DNA of 64,000 bases from Thermodesulfovibrio thiophilus DSM 17215 (GTDB lineage: Bacteria > Nitrospirota > Thermodesulfovibrionia > Thermodesulfovibrionales > Thermodesulfovibrionaceae), in contig NZ_AUIU01000015.1 in the NCBI RefSeq assembly GCF_000423865.1, positions 1 through 64,000 of the forward strand, written 5' to 3'. Positions 1-64,000 of the stretch are shown piece after piece. Under the pieces are notes generated by a model that did not search any database, was not told the origin of the DNA, and saw nothing but the letters and a program-made list of their open reading frames with translations. A program made the position numbers and the translations under genes. Numbering within the stretch: the first letter of the stretch is position 1; each line of letters starts with the position of its first letter.

Positions 1-87
1 AATCTCTTTTACTGTCTTTGTAGAATCTAAAGTAAGTTCTACTGCTTCAATCTTAAATTCTTTTGTGTAAACTCTCCTTTTAATCAT
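1..87 (-). CDS. IS3-family transposase OrfA, 5' part, cut by window edge
   Basis: The first 29 codons are identical to orfA at 51546-51854 (starting MIKRRVYTKEFKIEAVEL). The product is the helix-turn-helix DNA-binding half of an IS3-family transposase. The start ATG is at 85-87 on the minus strand, preceded by tandem GAAAGGAG sequences that act as repeated Shine-Dalgarno sites. The remainder lies outside the window. Confidence 0.9.
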   Translation of the reverse strand, partial: MIKRRVYTKEFKIEAVELTLDSTKTVKEI

Positions 88-176
88 CGTAATTCTCCTT
101 TCTACTCCTTTCTACTCCTTTCTACTTATTTTTATAGTTGCCTTATCTTTTTGTCTACTAAATTGTAGCAAGTTCA
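1..176 (-). mobile_element. IS3-family element, partial copy (left end only)
   Basis: This is the reverse complement of the 5' end of the complete element at 51467-52753: the terminal TGAACTTGC sequence, the leader, and the first 29 codons of orfA. Read base by base, the two copies match except that this one carries one extra 10-bp unit (GAAAGGAGTA type) in the leader. The outer end is at about 176. The rest lies beyond the window edge, so whether the copy is complete is unknown. It faces the opposite way from the other copy. Confidence 0.93.
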
Positions 177-225
177 CTTCTTTCCTTAATTCTTTTAGCC
201 ATTTTTGCAGGGGAAAGGACTATTT

Positions 226-239
226 ATGACCTATATCAT
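226..239 (+). promoter_or_regulatory. Crp/Fnr-type operator centred near -41.5
   Basis: The sequence ATGACCTATATCAT is an imperfect palindrome of the form ATGAY-N4-RTCAT, close to the TTGAT-N4-ATCAA pattern of Fnr-type regulators. Its centre (232.5) lies 41.5 bp upstream of the start site predicted from a TAAAAT -10 hexamer at 262-267. That is the class II activator position. The target gene encodes an iron-sulfur protein, which suits an anaerobic or nitrosative-stress regulator of the Fnr/HcpR group. The regulator itself is not in the window. Confidence 0.5.
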
Positions 240-301
240 ATTTTTTTATGCTTTAACAGGATAAAATTAGAATAACAAAGATAATCAAGGGGGATAAGAC
301 T

Positions 302-961
302 ATGATAAAAAGACTGATAGTCCATATTGATGAAGAAAAATGTGATGGCTGCGGAGCCTGTGTTGATGCCTGTGCTGAAGGTGCCATTCAAATTGTAAAT
401 GGCAGGGCAAAGCTTGTCGATGAGATTTACTGCGATGGACTTGGCGCATGTCTTGGAAGCTGTCCAAAGGAAGCAATAACAATAGTTGAAACAGAGGCTG
501 TGCCTTTCAATGAAGAAGAGACAAAAAAACATCTTGAATTTTTAAAAAGTCATTCAACTCCATCCTGTGAGTGTCACTCTTTTGCCAAAAATCATAAACT
601 CCCAAACTGGCCCATTCAGCTCAAGCTTGTATCTGTAAATGCTCCATTTTTGAAAAATTGTAATCTTCTTATTGCTGCAGACTGCACGGCATTTTCGTAT
701 GCTGACTTCCACAGCGATATTCGTAAAGATAAAAAATTGATTATCGCCTGTCCAAAACTTGACGACGCAAAACTTTATATGGAAAAACTGACAGACATTT
801 TTAAATTAAATAACATCAAATCAGTTACAGTGCTAAGAATGGCAGTTCCATGCTGTGGAGGTCTTACCTGGATTGTTAAAGAGGCATTGAAGTTATCAGA
901 TAAAGACATTACCTTGAGCGAAAAATTGATTGATATTGATGGAACTATGAAGATTTATTAA
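302..961 (+). CDS. 4Fe-4S ferredoxin-domain protein
   Basis: This is a 219-residue iron-sulfur electron-transfer protein. The N-terminal ferredoxin domain has a complete C-x2-C-x2-C-x3-C set (C14, C17, C20, C24). The second set has only C44, C50 and C54, with Leu47 in the place of the second cysteine, so that cluster may be 3Fe-4S or altered. The remaining 150 residues carry SCECHS and PCCGG motifs that may also bind metal. The partner is unknown; relatives occur near hybrid-cluster protein genes. A strong GGGGGAT Shine-Dalgarno precedes the ATG. The 3' end overlaps the end of convergent uvrC by 17 bp. Confidence 0.85.
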   Translation: MIKRLIVHIDEEKCDGCGACVDACAEGAIQIVNGRAKLVDEIYCDGLGACLGSCPKEAITIVETEAVPFNEEETKKHLEFLKSHSTPSCECHSFAKNHKLPNWPIQLKLVSVNAPFLKNCNLLIAADCTAFSYADFHSDIRKDKKLIIACPKLDDAKLYMEKLTDIFKLNNIKSVTVLRMAVPCCGGLTWIVKEALKLSDKDITLSEKLIDIDGTMKIY

Positions 962-2717
962 GTTCATCAATAACCTTTTTTGCAAGCTTTAGATTAAATC
1001 CAGGAAGTGTAGCTATTTCATCTTCAGTTGCAGATTTTATCCTGGCAATACTGCCAAAGTGTTTAAGTAAAGTAAGTCTTCTTTTTTTACCAACTCCTGC
1101 AATCTTTTCAAGAACTGATTCAAATGAAGCTTTTTTTCTTAACTTCTTATGATAGCTAATTGCAACTCTATGTGCCTCATCTCTGATTTTCCTTAAAAGC
1201 AGAGATGAAGGTCTTTTATCATCCAGAGATATTTTCCTTCCATCAGAAAATACAAGTCTATCTGGCTCTTTTGCAATTGCAAAAACATTCATTTCTGCTT
1301 TTAACTCTTTTACAACTTTGAGAGCTGTATTGAGATGTCCCCTTCCTCCATCAATTAAGATTAATTCAGGTTTTGGTACACCTTCCTGAGTGTCAAATTT
1401 AGTAATAACTCTGAAAACAATCTCCCTCATTGAAGAGTAGTCATCAATTCCAGGAGTTTCTTTTATTTTTAAATGTCGGTAGAGGTTTTTGTTAAATGCT
1501 CCATCTTCCCAATAAACAAAGCTTCCAACAGAATGAGTTCCAAAAAGTGTTGAAACATCAAAAGCTCCAATTCTTGACGGAGTGTCTCTGAGATTAAGTC
1601 TCTCCTTAAGCTCGTTCAGGATTGTTTCATGCGATGAGCTTTTTGATTTTAGATGAATTGTTGCATTGTTCAATGCCATATTGAGCAAAGACTTTTCTTC
1701 ATTCGTAGTGGGTTTTCTCAATTCAACTATGTCATTTCTTTTGTCTTTAAGCCATTGTTTAATTTCATCTATATTGTCAGGAATACTTTGTAAAACTATG
1801 ATAGGTGGAGGGATTAAAGCCTCTTTTGAATAGACTGCTTCAATAATTGAAATAGTTAATTCTTCTTTAGTTTCATAAAAAGCCTTTTTTACAATATAAT
1901 CCTTTGAACCTACAAGCAAACCGTTTCTTACAAAAAGAATATTCACAGATATTTTTGAGTTTTCAGTATAAGTAGCTATAACATCAATGTTTTCAAAGGT
2001 TTGTAGTACAACCCTCTGTTCTGTAAAAATTTTTTCGAGCCTTTTAATCTGGTCTCTCACCATTGCAGCTTCCTCAAACTTCAGGTCATCAGAAAGTTTT
2101 TGCATTTTCTCATATAGCATGCTTAATAACTGCTTTTTTTGTCCTTTTAAAAATAAAATAACCTCTTCAATGCCTTTCATATATTTTTCCCTGCTGATGA
2201 GTTTTGCACAGGGAGCAGGGCATCTTTTCATCTGATATTGCACACATGGTCTTATTGATTTGCTCAGATTATATTTACATGTTCTTATCGGGAAGTTTTT
2301 TCTGATAAAAGACAAAGCTTCCCACATTGATTGAGCAGGAACATAAGGACCGAAGTATAAATTTCCATCTTTTTTCGGTTTACGCACAACCTCAATCCTG
2401 GGCCATTGTTCAGCTATCGTTATTTTTAAATATGGATAGCTCTTATCATCTCTCAGCAATACATTAAAAGGTGGTTTATACTGTTTTATGAGGTTTGCTT
2501 CAAGAACTAAAGCTTCAAATTCGTTTGATGTTACAATATATGAAAAATCCTTAACAAGCTCAACCATTTTTGATTTTCTGGGATCAAGATCACCATGAAA
2601 ATAGCTTCTTAGCCTGTTTCTCAAAATCTTAGCTTTCCCTACATACAGAATCCTGCCTTTTTTATCTTTGAACAAATATACTCCTGGCAGAGCAGGAACT
2701 GTTGCAAGTTCTATCAT
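945..2717 (-). CDS. uvrC: Excinuclease ABC subunit C
   Basis: UvrC makes the two incisions beside a DNA lesion in nucleotide excision repair, acting with UvrA and UvrB. The 590-residue protein has a GIY-YIG nuclease near residues 8-90 (PGVYLFKDKKGRILYVGKA), a UVR UvrB-binding helix pair near 200-235, the RNase H-like second nuclease (IGAFDVSTLFG, LILIDGGRGH) and a C-terminal helix-hairpin-helix (KIAGVGKKRR). Length is normal for the family. It is transcribed alone, convergent with the iron-sulfur gene and divergent from yajC. Confidence 0.97.
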   Translation of the reverse strand: MIELATVPALPGVYLFKDKKGRILYVGKAKILRNRLRSYFHGDLDPRKSKMVELVKDFSYIVTSNEFEALVLEANLIKQYKPPFNVLLRDDKSYPYLKITIAEQWPRIEVVRKPKKDGNLYFGPYVPAQSMWEALSFIRKNFPIRTCKYNLSKSIRPCVQYQMKRCPAPCAKLISREKYMKGIEEVILFLKGQKKQLLSMLYEKMQKLSDDLKFEEAAMVRDQIKRLEKIFTEQRVVLQTFENIDVIATYTENSKISVNILFVRNGLLVGSKDYIVKKAFYETKEELTISIIEAVYSKEALIPPPIIVLQSIPDNIDEIKQWLKDKRNDIVELRKPTTNEEKSLLNMALNNATIHLKSKSSSHETILNELKERLNLRDTPSRIGAFDVSTLFGTHSVGSFVYWEDGAFNKNLYRHLKIKETPGIDDYSSMREIVFRVITKFDTQEGVPKPELILIDGGRGHLNTALKVVKELKAEMNVFAIAKEPDRLVFSDGRKISLDDKRPSSLLLRKIRDEAHRVAISYHKKLRKKASFESVLEKIAGVGKKRRLTLLKHFGSIARIKSATEDEIATLPGFNLKLAKKVIDELNKSS

Positions 2718-2804
2718 AATAGTATTTTATCTCAAACTTGCTGTATCCAGATACTTTGAGTCTGAAAAATTGGCTTAAACATACAGCTCTACTATTATAT
2801 AAAC

Positions 2805-2834
2805 TTGCGATTTTTTATGGATGATTGCTATTAT
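2805..2834 (+). promoter_or_regulatory. Candidate sigma-70 promoter for yajC operon
   Basis: TTGCGA at 2805-2810 and TATTAT at 2829-2834 are separated by 18 bp, upstream of yajC and its GGAGGTG Shine-Dalgarno. The match is moderate, but this is the only short gap ahead of the six-gene operon. Confidence 0.4.
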
Positions 2835-2864
2835 AAAAAGATTTAAAAATTTTGGAGGTGAATT

Positions 2865-3221
2865 ATGAATTTTTTAAATTTCATATCTAATGCTTATGCA
2901 ATGGGACCTGCTCCACAGGGAGGTGCTGGAGGACAGGGGGATCCGATTATGAGTCTTGTTGCAAGTCTCCTTCCTTTGATTTTAATCATCGTTATTTTCT
3001 ATTTCCTTCTTATAAGACCGCAGCAGAAAAGGGCAAAACAGCATAGACAGATGCTTGACAATATTAAAAGAGGAGATAAGGTGATAACTGTTGGAGGAGT
3101 ATACGGTGTTGTTGAAAGCGTGAATCCTAATACTGTAGTTGTTAAGATTGCTGAAAATGTTAAGGTTAAACTATCAAAACAATCAATTGCAGCATTGAGG
3201 CCCTCAACTGACGAGGATTAA
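2865..3221 (+). CDS. yajC: Preprotein translocase subunit YajC
   Basis: YajC is the small inner-membrane partner of SecD and SecF in the accessory Sec translocon complex. The 118-residue protein has one membrane segment near residues 27-50 followed by the diagnostic RPQQKR motif and a cytosolic domain (GDKVITVGGVYGVV). It sits 9 bp before secD, as in most genomes. GGAGGTGAATT immediately precedes the ATG. Confidence 0.95.
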   Translation: MNFLNFISNAYAMGPAPQGGAGGQGDPIMSLVASLLPLILIIVIFYFLLIRPQQKRAKQHRQMLDNIKRGDKVITVGGVYGVVESVNPNTVVVKIAENVKVKLSKQSIAALRPSTDED

Positions 3222-3230
3222 TACTGTTTT

Positions 3231-4853
3231 ATGAGAAAAAGCATTTATTTGCGAATAGTATTAATAGTTTTAACGGTGTTGGTTGCAGTAATTTTCTTTT
3301 TGCCGAACACTCCGCTATTTGACTATATGCCACAGTGGTGGAAGAAAAATATGCCTAATAAAGGAATTGTTCTTGGTCTTGACCTAAGGGGTGGTTCTCA
3401 TCTGATTTTTGAGGTTGACCTCAACAGAGCGCGACAGATAACAGTGGAGAGAATTGGCATGCATCTTCAAAATCTTTTGGACAAGAAAGGACTAAAATCA
3501 TCCCTCAAGGTTGAAGGAGAAAAGATATATATCCATCCTGGAAATGATGAAATAAAAAAATTAATAAGAGAAAACTATCCAGACCTGTCTCTCTCTGAAA
3601 AGGAAAACAGTATTGTAGCTCAGCTCCCAGAGTCTGCTCTTAAAAAAGTTGAAACAAACTCTGTGGAGCAGGCTATTGAGGTAATTAGAAATAGAATTGA
3701 CCAGCTTGGTGTTAGTGAGCCAACAATACATCGTCAGGGTGAAAATGAAATCGTTGTTCAACTGCCAGGAGTTAAAGACCCCAGGAAAGCTGTTGAAATA
3801 ATTGGCAAGACAGCTCAACTTGAGTTTAAGCTTCTTGATGAAGAAACTCCTTTATGGAAGGAGCTTCCTTCATTGATAAAAGTTGGAGAGGAAGACGATT
3901 TTCTTAAACAATGGAGTACTAAAATTCCTGAGTCTGATGAAATAGTTTTTCAAAAAATTGTAAATAAAGAAACAGGTGAGGTTTATAAAAGGCCTTATAT
4001 TGTGAAAAAAGAAGCACTTCTTAGAGGTGATCTGCTTGCAGAGGCTCATATAAGCATTGATCAGAGATTTAATGAACCATATGTATCATTAAGATTCAAT
4101 GATGCCGGAGCAAAAATTTTTGAAGATATTACCGCCAAATATGTCAAACATAGACTTGCCATAATTCTTGATGGGAATGTTTACTCTGCGCCTGTTATTC
4201 AGGAAAGAATTGAAGGAGGAAATGCTCAGATTACAGGAAGTTTTTCTCTTGAAGAGGCGAAAGATTTAGCAATTGTGTTAAGGGCAGGAGCTCTTCCTGC
4301 GCCTGTAAAGCTTATTCAGAATGTAACTGTTGGACCTACTCTTGGAAAAGACTCAATTGAGGCTGGCAAAATGGCTGTGATAATTGCAGCTTTGTTTGTT
4401 GCTTTGTTTATGATTTTTTATTATCGGCTGAGTGGTTTAATTGCTGATCTTGCGTTGGTATTGAATATTATTCTACTCATTGGTGCTCTTGCTGCATTAA
4501 ATGCAACACTTACCCTGCCAGGTATTGCAGGAATAGCTCTGGCTATAGGAATGGCTGTGGACTCAAATGTTTTAATGTTTGAAAGAATACGAGAGGAACT
4601 CAGACTTGGCAAAACTCCGAAAGCTTCTATTGAATCTGGATATAAAAAGGCTTTCTGGACTATTTTTGACTCTCATATAACAACGCTTATTACGGCAGCG
4701 GTACTTTTTCATTTTGGTTCCGGTCCTATAAAAGGTTTTGCTGTAACCCTGACTCTTGGTGTTGCAATAAATCTTTTTACAGCTCTGATAGGTACAAAAA
4801 CTGTTTTTGACTTTATTTATATTGGAAAGGAGCGTAAGAGCCTGAGTATATGA
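3231..4853 (+). CDS. secD: Protein translocase subunit SecD
   Basis: SecD uses the proton-motive force to complete protein export through SecYEG. The 540-residue protein has an N-terminal membrane helix, the conserved [15 protein letters not shown] segment, a large periplasmic domain, and a C-terminal block of membrane helices starting near residue 385 (the RND-like channel). The stop overlaps the secF start (ATGA), so the two are translationally coupled. Confidence 0.97.
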
Positions 4854-5755
4854 TACATTTTCTTGGCAAAACAAATATTGATTTTTTAGGTAAAAAATAT
4901 TTCGCCCTGATTTTCTCATGTGCAATGATAGTTCTTGGATTAGTTGCAATCTTTCATATTCATGCTGGCAATGCAAATCTAGGAGTTGACTTTGCTGGTG
5001 GATTAGGCCTGCAGGTGAGATTCTCACAGCCTGTAACACTTGCCGAAGTAAGAGAAGTTCTTGATCAGGTGCAAATAAAAGATGCTGATATACAGGAGCT
5101 TCCAACAGAAAAGAAGATTCTAATAAAGCTAAAGAAGCAAGAGGAAGGAGCTCAGGATACAATCGAAAAAGCATTGAAGGACAGTCTTGTAACTAAAGAG
5201 CCAATTATTGAATCAGTGACTGCAATAGGACCAAAAATTGGAGAACGTACAAAGAGGGATGCATTACTTGCAATTCTGGCTGCAACTCTTGGAATTCTTC
5301 TTTACATTGCTATAAGATTCAGGTTTCATTTTGCCATAGGCGCTACAATTGCAACATTTCATGATGTTATGGCTTTACTTGGAATTTTCTATCTTCTTGA
5401 CAAGGAAATCAACCTGATATTTATAAGTGCTCTTTTAACAATTGCGGGTTATTCTCTTACTGATACAGTCGTTGTTTTTGATAGAATCCGTGAAAATCTT
5501 GGCAAAGTTGCAAAAGGCAATGTAACACTCGAGGCATTGATGAATAAGAGCATCAATGAGGTATTATCACGAACAATTATAACGTCTCTTACAACTTTTA
5601 TTTCAGCTTTAGCTTTATTTTTCTTTGGAGGAGAGGTATTGCACGATTTTGCACTTGCTATGATGCTCGGCATAATCATTGGAACATACTCATCAATATT
5701 TATAGCAAGTCCTGTGGTGCTTTTGATTGGTAAAAACTCTCTGATCAAGAGATAA
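4850..5755 (+). CDS. secF: Protein translocase subunit SecF
   Basis: SecF pairs with SecD in the SecDF export motor. The 301-residue protein has the conserved GVDFAGG motif after the first membrane helix, a short periplasmic domain, and five further predicted membrane helices ([14 protein letters not shown] in the conserved loop). It overlaps secD by 4 bp and ends 1 bp before recJ. Confidence 0.97.
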
Positions 5756-5756
5756 A

Positions 5757-7430
5757 ATGCAGTACAGTGAATGGGTTGTTGTTAAGACAAATCAAGAATA
5801 TCTTCAGTATATATCGCAGTCCTTAAACATATCTCTGCCACTTGCACAGGTTCTTGTATCAAGAGGACTTAAAGACATTGATGAAATTTATTCATTTCTT
5901 AATCCTTCAATCGATAGAATTGACCCATTTGAAATTTCCGGGATTTATGATGCTGTAAAAATAATAAATCAAGCCATATCTAACGGAGTTAAGATTCTCA
6001 TTAATGGGGATTATGACGCTGATGGACTGACATCAACAGCAATTCTGTATGATACTTTGCATAAAATGGGAGCTCAGGTTTTTTATCACATTCCACATAG
6101 AATTCATCACGGATACGGTTTGAGCACTGCGAGCATTGAAAAAGCCAGAAAAATGGGAGCAAAGCTGATTATAACTGTTGACTGTGGAATAAAAGATTTC
6201 GATACTATTCAGTATGCGAAAAAAGAAGGAATTGATGTAATTATTACTGATCACCATGAACCTTTAAGAGTAAATGGAGAGTTAATTTTACCTGATGCTC
6301 TCTTTATAGTAAATCCAAAAATCGATGAAAATTTGTACTATCAATGCCTTGCAGGAGTTGGGGTTGCTTTTATGCTTGCCATGGCATTAAACAGAGACAA
6401 TGCAATGGAGTATCTTGACCTTGTAACACTCGGAACTTATGCTGATATGGTACCTCTTAATACTACTAATCGAGCATTAATAAAGCATGGCTGGGGACTT
6501 ATCGAAACTCCTGTCAGACCATCTATAAAGAGGTTAAAAGATATAACAGGTGTAAACTCAAACAGCCTTAAAGGATTTCATCTTAGCTTTTATCTTATTC
6601 CAAGAATTAATGCACCTGGAAGGATTGATCATGCTCAGGATGTTGTCAAATTTTTAATTTCAGAACAATCGGATGAGATTGAAAAGCTCGGTCAATGGTT
6701 AAACCAGATAAATTCTTTAAGACAGAAAACAGAAGAAAAAATTATGCAGGAAGTTGAAGAAAAGCTTACAAAAGAATTTAATGACGAACCAGTAATTGTT
6801 TTATGGGGGGATTGGCATCCTGGAGTTGCTGGAACAGTGGCAAGTAAACTTCTTGAAAGATTCAACAGGCCTGTGTTCATTTTTTCTGTTCAGAATGAAA
6901 AAGCGAAAGGTTCAGCTCGAAGCCCGGCAAATGTTAATCTTCAGGAACTTCTGATTAACAGCAAAGATTTACTCGTAAGATTCGGTGGACATAAACAGGC
7001 AGCAGGTATGACACTTTTAAAAGAAAACCTTACAAAGTTTAAAGAAAAAGTTTGCAGTATTATCAGGGATCAGGTTTTGGACGATAAAAATATTCTCTGT
7101 CTTGATGCAGCTGTTAGCCTTTCAGAAATAAATCAAAAAGTAACTGAAGAAATAAAACTTCTTGAACCTTTTGGAGAAGGAAATCGAGAACCTGTTTTTG
7201 GAGCAAAAGATCTAACTGTGGTAAATTTAAGGAAAGTGGGTAATAATCATCTTAAAATGTTTTTGAGACAGAATGGTAGTACTGTCTCAAGCATAGGATT
7301 TGATATGGGAGAAGAAAATGTCCTTGAAGGATGCCTTGTTGATGCTGCTTTTACTCCCACTATGAATGAGTGGGAGGGCATGAAAACGTTACAGCTTCAT
7401 CTTAAAGCATTACGAAGGTCACAGGGATGA
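5757..7430 (+). CDS. recJ: Single-stranded-DNA exonuclease RecJ
   Basis: RecJ degrades single-stranded DNA 5' to 3' in recombination and repair. The 557-residue protein has the DHH-family metal-binding motifs ([21 protein letters not shown]), the GGHKQAAG motif of the DHHA1 domain, and a C-terminal OB-like region. The length matches bacterial RecJ. It follows secF directly and its stop overlaps the panB start. Confidence 0.95.
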
Positions 7431-8221
7431 GATTTACAGTAACTGATCTTTTGAATAAAAAGCAGCAAAAGCAAAAAATTACAATGCTCACAGCCTATGA
7501 TTATCCCTTTGCTCATCTTGTTGATGAAGCTGGAATAGATATGATTCTTGTGGGTGATTCTCTTTCAATGGTTGTTCAGGGAAATGATACAACACTGCCT
7601 GTAACAATGAAAGAAATGATTTATCATACAAAAATTGTAGCTCGATCAACAAAAAGAGCTATGATTGTTGCTGATATGCCTTTTATGTCATATCAAATCA
7701 GAGTTGATAAAGCAGTTGAAAATGCCGGCAGGTTAATTAAAGAGGCAGGTGCTCATGCTGTTAAAATTGAAGGAGGAAGAGAAATCTTACAGCATGTAAA
7801 AGCAATTACAGAGGCTGAAATTCCTGTTGTGGGACACATAGGATTAACTCCACAAGCTGTGTTGAGAATGGGTGGATATAAGCTTCAGGGCAAAACAGAT
7901 GAGCAGGCAAATAGAATAAAGGACGATGCTTTAATATTACAGGAGGCCGGAGCAATAGCAGTTGTATTAGAGGTTATTCCGTCAAAATTAGCAAAAGAAA
8001 TCACAGAGACACTTCAAATTCCTACCATTGGTATTGGCGCAGGTCCTTATTGTGATGGTCAGGTTCTGGTAATTCATGATTTGCTTGGTTTGTTTGAAAA
8101 ATTCACACCTAAGTTTGTGAAAAAATATGCAAACATAAGAGGAGATATTTTACAGGCGCTAAAACAGTATAAAGAAGAGGTTGAAAGAGGAGAATTTCCC
8201 GATAAGGAGCATTCATTTTAA
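7427..8221 (+). CDS. panB: 3-methyl-2-oxobutanoate hydroxymethyltransferase
   Basis: PanB transfers a hydroxymethyl group from methylene-tetrahydrofolate to alpha-ketoisovalerate, the first committed step of pantothenate and coenzyme A synthesis. The 264-residue TIM-barrel protein shows [28 protein letters not shown] and GHIGLTPQ, all hallmarks of the family. It overlaps recJ by 4 bp and precedes tyrS by 11 bp. The rest of the pantothenate pathway is not nearby. Confidence 0.97.
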
Positions 8222-8232
8222 GGAGGCAAAGC

Positions 8233-9444
8233 ATGCTTGAACCTGATAAACAATTAGAAATCATCAAAAGAGGAACTGTTGAGATAATCCTTGAGGAGGA
8301 TTTAAAAAAGAAGCTTGAACGCTCATATAAAGAGAACAAGTCTTTAAAAATAAAAGTGGGTTTTGATCCTACAGCTCCAGATATTCATCTTGGGCACACT
8401 GTGCTACTTGAGAAGATGAGGCAGTTTCAGGAACTTGGACACAAAGTGATTTTTTTAATTGGTGATTTTACAGGAATGATTGGAGACCCATCTGGTAAAA
8501 CTGAAACCAGGAAACCTCTTACAAGGGATGAAGTGTTAAGCAATGCTGAAACTTATAAAGAGCAGGTTTTCAAAATCCTTGATTCAGAAAAGACAGTAAT
8601 AATGTTTAACAGCGAGTGGTTTGGTAGTATGTCTGCTCTTGATATGTGCAGACTTGCAGGTTCAGAAACTGTTGCAAGAATGCTTGAAAGGGAGGATTTT
8701 AAAAAGCGTTTTCAGGAAGGGAAACCAATCTCAATTTTAGAATTTTTATATCCTTTGCTTCAGTCCTATGATTCTGTTCATTTAAAAGCTGATATCGAGC
8801 TTGGAGGCACAGATCAGAAGTTTAATCTTCTTATGGGAAGGCAGCTTATGAAGACATATGGACTGGAAGAGCAGGTGATAATAACAATGCCTCTTCTTGA
8901 AGGGCTTGATGGAGTTCATAAAATGTCAAAGAGTCTTGGAAATTATATTGGAATAAATGAATCACCTGATACTATGTTTGGCAAGATAATGTCAATTAAT
9001 GATGAACTTATGCTTAAATATTATGAACTTTTAAGTCATATATCAATAGAAGAGCTTAATCAACTTAAAAAAGATATAAAAGAAGGCAGAATTAATCCAA
9101 GAGACGCAAAAGAGGCTCTCGCAATTGAAATTGTAACGAGATATTACGGTCAGGATAAGGCACAGAAGGCAAAAGAAAACTTTATAAGGCTTTTCAAACA
9201 GAAAGAAGTGCCTGAAGATATTCAGGTTGTTGAAATGAAGGCTGAGGAGGACGGAGTCTGGTTGCCAAAAATTCTTAAAGAACAAAGCGTTACAGCAAGT
9301 ACATCAGAGTCAATAAGACTCATTAAACAGGGTGCTGTAAGAGTGAATGATAAACAGATCTATAATCCTGATATAAAGCTTAAAGCAGGCGAGTATGTTG
9401 TAAAGGTTGGCAAAAGAAGATTTTTAAAGATAAAAATTAACTAA
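8233..9444 (+). CDS. tyrS: Tyrosyl-tRNA synthetase
   Basis: TyrS charges tRNA-Tyr. The 403-residue class I synthetase has HLGH at residues 52-55 (the HIGH motif), a KMSKS loop, and a C-terminal S4 RNA-binding domain ([16 protein letters not shown]). The size suits the TyrS type with a short C-terminal region. An AAGGAGG Shine-Dalgarno precedes the ATG. It is the last gene of the yajC operon and ends at the terminator hairpin. Confidence 0.97.
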
Positions 9445-9447
9445 AAA

Positions 9448-9477
9448 ACTCCCCGGAGCGGAGCTGTTCCGGGGAGT
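9448..9477 (-). terminator. Intrinsic terminator between tyrS and flgE
   Basis: A perfect 10-bp stem (ACTCCCCGGA / TCCGGGGAGT) with a 10-nt loop lies between the two convergent operons. On the minus strand the stem is followed by a run of six T, so it ends the flagellar hook operon. On the plus strand there is no T tract, but the hairpin may still help end the tyrS transcript. The T run overlaps the end of tyrS. Confidence 0.85.
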
Positions 9478-9485
9478 GCTACAAT

Positions 9486-10787
9486 CTACCTTACAATACT
9501 CATAAGGTCATTTAACATATTATCTGTTGTTGTTATTACTCTAACATTTGCCTGATAACCTCTTTGTGCGGCAATCATTCGGACAAATTCTTCTGCAAGG
9601 TCAACATTGCTTGCTTCAAGTGAGTTTGAATATACTGTACCAACTCCTACTGTACCGGGTGCTCCATATATTGGGCCACCTGAGCTGTAAGATTCAAGAA
9701 ATAAATTTTTACCCACTTTTGTGAGATTGGGTGCAGCTACAAATTTGGAAAGAACTACTTGTGCGACTTTTTTTACCTGGCCGTTTGTAAATACACCTGA
9801 CATTACACCATTCTGATCAACAGTGACGCCTATTAGATTACCTGTAGAATATCCATCTTGAGTTTGAAATACAATAGCATTTGGAGACCCATATTGAGTT
9901 GAGTCGGCAAAATTTAAAGTGATATTTTGAGGATTTGTAGCGCCCCATGCAGAAAAATCAAACGATACAGCATTAGCCTGTGTAGAAGTGTCAGGAGTGA
10001 TACTCTGAAGCGTGCCATTAGAGTTGAACTGCAATTGTATAGGTTGAGTTCCTGCAGTTGCGGTATCAAAATCTATTTCTGTATAGTTTGGCTGATTTGG
10101 ATTAGTTCCGTCATCATATATAACATGAGCTTCCCATTGATTCGCTGTTGAAGTTTTTACAAAATAGGTATAAACAAGATGTGAGTTTCCAAGACTGTCA
10201 TATACTGTAATTGCATTTGAATAATTATATGATGAAGAATCTGGCAAATCAGATCCTGAAGTGAAACTCCATGTTTTGGTATCGTCTCTTGAGTCCAGAT
10301 TTACCTGCATATTTATATTGGTTGTTGCTGAAGGGTTACTCATCAATCCTGCAAGATGAACATCGCTTATGGTACCTGTTAGATTGCCAGACTGGTCCAT
10401 CTGATATGCCTGAAGCCTGTATCCATTTGGATCAACAACATAGCCATTTTTATCAAGACGAAACTGTCCTGCACGTGTGTAATAGGTGGGACCATTTGTC
10501 TGTTTTACAATAAAAAATCCATCTCCATCAATTGCCAGATCAAGAGGATTTGATGTTGACTCTAGAGTTCCCTGTGTGAACAATTTCTGAATATCAACAA
10601 TCATTGTTCCACGACCAACCTGCATTGCCGATGCGCCACCTAGAGTTTGACTCAGAATGTCTCCGAAGTTAGCTCTACTTCCTTTAAATCCTGGCGTATT
10701 TGCATTTGCAATATTATCGCCAATTACTGATAAAGCCACACCATTGGCATTAAGTCCACTTATTCCTGTAAAAAGTGATGTTAGCAC
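9486..10787 (-). CDS. flgE: Flagellar hook protein FlgE
   Basis: FlgE polymerises into the flagellar hook, the flexible joint between rod and filament. The 433-residue protein has the flagellar rod-family N terminus (SLFTGISGLNANGVALSVIG, NIANANTPGFKG) and the matching C terminus (SNSLEASNVDLAEEFVRMIAAQRGYQANVRVI) that forms the coiled core. The start is GTG at 10787, supported by AGGAGGTGA about 9 bp upstream. It is the last gene of the fliK-flgD-flgE operon. Confidence 0.96.
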   Translation of the reverse strand: MLTSLFTGISGLNANGVALSVIGDNIANANTPGFKGSRANFGDILSQTLGGASAMQVGRGTMIVDIQKLFTQGTLESTSNPLDLAIDGDGFFIVKQTNGPTYYTRAGQFRLDKNGYVVDPNGYRLQAYQMDQSGNLTGTISDVHLAGLMSNPSATTNINMQVNLDSRDDTKTWSFTSGSDLPDSSSYNYSNAITVYDSLGNSHLVYTYFVKTSTANQWEAHVIYDDGTNPNQPNYTEIDFDTATAGTQPIQLQFNSNGTLQSITPDTSTQANAVSFDFSAWGATNPQNITLNFADSTQYGSPNAIVFQTQDGYSTGNLIGVTVDQNGVMSGVFTNGQVKKVAQVVLSKFVAAPNLTKVGKNLFLESYSSGGPIYGAPGTVGVGTVYSNSLEASNVDLAEEFVRMIAAQRGYQANVRVITTTDNMLNDLMSIVR

Positions 10788-10801
10788 GGATTATTCACCT
10801 C

Positions 10802-11215
10802 CTAAGCTTTTATTCCCTGAATTTTATCAATTGTTAGAGTTTTGCTTCCCACATCAACTGAAAGTGTGCCATCCTGATAGCTTATTCCTTTCACTGTAAA
10901 CTCTTCTGAATCGGTTGTTATAATTGTTTTACCTATAAGATTGGCTCCAAGTGTTAATGCATCTTCATTTGTCTTGGTAGAAATAAAGTTGTTCAAAGTG
11001 TCTCCGATATTAACAACTTGTTCTAACGCAGAAAACATTGCAAGCTGACTTACAAACTGTGTATTATCCATTGGATTTAACGGATCCTGATACTTAAGTT
11101 GAGCTGTAAGAAGTTTGAGAAATGCTTCTTTGTCAATTGCGTTGTTGCCGGTAGCAGTTGTTTTCTCCTGTGTTGTATAAAGCGGATTGTTAAATATTGA
11201 TGTTACATCTGACAT
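10802..11215 (-). CDS. flgD: Flagellar hook assembly scaffold FlgD
   Basis: FlgD caps the growing hook and guides FlgE subunits into place. The 137-residue protein shows the conserved segment FLKLLTAQLKYQDPLNPMDN followed by FVSQLAMFSALEQ, typical of the N-terminal FlgD domain. It is short and lacks the C-terminal Ig-like/tudor region of enterobacterial FlgD. It lies 14 bp before flgE with an AGGAGGTG Shine-Dalgarno. Confidence 0.93.
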   Translation of the reverse strand: MSDVTSIFNNPLYTTQEKTTATGNNAIDKEAFLKLLTAQLKYQDPLNPMDNTQFVSQLAMFSALEQVVNIGDTLNNFISTKTNEDALTLGANLIGKTIITTDSEEFTVKGISYQDGTLSVDVGSKTLTIDKIQGIKA

Positions 11216-11229
11216 TTTGCACCTCCTGA

Positions 11230-12288
11230 TTATGCAAAGTATTCAAAAAATTTCTGGTTACCTTTATATTTTTGCTGACTCTGTCCATTATAAGAATCAC
11301 TGTATCCTCGATGGTCCTTTGTTAAATCAAGCAGAAAGTCAGAAACTTTCACTCCTCTTGATTCAAGGTTGCTTTTTATTTCTGGAATTAATCCTGTAAT
11401 CATCTCCTTTATGTGAGGATAGTCAACTTTCATATCAGCTTTTATGCCTGAACTGTCCATAGAAATTCGGATTAATATTTTCCCGAGCTCTGGGGGTTCT
11501 AATTGGACAGTAATAGATTTCTGCGAAGTGGATACTGATTTAAAAACAATATCTGATAGATTTTGAATATTAGAAACAGAAAGTTCGATTTTTTGAGGAT
11601 TTTTGGGTGCAGTATTTGAAATATTATGCATGATATTAAGCTGAGATAGAGTATCATTGAAATTTTTTTCATCTGTTTTATGTTGAAGATTTGTCAATGT
11701 TTCAACTTTGTCGCTTAAAAATTGCAAAACTCTTGTACTGTTATCAGTCTCATGCCTGGTCGGCAGAGAAACAGAAAATCCTTTATCAAGAGATAACGAA
11801 TTTTTATCTATATTCATAGAAACCAATTCTTTAGTTGTTTCATTCTTCACGATGGTAGAATTATCTGTAAAAGATTTAGCTGTTATATTAGAGTCTTTCA
11901 CAATAGGCAACTCTTTCATTACACTGGCGTTTATGGAATTAAAATCCTCACTTACTGGCATTATTTTCATGTTCTGCAGCAATGATGATAACTTTTCCAT
12001 ATTAAGATTACCATTTTGAAATAAACTTAAAAGTTCAGACTTGACATTATCATCAAGTTGTAAAACTCCAGAAAAATTCTGATTGTTCTGTAAAACAAGA
12101 GAAAATGGCAATGCTCCAGCAGGTAGTACCATTAAATCATCATTAATGTTTGAATTCTTGCTTTCAAACAGAATCTTTAAAAGTTCATTAAGAAATGCAT
12201 CAATACCTAAATTCTGGGTAGATGATATATTATTTTGCATATCTGAAATATTCAGTCCGTTTAAATTTAAATTATTCAGTATCATCAT
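11230..12288 (-). CDS. fliK: Flagellar hook-length control protein, FliK-like
   Basis: FliK measures hook length and switches export specificity at FlhB. The C-terminal 90 residues carry the conserved Flg_hook domain (ITVQLEPPELGKILIRI, then a helix ending near GVKVSDFLLDLTKD). The Asn/Ser-rich N-terminal two thirds are poorly conserved, as is usual. ATG at 12288 or 12285 is preferred over an in-frame TTG at 12309; none has a good Shine-Dalgarno. It is the first gene of the fliK-flgD-flgE operon. Confidence 0.85.
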   Translation of the reverse strand: MMILNNLNLNGLNISDMQNNISSTQNLGIDAFLNELLKILFESKNSNINDDLMVLPAGALPFSLVLQNNQNFSGVLQLDDNVKSELLSLFQNGNLNMEKLSSLLQNMKIMPVSEDFNSINASVMKELPIVKDSNITAKSFTDNSTIVKNETTKELVSMNIDKNSLSLDKGFSVSLPTRHETDNSTRVLQFLSDKVETLTNLQHKTDEKNFNDTLSQLNIMHNISNTAPKNPQKIELSVSNIQNLSDIVFKSVSTSQKSITVQLEPPELGKILIRISMDSSGIKADMKVDYPHIKEMITGLIPEIKSNLESRGVKVSDFLLDLTKDHRGYSDSYNGQSQQKYKGNQKFFEYFA

Positions 12289-12500
12289 ATTATGATGAAG
12301 AAATATCAATTTCCATACCAGATATCAAAAAGGAACTTTCAGTATTGACAGTGTTTTAAAATATAACTTTTTTATTAGTTCAAAAAATAAAAATTAGTCA
12401 TTGATAAAGGAAAAAATTTCCTACTTGGAAGACTTTTCTGTTATTAAATTACGAATGCGCAGAAATAATTAGCAGTAAATCTCAGCAAACAAATCACGCA

Positions 12501-12529
12501 TTGACAAACAGATTATATTTTATTACAAT
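12501..12529 (+). promoter_or_regulatory. Near-consensus sigma-70 promoter placing +1 at the ModE-like ATG
   Basis: TTGACA at 12501-12506 and TACAAT at 12524-12529 have an ideal 17-bp spacing. Transcription would begin 6-7 bp after the -10, at about 12535-12536, which is the ATG itself. No other in-frame start lies before the conserved domain, so the transcript is probably leaderless. Confidence 0.65.
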
Positions 12530-12534
12530 ACTTT

Positions 12535-12939
12535 ATGAAAAAGAGTGGTAGAAAAGGACTAAAAGATCTACATCAGTCTTGTATAATAGGAAGTGATATA
12601 CATAAAAATTATACATTAAAAGGAAAATTCTGGATTGAAGGTCATGAAGGCACTTTTCTTGGATATGGGAGAATTGCTTTACTTGAAAGAATTAAACAAT
12701 ACGGATCTATTTCAAAAGCTGCAAAGTCAATGAATATGTCTTACAGACATGCGTGGAGACTTATAACTTCAATGAACAGACAGGCTGGTAAACCATTTAT
12801 TGAAACTCATGTAGGTGGTAAAGATGGTGGTGGTACAATTTTAACAGAGGCTGGTGAACGAGCAATTGAGCAATTCTGGAGCATTCATAAAAGTTTAAAG
12901 AAATTTTTTTCAGAAAAGATTAAAAAGTTTGATGTTTAG
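12535..12939 (+). CDS. ModE-like winged-helix regulator (DNA-binding domain only)
   Basis: This 134-residue protein matches the N-terminal domain of ModE, the molybdate/tungstate-responsive repressor. The core LKGKFWIEG...FLGYGRIALLERIKQYGSISKAAKSMNMSYRHAWRLITSMN is a LysR-type winged helix. The C-terminal molbindin (oxyanion-binding) domain of full ModE is absent, so oxyanion sensing may need a separate protein or not occur. It precedes the tungstate transporter genes and probably controls them. The promoter suggests leaderless translation. Confidence 0.85.
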   Translation: MKKSGRKGLKDLHQSCIIGSDIHKNYTLKGKFWIEGHEGTFLGYGRIALLERIKQYGSISKAAKSMNMSYRHAWRLITSMNRQAGKPFIETHVGGKDGGGTILTEAGERAIEQFWSIHKSLKKFFSEKIKKFDV

Positions 12940-12955
12940 ATTTTTTTATAATTAT

Positions 12956-12979
12956 CGTTATGTTTAAATAAATATAATG
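12956..12979 (+). promoter_or_regulatory. Candidate ModE-type operator overlapping promoter
   Basis: CGTTA at 12956-12960 and TAATG at 12975-12979 form an inverted pair with a 14-bp spacer. This is the geometry of the E. coli ModE operator, with one mismatch in the right arm. A TATAAT hexamer at 12947-12952 lies directly upstream, so a bound repressor would cover the start site. The site sits between the ModE-like gene and the transporter genes, which supports its role. The -35 region is weak. Confidence 0.5.
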
Positions 12980-12994
12980 GAGGTGTGGTGTAAG

Positions 12995-13837
12995 ATGAAA
13001 AAATTAGTAACAATGCTATTATTTATTTTAATTTTTCTGGTAAGTGGAAGTCTTTATGCCGAACAGAAATGTACAGAAGTGTATGGAAAAGGACTAAATA
13101 AAATTTCAGTGGCTACTGGAAGTCCTGGTGAACTCGGACTTTTAAAAGTACTTGGTGAAGAGTTCAGTAAACAAGAAAATGCTACTCTCTGCTGGATAAA
13201 AGCTGGCACAGGAGAAGCTTTGAAGCTCTTAAAAGATAAAAAAGTTGATATGGTTATGGTTCACGCTCCTGAGGCTGAAAAAAAGGCTATTAAGGAAGGA
13301 TGGGCTTCAAATAGAACCCTTATTGGGTCGAATGAACTATATATTGTTGGACCAATCAATGATCCAGCAAGAATTTCAGAAGCTAAGGATGTTATAGAGG
13401 CTTACAGGCGTATTAGTAATGCAAAGGCTAAATTTGTTTCAAGGGGAGATAATTCCGGTACTCATAAAAAAGAGATGGAAATATGGCAAAAGGCAGGTAT
13501 TTCACCACAGGGAGACTGGTACATTATTACAAAGGATTTTATGAGTGCGAGTTTAAAAAGAGCTAATGATGAGAAAGCCTATTTTATGACTGACAGCAGC
13601 ACCTGGATAATGATGAAAAAGGATTTACCCAATCTAAAAGTCCTTTTCAAAGGAGACAAACTTCTTGTGAATGTTTATCATGCTCTCTGTCAGGGAAATT
13701 GTAGCCCTATAGCGAAAAAATTTATAAACTTTCTGGTCTCTGAAAAAGGTCAGAGCATTATAGGAAACTTCGGAAAAGATCAATATGAAGAAGCCTTTTA
13801 TAATGGTGCCAACTATGCCAGACAATATGAAGAATAA
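12995..13837 (+). CDS. Periplasmic tungstate/molybdate-type binding protein, divergent paralog
   Basis: This 280-residue secreted protein has a signal peptide (MKKLVTMLLFILIFLVSGSLYA) and the PBP fold of the TupA family, with the signature FVSRGDNSGTH. It resembles the next gene over its whole length but has TGSPGELG where TupA proteins have TTTSVxxSG, so its ligand may differ. The ATG at 12995 is preferred over one at 12977 because it begins the signal peptide and follows GGAGG. It shares a 33-bp identical DNA segment with the next gene. Confidence 0.8.
   Translation: MKKLVTMLLFILIFLVSGSLYAEQKCTEVYGKGLNKISVATGSPGELGLLKVLGEEFSKQENATLCWIKAGTGEALKLLKDKKVDMVMVHAPEAEKKAIKEGWASNRTLIGSNELYIVGPINDPARISEAKDVIEAYRRISNAKAKFVSRGDNSGTHKKEMEIWQKAGISPQGDWYIITKDFMSASLKRANDEKAYFMTDSSTWIMMKKDLPNLKVLFKGDKLLVNVYHALCQGNCSPIAKKFINFLVSEKGQSIIGNFGKDQYEEAFYNGANYARQYEE
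13433..13465 (+). repeat. 33-bp direct repeat, copy 1 (in first binding-protein gene)
   Basis: It is identical to 14288-14320, including synonymous positions, and encodes FVSRGDNSGTH in both paralogs. The surrounding sequences are clearly diverged, so shared ancestry plus local gene conversion is likely. Confidence 0.8.
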
Positions 13838-13879
13838 GATAAAATGCCTGCTTAAAAATTACAAAGGAGGAGGGTTAAG

Positions 13880-14689
13880 ATGAAGATTTTTTTAAGCTTA
13901 TTGTTAGCTGGATTAATTATGTTTGCTGTTAATGCTCAGGCAGCGGAAAATGTAATGATTCTTTCTACAACCACTTCGGTAGAAAATTCAGGATTGTTGA
14001 GTTATATTTTACCATCGTTTGAGAAGAAAACTGGCATAAAAGTTAAAGTTGTTGCAAGAGGAACAGGAGCAGCGATAGAGATGGGTAAAAGAGGCGATGC
14101 TGATGCTGTTTTTGTTCATGCCAAGGAGCTTGAGCTTCAGGCAGTAAAGGAAGGATGGTTTGTAAATCGTCATGATGTATGCTATAACGACTTTATTATA
14201 GTTGGTCCTCCAAATGATCCTGCAAAAGTAAAAGGTTCTCACTCTGCCACTGAAGCATTCAAAAAAATCGCTGCATCCCAAAGTTTTTTTGTTTCAAGGG
14301 GAGATAATTCCGGTACTCATGTAAAAGAGTTGAAGCTATGGGAAACTGCTGGTATTAATCCGAAAGGACAAAAATGGTATTTAGAAGCTGGACAGGGAAT
14401 GGAGAAAACTCTAAGAATTGCAAATGAAAAGCGTGCATATACTCTTTCAGACAGAGGAACATGGCTTGCAATAAGGGATAAACAGGATTTGGCAATCTTG
14501 TTTGAAGGTGACCCGGTATTATACAATCAATATGGAGTTATGGCGGTCAATCCAGAGAAACACAAGCATGTTAAATATAACGAAGCAATGCAGTTTATAA
14601 ACTGGATTATATCAAAAGAAGGACAGGCAGCCATTGCTTCATTTAAAGATAAGTACGGGAATCAGCTATTTATCCCGAATGCAAAATGA
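13880..14689 (+). CDS. tupA: Tungstate ABC transporter substrate-binding protein
   Basis: TupA captures tungstate in the periplasm and delivers it to TupB. The 269-residue protein has a signal peptide ending near AQAAE, the TTTSVENSGLL segment that binds the oxyanion, and the family motif SRGDNSGTHVKELKLW. A GGAGGAGGG Shine-Dalgarno precedes the ATG. It is followed with overlap by the permease gene. Tungsten would supply enzymes such as aldehyde or formate oxidoreductases, none of which is in the window. Confidence 0.88.
   Translation: MKIFLSLLLAGLIMFAVNAQAAENVMILSTTTSVENSGLLSYILPSFEKKTGIKVKVVARGTGAAIEMGKRGDADAVFVHAKELELQAVKEGWFVNRHDVCYNDFIIVGPPNDPAKVKGSHSATEAFKKIAASQSFFVSRGDNSGTHVKELKLWETAGINPKGQKWYLEAGQGMEKTLRIANEKRAYTLSDRGTWLAIRDKQDLAILFEGDPVLYNQYGVMAVNPEKHKHVKYNEAMQFINWIISKEGQAAIASFKDKYGNQLFIPNAK
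14288..14320 (+). repeat. 33-bp direct repeat, copy 2 (in tupA)
   Basis: It is identical to 13433-13465 and encodes the TupA signature segment in the second paralog. Confidence 0.8.
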
Positions 14690-15396
14690 ATTTTATTTTA
14701 GAAGCTTTTAAGCAGGCATTTTATCTTATTGTTAATCTTGACAGAGAGCTCCTCACGATTATATGTCTTTCTTTAGAAGTTTCAGGAGGAGCTCTCCTTA
14801 TTGCAGCAATTACAGGAATTCCAATAGGAGCTTTTGCAGGACTGAAGAAATTTTATGGCAGGCAAGCAGTACTCACTATACTTAACACATTTATGGGACT
14901 TCCACCTGTTGTTGTAGGCCTTTTTCTCTATCTTCTTCTTTCTCGGAGTGGTCCGTTTGGTTTTTTAAGCTTGCTGTATACTCCCACCGCAATGGTTATT
15001 GCTCAAAGCATTCTTGCATTTCCAATTGTTGCAGCTCTTACTCATTCGGCATGCGTTAAGGTTGACTCAAATGTAAGGCTGGCTGCTAAAACGCTCGGTG
15101 CGACTTCTCTGCAAATAACACTTACAGTAATAAGGGAAGCACGATATGGAATAATAGCTGCTGTTGTTGCAGCCTTTGGAAGAGTGATGGCAGAGGTTGG
15201 ATCAATACTCATTGTGGGTGGGAATATTGCAGGATATACAAGAGTTATGACTACCACAATTGCCCTTGAAACAGACAAGGGCAACTTTGAGCTTGCAATG
15301 GCACTTGGAATAATACTGCTTTTAATCTCCTTTGCAATAAATTTTGTTTTATTTTCATTTCAGAAAAAGGGAGTTATCAAACATCAATGGCTTTAA
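14686..15396 (+). CDS. tupB: Tungstate ABC transporter permease
   Basis: TupB forms the membrane channel of the tungstate importer. The 236-residue protein has five or six predicted membrane helices and the permease (EAA-type) loop, seen here as AAKTLGATSLQITLTVIREARYGI, which docks to the ATPase. It overlaps tupA by 4 bp and tupC by 10 bp, indicating a tightly coupled operon. The family also includes molybdate permeases; tungstate is inferred from the TupA-type partner. Confidence 0.88.
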   Translation: MNFILEAFKQAFYLIVNLDRELLTIICLSLEVSGGALLIAAITGIPIGAFAGLKKFYGRQAVLTILNTFMGLPPVVVGLFLYLLLSRSGPFGFLSLLYTPTAMVIAQSILAFPIVAALTHSACVKVDSNVRLAAKTLGATSLQITLTVIREARYGIIAAVVAAFGRVMAEVGSILIVGGNIAGYTRVMTTTIALETDKGNFELAMALGIILLLISFAINFVLFSFQKKGVIKHQWL

Positions 15397-16037
15397 ATTT
15401 AGTTATTTCAAAAATCAAGAAATTTTACAATGGTAAAGAAGTCCTGAAGGATTGTTCATTTTCCTTTGATAAAAGCGGAATATATGTTTTGATGGGACCC
15501 AATGGATCAGGGAAATCCACACTTTTACGAATCTGTGCGCTTTTAGAACAGCCTGATACTGGTGAGGTTAATTATTTTGAAGATAACAAAGCGTTACAGA
15601 ATGATTTAAATCTGATGAGAAGAATTACACTTGTTCTGCCAAATATCGGAGCTTTCAATACAACAGTATTCAAGAATATTGCCTATGGACTGAAAATAAG
15701 AGGAATGAAACGAGAAGAAATAAAAGAACGAGTTGAAAAGGCACTGGATTTTGTCGGCTTACTTCATAAAAAAAATCAGAATGCTCTTACTCTTTCAAGT
15801 GGAGAAATAAAAAGAATGGGAATTGCACGAGCTATTGTTTTAGAACCAGAGATTTTGTTTCTTGATGAACCAACAGCCTCTGTTGATACTGAAAATACAA
15901 AAATTATAGAGGATATAATAATTCAATTAAAAAAGAATCGTAACTCAATCGTAATCATGTCAACACATGACACATCTTCAGCAAAAAGAGCTGGAGATTT
16001 TGTATTATTTCTCAATGATGGTAAACTTGTTTCGTAA
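15387..16037 (+). CDS. tupC: Tungstate ABC transporter ATP-binding protein
   Basis: TupC powers the importer by ATP hydrolysis. The 216-residue ATPase has Walker A GPNGSGKST, signature LSSGE (a variant of LSGGQ), Walker B ILFLDEPTASVD and the switch histidine in STHD. It is short and lacks a C-terminal regulatory domain. It begins inside the end of tupB. Confidence 0.88.
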   Translation: MALNLVISKIKKFYNGKEVLKDCSFSFDKSGIYVLMGPNGSGKSTLLRICALLEQPDTGEVNYFEDNKALQNDLNLMRRITLVLPNIGAFNTTVFKNIAYGLKIRGMKREEIKERVEKALDFVGLLHKKNQNALTLSSGEIKRMGIARAIVLEPEILFLDEPTASVDTENTKIIEDIIIQLKKNRNSIVIMSTHDTSSAKRAGDFVLFLNDGKLVS

Positions 16038-16087
16038 CTGGAGCCCTGTCCTTCGCATAGAAGCTCTTTAAAGAAGCCTGCCAGCTA

Positions 16088-16103
16088 TATTAAAGCTTTA
16101 ATA
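16088..16103. promoter_or_regulatory. Perfect 16-bp palindrome upstream of histidine kinase
   Basis: TATTAAAGCTTTAATA is a perfect palindrome centred 26 bp before the kinase ATG, in the 84-bp gap after tupC. It could be an operator for a dimeric regulator. The AT-rich background makes chance symmetry possible. Confidence 0.3.
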
Positions 16104-16121
16104 GTAAAATTTTTATATTAT

Positions 16122-18023
16122 ATGTATAATCTAACCAGAATGCCTAAAAATATAATAAGTATTAAGTGGTTTTTTGTAATAACAATGATAGTCCTCGTTG
16201 CAACCATTTCCATAAGTAACTATCTTTTTTCTTATTATCTATATCAGGTTTATCTCAATAAACATTTTTACACCGCCTCTTGTCTTTTAAAAAAAGAAAT
16301 TGAAAACTTCACCAGACCCGTTGAAACCTTTTTATACAATATTCAGAGTCTTGTCTGCCGTGATGTTTTAAATTTTAAAGACGTTGAAAAAACTAACAGA
16401 TTATTGATGGACTTTATGAAAAAGTACCCCCATGTAACATCAATAAACTATGGAGATGATAAGGGAAATGGGTATTTGATTTTAAATGATAAAGGTAGAT
16501 GGTTAAATAGACTCAAAAAGGCAGAGGATAGTGGATATGTAACATGGCATACTCTGAATGATAATGGAAAAATAACGAAACAAAGTAAAATTAAAGATAA
16601 CTTTGACCCCAGAAATACAATCTGGTATAACGAGACAATACTAAATCAAGAGATTCAATGGAGTAAAGAATATATTTTAAGAACAACCAAAGACCCCGGA
16701 GTAACTGCATCTTTGATGCTATTATGTGGACCCTCTAAAAAAGTTATCGGCACAGACATAATGATAAAAGATTTATCAGAATTTTTAACTCACATAAAGC
16801 AACATATCCACCCACATGCAAAGCTCTATCTTATTTCTCATGAAAATAATGAATATTATGATGACAATGTCATAGCTTTTACAGATGAAGTAAAACCAGA
16901 GCCTGGAAAAATTTATACTGTAAATAAAAAAGATTTCCCATTGCTTTACAGTATACTGAACTCAGACAATTTTGATAAATCTTTTACCAGAGTACATTTT
17001 AAGAAAAATAAGTGGTTCGTTAATATTGAAAGGTGGAAGACTGCCAATAAAGAACTTTCCCTTGTGATTTTAACACCGAACAGAGTTATAACAGAACATC
17101 TTAATTTTTATCTATTTTATCAATCTCTTTTCACTTTATTGTTGATATCATGTGCATTTTTATATATTGCCAAAAGATATATAACCCCTTTGCTGGACAT
17201 CTCAAAAGAAGTGAAATTTATGGGGATTAGAGAATTGGCTTTAAATAAATATGCTGAAAGAAATGATGAGATAGGACATTTAAGCAAAGCCATATCTGAA
17301 GCATCTGTAAGTATTATAAAAAATAAAGAGATAGAAAAGAAAATGAAGGAAGCTGAATATTTTGAGTCTGTAAGGCGTTGTCTTGGTGAAGCAGTGCATA
17401 GATTTAAAGATTTAATTAATATAATTCAGGGATTTGCGATTCTTGCTCAAGCAAAAGTTACAGATGATTTTGTTAAGAACGCTTTACAACAAATAATAAA
17501 TGTATCCAAAAGAACGACATATCTTATAAAAGAACTGCTAACAGTTACTGGAGAGAGGAAATATGATATGCAGATTTTTAATTTAAATGCTGTTATTGGT
17601 TCAATGAAGACAAAATTGCAGGTATACGTTGGTAATACGATAACGATAGTTTATGACCTTTCAGAACAACCACTTCAGATCAAGTTTGATATTGAGGCAT
17701 TTGAAGAATTTATTATGAATTTAATATCAAATGCAAAAGATGCTATGAAGGATGGCGGAACAATAACAATTAAAACAGGAACTGCTCTACTGTTAGATAA
17801 AAAATTTGTATTGCTTTCTATATCAGATACAGGTACGGGTATGGATGAAGAGACAATGAAAAGAATATTTGAGCCATTTTTTACAACAAAAGGATCACAG
17901 GGTACAGGGCTTGGTCTGTCAATTGTTTATAGAATTATCAAAGACCATGAAGGATTTATAGAAGTTCAAAGTGCGTTGAACAAAGGGACTACATTCAAAA
18001 TTTATATTCCTGTTCAACTATAA
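16122..18023 (+). CDS. Membrane sensor histidine kinase
   Basis: This 633-residue sensor kinase has one membrane helix near residues 13-37, a periplasmic sensor region of about 280 residues of the dCACHE kind, a second helix near 325-347, and a dimerisation domain with the phosphoacceptor H426 in AVHRFKDLINIIQG. The HATPase domain has NLISNAKDAM, DTGTGMDE and GTGLGLSIVYRII. No response regulator lies beside it, so its partner is unknown. The ATG at 16122 lacks a clear Shine-Dalgarno; 16140 is an alternative. It might sense an input tied to the adjacent tungstate genes, but nothing shows this directly. Confidence 0.9.
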   Translation: MYNLTRMPKNIISIKWFFVITMIVLVATISISNYLFSYYLYQVYLNKHFYTASCLLKKEIENFTRPVETFLYNIQSLVCRDVLNFKDVEKTNRLLMDFMKKYPHVTSINYGDDKGNGYLILNDKGRWLNRLKKAEDSGYVTWHTLNDNGKITKQSKIKDNFDPRNTIWYNETILNQEIQWSKEYILRTTKDPGVTASLMLLCGPSKKVIGTDIMIKDLSEFLTHIKQHIHPHAKLYLISHENNEYYDDNVIAFTDEVKPEPGKIYTVNKKDFPLLYSILNSDNFDKSFTRVHFKKNKWFVNIERWKTANKELSLVILTPNRVITEHLNFYLFYQSLFTLLLISCAFLYIAKRYITPLLDISKEVKFMGIRELALNKYAERNDEIGHLSKAISEASVSIIKNKEIEKKMKEAEYFESVRRCLGEAVHRFKDLINIIQGFAILAQAKVTDDFVKNALQQIINVSKRTTYLIKELLTVTGERKYDMQIFNLNAVIGSMKTKLQVYVGNTITIVYDLSEQPLQIKFDIEAFEEFIMNLISNAKDAMKDGGTITIKTGTALLLDKKFVLLSISDTGTGMDEETMKRIFEPFFTTKGSQGTGLGLSIVYRIIKDHEGFIEVQSALNKGTTFKIYIPVQL

Positions 18024-18461
18024 TAATTTTAAAGCTATATCCACAGCATCTTCTGCTGAAGTTGCTTTTATAATGCCTGGAATATGCCATGTGTTTAAGC
18101 CTATAACTTTTTTCCCTGTTTTTAATGCCAGAGCTATCTCACTTAGAGTGCCGTATTGTCCTCCAATTGCAATTAAAATATCAGAGGCTCTTACGATTAA
18201 AGCATTCCTTATCTCTCCAAGCCCTGTAGGAATAGGTATTTTAACATAAGGATTTGCATCTGCTTTACTGTCTGTTGGTAATAGACCTACAGTTATCCCT
18301 CCTTCAGCACACACACCACGAGATGCTGCCTCCATCACTCCGCCTAAACCTCCAGTAATTACGATAAATCCATTTCGTGCGAGAAGCCTGCCAACTTTCT
18401 CTGCTAATTCTAAAAGTTGCGTGTTAGCGTTACCAGCCCCTATGACGCCGGCTGTTTTCAT
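18018..18461 (-). CDS. LOG-family/Rossmann nucleotide-binding protein
   Basis: This 147-residue protein of the TIGR00725-like branch of the LOG/SLOG superfamily shows an N-terminal GVIGAGNA segment, the phosphate-binding ITGGLGGVMEAASRG and a later IAIGGQYGTLSEIALALKTGKKV. Members bind nucleotides or act as phosphoribohydrolases; the substrate of this small branch is not known. It overlaps the mutS2 stop by 4 bp and converges on the kinase gene, overlapping by 6 bp. Confidence 0.8.
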   Translation of the reverse strand: MKTAGVIGAGNANTQLLELAEKVGRLLARNGFIVITGGLGGVMEAASRGVCAEGGITVGLLPTDSKADANPYVKIPIPTGLGEIRNALIVRASDILIAIGGQYGTLSEIALALKTGKKVIGLNTWHIPGIIKATSAEDAVDIALKLL

Positions 18462-20794
18462 TTTAATTCAACAATTGTAACAGCATCTCCTCCTTCCTGG
18501 GGAGAGCCTTTTGAAAAAGTTTTAACTAATGGATGGTCTTTCAAAAACTCTCTTGCAGAATCTCTCAGGATACCTTTACCGATGCCGTGAATAATAACTC
18601 CTGTTGAAAATTCGCTCAGAGAGAGTTCATTTAAAAATCTTTCAATTAAAGGAATTGCCTCATCAACTCTTAAACCGCGAATATCCAGTTTTTTTTGTGT
18701 CGCTTCTCCATTGCGTTCTGGGTGGGTTATTATATTAATTTTTCTTTCCTTATTTTGCCAGAATTGCATTTTTTCAAGGTCATTAATCTTTGCTTCTATC
18801 TGCACGGTGTCTGTTTGAATTCTGGCTCTTTCATTGTCAATATCTAAAACTTTCCCTGATAAGTTAAGGCTTCTTATTTTCACAACATCACCGAGTTGGA
18901 TTTGTTCAACGGTTTTAACTTCTTCAGGCCTAAATCTTCTTGAAATCTCTGAAATTTTGTGGGATATTTCTTTAAGTCTTTTTCTGTCTGCTTTTTTAGC
19001 TTCTTCATAAAGCAAGTTAATCTCTGCTTTCATTTTTTTAAGCATTGATTGAGCCTCTATTTTTGCCTGTTCAATAAGTTTTTTCTTATTTTCAACGGCT
19101 AAAAGAACTTCTTTTTCTAATTTCTCCTTTTCAGATATGAGAGTAGTTTTAATTTTTTCAATTTCTTGTAGTTTTTCATTGTATTGCCTTTTAAGTTTTT
19201 CAAGTTCATCCATTAGTTCATATATTTTTCTATTTTGCATGCCTTTGAGTGCATAAGCTCTCTGAATAATTTTTTCAGGAAAACCATACTTCTGAGCCAC
19301 TTCAAGTGCATAGGAAGGCGTAAGACTACCAATGCTTAATTTATAAAGTGGAGTCATATTGCTTTCATCAAAAAGCATTGATGCCACTTCCATATTCTTA
19401 TCAGCCATAGCAAAAACTTTAACTTTGCTTAAGTGCGTTGTTGCAAAAGTAAATGCCTGTTTATTTTTCAACTCTTCAAGAATTGCGCATGCTAAAGCAG
19501 AGCCCTCTTCAGGGTCTGTGTTTGTACCTATCTCATCAAGGATAACAAGACTGTCTATGTCAGCCTGTTCAATAATATTTTTAAGAGTTACAATATGAGA
19601 TGCAAAGCTTGAAAGATGTTCTTCTATAGAGCCTTCATGAGAAAAGTCAACATATATTTTTTTAACAAACGGAATTGTTGAGGATGGACTTGCTGGAATT
19701 GGCAGTCCTGAAATGGCCATGCTTACAAGAAGTCCTATTGTTTTTATGGCTACAGTCTTTCCTCCTGCATTAGGTCCTGTAATAACAAGAACTTTTTTGT
19801 CTTTAAGTTCCAAATGAAGTGGAACAACCTTGTCTTTTGAAAGCATAAGGACAGGATGTTTTGCATTAATGAGTCTTATCTGCGGCTGTACGCTTAGTTC
19901 GGGTACCTCTGCATTAAACTTTTTAGCGAAGTTGTATATTGAATGCATTTTATCAAGATAAACAAGCAGATTAAACTCTTTTTGAAGAGTTTCAGCAATC
20001 TGACAAATGTCAAAAGAGATATCCTTTAAGATTTTTATCTCTTCCAGCTTTTCTTCAATTAAAAGTTCTTCCAGCTTTTTAGAAAAATGTGCAATTTCAT
20101 ATGGCTCAAGAAAGGCTGTCTCGCCAGAACGGGAAATATCATGAACAATTCCAGAGACCTGTCCCTTTGAGTCCATTCTTACAGGAATAACCCATCTATT
20201 GTTTCTTTTTGTTATAAATCTGTCCTGAAGGAAGACACTTATATCTGGACGATTTATTATTTCTTCCAGTTTATTTTTTATTCGTTCCTCTGTTATCTTA
20301 ATCTGTTTTCTGATGTATTTAAGAGCTGGAGATGCTGTATCAAGAAGATTACCATCTTCATCAACTGTGTTTCCCAGCCTTTCAAGCATGTATGGCTGTC
20401 CTACGAGTAAGTTGTTTTCAAGAATATTTTTAATTTTTTTATTGAGATAATGGAAATTAAAAAATTGTTCAATTAGTGGAGAAATTTTATCTAGGACTCT
20501 CAGAATTTTTAAAAATACTGTGAGTTCTTGCGATTCGAAGAAAGCTCCTTCTTTTTCTGCCCTTTCAATTAATGGATAAACATCAGGGAAAGGCGAGACA
20601 GGGAGCTGTCCGCCTTTGTCAACAAACTCTTTTAAATCTACAAATTCCTTTAGAGAGTTTTCTACTTCTTCAAAGCTCTCAAAAGGATAAATTTTATTAA
20701 TGGATTTTTTTGTAGCTTCTGAATTTGTAAATTCTTCTATTACACTTAAAACTTTAAAATAATCTAAATCCTTAAGAGGTTGATCTTCAATCAA
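18458..20794 (-). CDS. mutS2: Endonuclease MutS2
   Basis: MutS2 binds branched DNA and stalled ribosomes and limits recombination; it does not take part in mismatch repair. The 778-residue protein has the MutS core and ATPase (Walker A GPNAGGKT, STIPFVKKIYVDFSHEGSIE, LVILDEIGTNTDPEEG), a long coiled coil near 510-610, and a C-terminal Smr nuclease domain (LDIRGLRVDEAI, HGIGKGILR). It overlaps the YtxH gene by 4 bp upstream. Confidence 0.96.
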   Translation of the reverse strand: MIEDQPLKDLDYFKVLSVIEEFTNSEATKKSINKIYPFESFEEVENSLKEFVDLKEFVDKGGQLPVSPFPDVYPLIERAEKEGAFFESQELTVFLKILRVLDKISPLIEQFFNFHYLNKKIKNILENNLLVGQPYMLERLGNTVDEDGNLLDTASPALKYIRKQIKITEERIKNKLEEIINRPDISVFLQDRFITKRNNRWVIPVRMDSKGQVSGIVHDISRSGETAFLEPYEIAHFSKKLEELLIEEKLEEIKILKDISFDICQIAETLQKEFNLLVYLDKMHSIYNFAKKFNAEVPELSVQPQIRLINAKHPVLMLSKDKVVPLHLELKDKKVLVITGPNAGGKTVAIKTIGLLVSMAISGLPIPASPSSTIPFVKKIYVDFSHEGSIEEHLSSFASHIVTLKNIIEQADIDSLVILDEIGTNTDPEEGSALACAILEELKNKQAFTFATTHLSKVKVFAMADKNMEVASMLFDESNMTPLYKLSIGSLTPSYALEVAQKYGFPEKIIQRAYALKGMQNRKIYELMDELEKLKRQYNEKLQEIEKIKTTLISEKEKLEKEVLLAVENKKKLIEQAKIEAQSMLKKMKAEINLLYEEAKKADRKRLKEISHKISEISRRFRPEEVKTVEQIQLGDVVKIRSLNLSGKVLDIDNERARIQTDTVQIEAKINDLEKMQFWQNKERKINIITHPERNGEATQKKLDIRGLRVDEAIPLIERFLNELSLSEFSTGVIIHGIGKGILRDSAREFLKDHPLVKTFSKGSPQEGGDAVTIVELK

Positions 20795-21126
20795 TCAAGC
20801 CTCTCCAGAAGCTTTTTCTTTTTTTCATCAATCATTTTAGAAAGCTTTTCAATCTGGTTTAAAATCTCTTTTTTAGTGTCAGCACTTAATTCCTGTCCGC
20901 GCTCTTTCATATCGTTAATTTTTTCTTTTAACATTTCTGAAATCTCTTCAATTTCATCATAGAGGTCTTCAGCTGCTTTTACTGTTTTTTTCTTAAGTTC
21001 TTTTGCTTTCTTTTTAATATCCTTTCTTGTTTCCTGTCCAGATTGTGGTGCATATAAAAGCGCTACTGCTGCTCCGATAAATCCTCCAAAAAGGAATGCT
21101 GCTAAAATTTTACCTTCTTCTTTCAT
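20791..21126 (-). CDS. YtxH-domain protein
   Basis: This 111-residue protein has one N-terminal membrane helix with the YtxH motif (FLFGGFIGAAVALLYAPQSGQETR) followed by a Lys/Glu-rich coiled coil. YtxH proteins are stress-associated in Bacillus; their function is not settled. It leads the YtxH-mutS2-LOG operon and has a GGAGG Shine-Dalgarno. Confidence 0.85.
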   Translation of the reverse strand: MKEEGKILAAFLFGGFIGAAVALLYAPQSGQETRKDIKKKAKELKKKTVKAAEDLYDEIEEISEMLKEKINDMKERGQELSADTKKEILNQIEKLSKMIDEKKKKLLERLD

Positions 21127-21274
21127 GTCTGCCTCCTTAATTTATATTTATATTCCATTTTAACACTTTTTATTATCAATTGTTCTTTCTAATTACCATA
21201 AAATTTTGTAGCCATACCGTATTTATTTCAGCTATAATTATTTAAATTAAAAAATAAAAACCCGGAGGTGTTAT

Positions 21275-21568
21275 ATGCTTTCTAAAATTCCTTTTTCATT
21301 GGAAAATATTGCAGATGAAGATCTTGACAGACAGATATTAAGGATCGCTATTATTGCTGAATTTGATGCAATTAATCTGTATGAACAACTTTCATCTTTA
21401 ACAAAAGATGAAAAGATGAAAGCTATTTTTCTTGACATTGCAAGAGAAGAAAAAACTCATGTTGGTGAGTTTCTTACTTTGCTTCTTATGAATGACGAAG
21501 AACAGGAAGACGAACTTGATGAAGGCAAGGAAGAGGTAGAAGAACTATTAGAAGAAGATGAGGAATAA
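21275..21568 (+). CDS. Ferritin-like protein, encapsulin-cargo type
   Basis: This 97-residue helical protein resembles the ferritin-like domain found fused to or encoded beside encapsulins in thermophiles: RIAIIAEFDAINLYEQLS and DIAREEKTHVGEFLTLLL. The E-x6-Y and E-x2-H motifs would bind a di-iron centre between subunits for ferroxidase activity. The last 20 residues are almost all acidic. No encapsulin shell gene is in the window. CCGGAGGTG precedes the ATG. It ends 1 bp from the convergent antiporter gene. Confidence 0.78.
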   Translation: MLSKIPFSLENIADEDLDRQILRIAIIAEFDAINLYEQLSSLTKDEKMKAIFLDIAREEKTHVGEFLTLLLMNDEEQEDELDEGKEEVEELLEEDEE

Positions 21569-21569
21569 C

Positions 21570-22580
21570 TCAGAAGGGTTTGATAATTAAAAGGGCATAT
21601 ATAAGATAAAAAGAACCCGAAAAAATCAAAGTAATAGGGGAAATTCGTTTTTTCAAAAGAATTTCCCCTATTAATATTAATCCTGCCAGAATTGCCAGAC
21701 ATGCGCTCAATAATGCATAACCAGTAATTTGCCAGTCTGTAAATATAATTCCAACTGACACAGGAAAAGTAGACTGAAAAACCATTGCACCTGTTACATT
21801 TCCCATTGCAAGAGTATCTCTGCCCTTAAATGTCCAGGTTATAGAGTTAAATTTTTCTGGAAGTTCTGTAGCTATAGGAGCAATTAAAAGCGCAAAAAGA
21901 AGTGGATCAAAGCCAAAGTTAAATGCTACTTTTTGCAGAGCTTCTACAAATCCATTAGCACCTTCAATCATTATAAAAAGAGCAATCAAAACTTGCATCA
22001 AAGAAAAAAATCCCTTAAATTTTTTCACCGGTAGAAGTTGCCCTAAAAATTTTTCCATATATAGCTTTTCTTCATAGAGAATTTGATTGCTTTCACCTTT
22101 AAAAGTTAGATAAATGTAATAAATATAAGCAATTACAAGTAAAATTGCTACAATAAAGTGTTGTTTTATAAAAATTGGAAGGAAAATGCCTGCGGAATAC
22201 ATAATTAGAAAAAATATCAGATCTCTTTTTATAGAACTTATCTCCGCATCTATTGCAAAGCTTTCTCTTCTTTTTAAAAAACGGCTAAATACAGATGTTA
22301 CGCCTATCATTAAAAATGCAAGAGTTGCAAGCATGAATGGAGCACCTAAAATAGCACCGATTCCTATAGAATGTCCTGCTTGTCCTTTATGTAAAAGAAT
22401 AGCAACTAATGGAAGTATGGTTTCAGGTAGTGCTGTTCCAACTGCTGCAAGAATACTTCCCACCACTGCCTGACTGAGAGAAAGTCTTTTGCCGAAAACT
22501 TCGATACCGTTCGTAAATATCTCCGCACTCAGCAATATCAAGAGAAGACAAAAAATGAGTAGAAAAATATCACCTATCAT
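21570..22580 (-). CDS. Sodium/calcium exchanger-family membrane protein
   Basis: This 336-residue integral membrane protein of the CaCA superfamily has about ten predicted helices in two inverted halves. The alpha-repeats appear as SILAAVGTALPETILPLVA (first half) and IAPIATELPEKFNSITW (second half), with the acidic residues that coordinate the cation. It probably exchanges Na+ or H+ for Ca2+ or another divalent ion. It is a single gene between convergent and divergent neighbours. Confidence 0.85.
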   Translation of the reverse strand: MIGDIFLLIFCLLLILLSAEIFTNGIEVFGKRLSLSQAVVGSILAAVGTALPETILPLVAILLHKGQAGHSIGIGAILGAPFMLATLAFLMIGVTSVFSRFLKRRESFAIDAEISSIKRDLIFFLIMYSAGIFLPIFIKQHFIVAILLVIAYIYYIYLTFKGESNQILYEEKLYMEKFLGQLLPVKKFKGFFSLMQVLIALFIMIEGANGFVEALQKVAFNFGFDPLLFALLIAPIATELPEKFNSITWTFKGRDTLAMGNVTGAMVFQSTFPVSVGIIFTDWQITGYALLSACLAILAGLILIGEILLKKRISPITLIFSGSFYLIYALLIIKPF

Positions 22581-22659
22581 GTTTAAAATTATAAACTAAA
22601 CTATAATGTATTAACAATTAAATTATTGAATAATTTTTTGGTTATGAAAGGAGATAAGC

Positions 22660-24888
22660 ATGGAAAAAACTAAACAAAATATCGAATTAACGTCCAATGC
22701 AATAGAAGTTTTAAAACGGCGATATCTAAAAAGGGACGAAGAAGGCAGATTAATTGAAACTCCTGAAGAGTTATTTAAAAGAGTGGCTACTGCAATTGCC
22801 CAAATAGATGCGAAGTATGGTAAATCAGAAAAAGAGATTTACAAGACAAAAGATGAATTTTTTGAATTAATTACATCACTCAGATTTTTACCTAACAGTC
22901 CTACGCTTATGAATGCAGGAACACCTCTTGGTCAATTAAGCGCTTGTTTTGTTCTTCCTGTTGAGGATTCTATGGAAGGCATTTTTGATGCTGTTAAGTA
23001 TGCTGCAATGATCCATAAATCCGGTGGTGGTACAGGGTTTAGTTTCTCTCGCTTGAGGCCTAAGGGTGATGTTGTGGGATCAACAAAGGGAATAAGTTCA
23101 GGCCCTGTCTCATTTATGGGTGTTTTTGACTCAGCAACAGAGGCTGTTAAGCAGGGAGGGAGACGCAGAGGTGCTAATATGGGACTTTTGCGTGTTGATC
23201 ATCCAGATATACTTGAATTCATTAGATGCAAGGATGACCTTACGAGATTTACAAATTTTAATATTTCTGTTGGCTTAACTGAAGAGTTTATGAAAGCTGT
23301 TATAAATGATGAAGAATATGAGCTTGTTAATCCAAGAACAGGTCAAATAGTAAAGAAACTTAAAGCAAAAGATGTTTTTGATTTGATAATTCATCAGGCA
23401 TGGAAAAATGGTGAGCCAGGAATAGTTTTTCTTGATCGAATCAATGCTGCAAATCCAACCCCGCAGCTGGGAGAGATTGAAGCAACCAATCCATGCGGAG
23501 AGCAACCTCTTTTTGCATATGAGTCCTGTAATCTTGGGTCAATAAATCTTGCAAAAATGGTAAAAGACACGTCGGTTAACTGGGAACTTCTCAGGGATAC
23601 TGTGTGGAAAGCAGTTCATTTTCTTGATAATGTAATTGATGCAAACAAATATCCGCTTGTACTTATTGAAAAAATGACAAAGTCTAACAGAAAGATTGGT
23701 CTTGGAGTAATGGGATGGGCTGATATGCTTGTTCAGTTAAAAATTCCATATCATTCCAAAGAGGCTTTGAATTTAGCAGAACAGATAATGAAGTTTATAC
23801 TTAATGAAGGCAGACTTGCTTCAATACAACTTGCAAAAGAAAGAGGAACTTTCCCTAATTATGAAAAAAGCATATACTATGATAAACTTCCTTTAAGAAA
23901 TGCTACTATAACAACAATTGCGCCAACAGGAACCTTAAGCATCATAGCTGCATGTTCTTCAGGAATAGAGCCTTTCTTTGCATTATGTTTTGCAAGAAAT
24001 GTTATGGACGGGACAAGACTTGTTGAAGTTAACCAGTATTTTAAAAAGGAAATGGAACGACTCGGGCTGTGGTCAGATTCTCTTGCAGAGAAAATAGCTG
24101 AAACAGGTTCCATTCAGCAGATAAAGGAAATACCTGAGGAAATAAAGAAAATTTTTGTAACAGCGCATGAGATTGCTCCATCAGAACATATTCGTATGCA
24201 GGCAGCATTTCAGCAATATGTTGATAATGCTGTAAGCAAAACAGTGAATCTTCCACATGACGCTACAGAAGAAGATGTAAGAGAAGTCTATCTGCTTGCC
24301 TATCGTCTAGGCTGTAAAGGTGTTACTGTTTACAGGGATGGCTCAAGGCAGGGACAGGTTATTCAGAAGGGACAGAAAACAGAGACTCAATTAACACAGA
24401 TAAGCCTGAAACCAAGAAAAAGACCGGAAACACTTAAAGGTATAACAAGATTGATGAAAACAGGTTGTGGCAATCTTTATGTAACAATCAATAAAGATAA
24501 AGATGGAAAACCATTTGAAGTATTCACAAATATAGGTAAAGCAGGTGGGTGTGCAGCATCACAGGCAGAAGCAATTGGAAGGCTTATATCTCTTGCTATG
24601 AGAAGTGGAATCGAAACACAAGAAATAGTAAAACAACTTAAAGGAATTTCCTGTCATGCTCCTGTCTGGTCAGGTAATGGTAAGATTACGAGCTGCTCAG
24701 ATGCTATTGCAAAGGCAATTGAAGCTGAGTTAAGAGATAGTAGAGGCGATATAATAGAAGACAAAGACGAAATAAAAAGTAATTCAGAAGTTGCTCATTA
24801 TGGAGCCTGTCCTGAGTGCGGAAGCTCTTTATCATATGAAGAGGGATGTGTTATATGCCATAGTTGCGGGTTTACCAGGTGTAGCTGA
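22660..24888 (+). CDS. nrdJ: Adenosylcobalamin-dependent ribonucleotide reductase
   Basis: This class II enzyme reduces ribonucleotides to deoxyribonucleotides using a B12-derived radical, so it works with or without oxygen. The 742-residue protein has the LSACFVLPVEDSM segment, the active-site N277-P-C279-G-E281, and PTGTLSIIAACSSGIEP. A C-terminal Cys-rich zinc-finger-like tail (CPECG...CHSCG) probably carries reducing power to the active site. GGAGATAAGC precedes the ATG. It is the first of a nrdJ-GroES-LOG-rlmN cluster. Confidence 0.96.
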   Translation: MEKTKQNIELTSNAIEVLKRRYLKRDEEGRLIETPEELFKRVATAIAQIDAKYGKSEKEIYKTKDEFFELITSLRFLPNSPTLMNAGTPLGQLSACFVLPVEDSMEGIFDAVKYAAMIHKSGGGTGFSFSRLRPKGDVVGSTKGISSGPVSFMGVFDSATEAVKQGGRRRGANMGLLRVDHPDILEFIRCKDDLTRFTNFNISVGLTEEFMKAVINDEEYELVNPRTGQIVKKLKAKDVFDLIIHQAWKNGEPGIVFLDRINAANPTPQLGEIEATNPCGEQPLFAYESCNLGSINLAKMVKDTSVNWELLRDTVWKAVHFLDNVIDANKYPLVLIEKMTKSNRKIGLGVMGWADMLVQLKIPYHSKEALNLAEQIMKFILNEGRLASIQLAKERGTFPNYEKSIYYDKLPLRNATITTIAPTGTLSIIAACSSGIEPFFALCFARNVMDGTRLVEVNQYFKKEMERLGLWSDSLAEKIAETGSIQQIKEIPEEIKKIFVTAHEIAPSEHIRMQAAFQQYVDNAVSKTVNLPHDATEEDVREVYLLAYRLGCKGVTVYRDGSRQGQVIQKGQKTETQLTQISLKPRKRPETLKGITRLMKTGCGNLYVTINKDKDGKPFEVFTNIGKAGGCAASQAEAIGRLISLAMRSGIETQEIVKQLKGISCHAPVWSGNGKITSCSDAIAKAIEAELRDSRGDIIEDKDEIKSNSEVAHYGACPECGSSLSYEEGCVICHSCGFTRCS

Positions 24889-24929
24889 TGAAAAATAATA
24901 AAATAAAATTTAATTGTTAAAAAAAAGAA

Positions 24930-25319
24930 ATGAAAACAAAAAGAGAATTTATTATTGTTGGTGACAGGGTTCTTATTGAGCCTGATGAAAAAATAGATAA
25001 AACATCTGCTGGCCTTTTTTTACCTCCGACTGTGAAAGAAAAGGATAAAGTTCTTGCTGGAAGGATTATCAAAGTGGGACCTGGTTATCCTGTACATGAC
25101 CCTTCGTTAGTACTTGAAGAGCCGTGGAAACAAACAAATACTGAATCCATCAAATATATTCCGCTTCAGGCTCGTGAAGGTGACTATGCACTTTTTCTTA
25201 AAGATGCAGGGATTGAGATAGAGTTTGAAGAAAAGAAGTATTTAATTGTGCCACACTCAGCAATACTTGTATTGATAAGAACTACAATTATAGAGGATGA
25301 GGATGATAGAGGATTTTAA
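24930..25319 (+). CDS. GroES-like co-chaperonin variant
   Basis: This 129-residue protein has the GroES beta-barrel start (GDRVLIEPDE), a mobile-loop-like region (DKTSAGLFLPPTVKEKDKV) and GRIIKVGPGYP. It is about 30 residues longer than normal GroES, owing to an insertion near residues 55-80 (EEPWKQTNTESIKYIPLQ). No groEL adjoins, so it is more likely a secondary GroES-like protein than the main co-chaperonin. Its end overlaps the next gene by 23 bp. Confidence 0.75.
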   Translation: MKTKREFIIVGDRVLIEPDEKIDKTSAGLFLPPTVKEKDKVLAGRIIKVGPGYPVHDPSLVLEEPWKQTNTESIKYIPLQAREGDYALFLKDAGIEIEFEEKKYLIVPHSAILVLIRTTIIEDEDDRGF

Positions 25320-25971
25320 GTCTTCTGATACATGGCGTGTTTTTAGAATACTATCAGAGCTTGTTGAAGGATTTGAAACTCTTCACGGAATTGGACCTGC
25401 TATATCAATATTTGGAAGTTCAAGATTGAAAGAGGACAATTTTTATTATCAGGAAGCTATGAAAGTTGCACAGCTTTTAAGCCAATCTGGCTTTTCAATT
25501 ATAACAGGCGGAGGGCCTGGTATAATGGAAGCTGCAAACCGAGGAGCAAAGATGGGAAAAGGGAAATCAATCGGACTTAATATCGAAATACCACATGAAC
25601 AGCATCCGAACCCTTATCTGGATATTTCTATTTCATTTAGATATTTCTTTTTAAGAAAGCTCATGTTTATAAAATATGCTTTTGGATTTATAATATTTCC
25701 CGGAGGATTTGGAACTCTTGATGAACTTTTTGAAGCTTTAACTCTTGTTCAGACAGGCAAAATTGAATCTTTTCCGATCATTCTTTATAGCAAAGCTTAC
25801 TGGGAAACCTTGCTTGAATGGTTTGTAACTACACCAAAAACAACGGGGACAATAAATATTGAAGATTTTAAATATTTTCAAATATTGGACAAACCTCAAG
25901 ATGTATGCAACTATCTGAAAAATCATCTTCTCAGACTCGGAATTCCTTTACCTGATTTTGAATGCGGATAA
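25297..25971 (+). CDS. LOG-family protein (TIGR00730 type)
   Basis: This 224-residue Rossmann-fold protein has both hallmarks of the LOG/cytokinin-activating family: GGGPGIMEAANRGA and PGGFGTLDELFEAL. Such enzymes release the base from nucleoside 5'-monophosphates (phosphoribohydrolase) and were long misnamed lysine decarboxylases. It lies immediately before rlmN with no gap and overlaps the GroES-like gene. The physiological substrate here is unknown. Confidence 0.88.
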   Translation: MRMIEDFKSSDTWRVFRILSELVEGFETLHGIGPAISIFGSSRLKEDNFYYQEAMKVAQLLSQSGFSIITGGGPGIMEAANRGAKMGKGKSIGLNIEIPHEQHPNPYLDISISFRYFFLRKLMFIKYAFGFIIFPGGFGTLDELFEALTLVQTGKIESFPIILYSKAYWETLLEWFVTTPKTTGTINIEDFKYFQILDKPQDVCNYLKNHLLRLGIPLPDFECG

Positions 25972-26994
25972 ATGATAAACCTGAAAGATCTTAATTTATT
26001 TCAAACAGAAAAAATCATAAAAGATGAATCCTTGCCTTCCTACAGAGCAAAACAGCTTATTAACTGGATTTATAGAAAATTTGCAATCTCTGTGGATGAG
26101 ATTACTGAATGGTCAAAAGCTCTTAGAGAAAGCTTTTCAAAAAAATATTATATCGGTAATCTTATTTTGATTGACAGAAAAATTAGTCGTGATGGAACTG
26201 AAAAATTTCTTTGGAAACTTGAAGATGAAGAACAGATAGAAAGTGTTTTGCTTCCTGATAAAGATAGATTAACTCTCTGCATTTCAAGTCAGGTCGGGTG
26301 TGCTCTTAAATGCAGATTCTGTCTTACCGGGCAAATTGGATTTAAAAGAAATCTGAAGGTATGGGAAATAATTGACCAGTTTATTCAGGTAACTAGGTTA
26401 ATAGAAAAGGATGCTAAAAAAATTACAAATATTGTTTTTATGGGAATGGGTGAACCTTTGTTAAACTTTGAGAATGTTATTGAAGCATTATGGAGGTTTA
26501 AAAACCTACTTCAGTTTTCACCTCAAAGAATTACTCTATCCACAGCCGGGATTATTCCTGCTCTTAAACAACTTCCGTATAAAGCACCCAATATAAAACT
26601 CGCGGTTTCATTAAACACTGTAGATCCTGAAATGAGAAGCTTCCTCATGCCAATTAATAAACAATATCCACTACATGAACTCTTGAATTCTTTGAAAGAA
26701 TATCCGTTAAAGCCCAGAGAAAGAATCACATTTGAGTATATTATGCTAAAAGGCATAAACTGTTCAGAGAAAGATGCTTACAGGCTTGCTAAACTTCTCA
26801 GGGATATTCCCTCAAAGATAAATCTCATTCCTTTTAATCCATGGGCAGGTTCTGAGTTTGATAATCCTGATGAAGAGGATATTGTCAATTTTCAGGAAAT
26901 ACTGATATCAAAGGGATATTCAGTTTTTATAAGAAAAAGCAAAGGTAAAGATATTCTTGCAGCTTGCGGACAGTTAAAAGCAGTGTATTCTTAA
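25972..26994 (+). CDS. rlmN: Dual-specificity rRNA/tRNA m2A methyltransferase RlmN
   Basis: RlmN is a radical-SAM enzyme that methylates C2 of adenosine in 23S rRNA and some tRNAs, supporting accurate translation. The 340-residue protein has the cluster motif C-x3-C-x2-C (CALKCRFCLTGQ), GMGEPLLNFENV, STAGIIPALKQL and the C-terminal active-site cysteine region (KDILAACGQLKA). The length is typical. It begins directly after the LOG gene. Confidence 0.96.
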   Translation: MINLKDLNLFQTEKIIKDESLPSYRAKQLINWIYRKFAISVDEITEWSKALRESFSKKYYIGNLILIDRKISRDGTEKFLWKLEDEEQIESVLLPDKDRLTLCISSQVGCALKCRFCLTGQIGFKRNLKVWEIIDQFIQVTRLIEKDAKKITNIVFMGMGEPLLNFENVIEALWRFKNLLQFSPQRITLSTAGIIPALKQLPYKAPNIKLAVSLNTVDPEMRSFLMPINKQYPLHELLNSLKEYPLKPRERITFEYIMLKGINCSEKDAYRLAKLLRDIPSKINLIPFNPWAGSEFDNPDEEDIVNFQEILISKGYSVFIRKSKGKDILAACGQLKAVYS

Positions 26995-27066
26995 TTTTCA
27001 TAAAGCCTGAAGTCAAATGTTAGACGGCTGGAATAAAGACAGGATTATTTTGTAATTTGAGAGATT

Positions 27067-27249
27067 TTATGCTTCGATATCTATTCTGTGTTCTGAAGTC
27101 TTTTCCTCTGAAGAAGAGCTTTCTTCATTAGATTCTTCTTTCTTTTTAAACTTTTTTTTGATTTTGTATTTTGCAAAAACAGAGCCTTCTCTTAAAGATC
27201 GTATGCCTCGATACTGTCCCAGCGGATCTATCCTGTCTTCTGCAGTCAT
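27067..27249 (-). CDS. Small charged hypothetical protein
   Basis: This 60-residue ORF sits 4 bp after the HDOD gene and is the last gene of the flagellar-chemotaxis run. It has a lysine-rich middle (KKKFKKKEES) and a Ser/Glu-rich C-terminal half with no domain I recognise. The position and spacing favour a real gene, but there is no functional evidence. Confidence 0.5.
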   Translation of the reverse strand: MTAEDRIDPLGQYRGIRSLREGSVFAKYKIKKKFKKKEESNEESSSSEEKTSEHRIDIEA

Positions 27250-27253
27250 TTTC

Positions 27254-28093
27254 TTAACTCAGTAGAAAATCTTTTTGCTTGTCAAATTTTATTGTAAACA
27301 ATCCTATGAGCTCTTTTAGAGATTCTTCTGTCATCCCAACGGATTCATAATCTATTTCAGTTTCAATGGGATCTTTTAACCCTATTGCAAGATTAAGACA
27401 TATCTGGTCTGCAACTCTGACCAGGTTACAGATGTTTGCAAAAGCCTGATCTTCATAATCCGGATAAGGATAGGTATGATGATAAGTTATAATCATTTCT
27501 AATTTTTCAGGAAGTTTCCACTTTTTAGCTATAAGATTGCCTATGGTTGTGTGATTAAATCCAAGTACCTCATTTTCGATTTCAATTAACGTACGTTTTT
27601 CTTTATACATTTTTTCATAAATTTGTATATACAGTTCAGGCATTGCATTGTTGATTACTGTTTTACCAACATCATGCATTAATCCACACACAAGAGCCTC
27701 ATCTGAGGTAGCAAGACGCGTTACCATGGCAAGCAAACTTGAACATAGAGCAACTCCAAGACTGTGTTCCCACAGTTTTTGCTCAAATATTCCAAATTGC
27801 CTGTTCAAATCTTTCAAAGATGCTGCAATCACAAGTGATTTTAAAGTTTCAAAACCTATAAGAAGCAGAGCTTGAGAAATATCTTCAATTTTTCTATCTC
27901 TACCGTAATATGGAGAGTTTGCTATTCTTAAAAGTCTTGTTGCAAAACCCTGGTCACGTGATATTATTTCTTCTAGAGCTTTTAAAGAAGCGAAATCATC
28001 TTTTATAAGATTCATCACTTTCATGGCAACTGGAGGCAAAGAAGGGATATCAACTGTTTTAAGAATGATTCTTTCTATCATTTCTTCCTGCAA
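27254..28093 (-). CDS. HDOD-domain protein
   Basis: This 279-residue protein consists mostly of one HDOD domain (IPSLPPVAMKVMNLIKDD, ISRDQGFATRLLRIANSPYYG, ALLLIGFETLKSLV) with an intact HD pair in CGLMHDVGKTVIN. HDOD proteins act in signalling, often beside c-di-GMP or chemotaxis modules; most have no shown catalytic activity. It lies 9 bp after cheB in the chemotaxis cluster and may link motility to another signal. Confidence 0.87.
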   Translation of the reverse strand: MQEEMIERIILKTVDIPSLPPVAMKVMNLIKDDFASLKALEEIISRDQGFATRLLRIANSPYYGRDRKIEDISQALLLIGFETLKSLVIAASLKDLNRQFGIFEQKLWEHSLGVALCSSLLAMVTRLATSDEALVCGLMHDVGKTVINNAMPELYIQIYEKMYKEKRTLIEIENEVLGFNHTTIGNLIAKKWKLPEKLEMIITYHHTYPYPDYEDQAFANICNLVRVADQICLNLAIGLKDPIETEIDYESVGMTEESLKELIGLFTIKFDKQKDFLLS

Positions 28094-28102
28094 GGCATCC
28101 TC

Positions 28103-29155
28103 CTATACTGAATTTATTATTTCACCAGCTATCTCTTCAAGAGGTATTACTTTATCAGCAATACCTGCTTCTACTACTGCACGTGGCATACCGTATACTA
28201 CACAACTTTCTTCACTTTGAGCAAATACTCTTCCGCCAGTTTCTTTTATTCTTTTACATCCTTTAGCTCCATCATTCCCCATGCCAGTTAATATTACTCC
28301 AAGACTTCTACCTGGGAAACAATCTGCAACAGAGAACATCAGAAAATCCACACTTGGCCTGTATATAAATTCTTCTTTTTCCTCTGAAATCGAAACATAA
28401 GTCTCAATACCTCTTCTTTTAATTCTCATATGTCCTCTGCCAGGAGCTACATATACAATGCCAGGTTTTACACTTTCTCCTTCTTCAGCTTCTTTAACAT
28501 GAAGATGACTTAGCTGGTCAAGCCTCTCTGCAAAAGGTTTTGTGAAATTTGGTGGCATGTGTTGTGCAATTACCACTGGAACTGGAAAATCTTTTGGTAG
28601 TTTTGGAATTATTTCCTGTAAAGCTTTAGGCCCACCTGTTGATGTACCTATTGATACTATACCTACTTTTCTTTCTCCAGTTGTTCTAACCTTTGGCATT
28701 TCTTTTGGTATTTCAATTTGTTTCTCTGTTGTTTTAGATACAGGTCTTTTCCTTACAATGCCTCTTTTGCCTATTGTTTTAATTTTATCTATGAGCATGC
28801 TTTTGATCTTGACAATGTTGACGGATAGTTCTGCCAGGTTTTTAGGAATAAAATCAACAGCCCCAAGTTCAAGAGCTTCAAGTGTTACCTTTGCTCCTTC
28901 TGTTGTTAATGAACTAACCATGATCACAGGAACCGGGTTTTTCTGCATTATTTCTTTTAATGCAGTGATTCCGTCCATTCTTGGCATCTCAACATCCATT
29001 GTTACTATATCAGGTTTAAGTTCCTGAACCATCTGAACAGCTTCAATTCCATCTCTTGCCATGCCGATTACTTTTATCTCAGGGTCTTCCTGAAGCATTG
29101 AAGATATAGCTTTTCTCATGAATGCAGAGTCATCTACAACAAGTACTTTAATCAT
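28103..29155 (-). CDS. cheB: Chemotaxis methylesterase CheB
   Basis: CheB removes methyl groups from chemoreceptors (and deamidates glutamines) to reset the adaptation system; phosphorylation by CheA activates it. The 350-residue protein has an N-terminal receiver domain with acceptor D54 (DIVTMDVEMP), a linker near 120-160, and the methylesterase domain with Ser in GTSTGGPKAL, His in QHMPPNF and Asp in GMGNDGAKG. It lies 12 bp after the cheW/Z gene. Confidence 0.96.
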   Translation of the reverse strand: MIKVLVVDDSAFMRKAISSMLQEDPEIKVIGMARDGIEAVQMVQELKPDIVTMDVEMPRMDGITALKEIMQKNPVPVIMVSSLTTEGAKVTLEALELGAVDFIPKNLAELSVNIVKIKSMLIDKIKTIGKRGIVRKRPVSKTTEKQIEIPKEMPKVRTTGERKVGIVSIGTSTGGPKALQEIIPKLPKDFPVPVVIAQHMPPNFTKPFAERLDQLSHLHVKEAEEGESVKPGIVYVAPGRGHMRIKRRGIETYVSISEEKEEFIYRPSVDFLMFSVADCFPGRSLGVILTGMGNDGAKGCKRIKETGGRVFAQSEESCVVYGMPRAVVEAGIADKVIPLEEIAGEIINSV

Positions 29156-29167
29156 ATATCGCGCTCC

Positions 29168-30352
29168 TTAAAAGCCAAATTCTTTAAGTAAGTCATCTAC
29201 ATCTTCCTGTGAAACTTTTTCAGTTTCTTTTTGAACTACTTCTTTTTCTTCAATTTTTAATCCAAACGTTTTTATGAGTCTGATAAGCTCAACTTCCAGG
29301 TCTCCTACAAGTGATATCACTTTTTTAAGAACCTGTCCTGTTAAATCCTGAAAGGATTGAGTTGTGATAATTTCGGTTAGATCATCTTCAAGAGAGTTTT
29401 TAAAATTTTTAAGAACCTCTATACTTTCTGCTGGTCCCTGAATTTGTCTTAAATGATTTGAAAAGTTATCCATCTGTAAAATATATTTTTCAGCAATTTC
29501 TAAAGTTCTTTGAGCTGCTTCTTCTGTTTTATCAATGACCATCTGAAGTTGATCAACTGCTCGAGGCATCTTTTCTGTAGCAATTTCTTTCAATCTTGGA
29601 TCAAGAGCTTCTCTAAAATTTTTCAGAGAATCATGTAGCTTTCTTGCTACCTTTCCGACTTCCTTAAATAAATCACTCTGGCTTTTTTGAATAATGTTGT
29701 TCATTATTTTATTTGCCTGTTCGTAATCTCCCTGTGCAACCATATTCATAAAATTAGTTATCTCTTCTAGAAGCATATATTTTGGATCATCTTTTGATAG
29801 CCCCTTTTCTTGATAAAACTTGACCGGATCAACAATCTCTTTGAAGGTCATTTCTCCACCCATACCAGTAAGCTTTTTAATGACCTCAACTCTGTTACCA
29901 TCTTCATGGATTTCCACTATATCTTCTTCAAAAAGACTCTGGTCTTCAGTAGGAATTAATTTTTTTGTATCAAGCAAAACAAGTAATCTATCATTTAAAC
30001 GAGCAACTCCTTCCACCTGACTCTGGCCGTGTTGTAAAAATTCTTCAGCAGGCTCAATATCTTTTTCATCTATATTTACAACTCCTGTAATATCATCAAC
30101 CAAAGCACCAAATGTTATCTTTCCTGATGAAATTACAATTACTTTACTGCCAGGGCTTTGTTCTTGGATACCAAGAATTTTTTTTAAATTTACCACAGGA
30201 ATTATTCTGCCACGAAGATTTGTAACTCCTTCAACATAATAAGGGACACCTGGCATTTTTGTGATCTGAGGAAGTTTAATAATTTCCTGCACTTTAAGAA
30301 TAGGCACGGTGTATTCGTTTCTTTCAAGAATAAAACCGATATACTGTTTCAT
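29168..30352 (-). CDS. CheW-CheZ fusion protein
   Basis: This 394-residue protein joins two chemotaxis functions in one chain. Residues 1-140 form a CheW domain (YIGFILERNEYTVPILKVQEI, VTNLRGRIIPVVNLKK) that would couple CheA to receptors. Residues about 180-394 resemble CheZ, the CheY-phosphate phosphatase: long helices, the catalytic motif SFQDLTGQ with D336 and Q340 (D-x3-Q), and a C-terminal VDDLLKEFGF like the CheY-binding tail of CheZ. The fusion would place the phosphatase at the receptor array. No separate cheW or cheZ is in the cluster. Confidence 0.85.
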   Translation of the reverse strand: MKQYIGFILERNEYTVPILKVQEIIKLPQITKMPGVPYYVEGVTNLRGRIIPVVNLKKILGIQEQSPGSKVIVISSGKITFGALVDDITGVVNIDEKDIEPAEEFLQHGQSQVEGVARLNDRLLVLLDTKKLIPTEDQSLFEEDIVEIHEDGNRVEVIKKLTGMGGEMTFKEIVDPVKFYQEKGLSKDDPKYMLLEEITNFMNMVAQGDYEQANKIMNNIIQKSQSDLFKEVGKVARKLHDSLKNFREALDPRLKEIATEKMPRAVDQLQMVIDKTEEAAQRTLEIAEKYILQMDNFSNHLRQIQGPAESIEVLKNFKNSLEDDLTEIITTQSFQDLTGQVLKKVISLVGDLEVELIRLIKTFGLKIEEKEVVQKETEKVSQEDVDDLLKEFGF

Positions 30353-30370
30353 GTCGATACTCCTTAAAAT

Positions 30371-32080
30371 TTATTTTATAGTTAAAACTCTTCTTGAAAG
30401 TCCAGCAAGATCGAGTATTAAAACTACCTTTCCATCTCCTGTTATGGTAGCACCCATTATTCCACATTCTTCTGAATCTATACCATTTATTGTTTTTATA
30501 ACAATTTCTTCCTGCCCAAGCACAGATTCAACGGAAATACAGAATTTTCTGTCTCCCACAGATGCAACAAGAACATATTTCCTATCATTATCGGCATTAT
30601 CGGGAGCTCCAAGAATATCATTAAGTAAAAAAAGCGGTAATACTCGATCTCTTATTGTCAGAACCTTCTGTCCTGTTACTTCTTTAATATCATTAATACT
30701 AATTCTTAATGTTTCTTCAATCATAGACTGAGGAATAGCATAAATTTCATTTCCTACCTGAACCATCATGGCCTGAATTATTGCGAGCGTGAGAGGTAGA
30801 CTGATTCTGAATGTTGTACCCTTATCTTTTTCAGTAAAAATTTCTACATAGCCATTAAGTTTTGCAACATTTGATTTAACCACATCCATCCCGACACCAC
30901 GTCCACTTACCTCTGTTGAAACATCTTTTGTTGAGAAACCAGGTAAAAAAATTAAATTTATTATAGCTTCCTCAGACATTTTTTCAGCTTCTTCTAGTGT
31001 AATTAATCCCTTTGTAATGGCCTTTGCTTTAACTGCTTCGTAATCTATTCCCTTACCATCATCGGTGATATCTATTACAATCTGAGTTCCTTTTTGATAA
31101 GCATTTATAACGATTTTACCTTTTGGAGATTTACCTTTTAATTCTCTTTCTTCTGGAGTTTCTATACCGTGATCTAATGAGTTTCTTATTATGTGGACAA
31201 GAGGATCTCCAATGTGTTCAATGACTGATTTGTCAACTTCTGTATCTTCACCTATAATCTCTAGGTCAACTTCTTTATTAAGTGCTCTTGCAAGATCTCT
31301 TACCATTCTTGGGAATTTTACAAAAACTTTCTGAAGCGGTTGCATTCTCATTTTCATTACTGCAAGCTGTAAATCAGAGGTAACTCTATCAAGAAAAGAG
31401 GTTGTTTCAATCAGTCCTTCTACATGTTCATCTCCTGCATATTTTGCTTCAAGTTTATTCGATAAATTAAGAAGTCTGTTGCGGGCTAAAACTATCTCAC
31501 CAGCAAGGTCCATTACTTTATCTATTCTTTCTACATCAACTCTGAGAGTGGAAACTTCTTTTTCTTTCTCTTTTGGAATCTGTGTAACAATGTCTTCAGC
31601 TTTTGGAATTTTTGTTTCAGGTTCTTCTGATAATGGTTCTTCAGGCTTCTGTTCAGTCTCTGGTTGTTCAGCTTCTTTTAATTGTTCTGAAGAAGATTTC
31701 TCAAGTGTTTTATCAAGTAACTCAAGAACAGGTTGGATATTTTCTAGTACTTCATCTTTTGCTTTAATATGAGAAATTAGCAGTCGTAATGTATCTGTTG
31801 CTTTAAGAATAGCATCAGTTATCTCTGGAGAAATATGTATTTCTCCTTCCCTTACTTTTTTTAAAATAGTTTCTGCTCTGTGTGCAACATCAACGACATC
31901 TTGAAAGCCCAAAAATCCGGCAGCACCTTTAAGAGTATGCATACCTCTGAATATTTCGTTTATGATTTCAGGATCCTGGCCTTTTTGTTCCAGTTCAACA
32001 AAAAGAGGATCAAGTTGTTCAAGAATTTCTTCTGCTTCAACAATAAATTCGTTTATTATCTCATCCATCTCATCAGCCAT
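30371..32080 (-). CDS. cheA: Chemotaxis histidine kinase CheA
   Basis: CheA is the central kinase that passes phosphate to CheY and CheB in response to receptor state. The 569-residue protein has P1 with H48 in MHTLKGAAGFLGF, dimerisation domain P3 (VDVERIDKVMDLAGEIVLARNRL), the kinase domain P4 (HIIRNSLDHGIE, DDGKGID, GRGVGMDVVK) and the CheW-like P5 at the C terminus. A Pro/Glu-rich linker near 120-170 stands where P2 usually lies, so a P2 (CheY/CheB-docking) domain seems absent. It abuts one cheY upstream and lies 18 bp before cheW/Z. Confidence 0.96.
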   Translation of the reverse strand: MADEMDEIINEFIVEAEEILEQLDPLFVELEQKGQDPEIINEIFRGMHTLKGAAGFLGFQDVVDVAHRAETILKKVREGEIHISPEITDAILKATDTLRLLISHIKAKDEVLENIQPVLELLDKTLEKSSSEQLKEAEQPETEQKPEEPLSEEPETKIPKAEDIVTQIPKEKEKEVSTLRVDVERIDKVMDLAGEIVLARNRLLNLSNKLEAKYAGDEHVEGLIETTSFLDRVTSDLQLAVMKMRMQPLQKVFVKFPRMVRDLARALNKEVDLEIIGEDTEVDKSVIEHIGDPLVHIIRNSLDHGIETPEERELKGKSPKGKIVINAYQKGTQIVIDITDDGKGIDYEAVKAKAITKGLITLEEAEKMSEEAIINLIFLPGFSTKDVSTEVSGRGVGMDVVKSNVAKLNGYVEIFTEKDKGTTFRISLPLTLAIIQAMMVQVGNEIYAIPQSMIEETLRISINDIKEVTGQKVLTIRDRVLPLFLLNDILGAPDNADNDRKYVLVASVGDRKFCISVESVLGQEEIVIKTINGIDSEECGIMGATITGDGKVVLILDLAGLSRRVLTIK

Positions 32081-32484
32081 TACTGTCCTCCCTTAAGAGA
32101 TGGTTTTTTCTGAGCGATTTTTTCAAGTTTCTCTTTTAAAACTTCTCCTGTAAATGGTTTAACTATGTAATTGTCAACTCCGGCTTTTATCGCTTCGATA
32201 ACTTTCTCTTTCTCAGCCTCTGCTGTAACCATTAAAAAAGGGATATCTTTTAATGCTGGATCACTTCTTACATTTTTTAAAAGATCAATGCCTTCCATAA
32301 CAGGCATATTCCAATCACAAACTACAAGCCCATATTCTGAATTTCTTAATTTTTTAAGAGCTTCTTCTCCATTCTCTGCTTCATCAATGTTTTCAAAACC
32401 AAGCTGTTTAAGAAGATTTTTTATAATTCGCCGCATCGTTGGGAAGTCATCTACAACAAGAACTTTTATCTTATAATTAAACAT
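32080..32484 (-). CDS. cheY: CheY-type response regulator
   Basis: This 134-residue single receiver domain has acceptor D57 in CDWNMP, the acidic pair VVDD, Thr/Ala in VTAEAEKE and Lys in VKPFTGE. CDWNMP with a following MEG is the typical CheY sequence, so this copy is the best candidate for the motor-binding CheY. The start at 32484 follows AGGAGG; an upstream ATG at 32511 is unlikely. It overlaps the other cheY-like gene by 8 bp and cheA by 1 bp. Confidence 0.93.
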   Translation of the reverse strand: MFNYKIKVLVVDDFPTMRRIIKNLLKQLGFENIDEAENGEEALKKLRNSEYGLVVCDWNMPVMEGIDLLKNVRSDPALKDIPFLMVTAEAEKEKVIEAIKAGVDNYIVKPFTGEVLKEKLEKIAQKKPSLKGGQ

Positions 32485-32884
32485 CGTAACCTCCTGATAT
32501 CTTTTTATCAAATTTACTAAAAAATTTTTTCAAAATCTTTTTTATGCTTTGTGAAATTTCCTCAGAAGTTGTAGGTTTTACAAGATAATCATCAACTCCT
32601 GCTTCGAAAGCTTTTCTCTTTTCTTCTTCATCAGCCTCTGTTGTTATCATAACAATAGGAATATTAGAACGCTCTTGGCTAGATCTTATTTGCTTGACAA
32701 GCTCTATGCCATCCATATAAGGCATATTCATATCTGTAAGAATCAAATTTATATCTTCAATACCTAACTTTTGTAATGCTTCTATACCATTTTCAGCTGT
32801 TACAACCTCATATCCCTTACTGTTGAGAATTAAAGAAATCATTTTTCGAGTTGTTTTATCATCATCCACTACAAGGACTTTCAT
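32477..32884 (-). CDS. Second CheY-like response regulator
   Basis: This 135-residue single receiver domain has acceptor D51 (LILTDMNMPYMDG), with VVDDD, TTEADEE and VKPTTSEE. A tail of about 15 residues (KKFFSKFDKKISGGYDV) is basic. It may compete with the other CheY for phosphate from CheA or act on a different target. It sits between cheR and the typical cheY. Confidence 0.92.
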   Translation of the reverse strand: MKVLVVDDDKTTRKMISLILNSKGYEVVTAENGIEALQKLGIEDINLILTDMNMPYMDGIELVKQIRSSQERSNIPIVMITTEADEEEKRKAFEAGVDDYLVKPTTSEEISQSIKKILKKFFSKFDKKISGGYDV

Positions 32885-32896
32885 AATATCCTCCTA

Positions 32897-33748
32897 TTAA
32901 ACTTTTTGATATACAACAACTTTATTTATAACTACAGGATGGAAAGCCCTCGTAATATTGTGAAGACTTTCAGATGTTCCAACAAACAGATATCCTTTAG
33001 GACGTAAAACATCATAAATCAGAGAAACAGCTTTCTTTTTTGCCTTATCATCAAAATAAATTAATACATTTCTGCAGAACACAACATCCAGTCCCTTAAG
33101 CTGTTTTACTTCTTTTTCTTCTATAAGATTTATATTCATAAATTTCACCATTGATTTTATGGTTTCTGAAAGAACATATACGCCACTTGAATCTTTAAAA
33201 TATTTTGCCAGATATTGAGGTGGAACATTTCTGATTGAATAAGAGCCATACATGGCTCTCTTAGCAGAAATAAGCACACTCTCACTTATATCTGAAGCAT
33301 ATATCTCTTTTCTGAATGAAATTAATTCCTGTTTATCAGCTAAAATCATGGCAATTGTATAAGGTTCTTCTCCTGTTGAACACGCAGCAGACCAGATTTT
33401 TATATCTTTTCTTCCCATTTGCGAATTTTCTTTTATTATCTGTGAAATAAGAGGATCCGAAAAAACTTCAAATTGCTGTGGTTCTCTAAAGAAAAATGTT
33501 TCATTTGTTGTAATAGTATCATAAAGCTTTGCTATATCCTGCTTTGTAGCACTGTATTTTAAAAAATAAAGATAGTCTTCAAAATTGCGTAAATTTTTAT
33601 CTCTTAAAATTTTACTGAGTCTGTTTTCTAAAAAATATTTTTTATTGTCAGGTACATATATGCCTGTTTTTTCATAAATAAAGTCTCTGAGCTGTACAAA
33701 CACTTCGTCAGATATTGTTCCAGAAGAGGATGCAGCCAGTGCTATCAT
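32897..33748 (-). CDS. cheR: Chemotaxis protein methyltransferase CheR
   Basis: CheR adds methyl groups from SAM to glutamates on chemoreceptors, opposing CheB. The 283-residue protein has the N-terminal helical domain (FVQLRDFIYEKTGIYVPDNKKYFLENRL), the SAM-binding KIWSAACSTGEEPYTIAM and LDVVFCRNVLIYFD. It overlaps the HEAT-repeat gene by 4 bp. The TPR extension seen in some CheR proteins is absent. Confidence 0.95.
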   Translation of the reverse strand: MIALAASSSGTISDEVFVQLRDFIYEKTGIYVPDNKKYFLENRLSKILRDKNLRNFEDYLYFLKYSATKQDIAKLYDTITTNETFFFREPQQFEVFSDPLISQIIKENSQMGRKDIKIWSAACSTGEEPYTIAMILADKQELISFRKEIYASDISESVLISAKRAMYGSYSIRNVPPQYLAKYFKDSSGVYVLSETIKSMVKFMNINLIEEKEVKQLKGLDVVFCRNVLIYFDDKAKKKAVSLIYDVLRPKGYLFVGTSESLHNITRAFHPVVINKVVVYQKV

Positions 33749-35631
33749 ATTCTCTGTAAAACCTCCTGTATCTTTTCTTTTACCTCTTGAGCAGGATGAT
33801 CTTTCTTCGGGACAAGTATGTCATAAACTTTCTCTGGATTTCCTGTTTCTTCCAGAGCTTCTATAGCGGCAATTACAACAGGAGGAAATGGGTCATCAAG
33901 AAGAGATGATATTTTCTCTAATAAAATTTCAGGATCACATGCTTTACTGATAGCTTTAATTGTATAGTATCTGATCCAGGGATCTTCATCTTCCAGACAT
34001 TGAAGCAGTTCTTCAGAACAAAAATTAGCCTCTCCAAGTGCTAAAATAGCTGATTTTTTTAAGTCTTTATCTTCAGATTTAATGAATTCAAGAATTTTAT
34101 TTAATGCTTCTGGTGAGGCGAGCTTTCCCAGTTGATAAATGGCTGCTTTACGAACTTCTTTATCATCGCATTGAATAAGCATATTCAGAATATCCATTGA
34201 ATATGTTATGCCAGCAAGAGCTTTTTTTACTTCCCTTTTATAAGATTTTAAATTCTTTAGAAATTTTTCCTGGTCAATGATTAAAAGAGCTTCTACAATT
34301 GTTTCAATATTATCTTGATATATCTCTCTTTCAAGCAAATCTAACAGAGAGTCATATGCTTCAGAAGCTCTTATCATTCCTAAAGCCTGTATTGCTGCTT
34401 TTCTAACATTTGCATCAGGATCTTCATGACTCTTTTTTACCAGATGCTGTATAGTTTCCTTTGCACCGATATCACCAAGAGCCCTTGCAGAGGCAATTCT
34501 TATGTCTCTTTTTATGTCTTCAAGAAGTTTTATTAAAATTGGGATGGCTTTTTTGCTTTTTAATCTACCAAGCACTCTGATAACAAAAGCTTTAGCTCGA
34601 TATTTGAGTTTATTGTTTGCAAGCATAGAAATTAAAGCATCTTCAGAATTTATATAAACGAGGGTGTCTTCTAATGCTTTAATTTTTTCTTCATAATCAA
34701 AACATGAAGGATCAAGAGCTCCTGCTTCTTCTACAATAAAAGAAGCTGCTTCTATAAGATTTGTTAATTTTATACCTTTTAATGCTATTAATTTTTCTTC
34801 CCATTCCTTACTTTGTAAAATAGATATAATTTCTTCCTTTAAATTGTACTCAAGTGGAATGATGTTTATTCTTATTAAAGCCTTTACTATTTCTATTCTT
34901 TCATCTTTATTCGCAACAGGAAAATATCTTAAAAGAGGTTCAGCAATTTTTTCTGTTCCAATTTTGCCAAGTGTTTCTATTGCTTCTGCTTTGATTACAA
35001 GGGAGTCTGTATTCAAAATAAGTTTACCTATTTGTTCTGCAGCTTCAGCTGCTTGAAGCATTGCCAGAGCCTGCAAAACATAAAAAACAATCCATTCTTC
35101 ATCTTTTAAACTCTCTATAAGAGCTGGTATTGCTTCTTTATATCCGAGTTCTCCCAATGCATTAGCAGCAGCAGCTCTTACATTTCCATTGTCATCTTTA
35201 AGTAGAGGAAGCACTTTTGATGGATCAAATCCGGTTTTTATTTGTCCGATTAAATCAAGAGCAAATTTTCTTATATCAGCATCTTTATCCTTTAAAAGTT
35301 TATATAAAAGTTCCGGTGCTCTGTGTCCGATTTCTTTTATAATCAATAGCGCTGTGTTTCTTAAATAAGTCTCCTCTTCTCTTAAGAGAGGGATAACCAT
35401 ATATGCAACAAGTTCTCCAGAATTTGTAAAGAATGCATTATCCGAATTGCCGAGATATATAAGAGATTGAGTTGCAGCTTCTTGAACAGCTGTGCTTTCA
35501 TCTCTTAAAGCTTTAATCAACGGATATACCGCCCGTTCATCGGCTTGAGCAAGCTCTTCTGCAGCTTTCCTGCGTCTAAAAGAATCAGGATGATTAAGAA
35601 GCCTGAAAACAGTTTGTTTTATATTTTTCAT
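33745..35631 (-). CDS. HEAT-repeat scaffold protein
   Basis: This 628-residue protein is built almost entirely of HEAT/PBS-lyase-type helical repeats of about 31 residues (for example DDNGNVRAAAANALGELGY and DPDANVRKAAIQALGMI), at least fifteen by eye. It has no signal peptide and no catalytic motif. It lies between fliA and cheR, overlapping cheR, so it probably organises a chemotaxis or flagellar complex. HEAT proteins occur in other non-enteric chemotaxis clusters. The partner is unknown. Confidence 0.85.
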   Translation of the reverse strand: MKNIKQTVFRLLNHPDSFRRRKAAEELAQADERAVYPLIKALRDESTAVQEAATQSLIYLGNSDNAFFTNSGELVAYMVIPLLREEETYLRNTALLIIKEIGHRAPELLYKLLKDKDADIRKFALDLIGQIKTGFDPSKVLPLLKDDNGNVRAAAANALGELGYKEAIPALIESLKDEEWIVFYVLQALAMLQAAEAAEQIGKLILNTDSLVIKAEAIETLGKIGTEKIAEPLLRYFPVANKDERIEIVKALIRINIIPLEYNLKEEIISILQSKEWEEKLIALKGIKLTNLIEAASFIVEEAGALDPSCFDYEEKIKALEDTLVYINSEDALISMLANNKLKYRAKAFVIRVLGRLKSKKAIPILIKLLEDIKRDIRIASARALGDIGAKETIQHLVKKSHEDPDANVRKAAIQALGMIRASEAYDSLLDLLEREIYQDNIETIVEALLIIDQEKFLKNLKSYKREVKKALAGITYSMDILNMLIQCDDKEVRKAAIYQLGKLASPEALNKILEFIKSEDKDLKKSAILALGEANFCSEELLQCLEDEDPWIRYYTIKAISKACDPEILLEKISSLLDDPFPPVVIAAIEALEETGNPEKVYDILVPKKDHPAQEVKEKIQEVLQRI

Positions 35632-35678
35632 TGTTAACCCTCCTGATTCAGTTGATAATATTATACAAAATTTCTTAG

Positions 35679-36389
35679 TTAACCAACTTCAGTTTCAAGA
35701 AAATTTTTTAGTTTCAATAAAACTTTACCATGAATCTGACTTACTCTGGATAGAGAAACTCCCAAAACTTCGGCAATTTCTTTCATGTTTAAATCTTCAT
35801 AATAATAAAGAGTTATAACAAGTTTTTCTGTTTCCGAAAGATGCTTTATCGCAGCAGATAAATTCTTTTTCAATTCTCGAAATTTTATTTCTTCAAAAAG
35901 ATTTTTTTCATCAGAAATGACATCAATAAGAGTTAATGTATCTCCATCCTTACCGTGTATAGATGAATCTAAGCTTATTATCTCAGATGCTGTCATGCTT
36001 TGATATATTTCCTGTAATTCTTCTTGGGTAATATTTAAAGATTCTGCAAGCTCTTTATCTGTTGGTTCTCTACCAGAATGTTTTAAACTGTTATAAGCTT
36101 TTCTGACACCTTCTATTTTCCTGCGAAATTCTTTTGAAAAAACATCCAAAGAACGAATCTCATCCAGTATGGCACCTCTTATTCTGTAATCTATAAAAGA
36201 AGCAAGAGGGACATTAAAGGAGGGATTGTATTTATTTAAACTTTCAAGTAATCCCTTAATCCCGGCTGAAATTAAATCATTTAATTCCAGAGTATTTTGT
36301 ACAATATGATAGTATTTTAAAGCATGATGCTTTATTTTTGGCAGGAACTGTCTAATAAGTTTTTCTTTATCATCTTCAGAATAAAACAT
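35679..36389 (-). CDS. fliA: Flagellar sigma factor FliA (sigma-28)
   Basis: FliA directs RNA polymerase to late flagellar and chemotaxis genes after the hook is finished. The 236-residue protein has region 2 (DLISAGIKGLLESLNKYNPS, FIDYRIRGAILDEIRSLD), region 3 and region 4 (LVITLYYYEDLNMKEIAEVLGVSLSRVSQIHGKVLLKLK). It follows flhG by 6 bp. No FlgM is seen in the window. Confidence 0.94.
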   Translation of the reverse strand: MFYSEDDKEKLIRQFLPKIKHHALKYYHIVQNTLELNDLISAGIKGLLESLNKYNPSFNVPLASFIDYRIRGAILDEIRSLDVFSKEFRRKIEGVRKAYNSLKHSGREPTDKELAESLNITQEELQEIYQSMTASEIISLDSSIHGKDGDTLTLIDVISDEKNLFEEIKFRELKKNLSAAIKHLSETEKLVITLYYYEDLNMKEIAEVLGVSLSRVSQIHGKVLLKLKNFLETEVG

Positions 36390-36395
36390 ATAAAT

Positions 36396-37202
36396 TTATG
36401 TTGTTAATGCTTTCTTAAGGAAAAACTGCATCCCTCCTTTTAATAAATCTACCTCTTTTTGTAAAAATTGCTTTGCAATTTCTGTCAGTTTTCTTGAAAA
36501 TTCAGATGTTGGATATAAATTTATATATGGCTTTTGTTCAATAATAGCATATTTTATTTTTTCATCATATGGCAGTGCTCCAAGCCAGTCAAGAGTTATG
36601 CCAAGAAATCTCTCTGTTACCATAGAAAGTTTTTTAAAGGTTTCTCTAGCCTCTTTATTATTTTTAGTGTTATTAACAACTATACGAAAGTTTTTTTCTT
36701 GGTGTTCTCTATAGAGAATCTTAATTAATGCATAGGCGTCTGCAATGGATGTTGGCTCAGGAGTAACTATGATGATATTGTCATGAGCAGCAGAACAGAA
36801 AAAAGTTACATTGTCAGAAATGCCTGCACCGGTGTCAATAAGAAAAATATCATAATCAGAATTGAGGTCTTCAAGTGCCTGAATAATCTTCATTTTTTGC
36901 TCAATCCCGAGTTGAGTGAGGTCTCTCATGCCTGAACTGGCTGGTATGATATCGATGCCTTCCGATGTTTTAACAATAATGTCAGCCATTGATTTTTCAC
37001 CTGATATTAAATGCTTTATATTGTATTTTGGTGCGATTCCGAACATTATATCAATATTGCTTAGGCCTATATCTGCATCCATGAGCAGCACTCTCTTTTG
37101 CATGCTTCTGAAAATGAGTGCAATGTTTGTTACAAAATTAGTTTTGCCAACTCCTCCCTTTCCACTTGATACAGTTATGATTCTCGGTATATTAATTTTC
37201 AT
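36396..37202 (-). CDS. flhG: Flagellum number regulator FlhG (MinD-like ATPase)
   Basis: FlhG (FleN) is a MinD-type ATPase that limits flagellar number and works with FlhF on placement. The 268-residue protein has the deviant Walker A SSGKGGVGKTN, LLMDADIGLSNIDIMFG, DIFLIDTGAGIS and TPEPTSIADAYALIK. The flhF-flhG-fliA order is the usual one. It overlaps the end of flhF by 11 bp. Confidence 0.93.
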   Translation of the reverse strand: MKINIPRIITVSSGKGGVGKTNFVTNIALIFRSMQKRVLLMDADIGLSNIDIMFGIAPKYNIKHLISGEKSMADIIVKTSEGIDIIPASSGMRDLTQLGIEQKMKIIQALEDLNSDYDIFLIDTGAGISDNVTFFCSAAHDNIIIVTPEPTSIADAYALIKILYREHQEKNFRIVVNNTKNNKEARETFKKLSMVTERFLGITLDWLGALPYDEKIKYAIIEQKPYINLYPTSEFSRKLTEIAKQFLQKEVDLLKGGMQFFLKKALTT

Positions 37203-38223
37203 ATCCTCCTCCTACAACTAGAGTTGTTATGGTATTAGGAGGAAATATTCGAGCTGTATCTTCATTGTAAGAACCTGACGTGATAAAACTTACAGGTTTG
37301 CCAGATAAAACTGTTAGATTATATAAATTTCCATAGGTCTGAGCTAAATCAATTTTGGAAAAGCTTATGCAATCAACTGAAGCTGTATCCATTGTTTTTA
37401 ATGCTTTAAAACTTGACTGCATTGACATTGATGCATCCATAAGAAGACATTTTTTTATGGGCATATCTTTTAACAGATTTTTAAGATCATCTGCTAGATT
37501 CATATTTATATCTCCTGGAGTATCAATGAGCAATTTTTTTCTATCAATCTCTTTATGCATTATTTTATAAAGTTCTTTTGGTTCGTTCACAACTTTTGCC
37601 TCGCATTTTAATTTTATTGCTACTTCTTTTATATAAGCCACAGAACTGATTCGCTGGTCAAGAGAAATCACCATAATTTTTTCATTGTTAGACTTTAAAA
37701 GCCTTCCCATTTTAAAAACTGTAGTTGTTTTACCAACTCCTGGAAGTCCATAGAAAATAAATCCCCTTTCCTCATCAAAGTTATTTCTGCAGATGTTCAT
37801 TTCATGTTCAAGAGCTGTTCTTAATTCATTCATATCATTTGCTTTTTCTATAAGCATTAACGCGAGATAAGGCTCAACATTATTTTTTATCAGAAAATTG
37901 TAAAGTCCTCTTTTTGATATATCATCAAGTGAAGGGAATAGTTTTGTAACACTTTCTCTTAAGATGCTTACTTCAGCTTTAAGTTTTTCTATTTCCTTTA
38001 GGAGTTCATAATCAGGTTCTGAATTCAATCTCTTATTCAGTACCTCTGCTGCTGGTATTTCATCTTCTGCATCTATAGCTGCAGTTATCTCTATATAACT
38101 ACCCTCTGAAAGCGGGTCTTTTTTTGAATAGCTTGACAGAATTACTGCATCAGGCCCCATTTCTTTTTTAACTGTTTCTAAAACTTCTTTAAAGCTTCTT
38201 CCCTGGAACTTCTTTATCTTCAT
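37192..38223 (-). CDS. flhF: Flagellar placement GTPase FlhF
   Basis: FlhF is an SRP-type GTPase that marks the site of flagellar assembly. The 343-residue protein has an N-terminal segment (FQGRSFKEVLETVKKEMGPDAVILSS), an N domain, and the G domain with G1 GLPGVGKTTT. Later motifs deviate: LDQRISS replaces DTYRIAA, DTPGD replaces DTAGR, and SKID replaces TKLD. GTP hydrolysis may therefore be weak or altered. It sits between flhA and flhG. Confidence 0.9.
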   Translation of the reverse strand: MKIKKFQGRSFKEVLETVKKEMGPDAVILSSYSKKDPLSEGSYIEITAAIDAEDEIPAAEVLNKRLNSEPDYELLKEIEKLKAEVSILRESVTKLFPSLDDISKRGLYNFLIKNNVEPYLALMLIEKANDMNELRTALEHEMNICRNNFDEERGFIFYGLPGVGKTTTVFKMGRLLKSNNEKIMVISLDQRISSVAYIKEVAIKLKCEAKVVNEPKELYKIMHKEIDRKKLLIDTPGDINMNLADDLKNLLKDMPIKKCLLMDASMSMQSSFKALKTMDTASVDCISFSKIDLAQTYGNLYNLTVLSGKPVSFITSGSYNEDTARIFPPNTITTLVVGGGYEN

Positions 38224-38233
38224 TCATTCCCTC

Positions 38234-40282
38234 CTAATCAGGTTTTACTGTGCCAATGATAAATATTTTTACTCCCTGAGCTATCTCCTGTGGTGAAAGC
38301 ACAGGTAATGACGGAGCAATTCTTTCAACTGATCTTTTTATAAATCGTCTTATTGCCTGAGAACATATTAAGACAGGTTGATATCCTTTTATGGTCGCTT
38401 CGTCTGCGATATGTTTGACTTTTTCAATTATTTTTTCCATCAATACAGGATCTGAAGCAAAATTTATACCCTGTGGTGTTGTCTGAAGGGATTCAATAAA
38501 TGTTTTTTCAAGCGAAGGGTCGAAAAGAATTACAGAAATGGAACCGTCAGGATTCTGTACACTTTTTGTTATCTGTCTTGACAATGCCTGTCTGACATAC
38601 TCAGTTAAAATATCAGGGTCTTTTGTTATATTTGCATATTCTGCAAGAGTTTCCAGAATTGTCTGTAAATCCTTTATTGATACTCGTTCTCTTAAAAGAT
38701 TCTGAAGAACTTTTTGAACCTGCGAAAGATTTAGAACATTTGGAACCAAGTCATCAACAACTCTTGGATGAGTTTTTGCAAGATTATCAAGCAGTCTCTG
38801 GGTTTCCTGTTTCCCGAGCAGTTCGTAACCATAGTTTCTGAGAATTTCTCTTAAATGAGTAACGATAACAGAAGCAGCATCAACAACAGTAAAACCAAGC
38901 ATCTGAGATTTTGAGACATCTTTCTCTTCAATCCATAAAGCGTCCACGCCAAAAGCTGGATCTTTTGTGGGAATGCCATCAATATCCTGTCCAGGACGTG
39001 CTCCTATTGCAAGATATCTTCCCGGAATTATCTCTGAGGTTGATATCTCAATGCCCTTTATCAGAATACTGTATTGGGACGGCTTTAGGATTAGATTGTC
39101 TTTTATATGAATTGATGGCACTATATAACCCATCTCCATTGCTATCTGTTTTCTCAGTGAACGAATGCGTTCAACTAAAGAACTGTCACCTTCAACAAGA
39201 GGAATAAGATTATATCCGATTTCAAGTGAGATAGGATCAACCCTCAAGAGGCTTTCAAGTTGTGCTTCCATTGAAAGAGGTTTTTCTTCCATAGGAGGTG
39301 GCGTAACTGCTTTGTCTTTCTTTTCTTTGCTCACCATTAAATAGGCAACTGCTCCTGAAACAAGTGCAATAGTTATAAATGGAAGATGAGGCAGTCCTGG
39401 TATCAATCCCAGAAGCAGGAGAACTCCTCCTGCAGTTGCAAGAGTTTTGGGATTTTTAAAAAGCTGCTGTAAAATATCCTGTCCGAGATTTGCCTCAGTT
39501 GCTGCTCTTGAGACAACAATACCTGCGGCTGTTGATGTAATCAAAGCTGGAATCTGTGCTGCAAGGCCATCTCCTATTGTCAGTATTACGTAGGTCTGCA
39601 CTGCATCACTGATTGCCATGCCTTTCTGAATCACTCCGATGAGAATTCCACCTATAATATTTATAATCATGATAATAATCGCTGCAATTGCGTCACCACG
39701 AATAAATTTAGAAGCACCATCCATTGCACCATAAAAGTCAGCCTCTCTGCTTATTTCTTCTCTTCTGCGTCTTGCCTCTTTTTCATCAATAAGCCCTGCA
39801 TTTAGGTCTGCATCTATACTCATCTGTTTACCTGGCATTGCATCCAGTGTAAAACGAGCAGAAACTTCAGCAATCCTTCCTGCACCTTTTGTGATTACAA
39901 TAAAATTGATTATTACCAGGATTAAAAAAACAATTAAGCCAACAACAAAGTTTCCGCTGACGACAAACTCTCCAAATGCTTTAATAACCTTTCCTGCTGC
40001 TTCAGTTCCAATCTCTCCACGAGTAAGAATCAATCGAGTTGAAGCGATGTTAAGAGAAAGTCTGAGAAGTGTCGCAATCAGCAAAACAGAAGGAAAAACT
40101 GAGAAATCGAGCGGTTTTCTAACATAAGATGAAACGAGTATAATCAGAATTGAAAGAGTGATACTCATTGTAAGAGAAAGGTCAAGCATGAAAGGTGGTA
40201 AAGGAACAATCATGAATATCAGTATTAGAATTATTCCAACAGCGATTAAGACATCGCTTCTTATGTAACTTAAAATGTTCAT
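38234..40282 (-). CDS. flhA: Flagellar export gate protein FlhA
   Basis: FlhA is the large membrane subunit of the flagellar type III export gate and couples export to proton flow. The 682-residue protein has about eight N-terminal membrane helices, the conserved FHIPEP-type loop (GAGRIAEVSARFTLDAMPGKQMSIDADLNAG) and a cytosolic C-terminal domain that docks export substrates. It overlaps flhB by 4 bp and precedes flhF by 10 bp. Confidence 0.96.
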   Translation of the reverse strand: MNILSYIRSDVLIAVGIILILIFMIVPLPPFMLDLSLTMSITLSILIILVSSYVRKPLDFSVFPSVLLIATLLRLSLNIASTRLILTRGEIGTEAAGKVIKAFGEFVVSGNFVVGLIVFLILVIINFIVITKGAGRIAEVSARFTLDAMPGKQMSIDADLNAGLIDEKEARRRREEISREADFYGAMDGASKFIRGDAIAAIIIMIINIIGGILIGVIQKGMAISDAVQTYVILTIGDGLAAQIPALITSTAAGIVVSRAATEANLGQDILQQLFKNPKTLATAGGVLLLLGLIPGLPHLPFITIALVSGAVAYLMVSKEKKDKAVTPPPMEEKPLSMEAQLESLLRVDPISLEIGYNLIPLVEGDSSLVERIRSLRKQIAMEMGYIVPSIHIKDNLILKPSQYSILIKGIEISTSEIIPGRYLAIGARPGQDIDGIPTKDPAFGVDALWIEEKDVSKSQMLGFTVVDAASVIVTHLREILRNYGYELLGKQETQRLLDNLAKTHPRVVDDLVPNVLNLSQVQKVLQNLLRERVSIKDLQTILETLAEYANITKDPDILTEYVRQALSRQITKSVQNPDGSISVILFDPSLEKTFIESLQTTPQGINFASDPVLMEKIIEKVKHIADEATIKGYQPVLICSQAIRRFIKRSVERIAPSLPVLSPQEIAQGVKIFIIGTVKPD

Positions 40283-41340
40283 ACCACCTGTCTTCCCTTG
40301 ATTTTATAAACAGCTGCTAAAATCGCAGCAACTGCTTTATAGAGTGCAGCTGGAATTTCATGTCCAACTGGAATTTTATATAAAGCTCGTGCAAGCGGTT
40401 TGTTTTCATAAATCGGAATTCCTGCCTGACGTGCAATCTCTTTTATTCTCTCAGCAAGAATATTTGCTCCTTTTGCTACAATCTCAGGGGCATGCATGTT
40501 TGTAGAGTCATACTTTATGCAAACAGCAAAATGCAGCGGGTTCGTGATAACAACATCTGCTTTGGGCACTTCCTGCATCATTCTTCTGCGTGCCATTTCT
40601 CTCTGAAGACTTCTTATTCTTGCTCTCACTAATGGAGAGCCTTCGGTTTCTTTAAATTCTTCTTTAATCTCTTGTTTTGTCATTCTCAAGTTCCTTTCAT
40701 ACTGCCATCTCTGATAAGCAAAATCTATACCTGCAAACATTGTAAGCATGATAAGGCATGCAAGTACAAGCTGATAAATTTTCTGGAAACTGAGACCGGC
40801 TATAGTCTTAACATCCATGTCAACAAGAAGCGGCAGAAGATTGACATCTTTTTTTAGAACAAAATATATTACCATGCCCAGAGCAATAAGTTTTAAGGTC
40901 CCTTTTATAGCTTCAAAAAGAGCATTCATTGAAAAAAGTCTTTTAAGCCCTTTTAAAGGACTTATTTTAGAAATATCCGGAACAAGTGGTGCACCTGTGA
41001 AAAGAAATCCTGTCTGAATAAAATGAACAAGCAGAACACTGAAAATAATAACTCCTGCAATGGGAGTAAACTGGACAAAAAACCATTTGATCTCTTCCTG
41101 CATTATCGTCAGTATAGCTCCACCTATAAAATCAGGATTTTTTATCCTTATAAATGAGTTTTTCAGATGCTGCATTATTCCTAAAAGAAATGTTCCTGAA
41201 AATACAAAATAAAGAAAAATCATCCATGTTCCAATTATACTAGTTAATTCTCTACTCCTTGGCACCTCACCTTTTTGTCTTGCCTTTTCCTTTCTTCGAG
41301 GAGTAGCCTGTTCTGTCCGTTCTTGAAGTTCTTCTGGCAT
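40279..41340 (-). CDS. flhB: Flagellar export switch protein FlhB
   Basis: FlhB switches the export machine from rod/hook to filament substrates after self-cleavage. The 353-residue protein has the N-terminal ERTEQATPRRKEKARQKG, four membrane helices and a cytosolic domain. The cleavage motif is N267-P-L-H270 instead of the usual NPTH. Asn-Pro, the scissile pair, and His are kept; Thr is replaced by Leu. It lies 3 bp after fliR. Confidence 0.95.
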   Translation of the reverse strand: MPEELQERTEQATPRRKEKARQKGEVPRSRELTSIIGTWMIFLYFVFSGTFLLGIMQHLKNSFIRIKNPDFIGGAILTIMQEEIKWFFVQFTPIAGVIIFSVLLVHFIQTGFLFTGAPLVPDISKISPLKGLKRLFSMNALFEAIKGTLKLIALGMVIYFVLKKDVNLLPLLVDMDVKTIAGLSFQKIYQLVLACLIMLTMFAGIDFAYQRWQYERNLRMTKQEIKEEFKETEGSPLVRARIRSLQREMARRRMMQEVPKADVVITNPLHFAVCIKYDSTNMHAPEIVAKGANILAERIKEIARQAGIPIYENKPLARALYKIPVGHEIPAALYKAVAAILAAVYKIKGRQVV

Positions 41341-41343
41341 GTC

Positions 41344-42075
41344 TTACCTCAGCAAACTGAACAATGCGTCTTTAAGATTTATAAATGCTTTTCCAAGAAC
41401 CATTGTAAACATCGGAATGCTAATCCACATAGTAATGACTCCAGTTGCAAGCAGAAGAGGGAATCCTACAAAAAATACATTTGCCTGGGGCATAATTCTT
41501 GATAGAAAACCAAGCCCTATGTTCATTAAAACCTGAACAAGTATCACAGGTGCTGAAAGTTTTAATGCTAAAGGAAATAGTAAATAAGAAAACTCTATCA
41601 CATTGCCTGTAAATGAATATTTTGCTGGTAATTCAAAACTTTTTATAATCATTTCTACAAGCGTTAGATGTAAATCAAGTGAGAAAAAAAGAGCTATTGT
41701 AAACATTTCATAAAAAACACTGATTGGCCCCATGAGTTCTCCAAACTGAGGATTGAACACATTTGCAACGGAAAAACCAATTTGAATACTCATCCACTGG
41801 GCAGCTGTTTCAACTGCTGCGATTATAACTCTTGTCATCAGTCCTATAGCCAGACCGAACACTACGGCATTAAAAATAGATATAAAAAGATTTTCCTCCT
41901 TGACAGGTAAAAAAGGCATTATTGCAATAGATACAGATAGAGCAAAAAAGGCTCTGAACATCAAGGGAACAGTTCGACTTCCAATATAAGGAAGGAAAAA
42001 TAAAATTGTTGAAACCCTTATAAAAACAGGGATGAATTTATAAAAGTTTGTTGTAATGAGATCCAGATAGTTCAT
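41344..42075 (-). CDS. fliR: Flagellar export protein FliR
   Basis: FliR is a membrane subunit of the export gate core (FliPQR). The 243-residue protein has about six hydrophobic helices and family motifs such as IGFSVANVFNPQFGELMGPISVFYE. It follows fliQ directly with no gap, in the usual fliP-fliQ-fliR-flhB order. Confidence 0.95.
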   Translation of the reverse strand: MNYLDLITTNFYKFIPVFIRVSTILFFLPYIGSRTVPLMFRAFFALSVSIAIMPFLPVKEENLFISIFNAVVFGLAIGLMTRVIIAAVETAAQWMSIQIGFSVANVFNPQFGELMGPISVFYEMFTIALFFSLDLHLTLVEMIIKSFELPAKYSFTGNVIEFSYLLFPLALKLSAPVILVQVLMNIGLGFLSRIMPQANVFFVGFPLLLATGVITMWISIPMFTMVLGKAFINLKDALFSLLR

Positions 42076-42345
42076 TTATTTTACATACATTGGAAGATTT
42101 TCAAAAATTCCTCTTGTAAATCGCATCATGACATTGACAATCCATGGCAGTGTGAGAAGCAATGTGAGAAACACGGCAATTACTTTCGGAACGAAACTTA
42201 TTGTCATCTCTTGAAGTTGGGTTATTGCCTGAAATAAACCTATAATTAGTCCCACCAGGAGGCTTACAAGCAAAACAGGGCCACCCACCAGAAGAATTGT
42301 CTCAAATGTTTGTTTTGATATATAGTTTAACAACTCTACTGTCAT
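42076..42345 (-). CDS. fliQ: Flagellar export protein FliQ
   Basis: FliQ is a small subunit of the export gate. The 89-residue protein has two membrane helices and the family motif LLVSLLVGLIIGLFQAITQ followed by QEMTISFVPK. It overlaps the FliO-FliP gene by 4 bp. Confidence 0.95.
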   Translation of the reverse strand: MTVELLNYISKQTFETILLVGGPVLLVSLLVGLIIGLFQAITQLQEMTISFVPKVIAVFLTLLLTLPWIVNVMMRFTRGIFENLPMYVK

Positions 42346-43352
42346 TTAAATCCTCCTGCAAGAGAGCCAATTATTAACTGCCATCCATCCACAAGAACAA
42401 ACAGTAAAAGTTTAAAAGGCATTGATATCATGGCTGGTGGTACCATAAACATTCCCATTGAAAGCAATATGCTTGCCACTACAATATCGATAATCAAAAA
42501 TGGAAGAAAAATTAAAAATCCTATTTCAAATGCTCTTTTAAGCTCTCCAAGAGCAAATGCTGGAACAACTATTTTCATCGGTAAATCCATTGGAATTGCT
42601 GGTTTTATCTCTGTTTTTGAAAGCTTAAGAAAAAGAGCCAGGTCTCTTTCTCTTGTCTGTTTCAACATGAACTCTTTAAACGGCACTGATGTTCTGTTTA
42701 TTGCTTCCTGCATTGTAACCTCTTTTTTTGAAAGAGGAATGTATGCTTCATTATAAGCTCTGTCTAATGTTGGAGACATAATAAAAAGTGTGAGAAACAG
42801 AGAAAGTCCAACTATTACCTGATTTGGTGGAACTGCAGGAGTTCCCAATGCCTGTCTGAGAAGGGAAAGAACTATAACTATTCTTGTAAAAGATGTCATC
42901 ATAATAAGTGTTGCAGGAAGGAAAGTAAGCAGTGTTATAAAAACTAAAAGATCCACTGCTGAGGAAAATCCAAAGAGCCCATCTAATCCAGCAGGTTGAG
43001 GAGCTGAAAAACAGACTGCAGGTATAAAAACTAAGGAAATAGTAAGCAGGCTGTTTTTAAAAAATTTTTGCCAAGCAGGCTTTTTCTCATAGATTTCATC
43101 ATCAAAGATTGCTTTAATCTTTGCGGAATCAAGTTTGCTTAAGAGGCTTAGACCATTTTCTGATATTCCAACAAGGAGATATTCATCAAAAGCTTTTAAA
43201 ACTCCTATGCCCTTTTTATATCCTACTGGCTGGTAATATATAATCTGAATAAAGCCCTTTCCAGGATTTATTTTGTTTTTCATTAAACGTAAAACAATGT
43301 ACATGGCTGCAATAATAAACACTAAAGATGCGATAACCTTAAAGTATTCCAT
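42342..43352 (-). CDS. fliP: FliO-FliP fusion, flagellar export gate
   Basis: One 336-residue ORF holds two export-gate proteins. Residues 1-85 resemble FliO: one N-terminal membrane helix and a small soluble domain (YYQPVGYKKGIGVLKAFDEYLLVGIS). From about residue 95 it continues as FliP, beginning with a hydrophobic signal-like segment (NSLLTISLVFIPAVCFSAPQ) and including TSFTRIVIVLSLLRQALGTPAVPPNQVIVGLSLFLT. No methionine lies near the junction, so FliP is not separately started there. The internal signal segment could still be cleaved to release mature FliP. Confidence 0.85.
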   Translation of the reverse strand: MEYFKVIASLVFIIAAMYIVLRLMKNKINPGKGFIQIIYYQPVGYKKGIGVLKAFDEYLLVGISENGLSLLSKLDSAKIKAIFDDEIYEKKPAWQKFFKNSLLTISLVFIPAVCFSAPQPAGLDGLFGFSSAVDLLVFITLLTFLPATLIMMTSFTRIVIVLSLLRQALGTPAVPPNQVIVGLSLFLTLFIMSPTLDRAYNEAYIPLSKKEVTMQEAINRTSVPFKEFMLKQTRERDLALFLKLSKTEIKPAIPMDLPMKIVVPAFALGELKRAFEIGFLIFLPFLIIDIVVASILLSMGMFMVPPAMISMPFKLLLFVLVDGWQLIIGSLAGGFK

Positions 43353-43360
43353 TCTATCAC

Positions 43361-43780
43361 CTATGAAAGCTGTTTTACTCTTTCCTGCGGGCTTATAATA
43401 TCAGTAATTCTTATCCCGAATTTTTCATTTACCACAACAACCTCTCCTCTTCCAATAAGCTTGCCGTTAACATAAACCTCCATTGGTTCACCTGCAAGCT
43501 TATCAAGAGCAACAACAGAACCTTGCGTTAACTGAAGAAGTTCCTGAACAAGAATTTTTGTTTGTCCAATGATAACTGTTAGTTCAAGAGGAATATCAAG
43601 AATGAATTCTATATCTCTTATTTTGGGTTTGTCAGCAGAGGGCGTAAACTCCTGAATATCTGGAGTTTGAACCTCTTTTTGAGTTTTCATAGCTTTTTCC
43701 ATTTCAACAGCTTTTGCCATATCAAGTTCTTCTTCAGATATTTCTTCTGGATGTTGTTCCTGAGGTTTATTTTCTTCCAT
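43361..43780 (-). CDS. fliN: Flagellar motor switch protein FliN
   Basis: FliN forms the bottom of the C-ring with FliM and helps dock export substrates. The 139-residue protein has an acidic N-terminal region and the SpoA/SURF1 domain (IEFILDIPLELTVIIGQTKILVQELLQLTQGSVVALDKLAGEP, GRGEVVVVNEKFGIRITDI). It follows fliM by 2 bp. Confidence 0.95.
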   Translation of the reverse strand: MEENKPQEQHPEEISEEELDMAKAVEMEKAMKTQKEVQTPDIQEFTPSADKPKIRDIEFILDIPLELTVIIGQTKILVQELLQLTQGSVVALDKLAGEPMEVYVNGKLIGRGEVVVVNEKFGIRITDIISPQERVKQLS

Positions 43781-43782
43781 TT

Positions 43783-44754
43783 TTATGCCTCCCCTGATAT
43801 TTTTACTGCGTAGTTTCCTTTAAAAGTGCCAAACTTTCCCTTAAATTTTTTAACACCTTCAACAAGGACATCGATATCTTCATCTACTCTTTTTTGAAGA
43901 GTAATAATGTCTCCTGTTTGAATGTTTAACAGAGTTTGAAAATCTATAGTGACTTTGCCAAGTACTGCTTCTATTCGCACTGGAGCTTCTTTTAACTGTG
44001 TTTTAAGGCGTCCTATCCATTTCATATCTATTTCATCTGTATCAGCCAAAAATGCACTGTAAAGCTTCTCTTTGATTGGTTCAACAGAAGAGTAAGGGAT
44101 GCATACCATAATTCTACATTCTCGTGTTTCAATTTCAAGGGTAAAATTCGTCTCTATAACCACATCCACAGGAGTAACGATTGTAACAAACTGAGGGTTC
44201 ATCTCACTACGAATATAATGTGGTTTTATTGGAAACACAGGCTTCCATGCCTCTTCCATGCTCTCAAGAAACATCATGACAACTTTGTGAATAATTCTCT
44301 GTTCTATTGGAGTAAACTCTCTTCCTTCAGGTTTGTAATAACCTTTACCAGAACCTCCGAAATAAAACTCTATCAGGCTGAAAATCATTGATGCATCAAA
44401 CACAACCAGACTGAATCCTCTGAGAGGTTCGAGTTTTATAATATTTAAACTTGAAGGGAACGGAACTGAACGTAGAAAATCATAAAACTTTGTTATATTA
44501 ACATTAACATTTACAACTTCAACTATTTTCCTTATGTCAGAGGCAAGGGCTATGCGAAATGCTCTTGCAAGACGCTCATTAATGATATCCAGAGATGGCA
44601 TTCTGCCTCGAACAATTTTTTCCTGAGATGTGAAATCATATGATCTTATTCCTGAAGGAGCTTCTGCTGTTTCAGTTTCTACTTCTCCTCCTGAGATGCC
44701 TTTTAACAGGGCATCTATTTCTTCCTGTGATAGAATTTCGTTATTGTCTGGCAT
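43783..44754 (-). CDS. fliM: Flagellar motor switch protein FliM
   Basis: FliM binds phosphorylated CheY and reverses the motor. The 323-residue protein has the N-terminal CheY-binding peptide (ILSQEEIDALLKGI), the middle CheC-like domain (RAFRIALASDIRKI, FFGGSGKGYYKPEGREFTPIE) and a C-terminal SpoA domain. It follows fliL by 2 bp. Confidence 0.96.
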   Translation of the reverse strand: MPDNNEILSQEEIDALLKGISGGEVETETAEAPSGIRSYDFTSQEKIVRGRMPSLDIINERLARAFRIALASDIRKIVEVVNVNVNITKFYDFLRSVPFPSSLNIIKLEPLRGFSLVVFDASMIFSLIEFYFGGSGKGYYKPEGREFTPIEQRIIHKVVMMFLESMEEAWKPVFPIKPHYIRSEMNPQFVTIVTPVDVVIETNFTLEIETRECRIMVCIPYSSVEPIKEKLYSAFLADTDEIDMKWIGRLKTQLKEAPVRIEAVLGKVTIDFQTLLNIQTGDIITLQKRVDEDIDVLVEGVKKFKGKFGTFKGNYAVKISGEA

Positions 44755-44756
44755 GG

Positions 44757-45260
44757 CTACTGCATCACAAAATCTGTAAGATAAACATTTACAACACTAT
44801 TGTCGCCAAGAATCTGATTAATTCTTTGCTTTATCTCGTCTTTAAGAAGTAATTTCCCTTCTGGAGTAATCAATTCATCTGACGTTTTATTTGTAAGAAG
44901 AGTTATTATAATATCTCTTATTTGAGGTGTTTTGTTTTTTGCTGATTCAAGCAATCTTGCATCAGAAAGTTCAATCTGAATAGAAACTTTAAGATACTTT
45001 GATCCACTCTGGTCCATTAAGTTGACTACAAACGGCTCAAGTGCAAAATTAACAGTAATAGTATTTTTTGAGTCTTTTGTAATAATGCCTTTTTTGTCTG
45101 TACTACCCTTTACAAGTAAAAGATAAGCTCCTGCTGCACCAACTGCAAGCACAACAACAGCAATAATAATTATTAATGAAAATTTTCTCTTTTTCTTAGG
45201 TTTTTCCTGTTGAGTTTCAGGTTGTTCTTCTTCTAATTTTGCTGTTTTTTCTTTTGCCAT
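44757..45260 (-). CDS. fliL: Flagellar basal body protein FliL
   Basis: FliL surrounds the stator and supports torque. The 167-residue protein has a Lys/Glu/Gln-rich cytosolic N terminus, one membrane helix (FSLIIIIAVVVLAVGAAGAY) and a periplasmic domain. The start at 45260 is chosen over 45308 because AGGAGG lies 8 bp upstream and because the predicted sigma-54 start site (about 45293) is downstream of 45308. It is the first gene of the 20-gene flagellar-chemotaxis run. Confidence 0.92.
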   Translation of the reverse strand: MAKEKTAKLEEEQPETQQEKPKKKRKFSLIIIIAVVVLAVGAAGAYLLLVKGSTDKKGIITKDSKNTITVNFALEPFVVNLMDQSGSKYLKVSIQIELSDARLLESAKNKTPQIRDIIITLLTNKTSDELITPEGKLLLKDEIKQRINQILGDNSVVNVYLTDFVMQ

Positions 45261-45302
45261 AACCATAGCCTCCTTTTGAGTTTTATCTAAATTTAAAACA
45301 TT

Positions 45303-45319
45303 TAGCATAGTTTATGCCA
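45303..45319 (-). promoter_or_regulatory. Sigma-54 (-24/-12) promoter of the fliL operon
   Basis: On the minus strand the site reads TGGCATAAACTATGCTA. It has the invariant GG and GC dinucleotides exactly 10 bp apart, the requirement for RpoN promoters, with good flanking bases (TGGCA, TGCTA). Transcription would start near 45293, giving a leader of about 33 nt before fliL. Flagellar switch and export genes are RpoN-dependent in many bacteria. An activator of the NtrC type would be needed; none is in the window. Confidence 0.7.
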
Positions 45320-45486
45320 TTTTATACAGAAACTTAAAGGTGCCAAAGAATTTATATTTTTTCATACAGAGAATTTCAGTTTTATGCTGAGTTGCATCTG
45401 TTTGGGAATTTATTATCCTTGATGATTCTAAGGTTAAATTAAAATATCCTGCCAATATTTTGACGACCTAACGGTCATTTGACAGT

Positions 45487-47100
45487 TTATCTTTTGAACC
45501 ATCGTTTGATTTCTTCAAAGCTGATAAATTTTTTAATCGGTCTTCCGTGAGGACAATGCTCTGGATCAGATGTTTTGGCAAGTTCTTTAAGCAAAGTTTT
45601 TATTTCAAGGTATCCTATTTCATCATTTGATCTTAATGAACTATGGCATGCAACAGTTGCGGCAATCTTACTTTTTATATCAACAAAATCAGGTTTTACT
45701 GTTTCCTCTTTAAATGTTGCAACAATATTTTCAATTATTCCTGCTATATCAGCATCCTTGAGGATTTCAGGGATTGCTCTTATTATTATTGAATTTTTCC
45801 CGAAGTCTTCAGCTTCTATTCCCAGTTCATTAAGCAGGGGAAGGTTTTCTATGATTATCTCGTAGTCTAAAGGATTTAACTGTATAACATGAGGGAAAAC
45901 AAGTTTTATAGTTTGATTTTCCATTCTATTTAAAATTTTTTCAAAGTTTATTCGTTCATGGGCAGCATGATAGTCAAGAAAGACCATACCATCAGCTTGA
46001 GATAAAGCTAAAATTGCATTACCGATATTTAAAAATTGAAATACTTCGTCTTTATTAAAAATAGACTCAGTCTCGAAAGTTGAAATTTGTTCCTTTTCCC
46101 ATTCAGTAATGGTTTCTCCAACAAATAATGGGTTAACATCTGGCTTAATTATTCTGAAAATAAGCTGATGAATTTTATGGGGTGTGCGAAATTTAACTTC
46201 TTTTTTTGCAGGATGAACATTAAAATCCACATCTTCTGGAGAAAGATTGATAAAGATAAAGAACTGGGGATGAGTTTCCTTTATCTGTAAAGCTTTGTAT
46301 ATTGTGCTTACAATAGAAGAGTCTCTTACAGGACGTCGATTGACAAATATGCTCTGATTGGTTCTCTGTCTTCTTAAAAGTTCATCACTGCCTAAAAAAA
46401 GTTGAATCCTATAGCCATCCTTTTCAATCGTTTCAGTTTTAAGTTTCTCTATAAATTCTATACCAAACAGTTGTGCGATTCTTTCAGTAAGACTATCTGT
46501 TGTTGGAGTATGTAATACTTCTTGCTCATCAATAATTAGAGAGAATGATATCTCAGGGTATGCAAGACAGTAATTCTGCACTGTTTCAATTATATTAGAT
46601 TTTTCTGTATAGGGAGATTTAAGGAAATTACGCCTTACTGGAGTATTGAAAAATAAATCATTAACCTCTATAATTGTTCCTTTTGTAGACACTGGCTTTC
46701 TCTCAATAACCCTGCCTCCAACAAGATAAAGCTCTGTTCCTGTGTTTTCCTCTTTATGCTGGGTGACAATTCTTAACTTGCTTACCTGAGCTATTGAGTA
46801 AAGAGCTTCACCACGAAAACCAAGTGTATTGATGCTAAAGAGATCCCTTTCATCATTTAATTTGCTTGTTGCATGTCGTTGAAATGCAAGAATAACGTCA
46901 TTATTTGAAATTCCCTCTCCATCATCAATAACTTTTATTGCAGCGATGCCATACTCTTTTATAAAAACTGATATAGATTTTGCATATGCATCAATTGAGT
47001 TTTCAATGAGCTCTTTAACAACTGAGGCTGGTCTCTCTACAACCTCTCCTGCAGCAATTTTTCCAATCAGAGTTTCAGAAAGTATCTTAATTCTGCTCAT
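45487..47100 (-). CDS. mutL: DNA mismatch repair protein MutL
   Basis: MutL links mismatch recognition to strand incision. The 537-residue protein has the GHKL ATPase motifs (ELIENSIDAYAKSI, DDGEGI, TLGFRGEALYSI) and a C-terminal domain with the endonuclease metal site DYHAAHERINFE (family pattern DQHAx2Ex4E, with Tyr for Gln) and CPHGRP. It should therefore nick DNA, as in bacteria without MutH. The inter-domain linker is short. It is transcribed toward the fliL promoter. Confidence 0.95.
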   Translation of the reverse strand: MSRIKILSETLIGKIAAGEVVERPASVVKELIENSIDAYAKSISVFIKEYGIAAIKVIDDGEGISNNDVILAFQRHATSKLNDERDLFSINTLGFRGEALYSIAQVSKLRIVTQHKEENTGTELYLVGGRVIERKPVSTKGTIIEVNDLFFNTPVRRNFLKSPYTEKSNIIETVQNYCLAYPEISFSLIIDEQEVLHTPTTDSLTERIAQLFGIEFIEKLKTETIEKDGYRIQLFLGSDELLRRQRTNQSIFVNRRPVRDSSIVSTIYKALQIKETHPQFFIFINLSPEDVDFNVHPAKKEVKFRTPHKIHQLIFRIIKPDVNPLFVGETITEWEKEQISTFETESIFNKDEVFQFLNIGNAILALSQADGMVFLDYHAAHERINFEKILNRMENQTIKLVFPHVIQLNPLDYEIIIENLPLLNELGIEAEDFGKNSIIIRAIPEILKDADIAGIIENIVATFKEETVKPDFVDIKSKIAATVACHSSLRSNDEIGYLEIKTLLKELAKTSDPEHCPHGRPIKKFISFEEIKRWFKR

Positions 47101-47111
47101 TATTTAAACTT

Positions 47112-47687
47112 TTACCACCATGCAGGGTATCCATAATCAAAATACCAAGGTGAGGATCCATACCAAAACCATATTGATGGCCTCCAGTAGTAGTCTCTAT
47201 ACCATCTATTTTTCCATAAATATGTTGCCTGAGCCTCAATTAAAGGAAAAGTGTACGGCATTCCATCAATTTTACCCTCTTTAAATCCTTTAAATCTTCC
47301 AACGACTGTTAAGAACCTTCCCTTTGAATAAACTTCACAGTCTAAAAAATTTTTTGAGGCCACGATAAATCTGCCTTCTGATGCATCTGTTTCTTCGGGA
47401 TAACCTTCTCTATCAAGAGGGAAATGAAGAATTTCAAATGTTGTTTCATTTTGGGCATTGGTGCAGCTAACAATCCTGCCTCCCCATAGTAGTGAGACAT
47501 CTTTGTATTTTTCAGGATTGTTCCTGACAACTGAAAAAGGCACATCCCTTAATGCAGGAATTTCCTCTAAAGGCTTTGGAAGTGTGGCACATCCGGATAT
47601 TGAAAATAAGAAAAACAATGCAATTAGTATGTTAAGCTGTACCTTCTGAGGGAAAATTAATAAATGTATTATATTAAAAAATCGCAT
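47112..47687 (-). CDS. Slp-family outer-membrane lipoprotein
   Basis: This protein of about 191 residues has an N-terminal hydrophobic segment and lipobox (FLFSISGC) followed by the Slp-like domain (VPFSVVRNNPEKYKDVSLLWGGRIV, and a C-terminal region rich in Trp and Tyr). Slp proteins are starvation-induced outer-membrane lipoproteins of unclear role. The ATG at 47687 is preferred over TTG at 47705, though neither has a clear Shine-Dalgarno. It lies 11 bp before mutL and divergent from the pel operon. Confidence 0.78.
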   Translation of the reverse strand: MRFFNIIHLLIFPQKVQLNILIALFFLFSISGCATLPKPLEEIPALRDVPFSVVRNNPEKYKDVSLLWGGRIVSCTNAQNETTFEILHFPLDREGYPEETDASEGRFIVASKNFLDCEVYSKGRFLTVVGRFKGFKEGKIDGMPYTFPLIEAQATYLWKNRWYRDYYWRPSIWFWYGSSPWYFDYGYPAWW

Positions 47688-47949
47688 GCTCAAGAAATTG
47701 AACAAGTTTTCAATATTTTGGCACGATATCTAAATATTCGGTTAAACTTCTTTATGAAAATTGTATGTTTTTTAACTTTATGTAACATTAATTTATTATA
47801 TCAATTATTTGGTAAAATGGACCATTGCCTTATTATTTTAAATTTTCGCATAAGATTTTTTTGTTATAAAAAAATTAATATTAAATTATATATTTTATAT
47901 GTCATACTATTTTTTAAATAAAGTCCAAAGAAATATGGAGGTAAAGATT

Positions 47950-48435
47950 ATGACGAGGAAAATAATACTATTTTATCTGGTCCCTTTTGTCCTTTTGTTT
48001 TCCTGTTCAACTATTATCCAGCATGTCAATTTAGAACAAGATAAAATATATGCTGTTGTTCCTTTTGAGAATTATACTGATACACCTATGGCAGGTTATA
48101 CTGTGGCATCTATTTTAGAAGCCAGTTTAAGAGCTAAAGGTATAAAAGTAGCAAGGACAGTATGGACATTTAAGGACAGAGAACCCTCAAAGGAAGAACT
48201 GGAACAACTCTTTAAGGAAGTTTCGCATAATGCAGATTATATTATTACAGGTACAGTAAATGAGTTTAGATATAAAACAGGCATAGATGGAGAACCTGCT
48301 GTAAGCTTGAGCGTGTTTATTTATGATGCCAAAAAAGGTACGATCATTAAAGGATCATCTGCATCTGCTTCTGGTTGGTCCCATGAATCTCTGGGAACTA
48401 TAACTCAAAAATTAATAAGAGATATTTTTCAGTAA
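47950..48435 (+). CDS. pelC: Pel polysaccharide lipoprotein PelC
   Basis: PelC is a periplasmic ring-forming lipoprotein at the outer membrane that channels the Pel polymer to PelB. The 161-residue protein has a signal peptide with lipobox Cys19 (LLFSC) and the PelC core (IYAVVPFENYTDTPMAGYTVASILEASLRAKG, ADYIITGTVNEFRYKTG). The start at 47950 follows GGAGG; an upstream in-frame start at 47899 adds a non-signal stretch. It opens the pel operon here, unlike P. aeruginosa where pelA is first. Confidence 0.85.
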   Translation: MTRKIILFYLVPFVLLFSCSTIIQHVNLEQDKIYAVVPFENYTDTPMAGYTVASILEASLRAKGIKVARTVWTFKDREPSKEELEQLFKEVSHNADYIITGTVNEFRYKTGIDGEPAVSLSVFIYDAKKGTIIKGSSASASGWSHESLGTITQKLIRDIFQ

Positions 48436-48444
48436 AATGGTTTT

Positions 48445-49680
48445 ATGAATTTCATAAAGAACTTTATTCCTAATGTTATATTACTAGAGATTCTTCTTTT
48501 TTCAGTTATTTCCATTGTTATAGAATATTTTTTCAATAAAAGTGATCCTTTGTTTTTTTATACTTATTTTTCTCCTACTTTATTAATTTCTATAGCTTTT
48601 TCTCTGTATTATGGTTTTATTGGAGGATTGACTTTTTTTGGTATTCTGGTGATCAGCTCATTATTTTTTTACAAAAGTTTTCCTTTACAGGAAATTTTCT
48701 GGAATCTGCTTATAGTGCTTGTAGCCTCTGAATTTCGATACTACTGGCAAAGAAGAATACAGAGTGCTGAGTCAGAAAAACAATATTTGTTGCAGCAAAT
48801 AGATAATATGAGGAAAAATTTATATCTTCTTAATCTTTCTCATGATGCGCTTGAGTCCAATTACATAATAAAACCTTACAGCTTAAGAGAAATGATCAAT
48901 GAATTAAAAACTAAATTATTACAATGCAATGAAAAACAGGAACTTTCAGAATTCTTTTTAGATATACTTATGAAAAATTTTCAGGTTTATAGTGCCTCTC
49001 TTTATCAAAAGAAAGAAGGAAGATTTTATCGGTTGGCAAGTCTATCAGATGAAGAAGAACTTGATTCAAAAGATCCAATGATTAAGGCTGCAATAGAGAC
49101 AGAAACAGCCAAATACATATCACCCAGCATTTTTAATAATATCACTAATTATGAGAAAAGCTTAAAATATCTTGCAGTAGTTGTAGTAAGAAGTGAAGAA
49201 GACCTTTATCTGCTTACTATAAGGGAGATGCTTTTTGTGAATCTTAATGACGCAATCCTTAATTACATATATATTTTGTTTCAATATATCATTGAGGACC
49301 TCTCCATCAGTAAAAAATTGTGCACTTATTACAACAAGAACAATATAGCCTGTGATTTTGATTTTATCCGGGAATTTTATAAGATGTATGAACTGAAAAA
49401 GAAAGCCTACATAGATAGTAGTGTGGTAGTTTTCAGTTGTGAGGTGATAACACCCGAATTAAAATATAACGCTAAATATTTTATTAGGTCTCTTGATAAA
49501 GTTTGTTTCTGTGAAGAAAAAAACTTTATAATTTTTCTTCTGCCTTTTACTGCTCATGCAGGAGCTATGATTTTTTCTCAGAGAATTACAGCTAAATTAG
49601 GCGGATTAAAATTTAAAACTATATTGGATTTAAATGAACCTACAATAGAAAAACTTCTTGAAAAAGGAAGTTTAAAATAA
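48445..49680 (+). CDS. pelD: Pel c-di-GMP receptor PelD
   Basis: PelD is the inner-membrane c-di-GMP sensor that switches on Pel synthesis. The 411-residue protein has about four N-terminal membrane helices (to residue 100), a coiled stretch, a GAF-like domain near 150-270, and a degenerate GGDEF domain. That domain lacks GGDEF but has an RxxD inhibitory-site-type motif, R348-S-L-D351, where c-di-GMP would bind, with R380 as a possible second contact. It abuts pelE with no gap. Confidence 0.86.
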   Translation: MNFIKNFIPNVILLEILLFSVISIVIEYFFNKSDPLFFYTYFSPTLLISIAFSLYYGFIGGLTFFGILVISSLFFYKSFPLQEIFWNLLIVLVASEFRYYWQRRIQSAESEKQYLLQQIDNMRKNLYLLNLSHDALESNYIIKPYSLREMINELKTKLLQCNEKQELSEFFLDILMKNFQVYSASLYQKKEGRFYRLASLSDEEELDSKDPMIKAAIETETAKYISPSIFNNITNYEKSLKYLAVVVVRSEEDLYLLTIREMLFVNLNDAILNYIYILFQYIIEDLSISKKLCTYYNKNNIACDFDFIREFYKMYELKKKAYIDSSVVVFSCEVITPELKYNAKYFIRSLDKVCFCEEKNFIIFLLPFTAHAGAMIFSQRITAKLGGLKFKTILDLNEPTIEKLLEKGSLK

Positions 49681-50616
49681 ATGAACAAGCGAGTTTATAT
49701 ATCTTTAATATCAGAAATTATAGGTTTAATTATTTTTTTTAGTATGCTTAATGTTGTAACGTTATCTCTTTTTTTAGTTCTACATGGCATAGCTTCTTTT
49801 ATGTTATTATCAGTCTTAATTCCTTTAAGTCCTAAAACCTTCAATAAAAAAATCTTCTGGCTTTTATTTTGTTCAATATATTTTACCGGACCAATTGGAA
49901 TAGTTGGATCTTTTATATTTTATTTGATATTACTTAAACAATACAGAGAGTTTATTTCTATTTATGAAAGTGTAAACATAGAAAATGTACCAAATGTAAC
50001 TTTTAAAAAACGAGAAATAGGGGAAGGGATATTACAAATTACCAATCCTAAGGTGGTTGTATATATGAGTAAATTTACACATCCTGTTTCGGTTAATTTT
50101 TTAAAAAATTTTACAAAAAATGACAATGATGAAATACGACTTTTAGCATTTTCAACTCTATTAAACATGGAAAAGAATATAATAGATCAAATAAATTTAT
50201 TAAACAACCAGTTAGAAAATATAAAAAATAAGGGGAAAAAATGTTATATTTTTTACTCCTTAGGGGAACTGTACTGGGAATTAGTTTATTTAAACATTCC
50301 TGAACAGGAGCTCATTCCATTTTACTTAAATGAAGCTTTGCGTTATATAAAACAAGCATTAGAGATAGAAGAAAATCCAAAATTCTATTTTCTTCTTGGC
50401 AGAATTTACCTGAAGTTAAATGAAATAGATTCAGCTCAGGATGCCTTTTACAAAGCTCTTAAACTCGGTTTTCCTGAAGAAAGGGTAGTAATTTATCTGC
50501 TTGAAGTATATTATATCAAAAAAGATTTTTTAGAAATTTTTAATATCTTAAAAAAATTCAAAAATTTCAAACCTTTAGATTATAAAACTGAGTCAATCTT
50601 GAAAGTTTGGCAATGA
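49681..50616 (+). CDS. pelE: Pel inner-membrane protein PelE
   Basis: PelE is a TPR-containing inner-membrane subunit of the Pel synthase complex. The 311-residue protein has membrane helices within the first 90 residues and a soluble region with TPR-like repeats near 195-290 (LRYIKQALEIEENPKFYFLLGRIYLKLNEIDSAQDAFYKALKL). Assignment rests on position between pelD and pelF and on this architecture. Its stop overlaps the pelF ATG (ATGA). Confidence 0.78.
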   Translation: MNKRVYISLISEIIGLIIFFSMLNVVTLSLFLVLHGIASFMLLSVLIPLSPKTFNKKIFWLLFCSIYFTGPIGIVGSFIFYLILLKQYREFISIYESVNIENVPNVTFKKREIGEGILQITNPKVVVYMSKFTHPVSVNFLKNFTKNDNDEIRLLAFSTLLNMEKNIIDQINLLNNQLENIKNKGKKCYIFYSLGELYWELVYLNIPEQELIPFYLNEALRYIKQALEIEENPKFYFLLGRIYLKLNEIDSAQDAFYKALKLGFPEERVVIYLLEVYYIKKDFLEIFNILKKFKNFKPLDYKTESILKVWQ

Positions 50617-51463
50617 AAATCATTGATAAACAAAAACCCATTGATGTTCTTTTTATATCAGAAGGAACATATCCGTATGTTCATGGCGGAGTAGCAAGCT
50701 GGATTCACGAAATAATAACAGCAATGGGAGATAAAAAATTCGGGGTAATTTTTTTAGGATCAAAGGAAGAAGATTATAACGGCATTCAATATAGGTTTCC
50801 TGAAAATTTAGTGTACCTTGAATCATATTTTATGGTTTCTGGAAGAGAATATCCGCCTGCAGCTTATATCTCAGGTTCAGATAAAGTGAAAAAAATAGAT
50901 GCTTTTTTAAACGATGAAGGAAATATCGTAGAAGAGCTATTGAATATTTATTTTTATCTCTCTGATGTTACATTGGCTGATATTCTCTATGGCAAAAAAA
51001 CTTTTGATATGATTGAAGACCTGTATATCCGGAAAGAGCTAAATATTCCTTTTATAGATTTTTTCTGGACACTGAGAAATATATTTATCCCTTTATGGAT
51101 TGCGGTTAAGGCAATACTTTCAGTGCTTGATAGAGAAATATCCTTAATACACAGTCCATCAACAGGCTATGCTGGTTTTTTGGGAGCTTTGTTTAAGAAA
51201 ACCAGGGATATTCCATATATAGTTACTGAACATGGAATTTATACACTGGAACGGAAAATAGACCTGTTGAATACAAACTGGATACCAAAAGGTTCAAATC
51301 CTGTTTTCAGAAGTATTGAAGTTGAAGAGTTAAAAAAATTATGGATAAATTTTTTTATTAATTTGGGAAAAATCTGTTACAAACAGGCAAATAAAGTTAT
51401 TTGTTTATTTGAAGGCGCTAAATCTATTCAGATGTCACTAGGTTGCTCACCAGAAAAAATAGA

Positions 51464-51466
51464 TGT
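51464..51466. repeat. Target-site duplication TGT, left copy
   Basis: TGT directly before the element's TG end matches TGT at 52754-52756. A 3-bp duplication is usual for the IS3 family. Confidence 0.8.
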
Positions 51467-51545
51467 TGAACTTGCTACAATTTAGTAGACAAAAAGATAA
51501 GGCAACTATAAAAATAAGTAGAAAGGAGTAGAAAGGAGAATTACG

Positions 51546-51854
51546 ATGATTAAAAGGAGAGTTTACACAAAAGAATTTAAGATTGAAGCAGTAGAACTTA
51601 CTTTAGATTCTACAAAGACAGTAAAAGAGATTCCAGAAGATTTAGGAGTTCCTTACCATTTATTATGCAAATGGAGGAGCAAGTACTTACAGGAAGGCAC
51701 AAATAGTTTTCCAGGTCATGGTAATGTAAAAGAAAGTGAAAAAGAGTTAAAGAGAGTTGAAAAAGAGCTAAAGAATGTAACAGAGGAGAGAGACATATTA
51801 AAAAAAGCTTTGGCCATTTTTTCACAAAATCCACGGAGAAATATAATTTCATGA
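51546..51854 (+). CDS. IS3-family transposase OrfA
   Basis: This 102-residue protein has an N-terminal helix-turn-helix (KRRVYTKEFKIEAVELTLDS, then EIPEDLGVPYHLLCKW) and a leucine-zipper-like coiled coil (ELKRVEKELKNVTEERDILKKAL). It binds the element ends and, alone, usually represses transposition. Two tandem GAAAGGAG units precede the ATG. The A7 run at 51800-51806 lets some ribosomes shift into orfB. Confidence 0.93.
   Translation: MIKRRVYTKEFKIEAVELTLDSTKTVKEIPEDLGVPYHLLCKWRSKYLQEGTNSFPGHGNVKESEKELKRVEKELKNVTEERDILKKALAIFSQNPRRNIIS
51800..51806 (+). promoter_or_regulatory. Programmed -1 frameshift site (A7 slippery run)
   Basis: In the orfA frame the codons read TTA AAA AAA GCT. A shift by -1 enters the orfB frame, which is open from here to the orfB ATG at 51851. 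The shift would give the OrfAB fusion, the active IS3-type transposase. Confidence 0.7.
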
Positions 51855-52723
51855 AGTTTTATAAAAATAAATATTCTTTTGAAAAAATGTGTCAGATACT
51901 AAAAGTGGATAGAAGCAGCTATTATAAGTGGTTAAAGAGAGGGAAAAGCAAAAGACAACAATATAATGAAGAACTACTGGTTTTAATAAGGCAGGAATAT
52001 ATTAAAAGTGGGTGTTTATATGGTAGTCCGAGGATAACAGCTGTTTTAAAGAAGAATAATGTGGCATGTTCCAGGCCAAGGGTAGCACGTTTAATGAGAC
52101 AAAATAATATAGTGAGTAAAATAAAAAGAAGATATAAAGCCACCACAGATTCCATGCACAAATATGAAGTCTCTAAAAATTTATTAGAAAAAAGAGTTAC
52201 AGTATCAAAACCTAATGAGGTCTGGGTTTCAGATATTACTTACATTCCAACCAAAGAGGGATTTATTTATCTAACAACAGTTATGGATTTATATAATCGT
52301 GAAATAGTAGGTCATTCTAAATCAAACAGTTTAACAGCTATTGACACAACAATGAAAGCATTAAGAAATGCCTGTATTAAGAGAAGACCTTATAGTGGAT
52401 TAATATTTCATTCTGACAGAGGGGTTCAGTATGCATGTAATGATTTTAGAAAGTTGTTAAATTCATATGGAATGAAACAGAGCATGAGTGGTAAAGGAAA
52501 TTGTTATGATAATGCTGTGGCTGAAAGTTTTTTTAAAACATTAAAAACAGAACTTATTTATCAAAAGAAAGGTGGTTATAAATCTAAAGAAGATGCCAGA
52601 AGGGAGATTTTTGAATATATAGAATGTTTTTATAACTCTAAGAGATTACATTCTGCTCTTGGATATAATAGCCCAAGAGAATATTTAGAAAAATATTATA
52701 GAGGTTATTACAAATGTGCTTAA
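51851..52723 (+). CDS. IS3-family transposase OrfB (DDE catalytic domain)
   Basis: This 290-residue protein has the IS3 OrfB HTH_21-type start (YGSPRITAVLKKNNVACSRPRVARLM) and an rve/DDE integrase core: Asp in VWVSDITYIPTKEG, Asp in IFHSDRGVQYAC, Glu in FKTLKTELIY, spaced as a DD(35)E triad. It is usually made as an OrfAB fusion by -1 frameshifting. The ATG overlaps the orfA stop (ATGA), so independent coupled translation is also possible. The frame looks intact. Confidence 0.95.
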   Translation: MKFYKNKYSFEKMCQILKVDRSSYYKWLKRGKSKRQQYNEELLVLIRQEYIKSGCLYGSPRITAVLKKNNVACSRPRVARLMRQNNIVSKIKRRYKATTDSMHKYEVSKNLLEKRVTVSKPNEVWVSDITYIPTKEGFIYLTTVMDLYNREIVGHSKSNSLTAIDTTMKALRNACIKRRPYSGLIFHSDRGVQYACNDFRKLLNSYGMKQSMSGKGNCYDNAVAESFFKTLKTELIYQKKGGYKSKEDARREIFEYIECFYNSKRLHSALGYNSPREYLEKYYRGYYKCA

Positions 52724-52753
52724 CTTTGTGTGGAAAAAATTGTTGCAATTCCA

Positions 52754-52756
52754 TGT
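52754..52756. repeat. Target-site duplication TGT, right copy
   Basis: It matches 51464-51466 and lies directly after the CA end of the element. Confidence 0.8.
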
Positions 52757-53395
52757 TATTCCCAATGGAGTAAAAATAGAACAATATGCTCTCTTAAGAC
52801 AACAAAGAGATAGCATACCTCCAGTCGTTGCATTGATTGGACGAGTTACGCCTGTTAAAGATGTTAAAACTTTTATAAAAGCAATGAAAATTCTTATTGA
52901 AAAAATGCCAGAGGCAGAGGGCTGGATAGTAGGCCCGGATGTAGAGGATCCGGATTATGCTAAAGAATGTAAAATGCTGGTAAATACACTGAGATTAGAG
53001 GATAAAGTAAAGTTTTTAGGCTTCCAAAAGTTAACAGATATTCTACCTTATATCGGTTTGAGTACTCTTACATCTATTAGTGAAGGTATGCCTCTTGTTG
53101 TGCTTGAGTCTTTTGCTACTGGTGTGCCCTGTGTTGCAACTGATGCAGGTTCTATAAAGCAACTTGTATATGGTGGATTGAATGATGACGATATACAATT
53201 AGGCAAGGCTGGGGAAATTATTTCTGCAGGAGACTCCAGAGCTTTTGCAGATGCTTATTATAAATTTCTCACAGATAAACAATTATATACAAATGCTCAA
53301 TTTACAGCTATTCAACGAGTTGAGAGATTCTATTCTTTTGCTACATTTATCAATAATTATCAAAAGATTTATGAAACTTTTATAGGAGTGAATTC

Positions 53396-54769
53396 TTGGC
53401 AGGAATATCAATCCAGTTAAATAAAATTCTAAAGAAAAGCGGTCTTACAAATTTATTAGCCGCTACTGCCTACTCTGCGGTTCTGAGTTCAGGCAACTGG
53501 ATTATTGCAGTTGTCAGTATATTTGTGTCTTCTACTTTATCATACAAGTTCGCAAAAACTCCTGATACAACTATAATTTATCAAATTTATATAACATACA
53601 CGCTGGCAATAAGTCTTATTGTATCTGGTCCATTACAGTTAATGTTTACGCGTTATATAGCAGATAAATTTTTTAAAAAACGGTTTGATGAGATTCTACC
53701 AAATTACTTAGGAGCTGTAGTCTCTGTTATGGGATGTTCTTTTGTTGTATCAGTTATTCTTTCTTTTTACTTTTTTAAATCTCTGCCATGCTATTACCAT
53801 CTAATTTTTTCTTGTACGATATCGACATTGAGCGGAGTATGGATCACCAATGCACTTTTATCAGGGTTAAAGAGCTATAAATATATTCTTTTTTCATTTG
53901 CTTTTAGTTATTTGTTTATAGGAATTTCCTTCTTTTTTACATCTAAACTTGAACTTATCTGGACATTTGTATCTTTTTATGCAGGACAGATTGTGCTTTT
54001 ATGCCTTTTAATGATAAGAGTTATTCTGGATTATCCTTCAAAAAAATTATTCAGTCTTGAATTCTGGTATAAAAGAAAATCTTATTACAGCCTTCTTCTA
54101 TCAGGGCTATTTTACAATATTGGCATATGGGCAGATAAATTTATTTTCTGGTTTAATCCAGTTACTGGAAAGCCTGTTTTTGGGAACTTAAGAGCTTCTG
54201 TTATGTATGATATTCCTATTATTCTTGCTTACATCTGCCTAATTCCTGGTATAGCAGTTTTTTTCTTAAAACTTGAGGTTGAATTTGCAAGCAGTTATGA
54301 TAACTATTACAGTGCAGTAAGAAGCTGGGGAAAACTTGAAGATCTTTACAGACTTGCAAATAAAATGATTGATAATGCAAGAACCACACTATATGATACC
54401 TTGAGAGTTCAGGGCATTGGAGGAGTATTAATTTTTTTCTTTGAAGAAAAGATTTTTAAATTTTTTAATCTGCCTTCTATTTATATTCCTCTTTTTAATA
54501 TTTTGTTGGTTGGAGCCATTCTTCAGCTTGCGTTTATGGTAATCTTTGCTATTTTATCTTACTTCGACCGAAGAAGAGACCTTGCAATAATAAGCTTTAT
54601 ATTTGCATTAGGAAATCTGATTTTTACCATGATAACTCAGTTGTTAGGTCCTTATTACTATGGTTATGGTTTTGCCCTGTCGGTTCTGATAGCTGTATTA
54701 GTAGGTATGTTATGTTTAAGGAGGTTTCTGAATGAAGTACATTATAGGACTTTTGTTTTTATTTCTTAG
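53396..54769 (+). CDS. pelG: Pel membrane transporter PelG
   Basis: PelG is the multi-helix inner-membrane transporter that moves the growing Pel chain to the periplasm with PelD and PelE. The 457-residue protein has about twelve predicted membrane helices and starts MAGISIQLNKILKKSG, close to other PelG N termini. The start codon is TTG at 53396, supported by AGGAGTG upstream and by that N-terminal match. It overlaps the end of pelF by 25 bp and the start of pelA by 38 bp, so the IS in pelF may reduce its expression. Confidence 0.88.
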   Translation: MAGISIQLNKILKKSGLTNLLAATAYSAVLSSGNWIIAVVSIFVSSTLSYKFAKTPDTTIIYQIYITYTLAISLIVSGPLQLMFTRYIADKFFKKRFDEILPNYLGAVVSVMGCSFVVSVILSFYFFKSLPCYYHLIFSCTISTLSGVWITNALLSGLKSYKYILFSFAFSYLFIGISFFFTSKLELIWTFVSFYAGQIVLLCLLMIRVILDYPSKKLFSLEFWYKRKSYYSLLLSGLFYNIGIWADKFIFWFNPVTGKPVFGNLRASVMYDIPIILAYICLIPGIAVFFLKLEVEFASSYDNYYSAVRSWGKLEDLYRLANKMIDNARTTLYDTLRVQGIGGVLIFFFEEKIFKFFNLPSIYIPLFNILLVGAILQLAFMVIFAILSYFDRRRDLAIISFIFALGNLIFTMITQLLGPYYYGYGFALSVLIAVLVGMLCLRRFLNEVHYRTFVFIS

Positions 54770-57425
54770 CTGTGTCTCTGTAAATGCCATTACAAAACCA
54801 GAAAGTATTTTATTTTATTATGCCAACAGACCACTTTCAGATGATATTTTTTATGCTTTTGACTGGATAGTGTTGGATATGGACAACTCTTATTTAGATG
54901 TCTTAAAAGATAAATTCTATATGCAAAATAAGGCAAAACTCATAGGATATATAAGCATAGGAGAAATAGAAAAGTACAGGCAGTATTTTAATGATTTAAA
55001 GAAGTTTGCTATAGGAGAAAATCCTATGTGGGATAGTTTAGTAGCAGATTTAAGGAATAAAGATTATACAGATTTTCTTATTAATGTGATTGCAAAAAAG
55101 ATATCAGAGAAAGGTTTTGATGGTTTTTTTCTGGATACTCTTGATTCGTATCAGTTAGTAGCCAAAAAAGAGGAATGGATAGAATTCCAGAAAGCAGAGA
55201 TTGAGTTAATTAAAAAATTAAAACAGAAGTTCCCTGATAAATTGATAATACTTAACAGAGGTTTTGAAATAATCGATAATATATATCTTGATGTTGATGG
55301 TGTTGCAGTTGAAAGTCTATTTTATGGTCTTGATAATAATAGAAGATATATACAGGTTGGGCAAGAGGAACGAGGCTTTTTACTTAAACAACTACAAAAA
55401 ATAAAAACATATGGACTTCCGGTAATAGTTATTGATTACTTAGACCCAAAAGAAACAACCAAAGCAAGATATGTTGTAGAAAAAATTTCCGAACTTGGGT
55501 TTATTCCTTACATTGCTGATAAGCAACTGTCAAAAATTGGTTATTCCAAGTTTCAGATAATTCCAAGAAAAGTAGTCTTGCTGTATAACTCTTCCTCTGC
55601 TCCTTTAAGACAAATTGCAGACATTCACCGACTTATACAGATGCCTCTGGAATATCTTGGTTTTATCCCTGAGTTATATGATGTCAATCAGGAACTTCCA
55701 GAAGTTTCTCCAAATTCTGGATATGCAGGAGTAGTATCAATGAATCTTGATATTAGAAGTGAAAAAATTGAATCATGGTTACTGCAGGCGAAAGATGCTG
55801 GTTTAAAAATTTTTTTTATCAATGACATACCGTTTAGAGAAAATTCATCAGCTCTTGCTGAATTTGGAATTAATCTTATAAAAAATAAGGATAAAAAGGG
55901 TTCAAAGTTTAAGATGGTGAAAAAGATGGCTGGAGACGGCTTTGAAGCTCCTTTATTAATTCCTTATACAGATAGTCTTGTCACTGTTTTAAAAGGACAA
56001 GCAGTTGTTAAGTTAGAAAATTCTTCAGGACAGTTATATATTCCATTTGCTTTGACTGAGTGGGGAGGATACGCTATTAATGAATCTTTTATAAATTATG
56101 CAGAATTATGGGTTTATAATCCTTTTAAAATTTTTGAACAAGTTTTTAAAAGGGAGCAATTTCCAATACCTGATACTACTACAGAAAATGGAAGAAGAAT
56201 TTTAACTGCTCATATTGATGGAGATGGATTTTATGGAAATGCGGAGTTTAACTCTTTAAAAACAACAGGAGAAGTTATAAGAGATGAAATCTTGAAAGCT
56301 TTTCCAATTCCGCATTCGGTTTCAATAATAGAAGCTGAGATTGCTCCATGGGGATTATATCCTGAAAAATCAAAAAAACTGGAAAATGTGGTAAAAAGCA
56401 TATTTGAACTTCCAAATGTTGAACCAGCATCCCACTCTTTCAGTCATCCTTTTATCTGGCAGTTTAATCTGCCTGTACAGTTTCAACCTACGGAGCTTTA
56501 TTATGGTCACAATTTATCAATAAAAGGATACCAATTGAACATTGAAAGAGAAATTGCAGGTTCTATAAATTACATAAACAGTCTTTTAAAAGACTCAAAA
56601 AAAAGAGCTAACCTGTTTCTCTGGACAGGAGATTGCAACCCTGATGAGGAACAAATACGTCTTACTTACAAATCTAGAGTCTTTAATGTAAATGGTGGAG
56701 ACACTGTTATAACTCAGCAGGAGCCTTTTCTATCAAGAATAGCTCCTATGGGAGTAAACTATGGTTCATACTTCCAGATTTATACTCCAGTGCAAAATGA
56801 AAATATTTTTACCAATCTCTGGAAAGGTCCATTTTGGGGATATATTAATGTCATGCAGACATTTGAACTTACAGAAAAACCAGTAAGGCTGAAGCCTATA
56901 TCCATTTATTATCACTATTACTCAGGAAGTAAGCAGGCTTCTTTAAATGCTCTTAAAAAAGTTTACAACTATGCCATATCTCAGAGAGTAAATCCTGTAT
57001 TTTTATCTGAATACGCAGAGAAAGTGCTTGATTTCAGACAGACAGTAATATCAAAAGATTCAGAATCGTTAAGAGTAAAAAATGCAGGTTATTTAAGAAC
57101 TCTCAGGATCCCGGCAGAATTTGGATTCCCAGATATAAAAGAAAGTAAGGGTGTTGTTGGATTTTTTACAGATTCAGGTAATACTTATTTGCATCTTGAT
57201 GGTTCAGGTGATTACATAATAAAGTTTTCAAAAGAAAAACCGAAAAATTTCTATTTAATAAGTTCAAATGGTCAGGTAGAAAGCTTTATAAAACAGGAAA
57301 ACACTTATATTCTTAAACTTAAAGCCTATGTGCCTCTTCAGCTACAGTTTGAAAAAGGAATGTGTGAAGTATTCATGAAAAAAGAGGAAAAATATGCAGA
57401 AATCAAAGCAATATGTCCTGATTAA
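54732..57425 (+). CDS. pelA: Pel hydrolase/deacetylase PelA
   Basis: PelA trims and deacetylates Pel in the periplasm. The 897-residue protein has a signal peptide (MKYIIGLLFLFLSCVSVNA), an N-terminal GH114-type hydrolase domain near 25-260 (YISIGEIEKYR, GFDGFFLDTLDSY) and a later deacetylase domain with metal and catalytic residues D496 and D498 in HIDGDGF and H568 and H572 in SHSFSHPF. TAAGGAGG precedes the ATG. It lies after pelG here, whereas it leads the operon in P. aeruginosa. Confidence 0.88.
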   Translation: MKYIIGLLFLFLSCVSVNAITKPESILFYYANRPLSDDIFYAFDWIVLDMDNSYLDVLKDKFYMQNKAKLIGYISIGEIEKYRQYFNDLKKFAIGENPMWDSLVADLRNKDYTDFLINVIAKKISEKGFDGFFLDTLDSYQLVAKKEEWIEFQKAEIELIKKLKQKFPDKLIILNRGFEIIDNIYLDVDGVAVESLFYGLDNNRRYIQVGQEERGFLLKQLQKIKTYGLPVIVIDYLDPKETTKARYVVEKISELGFIPYIADKQLSKIGYSKFQIIPRKVVLLYNSSSAPLRQIADIHRLIQMPLEYLGFIPELYDVNQELPEVSPNSGYAGVVSMNLDIRSEKIESWLLQAKDAGLKIFFINDIPFRENSSALAEFGINLIKNKDKKGSKFKMVKKMAGDGFEAPLLIPYTDSLVTVLKGQAVVKLENSSGQLYIPFALTEWGGYAINESFINYAELWVYNPFKIFEQVFKREQFPIPDTTTENGRRILTAHIDGDGFYGNAEFNSLKTTGEVIRDEILKAFPIPHSVSIIEAEIAPWGLYPEKSKKLENVVKSIFELPNVEPASHSFSHPFIWQFNLPVQFQPTELYYGHNLSIKGYQLNIEREIAGSINYINSLLKDSKKRANLFLWTGDCNPDEEQIRLTYKSRVFNVNGGDTVITQQEPFLSRIAPMGVNYGSYFQIYTPVQNENIFTNLWKGPFWGYINVMQTFELTEKPVRLKPISIYYHYYSGSKQASLNALKKVYNYAISQRVNPVFLSEYAEKVLDFRQTVISKDSESLRVKNAGYLRTLRIPAEFGFPDIKESKGVVGFFTDSGNTYLHLDGSGDYIIKFSKEKPKNFYLISSNGQVESFIKQENTYILKLKAYVPLQLQFEKGMCEVFMKKEEKYAEIKAICPD

Positions 57426-58134
57426 CACTTTTCCTTTAAAGGAGATTTTTGCTTTTACAGGTATATTTTTAGGTGTTCTCATTTTTCTATTTCCTGGAGA
57501 TGATATTGAAAAAAGAGTTCTTCAGGAAGAAAATGCAAATCTTGATTTATCGATAATGTATCTTGAAAATATCACACGAATCCACAAAAGTCCGGCAATA
57601 TTTGAAGCTCTTGTAGATAGGTATGCAAAGAAAGGTGATTATGTTCGAGCTTCTGAATCAATAAATGAGCTCAGGAGACTTTTCCCATCAGAAAAATCAA
57701 GCTATTTACGAGGAGAGTATGCAATATTAAAGAGCATGTACTTTTCAACATCTGATGCACAGAAAAAAGAAGAGCTTATCGCAAAAATGGAAAATATTTT
57801 AAACGATGCAGTTCTTACAACCAATGATGAAAAATTTGTTTACTGGGCTTTCAAAGAAAGCATATATATAGATTCTTTTAACACTACACTTGTTTCAGTT
57901 AAAAAACTTTTCAGTCTTACAAAACAGCAGAAATGGTTACAATTTGCTGTTGATTATGCAATAGCACATTCAAAATATAAAGTTGCCCAAAGTTTAATAG
58001 AGGAGTATGTAACATATTGCAGCGATACAGATTGTGCAAAGTTTATCATCAAATCTGCCCTTGCCACAGGAGATCCAGGATTTGCAGCAGATATCTCAAT
58101 GAAAATTGCAAAAAAAGGGGAGCTTATTCAATGA
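57394..58134 (+). CDS. PelB-like inner-membrane TPR protein (N-terminal part of split PelB)
   Basis: This 246-residue protein has one membrane helix near residues 16-35 and a helical, TPR-like remainder (AIFEALVDRYAKKGDYVRASESINELRRLFPS). Full PelB of P. aeruginosa starts with a similar membrane anchor before its TPR region. Here that portion is a separate gene overlapping the barrel gene by 4 bp (ATGA). The assignment rests on position and architecture. It overlaps pelA by 32 bp. Confidence 0.65.
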   Translation: MQKSKQYVLINTFPLKEIFAFTGIFLGVLIFLFPGDDIEKRVLQEENANLDLSIMYLENITRIHKSPAIFEALVDRYAKKGDYVRASESINELRRLFPSEKSSYLRGEYAILKSMYFSTSDAQKKEELIAKMENILNDAVLTTNDEKFVYWAFKESIYIDSFNTTLVSVKKLFSLTKQQKWLQFAVDYAIAHSKYKVAQSLIEEYVTYCSDTDCAKFIIKSALATGDPGFAADISMKIAKKGELIQ

Positions 58135-60884
58135 GGCTCTTTATTTTTAGCTTTATTCTTTGTTTATTTTTTCAGGTATGCTTATGCTATAGTGAGAATT
58201 CTACATTGAATACTGAAATAAATCATAATAAAAATAATTCAAGAGAACAAAAAAAACAACTCGATAACGATGCGGAACTTTACAGGCTCTTGCTTTCTTC
58301 TCTTTTAGGTTCAAATAAACTGCAAGAAGCAGAGAAAATAGCCTATAAGGGTACTTTGTTGTTTCCAGATGACCCCTATTGGTGGAAAACGTATGCAGAA
58401 ATTTTAATATGGAATGGAAAGTCTTCAGAAGCAGTTATGCCATTAATTAAAGCTTTCGAACTATCTAAAGATAGAAGTATAGCTGAAAAAGCTTTTCGTA
58501 TAGCCATTGCTACAAATAGATACGATATTGCAAAAAAGCTTCTCAACTATGTAAAAGCGTCACCGCTGGAACAAAGAGCTATTTATGATGCTCTGGGAGA
58601 TGTTGAAGGATTAATAAATACTCTGAAAAAAAACAATGATAGAGATTCTAAATATACTCTTGCTCAGGTACTGTTTGCAATAAACAAAAAGGAAGAAGCA
58701 TTGACGGTTCTAAAAGAGATGGAGCAATTGTACGGACTTAGTACGGATGCGGTGCTTTTAAAGACAAACATTTTTTACTCTCAAAGAAAATTCAATGAAG
58801 CTTTAGAAACTCTTAAAGATTACTCTGTTAATGTGAAACCTAAAGAGTTTGATTTCTGGGATACGATGTCAGACCTTGCATGGATGCTGCAGGACCTTAA
58901 TACAGCAAAAGAGGCTTCTTATGTTTTGATTGAAACTGGAAAGGGACAGATAAAAGATTATGATAGAGTTTCTACAGTACTGTCTTTTGAAGATCCTGAA
59001 AAAGCTATAGAAATAAGCTTTAAAGGATGGAACAATTTAAAGTCTGATTATTTACTTGAGAGAGCATTTTATTTAGCATATTCTACTGAAAAATGGGAAA
59101 AAATTATTAAAATGGCTTCTGATGAAGATACAGAAATATTTAAAAATGATAATGTACTTATAGCTTACTTAACAGCACTTCAAAAAACAGGGAAAAATGC
59201 AGAAGCATTGAGTATTATGGATAGAGAACTTGAAAAAAGATTTTCTAAAACTGTACTTTCTTTTTATATATATTCGCTTATAGATTCAGAGGAATTTACA
59301 AAATTAAAAGAAATTTTAAAAAAATACAGAAAATATCAATTTGATTCAGAGCTTGCTCCTCCTTTCTGCCTTGCTTATTTGAACTTACAACAGGGACAAA
59401 AAGCTTATCAGGTTTATATAAAAGGCGAAATCAAAGACCCTCTTTTAATGGCTGATATATTGAGCCTTTTGGGTAAAGAAGAAGAGGCGAGAAACTTAAG
59501 GTTTAAAGAGTTTAACAGGGTATCAGAGATGCTTAAACAAAATCCACAGCTTTTACAGGATCCTGAATTTTTAAGAGATTACCTTTCTTCAGGATTTTAT
59601 TTTATGAGCGTATCCCAGTATGAAAGAGTTATTCAAAAAGCTCAAAAAATTCTTTCCAGATCTGTATTGAGAGATATACAATCTGCTTATTTTCTTTATT
59701 ATGAAAGAAGGGAACAAGTTGTTAGATCAGCAAAATTTTATAAAGATACTTTAAAGCCTTGGATGTGGTTAAACCTGGCAATATGGAATGAAGATCGCTA
59801 TCTTATGGCAGACCTTCTAAAAAAATATCCAGATATATTACCTATAAAAGACAGGGTTACTGCTTTACAGAAAACAGGGGAAATACAAAAGGCATTGGAA
59901 TATGCATTTCAAGGACTCGATGACAATCCTTATGACAGCATGCTCTATAAAGATTTTAAAGATATCATAACTGAGTATGAGGACAATTTCAGCAGTAATA
60001 TCAGTTATATAAAAAGAAAGTACTATTCAGGGATACAGATGAAGTACGATTTACACTATAAATTAATTGAGCAGGGATATGGTTTGGGTTTAAATGTTAA
60101 CACATTGAGCCGTATTCACAAAGATTCATCAGAACTTGCTAAATCACCATTTATCCATTCGGAATATCTTTTTTTTGAAAAAATATTTGATAAAGGATTT
60201 ACGACACTTTATCTTGGTAAAATAAAACGGTTAGATGAAAACTTTTCTGCAAGGCTCCATGGAAAGATACAATTTTTAAAAGATATCAATATGTTTTATG
60301 AGCTTGGCAAAAATATTGAAGCAACAGAAACTTTATATCTTCTGCTCGGTGGTATGAAAGATAGTTTAAAAATTGGTGCAGATTATAACCTCAATCCCAG
60401 AGTGCTTGTTCACTTAGAATTAGAAAATTCTATTTATCACTCCTCTGATAATAAAAAAATTGGAGAAGGTTTTAATTCTTCGGTTGATATTCAGTATAAG
60501 CTGAGATTTGAGTATCCTGACTATACTGTAAACTTTTACAGTGATTATGGACATTATTCCGAACGTCATAAAAAAGGTAATATTTCTGAACTTTCACCGT
60601 ATCAGGATTTTGAAGCATTACCTGAAGATTATCTTAATACCGGAATAGGCTTTTCATTTGGTTATGAAAATAAAGACTCTTATGTGAGGGTATGGAGACC
60701 GTTTTTAAGAGTTGATGCAGGTTACAATACTATTGGCTCTCTTTCTTACGGATCTTCTGTTGGAATGGGTGGTGCGTTCTTAGGTAAGGATAATCTTAGC
60801 TTTGAGGTAAGTTTGAACAGGAATGCCGGTGGTTTAAAAGAAACGCTATTACAGATAGGCCTATTTTATAAATTCTGGTTTTAG
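58131..60884 (+). CDS. pelB: PelB-like TPR/outer-membrane porin
   Basis: PelB exports the Pel polymer through the outer membrane. The 917-residue protein has a signal peptide (MRLFIFSFILCLFFQVCLC), a long TPR region (about 50-620; for example LLKTNIFYSQRKFNEALETLKDY) and a C-terminal beta-barrel ending IGLFYKFWF, with the terminal aromatic expected for outer-membrane assembly. The start at 58131 begins the signal peptide; an upstream in-frame start at 58017 does not. It closes the pel operon and meets the convergent protease gene with no gap. Confidence 0.78.
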   Translation: MRLFIFSFILCLFFQVCLCYSENSTLNTEINHNKNNSREQKKQLDNDAELYRLLLSSLLGSNKLQEAEKIAYKGTLLFPDDPYWWKTYAEILIWNGKSSEAVMPLIKAFELSKDRSIAEKAFRIAIATNRYDIAKKLLNYVKASPLEQRAIYDALGDVEGLINTLKKNNDRDSKYTLAQVLFAINKKEEALTVLKEMEQLYGLSTDAVLLKTNIFYSQRKFNEALETLKDYSVNVKPKEFDFWDTMSDLAWMLQDLNTAKEASYVLIETGKGQIKDYDRVSTVLSFEDPEKAIEISFKGWNNLKSDYLLERAFYLAYSTEKWEKIIKMASDEDTEIFKNDNVLIAYLTALQKTGKNAEALSIMDRELEKRFSKTVLSFYIYSLIDSEEFTKLKEILKKYRKYQFDSELAPPFCLAYLNLQQGQKAYQVYIKGEIKDPLLMADILSLLGKEEEARNLRFKEFNRVSEMLKQNPQLLQDPEFLRDYLSSGFYFMSVSQYERVIQKAQKILSRSVLRDIQSAYFLYYERREQVVRSAKFYKDTLKPWMWLNLAIWNEDRYLMADLLKKYPDILPIKDRVTALQKTGEIQKALEYAFQGLDDNPYDSMLYKDFKDIITEYEDNFSSNISYIKRKYYSGIQMKYDLHYKLIEQGYGLGLNVNTLSRIHKDSSELAKSPFIHSEYLFFEKIFDKGFTTLYLGKIKRLDENFSARLHGKIQFLKDINMFYELGKNIEATETLYLLLGGMKDSLKIGADYNLNPRVLVHLELENSIYHSSDNKKIGEGFNSSVDIQYKLRFEYPDYTVNFYSDYGHYSERHKKGNISELSPYQDFEALPEDYLNTGIGFSFGYENKDSYVRVWRPFLRVDAGYNTIGSLSYGSSVGMGGAFLGKDNLSFEVSLNRNAGGLKETLLQIGLFYKFWF

Positions 60885-61721
60885 TTAAAGCCTGATTTTT
60901 TTAAAAACTTTGCCTGTTTTCCTTACCGGAATATACTCAACAGATTGTCTAACAGGTTGAGGATAAAGATTCATAAGAAGCATTACCTCTTTTGGCATTT
61001 CTGTTGAAATAGGAAGTCCCATCTGCTTTGCTATTTCAGCACTTATGGGATAGTCATGAGTCCATTTACCTGATACAAGCTGTTCTGCAATGTCTTGAGC
61101 TTTATCCGTAGAATTTTTATTTGAGAGAATTTCTATAATTGTTTCTTTCATCTGTCTTATTGCCTTCTCAGCCTGATCAGCTAAAATTAAAGTATTATCA
61201 TCTATCTCACTTATCGGTTTTTTCTGAACAACATTCAACACAGAGACAGCAGGCTGCTGTCCTATCTGTGGATCAAGAGGACCTAAAACAGCATGTTCAC
61301 ACATGACAATTTCATCAGCAGAAAGAGCAATAAGGGTTCCACCAGACATTGCATAATGAGGAACAAAAACAGTAACTTTCCCTTTCTGTCTTGAAAGAGC
61401 TCTTGCAATCTGCGTGGCTGCAATGGCAAGCCCGCCAGGAGTATGAATTACAAGGTCAATAGGAGTTTCATCATCAGTTAAATGAATGGCTCTTAAAACT
61501 TCTTCAGAATCATTAATATCGATGTATCTCATTATTGGAAAACCTAAAAAGCTCATTGTCTCCTGTCTGTGAACAAGCAGAATAACCCGACTTCCACGCT
61601 TTTTTTCAATCTCAGCAATAAGTCTGATTCTTGCATTTTCAAGTAGCTTCTGTTTTAGAATCGGTTGTATTGCAATTATTATAAGAAAAAGCCAGAAAAA
61701 TATAGTTGCATCAAAATGCAT
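60885..61721 (-). CDS. ClpP-class membrane serine protease (SDH_sah family)
   Basis: This 278-residue protein has an N-terminal membrane helix and a ClpP/crotonase-like fold: TPGGLAIAATQIARAL, HYAMSGGTLIALSADEIVM (nucleophile Ser in MSGG) and CEHAVLGPLDPQIGQQPA. Such proteins are annotated as serine dehydrogenase proteinases; their substrates are poorly known. It is transcribed from the direction of the glycosyltransferase gene, 40 bp away, and may be in the same operon. Confidence 0.82.
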   Translation of the reverse strand: MHFDATIFFWLFLIIIAIQPILKQKLLENARIRLIAEIEKKRGSRVILLVHRQETMSFLGFPIMRYIDINDSEEVLRAIHLTDDETPIDLVIHTPGGLAIAATQIARALSRQKGKVTVFVPHYAMSGGTLIALSADEIVMCEHAVLGPLDPQIGQQPAVSVLNVVQKKPISEIDDNTLILADQAEKAIRQMKETIIEILSNKNSTDKAQDIAEQLVSGKWTHDYPISAEIAKQMGLPISTEMPKEVMLLMNLYPQPVRQSVEYIPVRKTGKVFKKIRL

Positions 61722-61761
61722 TTTAACCTCCAGTAGTTAATTATGACTTTTAAATTTTATC

Positions 61762-63891
61762 TTATCTACCCCATATTATTTCAACAGCGGAGTATTTGAT
61801 GGCTTTTTTGATAAGTTCTTCAAAGTTGATAGGGTTTTTACCTTTTACAGCTATTGCATATTGAAAATTACCAAGAAGTCTGGAATTAAGATAAAGCGGG
61901 GTTAGGGTTCCGAGTAATATTGTTCTTGTAACATTAGCGTTAACATCTATAACCTGTCCATCAGGCAGTTTAAGATCAAAACCTGAAGGAGTGATTCCCT
62001 CCAATACTGTGCCAGGTATCAATGGCTCTGTAAATATGTGCACTTCATCAAAACCAGCTTTTTTAAGAGCGTAATGAAGTGTGAACGGTTTCCATCTTGT
62101 TACATGATGAGGTGGATAGTCATTATACCACCATTTATATTTTCTGTATCCTTTAGCTGTGTTTTCAAATTTATAAAAAGGAGGGCAACTTAATATGAGT
62201 ACTCCACTTTCATCAAGAAGGGAGTGGATTTCTTTTAAAAACTTCATCGGTTCGTAAACATGTTCAAGCACTTCAAAAGCAGTGATAATGTTGTAAGCTC
62301 TTTTAAAATCTTCTGAAAGCTCATCAAAAGACAGAGCCTGCACTACATTGAGTTTATTTGTATTTTTTGCAATTTCAACAGCTTTTTCAGATGCTTCCAT
62401 TCCATATGGTTCAAAACCAAATTTTTTTGCAATAAGAAGGAAAAATCCTGTTGAACAGCCAATATCAAAAAGTCTTCCCTTTGGAATTTGAGAAAGAATT
62501 GGTAACAAAACATTGAATCTTGGAGTCCTGCTCCATTTTTCAACTTCTATATTTTCTTGTTCAACATTTTGATATGAGTCATATGCCATATTGCCATAAC
62601 TCAGAAGATCCTTATGATTTTTATTGTAGGCATCTTCGTAATCCATAATCTTCATTGGATATGTAAAATGAAGTCCACAGGAAGGACATTCAAACACTCT
62701 TGAACCATTTATCACTTCAAAAAGTGGAATATCACCCGCAAAATCGCAGACAATGCATTTTTGCGGCTTTGGATATTCTTTGACTCTAAGTAATTCTGCA
62801 TCTTTCAATGCAAAATAAATAACATCCGGTGGTATACTTTCTATGCAGGGACTATAAAACTGTCTTTTAATTTGTGCTTCTATGCAGGGTCCTTCTGTTG
62901 CATGCTTCATGCATGGGGAGACACAGCTCTGTCCGGTATAATTTGGTGCAAGAGGTATTACAGTCTGATAGTTTGAAGCTCTCAGTTCTGCATCTATAGG
63001 TCCTGAAATAAGCACTGTGGGTTTTTTAAGTCCTGCAGCTATATGAAGTGTTGCTGTATCTGCTGTAATAACAGCATCAGATAAAGATACAGAGGCTATC
63101 AGATATTTTATATTTTTCATGAAAACTGATAAATTCGCCGCTCTGATACCATAAACATCAAGTGCTGTCTCAACAGTTATATCTTCATCTGGTAAAGAGC
63201 AAATCACAGGTACATACTCATCCCAGATTAAATCTTCAATTTCTTTAAGTAGTTTAGGTGGCAGTGTTCTGTGTACTGAAGATGCAAGATAATGAAAAAG
63301 TAAGACCTTTTTACCACCAGAAGCCTGTTTTATTCTATCAAAAACTTCTTTCATTTCATTCAGAACAGCTTCGTCAACATTGATATCAGGAGTTTCTTCA
63401 TCTGCTTTATATATACAGAGTTTCCAGAGAAAGTAGTCAATCAGGCTCAGGTTGTCAAACTGTGGAGTATTAACCATCTCGATTGTTTTTACAATGTAAT
63501 CTGCTTTTGCAACTTCTTTGAATGAAACAGGCATTGGAAGAAGATTATCAATGTATGGTAATCCCTCAAGCACAGGTTTTGCTCTGCCTGAAATTGTAAC
63601 ATTAAGCGTTATATCGGGATATTTTTTTTTGATTTCCCGTAAGGCAGGAGTCATGCACAGTGCATCACCAATTGCTGCTTGAGCTATTACAAGCAGAGTT
63701 TTACCATTTAAAGGCTCACCTTTATAAAATGGAGGAAGTACGCTATGTGCCTGTTCAAATCTTGATTTTACAGGTTCAGGCAGTGCATTGAATACATCAT
63801 CAGCAAAAAGGAACTTATCTCCTGGTTTTATTTTAAAGTTGTAATCATTAAAATTAAAATCAATTTTATCTTTTGCCTTCCAGATTTTCAT
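61762..63891 (-). CDS. Glycosyltransferase family 9-methyltransferase fusion
   Basis: This 709-residue protein carries two enzymes. Residues about 65-340 resemble GT9 heptosyltransferases (LLVIAQAAIGDALCMTPALREIKKKYP, ITADTATLHIAAGLKKPTVLI). A Cys-rich link near 375-405 (C-x2-C...C-x2-C) could bind zinc. Residues about 465-620 form a class I SAM methyltransferase (LFDIGCSTGFFLLIAKKFGFEPYGMEAS, AFEVLEHVYEP). The ATG overlaps the stop of the fliW-like gene, suggesting modification of flagellin or a surface glycan; the substrate is not shown. Confidence 0.82.
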   Translation of the reverse strand: MKIWKAKDKIDFNFNDYNFKIKPGDKFLFADDVFNALPEPVKSRFEQAHSVLPPFYKGEPLNGKTLLVIAQAAIGDALCMTPALREIKKKYPDITLNVTISGRAKPVLEGLPYIDNLLPMPVSFKEVAKADYIVKTIEMVNTPQFDNLSLIDYFLWKLCIYKADEETPDINVDEAVLNEMKEVFDRIKQASGGKKVLLFHYLASSVHRTLPPKLLKEIEDLIWDEYVPVICSLPDEDITVETALDVYGIRAANLSVFMKNIKYLIASVSLSDAVITADTATLHIAAGLKKPTVLISGPIDAELRASNYQTVIPLAPNYTGQSCVSPCMKHATEGPCIEAQIKRQFYSPCIESIPPDVIYFALKDAELLRVKEYPKPQKCIVCDFAGDIPLFEVINGSRVFECPSCGLHFTYPMKIMDYEDAYNKNHKDLLSYGNMAYDSYQNVEQENIEVEKWSRTPRFNVLLPILSQIPKGRLFDIGCSTGFFLLIAKKFGFEPYGMEASEKAVEIAKNTNKLNVVQALSFDELSEDFKRAYNIITAFEVLEHVYEPMKFLKEIHSLLDESGVLILSCPPFYKFENTAKGYRKYKWWYNDYPPHHVTRWKPFTLHYALKKAGFDEVHIFTEPLIPGTVLEGITPSGFDLKLPDGQVIDVNANVTRTILLGTLTPLYLNSRLLGNFQYAIAVKGKNPINFEELIKKAIKYSAVEIIWGR

Positions 63892-64000
63892 TTTTTTATT
63901 GGTTCTTTAAAATTGTATTGTTCATCTTCAAGAAGAATCTGAACTCCAATTTTTTTGTTTTTGTTTATCAAAAACGGAGATTTAAGATTTGCAGCAACAC
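63888..64000 (-). CDS. fliW: Probable flagellar assembly factor FliW, 3' end, cut by window edge
   Basis: The last 37 codons are open on the minus strand to the edge. The C-terminal sequence ANLKSPFLINKNKKIGVQIL then LEDEQYNF resembles the FliW C terminus (NLLAPIVIN...QVxLEDxxY). FliW binds flagellin and antagonises CsrA. It overlaps the glycosyltransferase-methyltransferase start by 4 bp. The short length limits certainty. Confidence 0.6.
   Translation of the reverse strand, partial: VAANLKSPFLINKNKKIGVQILLEDEQYNFKEPIKK

Follow-up and report, generated by a model that had tools for sequence, protein, structure and literature searches.

A CheW-CheZ gene in a flagellar chemotaxis cluster

The window, a stretch of 64,000 nucleotides from the Thermodesulfovibrio thiophilus genome, contains a chemotaxis cluster with the gene order cheR-RR2-cheY-cheA-cheWZ-cheB that adjoins flagellar genes (Table 1). 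The cheWZ gene is a single open reading frame in which an N-terminal CheW domain is followed by a C-terminal CheZ domain. This architecture had been proposed in a sequence-only reading of the window, with coordinates that proved right, and it is borne out by a Pfam search that places PF01584 CheW at residues 3 to 134 (E 5.3e-35, 120 bits, far over the gathering cutoff) and PF04344 CheZ at residues 227 to 394 (E 7.2e-30, 104.8 bits against a cutoff of 30.7). When the window protein is aligned with 21 homologues of its order, both halves lie in one open frame and E23, R47, D336, and Q340 are invariant. Chance or artefact is ruled out by the high significance and conservation of both halves, and mis-assembly of two genes by the intact fusion across dozens of species and contigs. 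That the protein is a real, conserved fusion of CheW and CheZ is established. Literature searches did not return a description of it, and domain-architecture databases may list it. It is a novel combination of known parts.

Table 1. Fusion gene, its parts, and chemotaxis genes of the window genome (window positions unless a contig is given)
Feature	Position	Strand	Basis or remark
cheW-cheZ fusion gene, 394 aa	29168..30352	-	Single ORF; Pfam CheW and CheZ
CheW domain, aa 3-134	29951..30346	-	Pfam; 2ho9 alignment; Foldseek of model against CheW structures, E 4e-13
Flexible linker and short helices, aa 135-226	29675..29950	-	Low pLDDT (about 50) at aa ~140-180 in model
CheZ domain, aa 227-394	29171..29674	-	Pfam; 1kmi profile match; predicted long helical hairpin
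Turn of shortened helical hairpin, aa 304-307	29432..29443	-	Turn placed from model
Catalytic D336-x3-Q340 in FQDLTGQ	29333..29347	-	Aligned with E. coli CheZ D143/Q147; invariant in 49 fusions
C-terminal CheY-binding tail SQEDVDDLLKEFGF	29171..29212	-	Alignment; predicted tail helix 382-391
cheB	28103..29155	-	Pfam
cheA	30371..32080	-	Pfam: Hpt, dimerisation, ATPase, CheW/P5; no P2 match
cheY, likely substrate	32080..32511	-	Close to Proteobacterial CheY
RR2, second single-domain response regulator	32477..32884	-	CheY-like; conserved in cluster
cheR	32897..33748	-	Pfam
Orphan canonical stand-alone cheW, 170 aa	C1:25126-25635		Elsewhere in window genome

An AF2 model of the fusion, built from 49 fusions (mean pLDDT 69.7, moderate confidence), has a CheW fold at residues 1 to 133, a poorly ordered stretch at about 140 to 180, a helical hairpin formed by 252 to 303 and 308 to 362, disorder at 364 to 380, and a tail helix at 382 to 391; it carries no information on array docking. 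The CheZ half modelled separately (mean pLDDT 75.3) has the same hairpin and tail helix. Foldseek matches the CheW half to structures of CheW and of CheA-P5, and the confident matches of the whole fusion model are CheW and CheA structures only.

The conserved gene order of the cluster is HEAT-cheR-RR2-cheY-cheA/cheWZ-cheB-cheW. In the window, a 628-aa HEAT-repeat protein is encoded at 33745-35631, and the linkage of HEAT and RR2 to cheR in several families (L251-L254) suggests an undescribed chemotaxis partner. An HDOD-domain protein is encoded at 27254-28093, directly after cheB and on the same strand.

The CheZ half retains the catalytic residues and the CheY-binding tail

A profile of the C-terminal half (22 sequences) aligns with E. 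coli CheZ (1kmi_Z) at an E of 2e-24, the match starting at residue 12 and reaching the final residue. In this alignment D336 and Q340 correspond to D143 and Q147 of E. coli CheZ, and the tail motif VDDLLKEFGF falls on VDDLLDSLGF, so that the D336-x3-Q340 pair and the tail named in the sequence-only reading are both present. D336, T338, G339, and Q340 are kept together with the CheY-binding tail in 49 aligned fusions, those of separate origin included, and with these residues the fusion would dephosphorylate CheY-P. E. coli CheZ is a dimer, and the fusion would dimerise through its CheZ half.

The hairpin is short: the spacer that separates two conserved helix motifs has 50 residues in the window clade versus 71 in free Proteobacterial CheZ, and in the alignment the E. 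coli-type aromatic apical tip is missing from the window-clade CheZ. Tip deletion was not upheld as a mark of fusion, and tip loss alone does not point to fusion, because a free CheZ (L052) likewise has a short hairpin tip. As alpha and delta CheZ, too, are reported to be without the CheA-short site (PMC7750401), tip shortening is not fusion-specific.

The fusion is accompanied by a stand-alone CheW

E23 and R47 of the CheW half are, in the 2ho9 alignment, the equivalents of E. coli CheW E38 and R62 and are invariant across the aligned fusions; the E38-R62 salt-bridge pair has been reported to be important for signaling (PMC3828127). Judging from this conservation, the CheW half would incorporate into the receptor-CheA array.

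Six CheW-domain matches were found in the window genome: the fusion, its CheA, the orphan CheW, one on contig C15, and a CheW and CheA-receiver pair on contig C11 that belongs to a second chemosensory cluster. The che cluster has no separate cheW or cheZ, as the sequence-only reading had stated, but the genome has the orphan cheW and others. A reading of the fusion as the sole CheW is not supported. Orthologues of the orphan, 61-93% identical, are present in almost all genomes of the order that bear the fusion (as a contig-end fragment in G013; the exception is G015, 66% complete), and in three other families (L251-L253) the orthologous gene lies just after cheB, beside the fusion. In relatives without CheZ all matches to the orphan CheW are at 49% or lower, and a close orthologue is absent. 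Because an orthologous stand-alone CheW accompanies it, the fusion would be a second adaptor, one that carries a phosphatase.

The cheW on C15 (L229, 6975-7424) lies on an apparent integrative or conjugative element, and its branch in the CheW tree is very long. Genus relatives also encode ORFs of ~500 aa with three tandem CheW domains (G012:C1:106976-108454, also G007 and G015).

Across the 99.8% complete window genome, the search returned no CheZ other than the fusion and no CheC or CheX match. The CheA of the cluster indeed gave no P2 match, as had been read from the sequence, but about 52% of CheAs lack this domain (PMC10542144). A CheA without P2 was rejected as special, and since P2 absence is the commonest deviation among CheAs, its link to the fusion is weak.

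Distribution in three phyla

Genomes of three phyla were sampled; beyond the window's kin, group names were inferred from named loci that served as centres. A CheZ match is present in 238 of 396 Nitrospirota genomes. CheZ frames listed for the window's class, Thermodesulfovibrionia, are mostly about 395 to 485 aa long, and every complete frame examined carries CheW except L165 and L166; the fusion is the normal state of CheZ in this class. In L165, which comes from a single MAG, an in-frame TAG separates the halves (reverse strand, frame from 505); it is either a real split or an assembly error, and L167 and L168 are interrupted by contig ends. Nitrospirota beyond this class mostly have free CheZ of 200-290 aa, the exceptions being a divergent fusion in family f22 (L150-L152) and L153 in family f25.

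In the Desulfobacterota-like group (345 genomes), most CheZ is free or joined to other regions; the window-type fusion is found in L203-L205, and L195/L196 have a fusion of a second type. Most long CheZ ORFs of this group were rejected as CheW-CheZ fusions, the additional length being another N-terminal region or a hairpin insert and not CheW. About 200-290 extra N-terminal residues are found in L178-L194, L171, and L173, with L185 and L191 being short and free; in L178 this region gives a weak Hpt match (E 0.009). A long insert within the CheZ hairpin is seen in L208-L217, L221, L222, and L227. CheZ frames from 348 Pseudomonadota genomes are mostly 200-300 aa, and CheW is absent from all of the ORFs checked there, ten of those with the longest CheZ frames.

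Repeated origins and losses of the fusion

The CheZ tree contains 124 rows, 67 of them fused. A single origin fits the main fused group together with two nested free lineages (AU p 0.59), and a main group free of losses was rejected (p 5e-10 on excluding the nested free lineages). The nested lineages look like secondary losses on this tree and, since their exclusion is rejected, at least two losses of the CheW half are probable, in L052/L166/L206 and in L185/L191. The fusion is therefore not indispensable. What the sequence-only reading had named as weighing against it, a C-terminal half unlike CheZ or halves separated elsewhere, was essentially not found: separation is seen in the TAG of L165 and in these two free-CheZ lineages. 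The free CheZ of L166, L052, and L206 is very similar across the window's order and a Deltaproteobacteria-titled MAG, by transfer or mis-binning.

A single ancient origin that includes L195/L196 was rejected (AU p 0.0003), and the CheW tree agrees. Fused CheW domains form a divergent branch of their own in that tree, and the L195/L196 CheW nests outside the main fused branch, among stand-alone CheW orthologues. L195/L196 are on both grounds an independent fusion. A single origin that includes the f22 type was rejected more weakly (p 0.026, with long branches), and f22 is possibly a third independent fusion. All three types occur in che clusters adjoining cheY and cheA, and on the evidence of the trees the fusion arose on at least two separate occasions, each time in a flagellar che locus of the same kind.

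A proposed phosphatase-bearing adaptor of the array

We consider the fusion, with a probability of about 0.78, to be a dedicated array adaptor that carries a CheY-P phosphatase and holds kinase and phosphatase together. The CheW domain would dock in the array of receptors and CheA, next to the ordinary stand-alone CheW, and the CheZ half, on its flexible linker, would capture CheY-P through the C-terminal tail for hydrolysis by D336 and Q340. Kinase and phosphatase would in this way be kept together covalently, in place of the binding of CheZ to CheA-short in E. coli, where part of CheZ is brought to arrays by CheA-short and the aromatic tip at the apex of the hairpin (PMC7750401). With the E. 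coli-type tip missing, anchoring would most simply be supplied by CheW. If CheZ dimerises as in E. coli, each dimer would join two CheW sites. Co-localisation of CheA and CheZ makes the E. coli response sharper and more sensitive (PMC2673030), and kinase/phosphatase co-localisation would be of benefit here. The best inference is that the fusion keeps CheY-P dephosphorylation at the array.

The conservation of the catalytic residues and tail across separate origins, and the fusion being the only CheY phosphatase found in the window genome, make it unlikely that the protein is mainly a structural or receptor-selective adaptor whose CheZ half dimerises or cross-links CheW sites, with phosphatase activity secondary. 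Such a role would nevertheless suit the coexistence with stand-alone CheW and the dimeric nature of E. coli CheZ. It also has a parallel in CheV, which has been proposed as a receptor-specific extra adaptor (PMC4742279).

That the CheW half no longer docks, the fusion being a historical accident and CheZ acting in the cytoplasm, is in line with the divergent branch of the fused CheW domains and with the lineages that lost CheW yet kept CheZ; it is very unlikely in view of the invariant E38/R62 equivalents, the 120-bit Pfam score, and the making of the same fusion by independent lineages. The halves could also work apart, an internal start or proteolysis freeing CheZ in the manner of CheA-short from cheA in E. 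coli, and both the predicted flexibility of the linker and the stop in L165 would agree with this. The candidate internal Met residues, M168 and M193, are however not conserved in the alignment, and we regard a freed CheZ as highly improbable.

The conserved and recurrent fusion suggests that keeping the off-switch beside the on-switch is under selection. We would put at even odds a further reading, in which CheW-CheZ makes up a third class of array adaptor beside CheW and CheV, with its phosphatase wired into the lattice; several bacterial lineages would have reached it independently, and co-localisation of CheY kinase and phosphatase would itself be a selected property of chemosensory arrays. 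For E. coli, modelling and mutants have been the basis for arguing whether and why CheZ has to be at the array. As the covalent fusion is natural and recurrent, and was lost in related lineages, the question becomes directly testable by comparison, and the fusion is a ready-made construct to fix CheZ at the array.

Comparison with known systems

The window CheZ shares with that of E. coli (PF04344, PDB 1kmi) the catalytic D and Q, the FQDxTGQ motif, a long hairpin (here predicted), and the CheY-binding tail, but it lies behind a CheW domain and its hairpin is about 21 residues shorter, without the tip that binds CheA-short. With CheW (PF01584) it has in common the CheW fold and the E38/R62 equivalents, whereas it bears a phosphatase and coexists with a canonical stand-alone CheW. 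CheV, which joins a CheW domain to a receiver, resembles the fusion in being an additional CheW-type adaptor whose second domain is expected to reduce CheY-P. The second domain of CheV is, however, a receiver proposed as a phosphate sink and that of the fusion a CheZ phosphatase; Pfam finds CheZ and no Response_reg after the CheW domain, and the fusion is not a CheV. As in the CheA-short/CheZ localisation of E. coli, CheZ would be placed at the receptor-kinase array, but the E. coli localisation is non-covalent, partial, and mediated by the CheZ apical tip, while that of the fusion would be covalent and through CheW.
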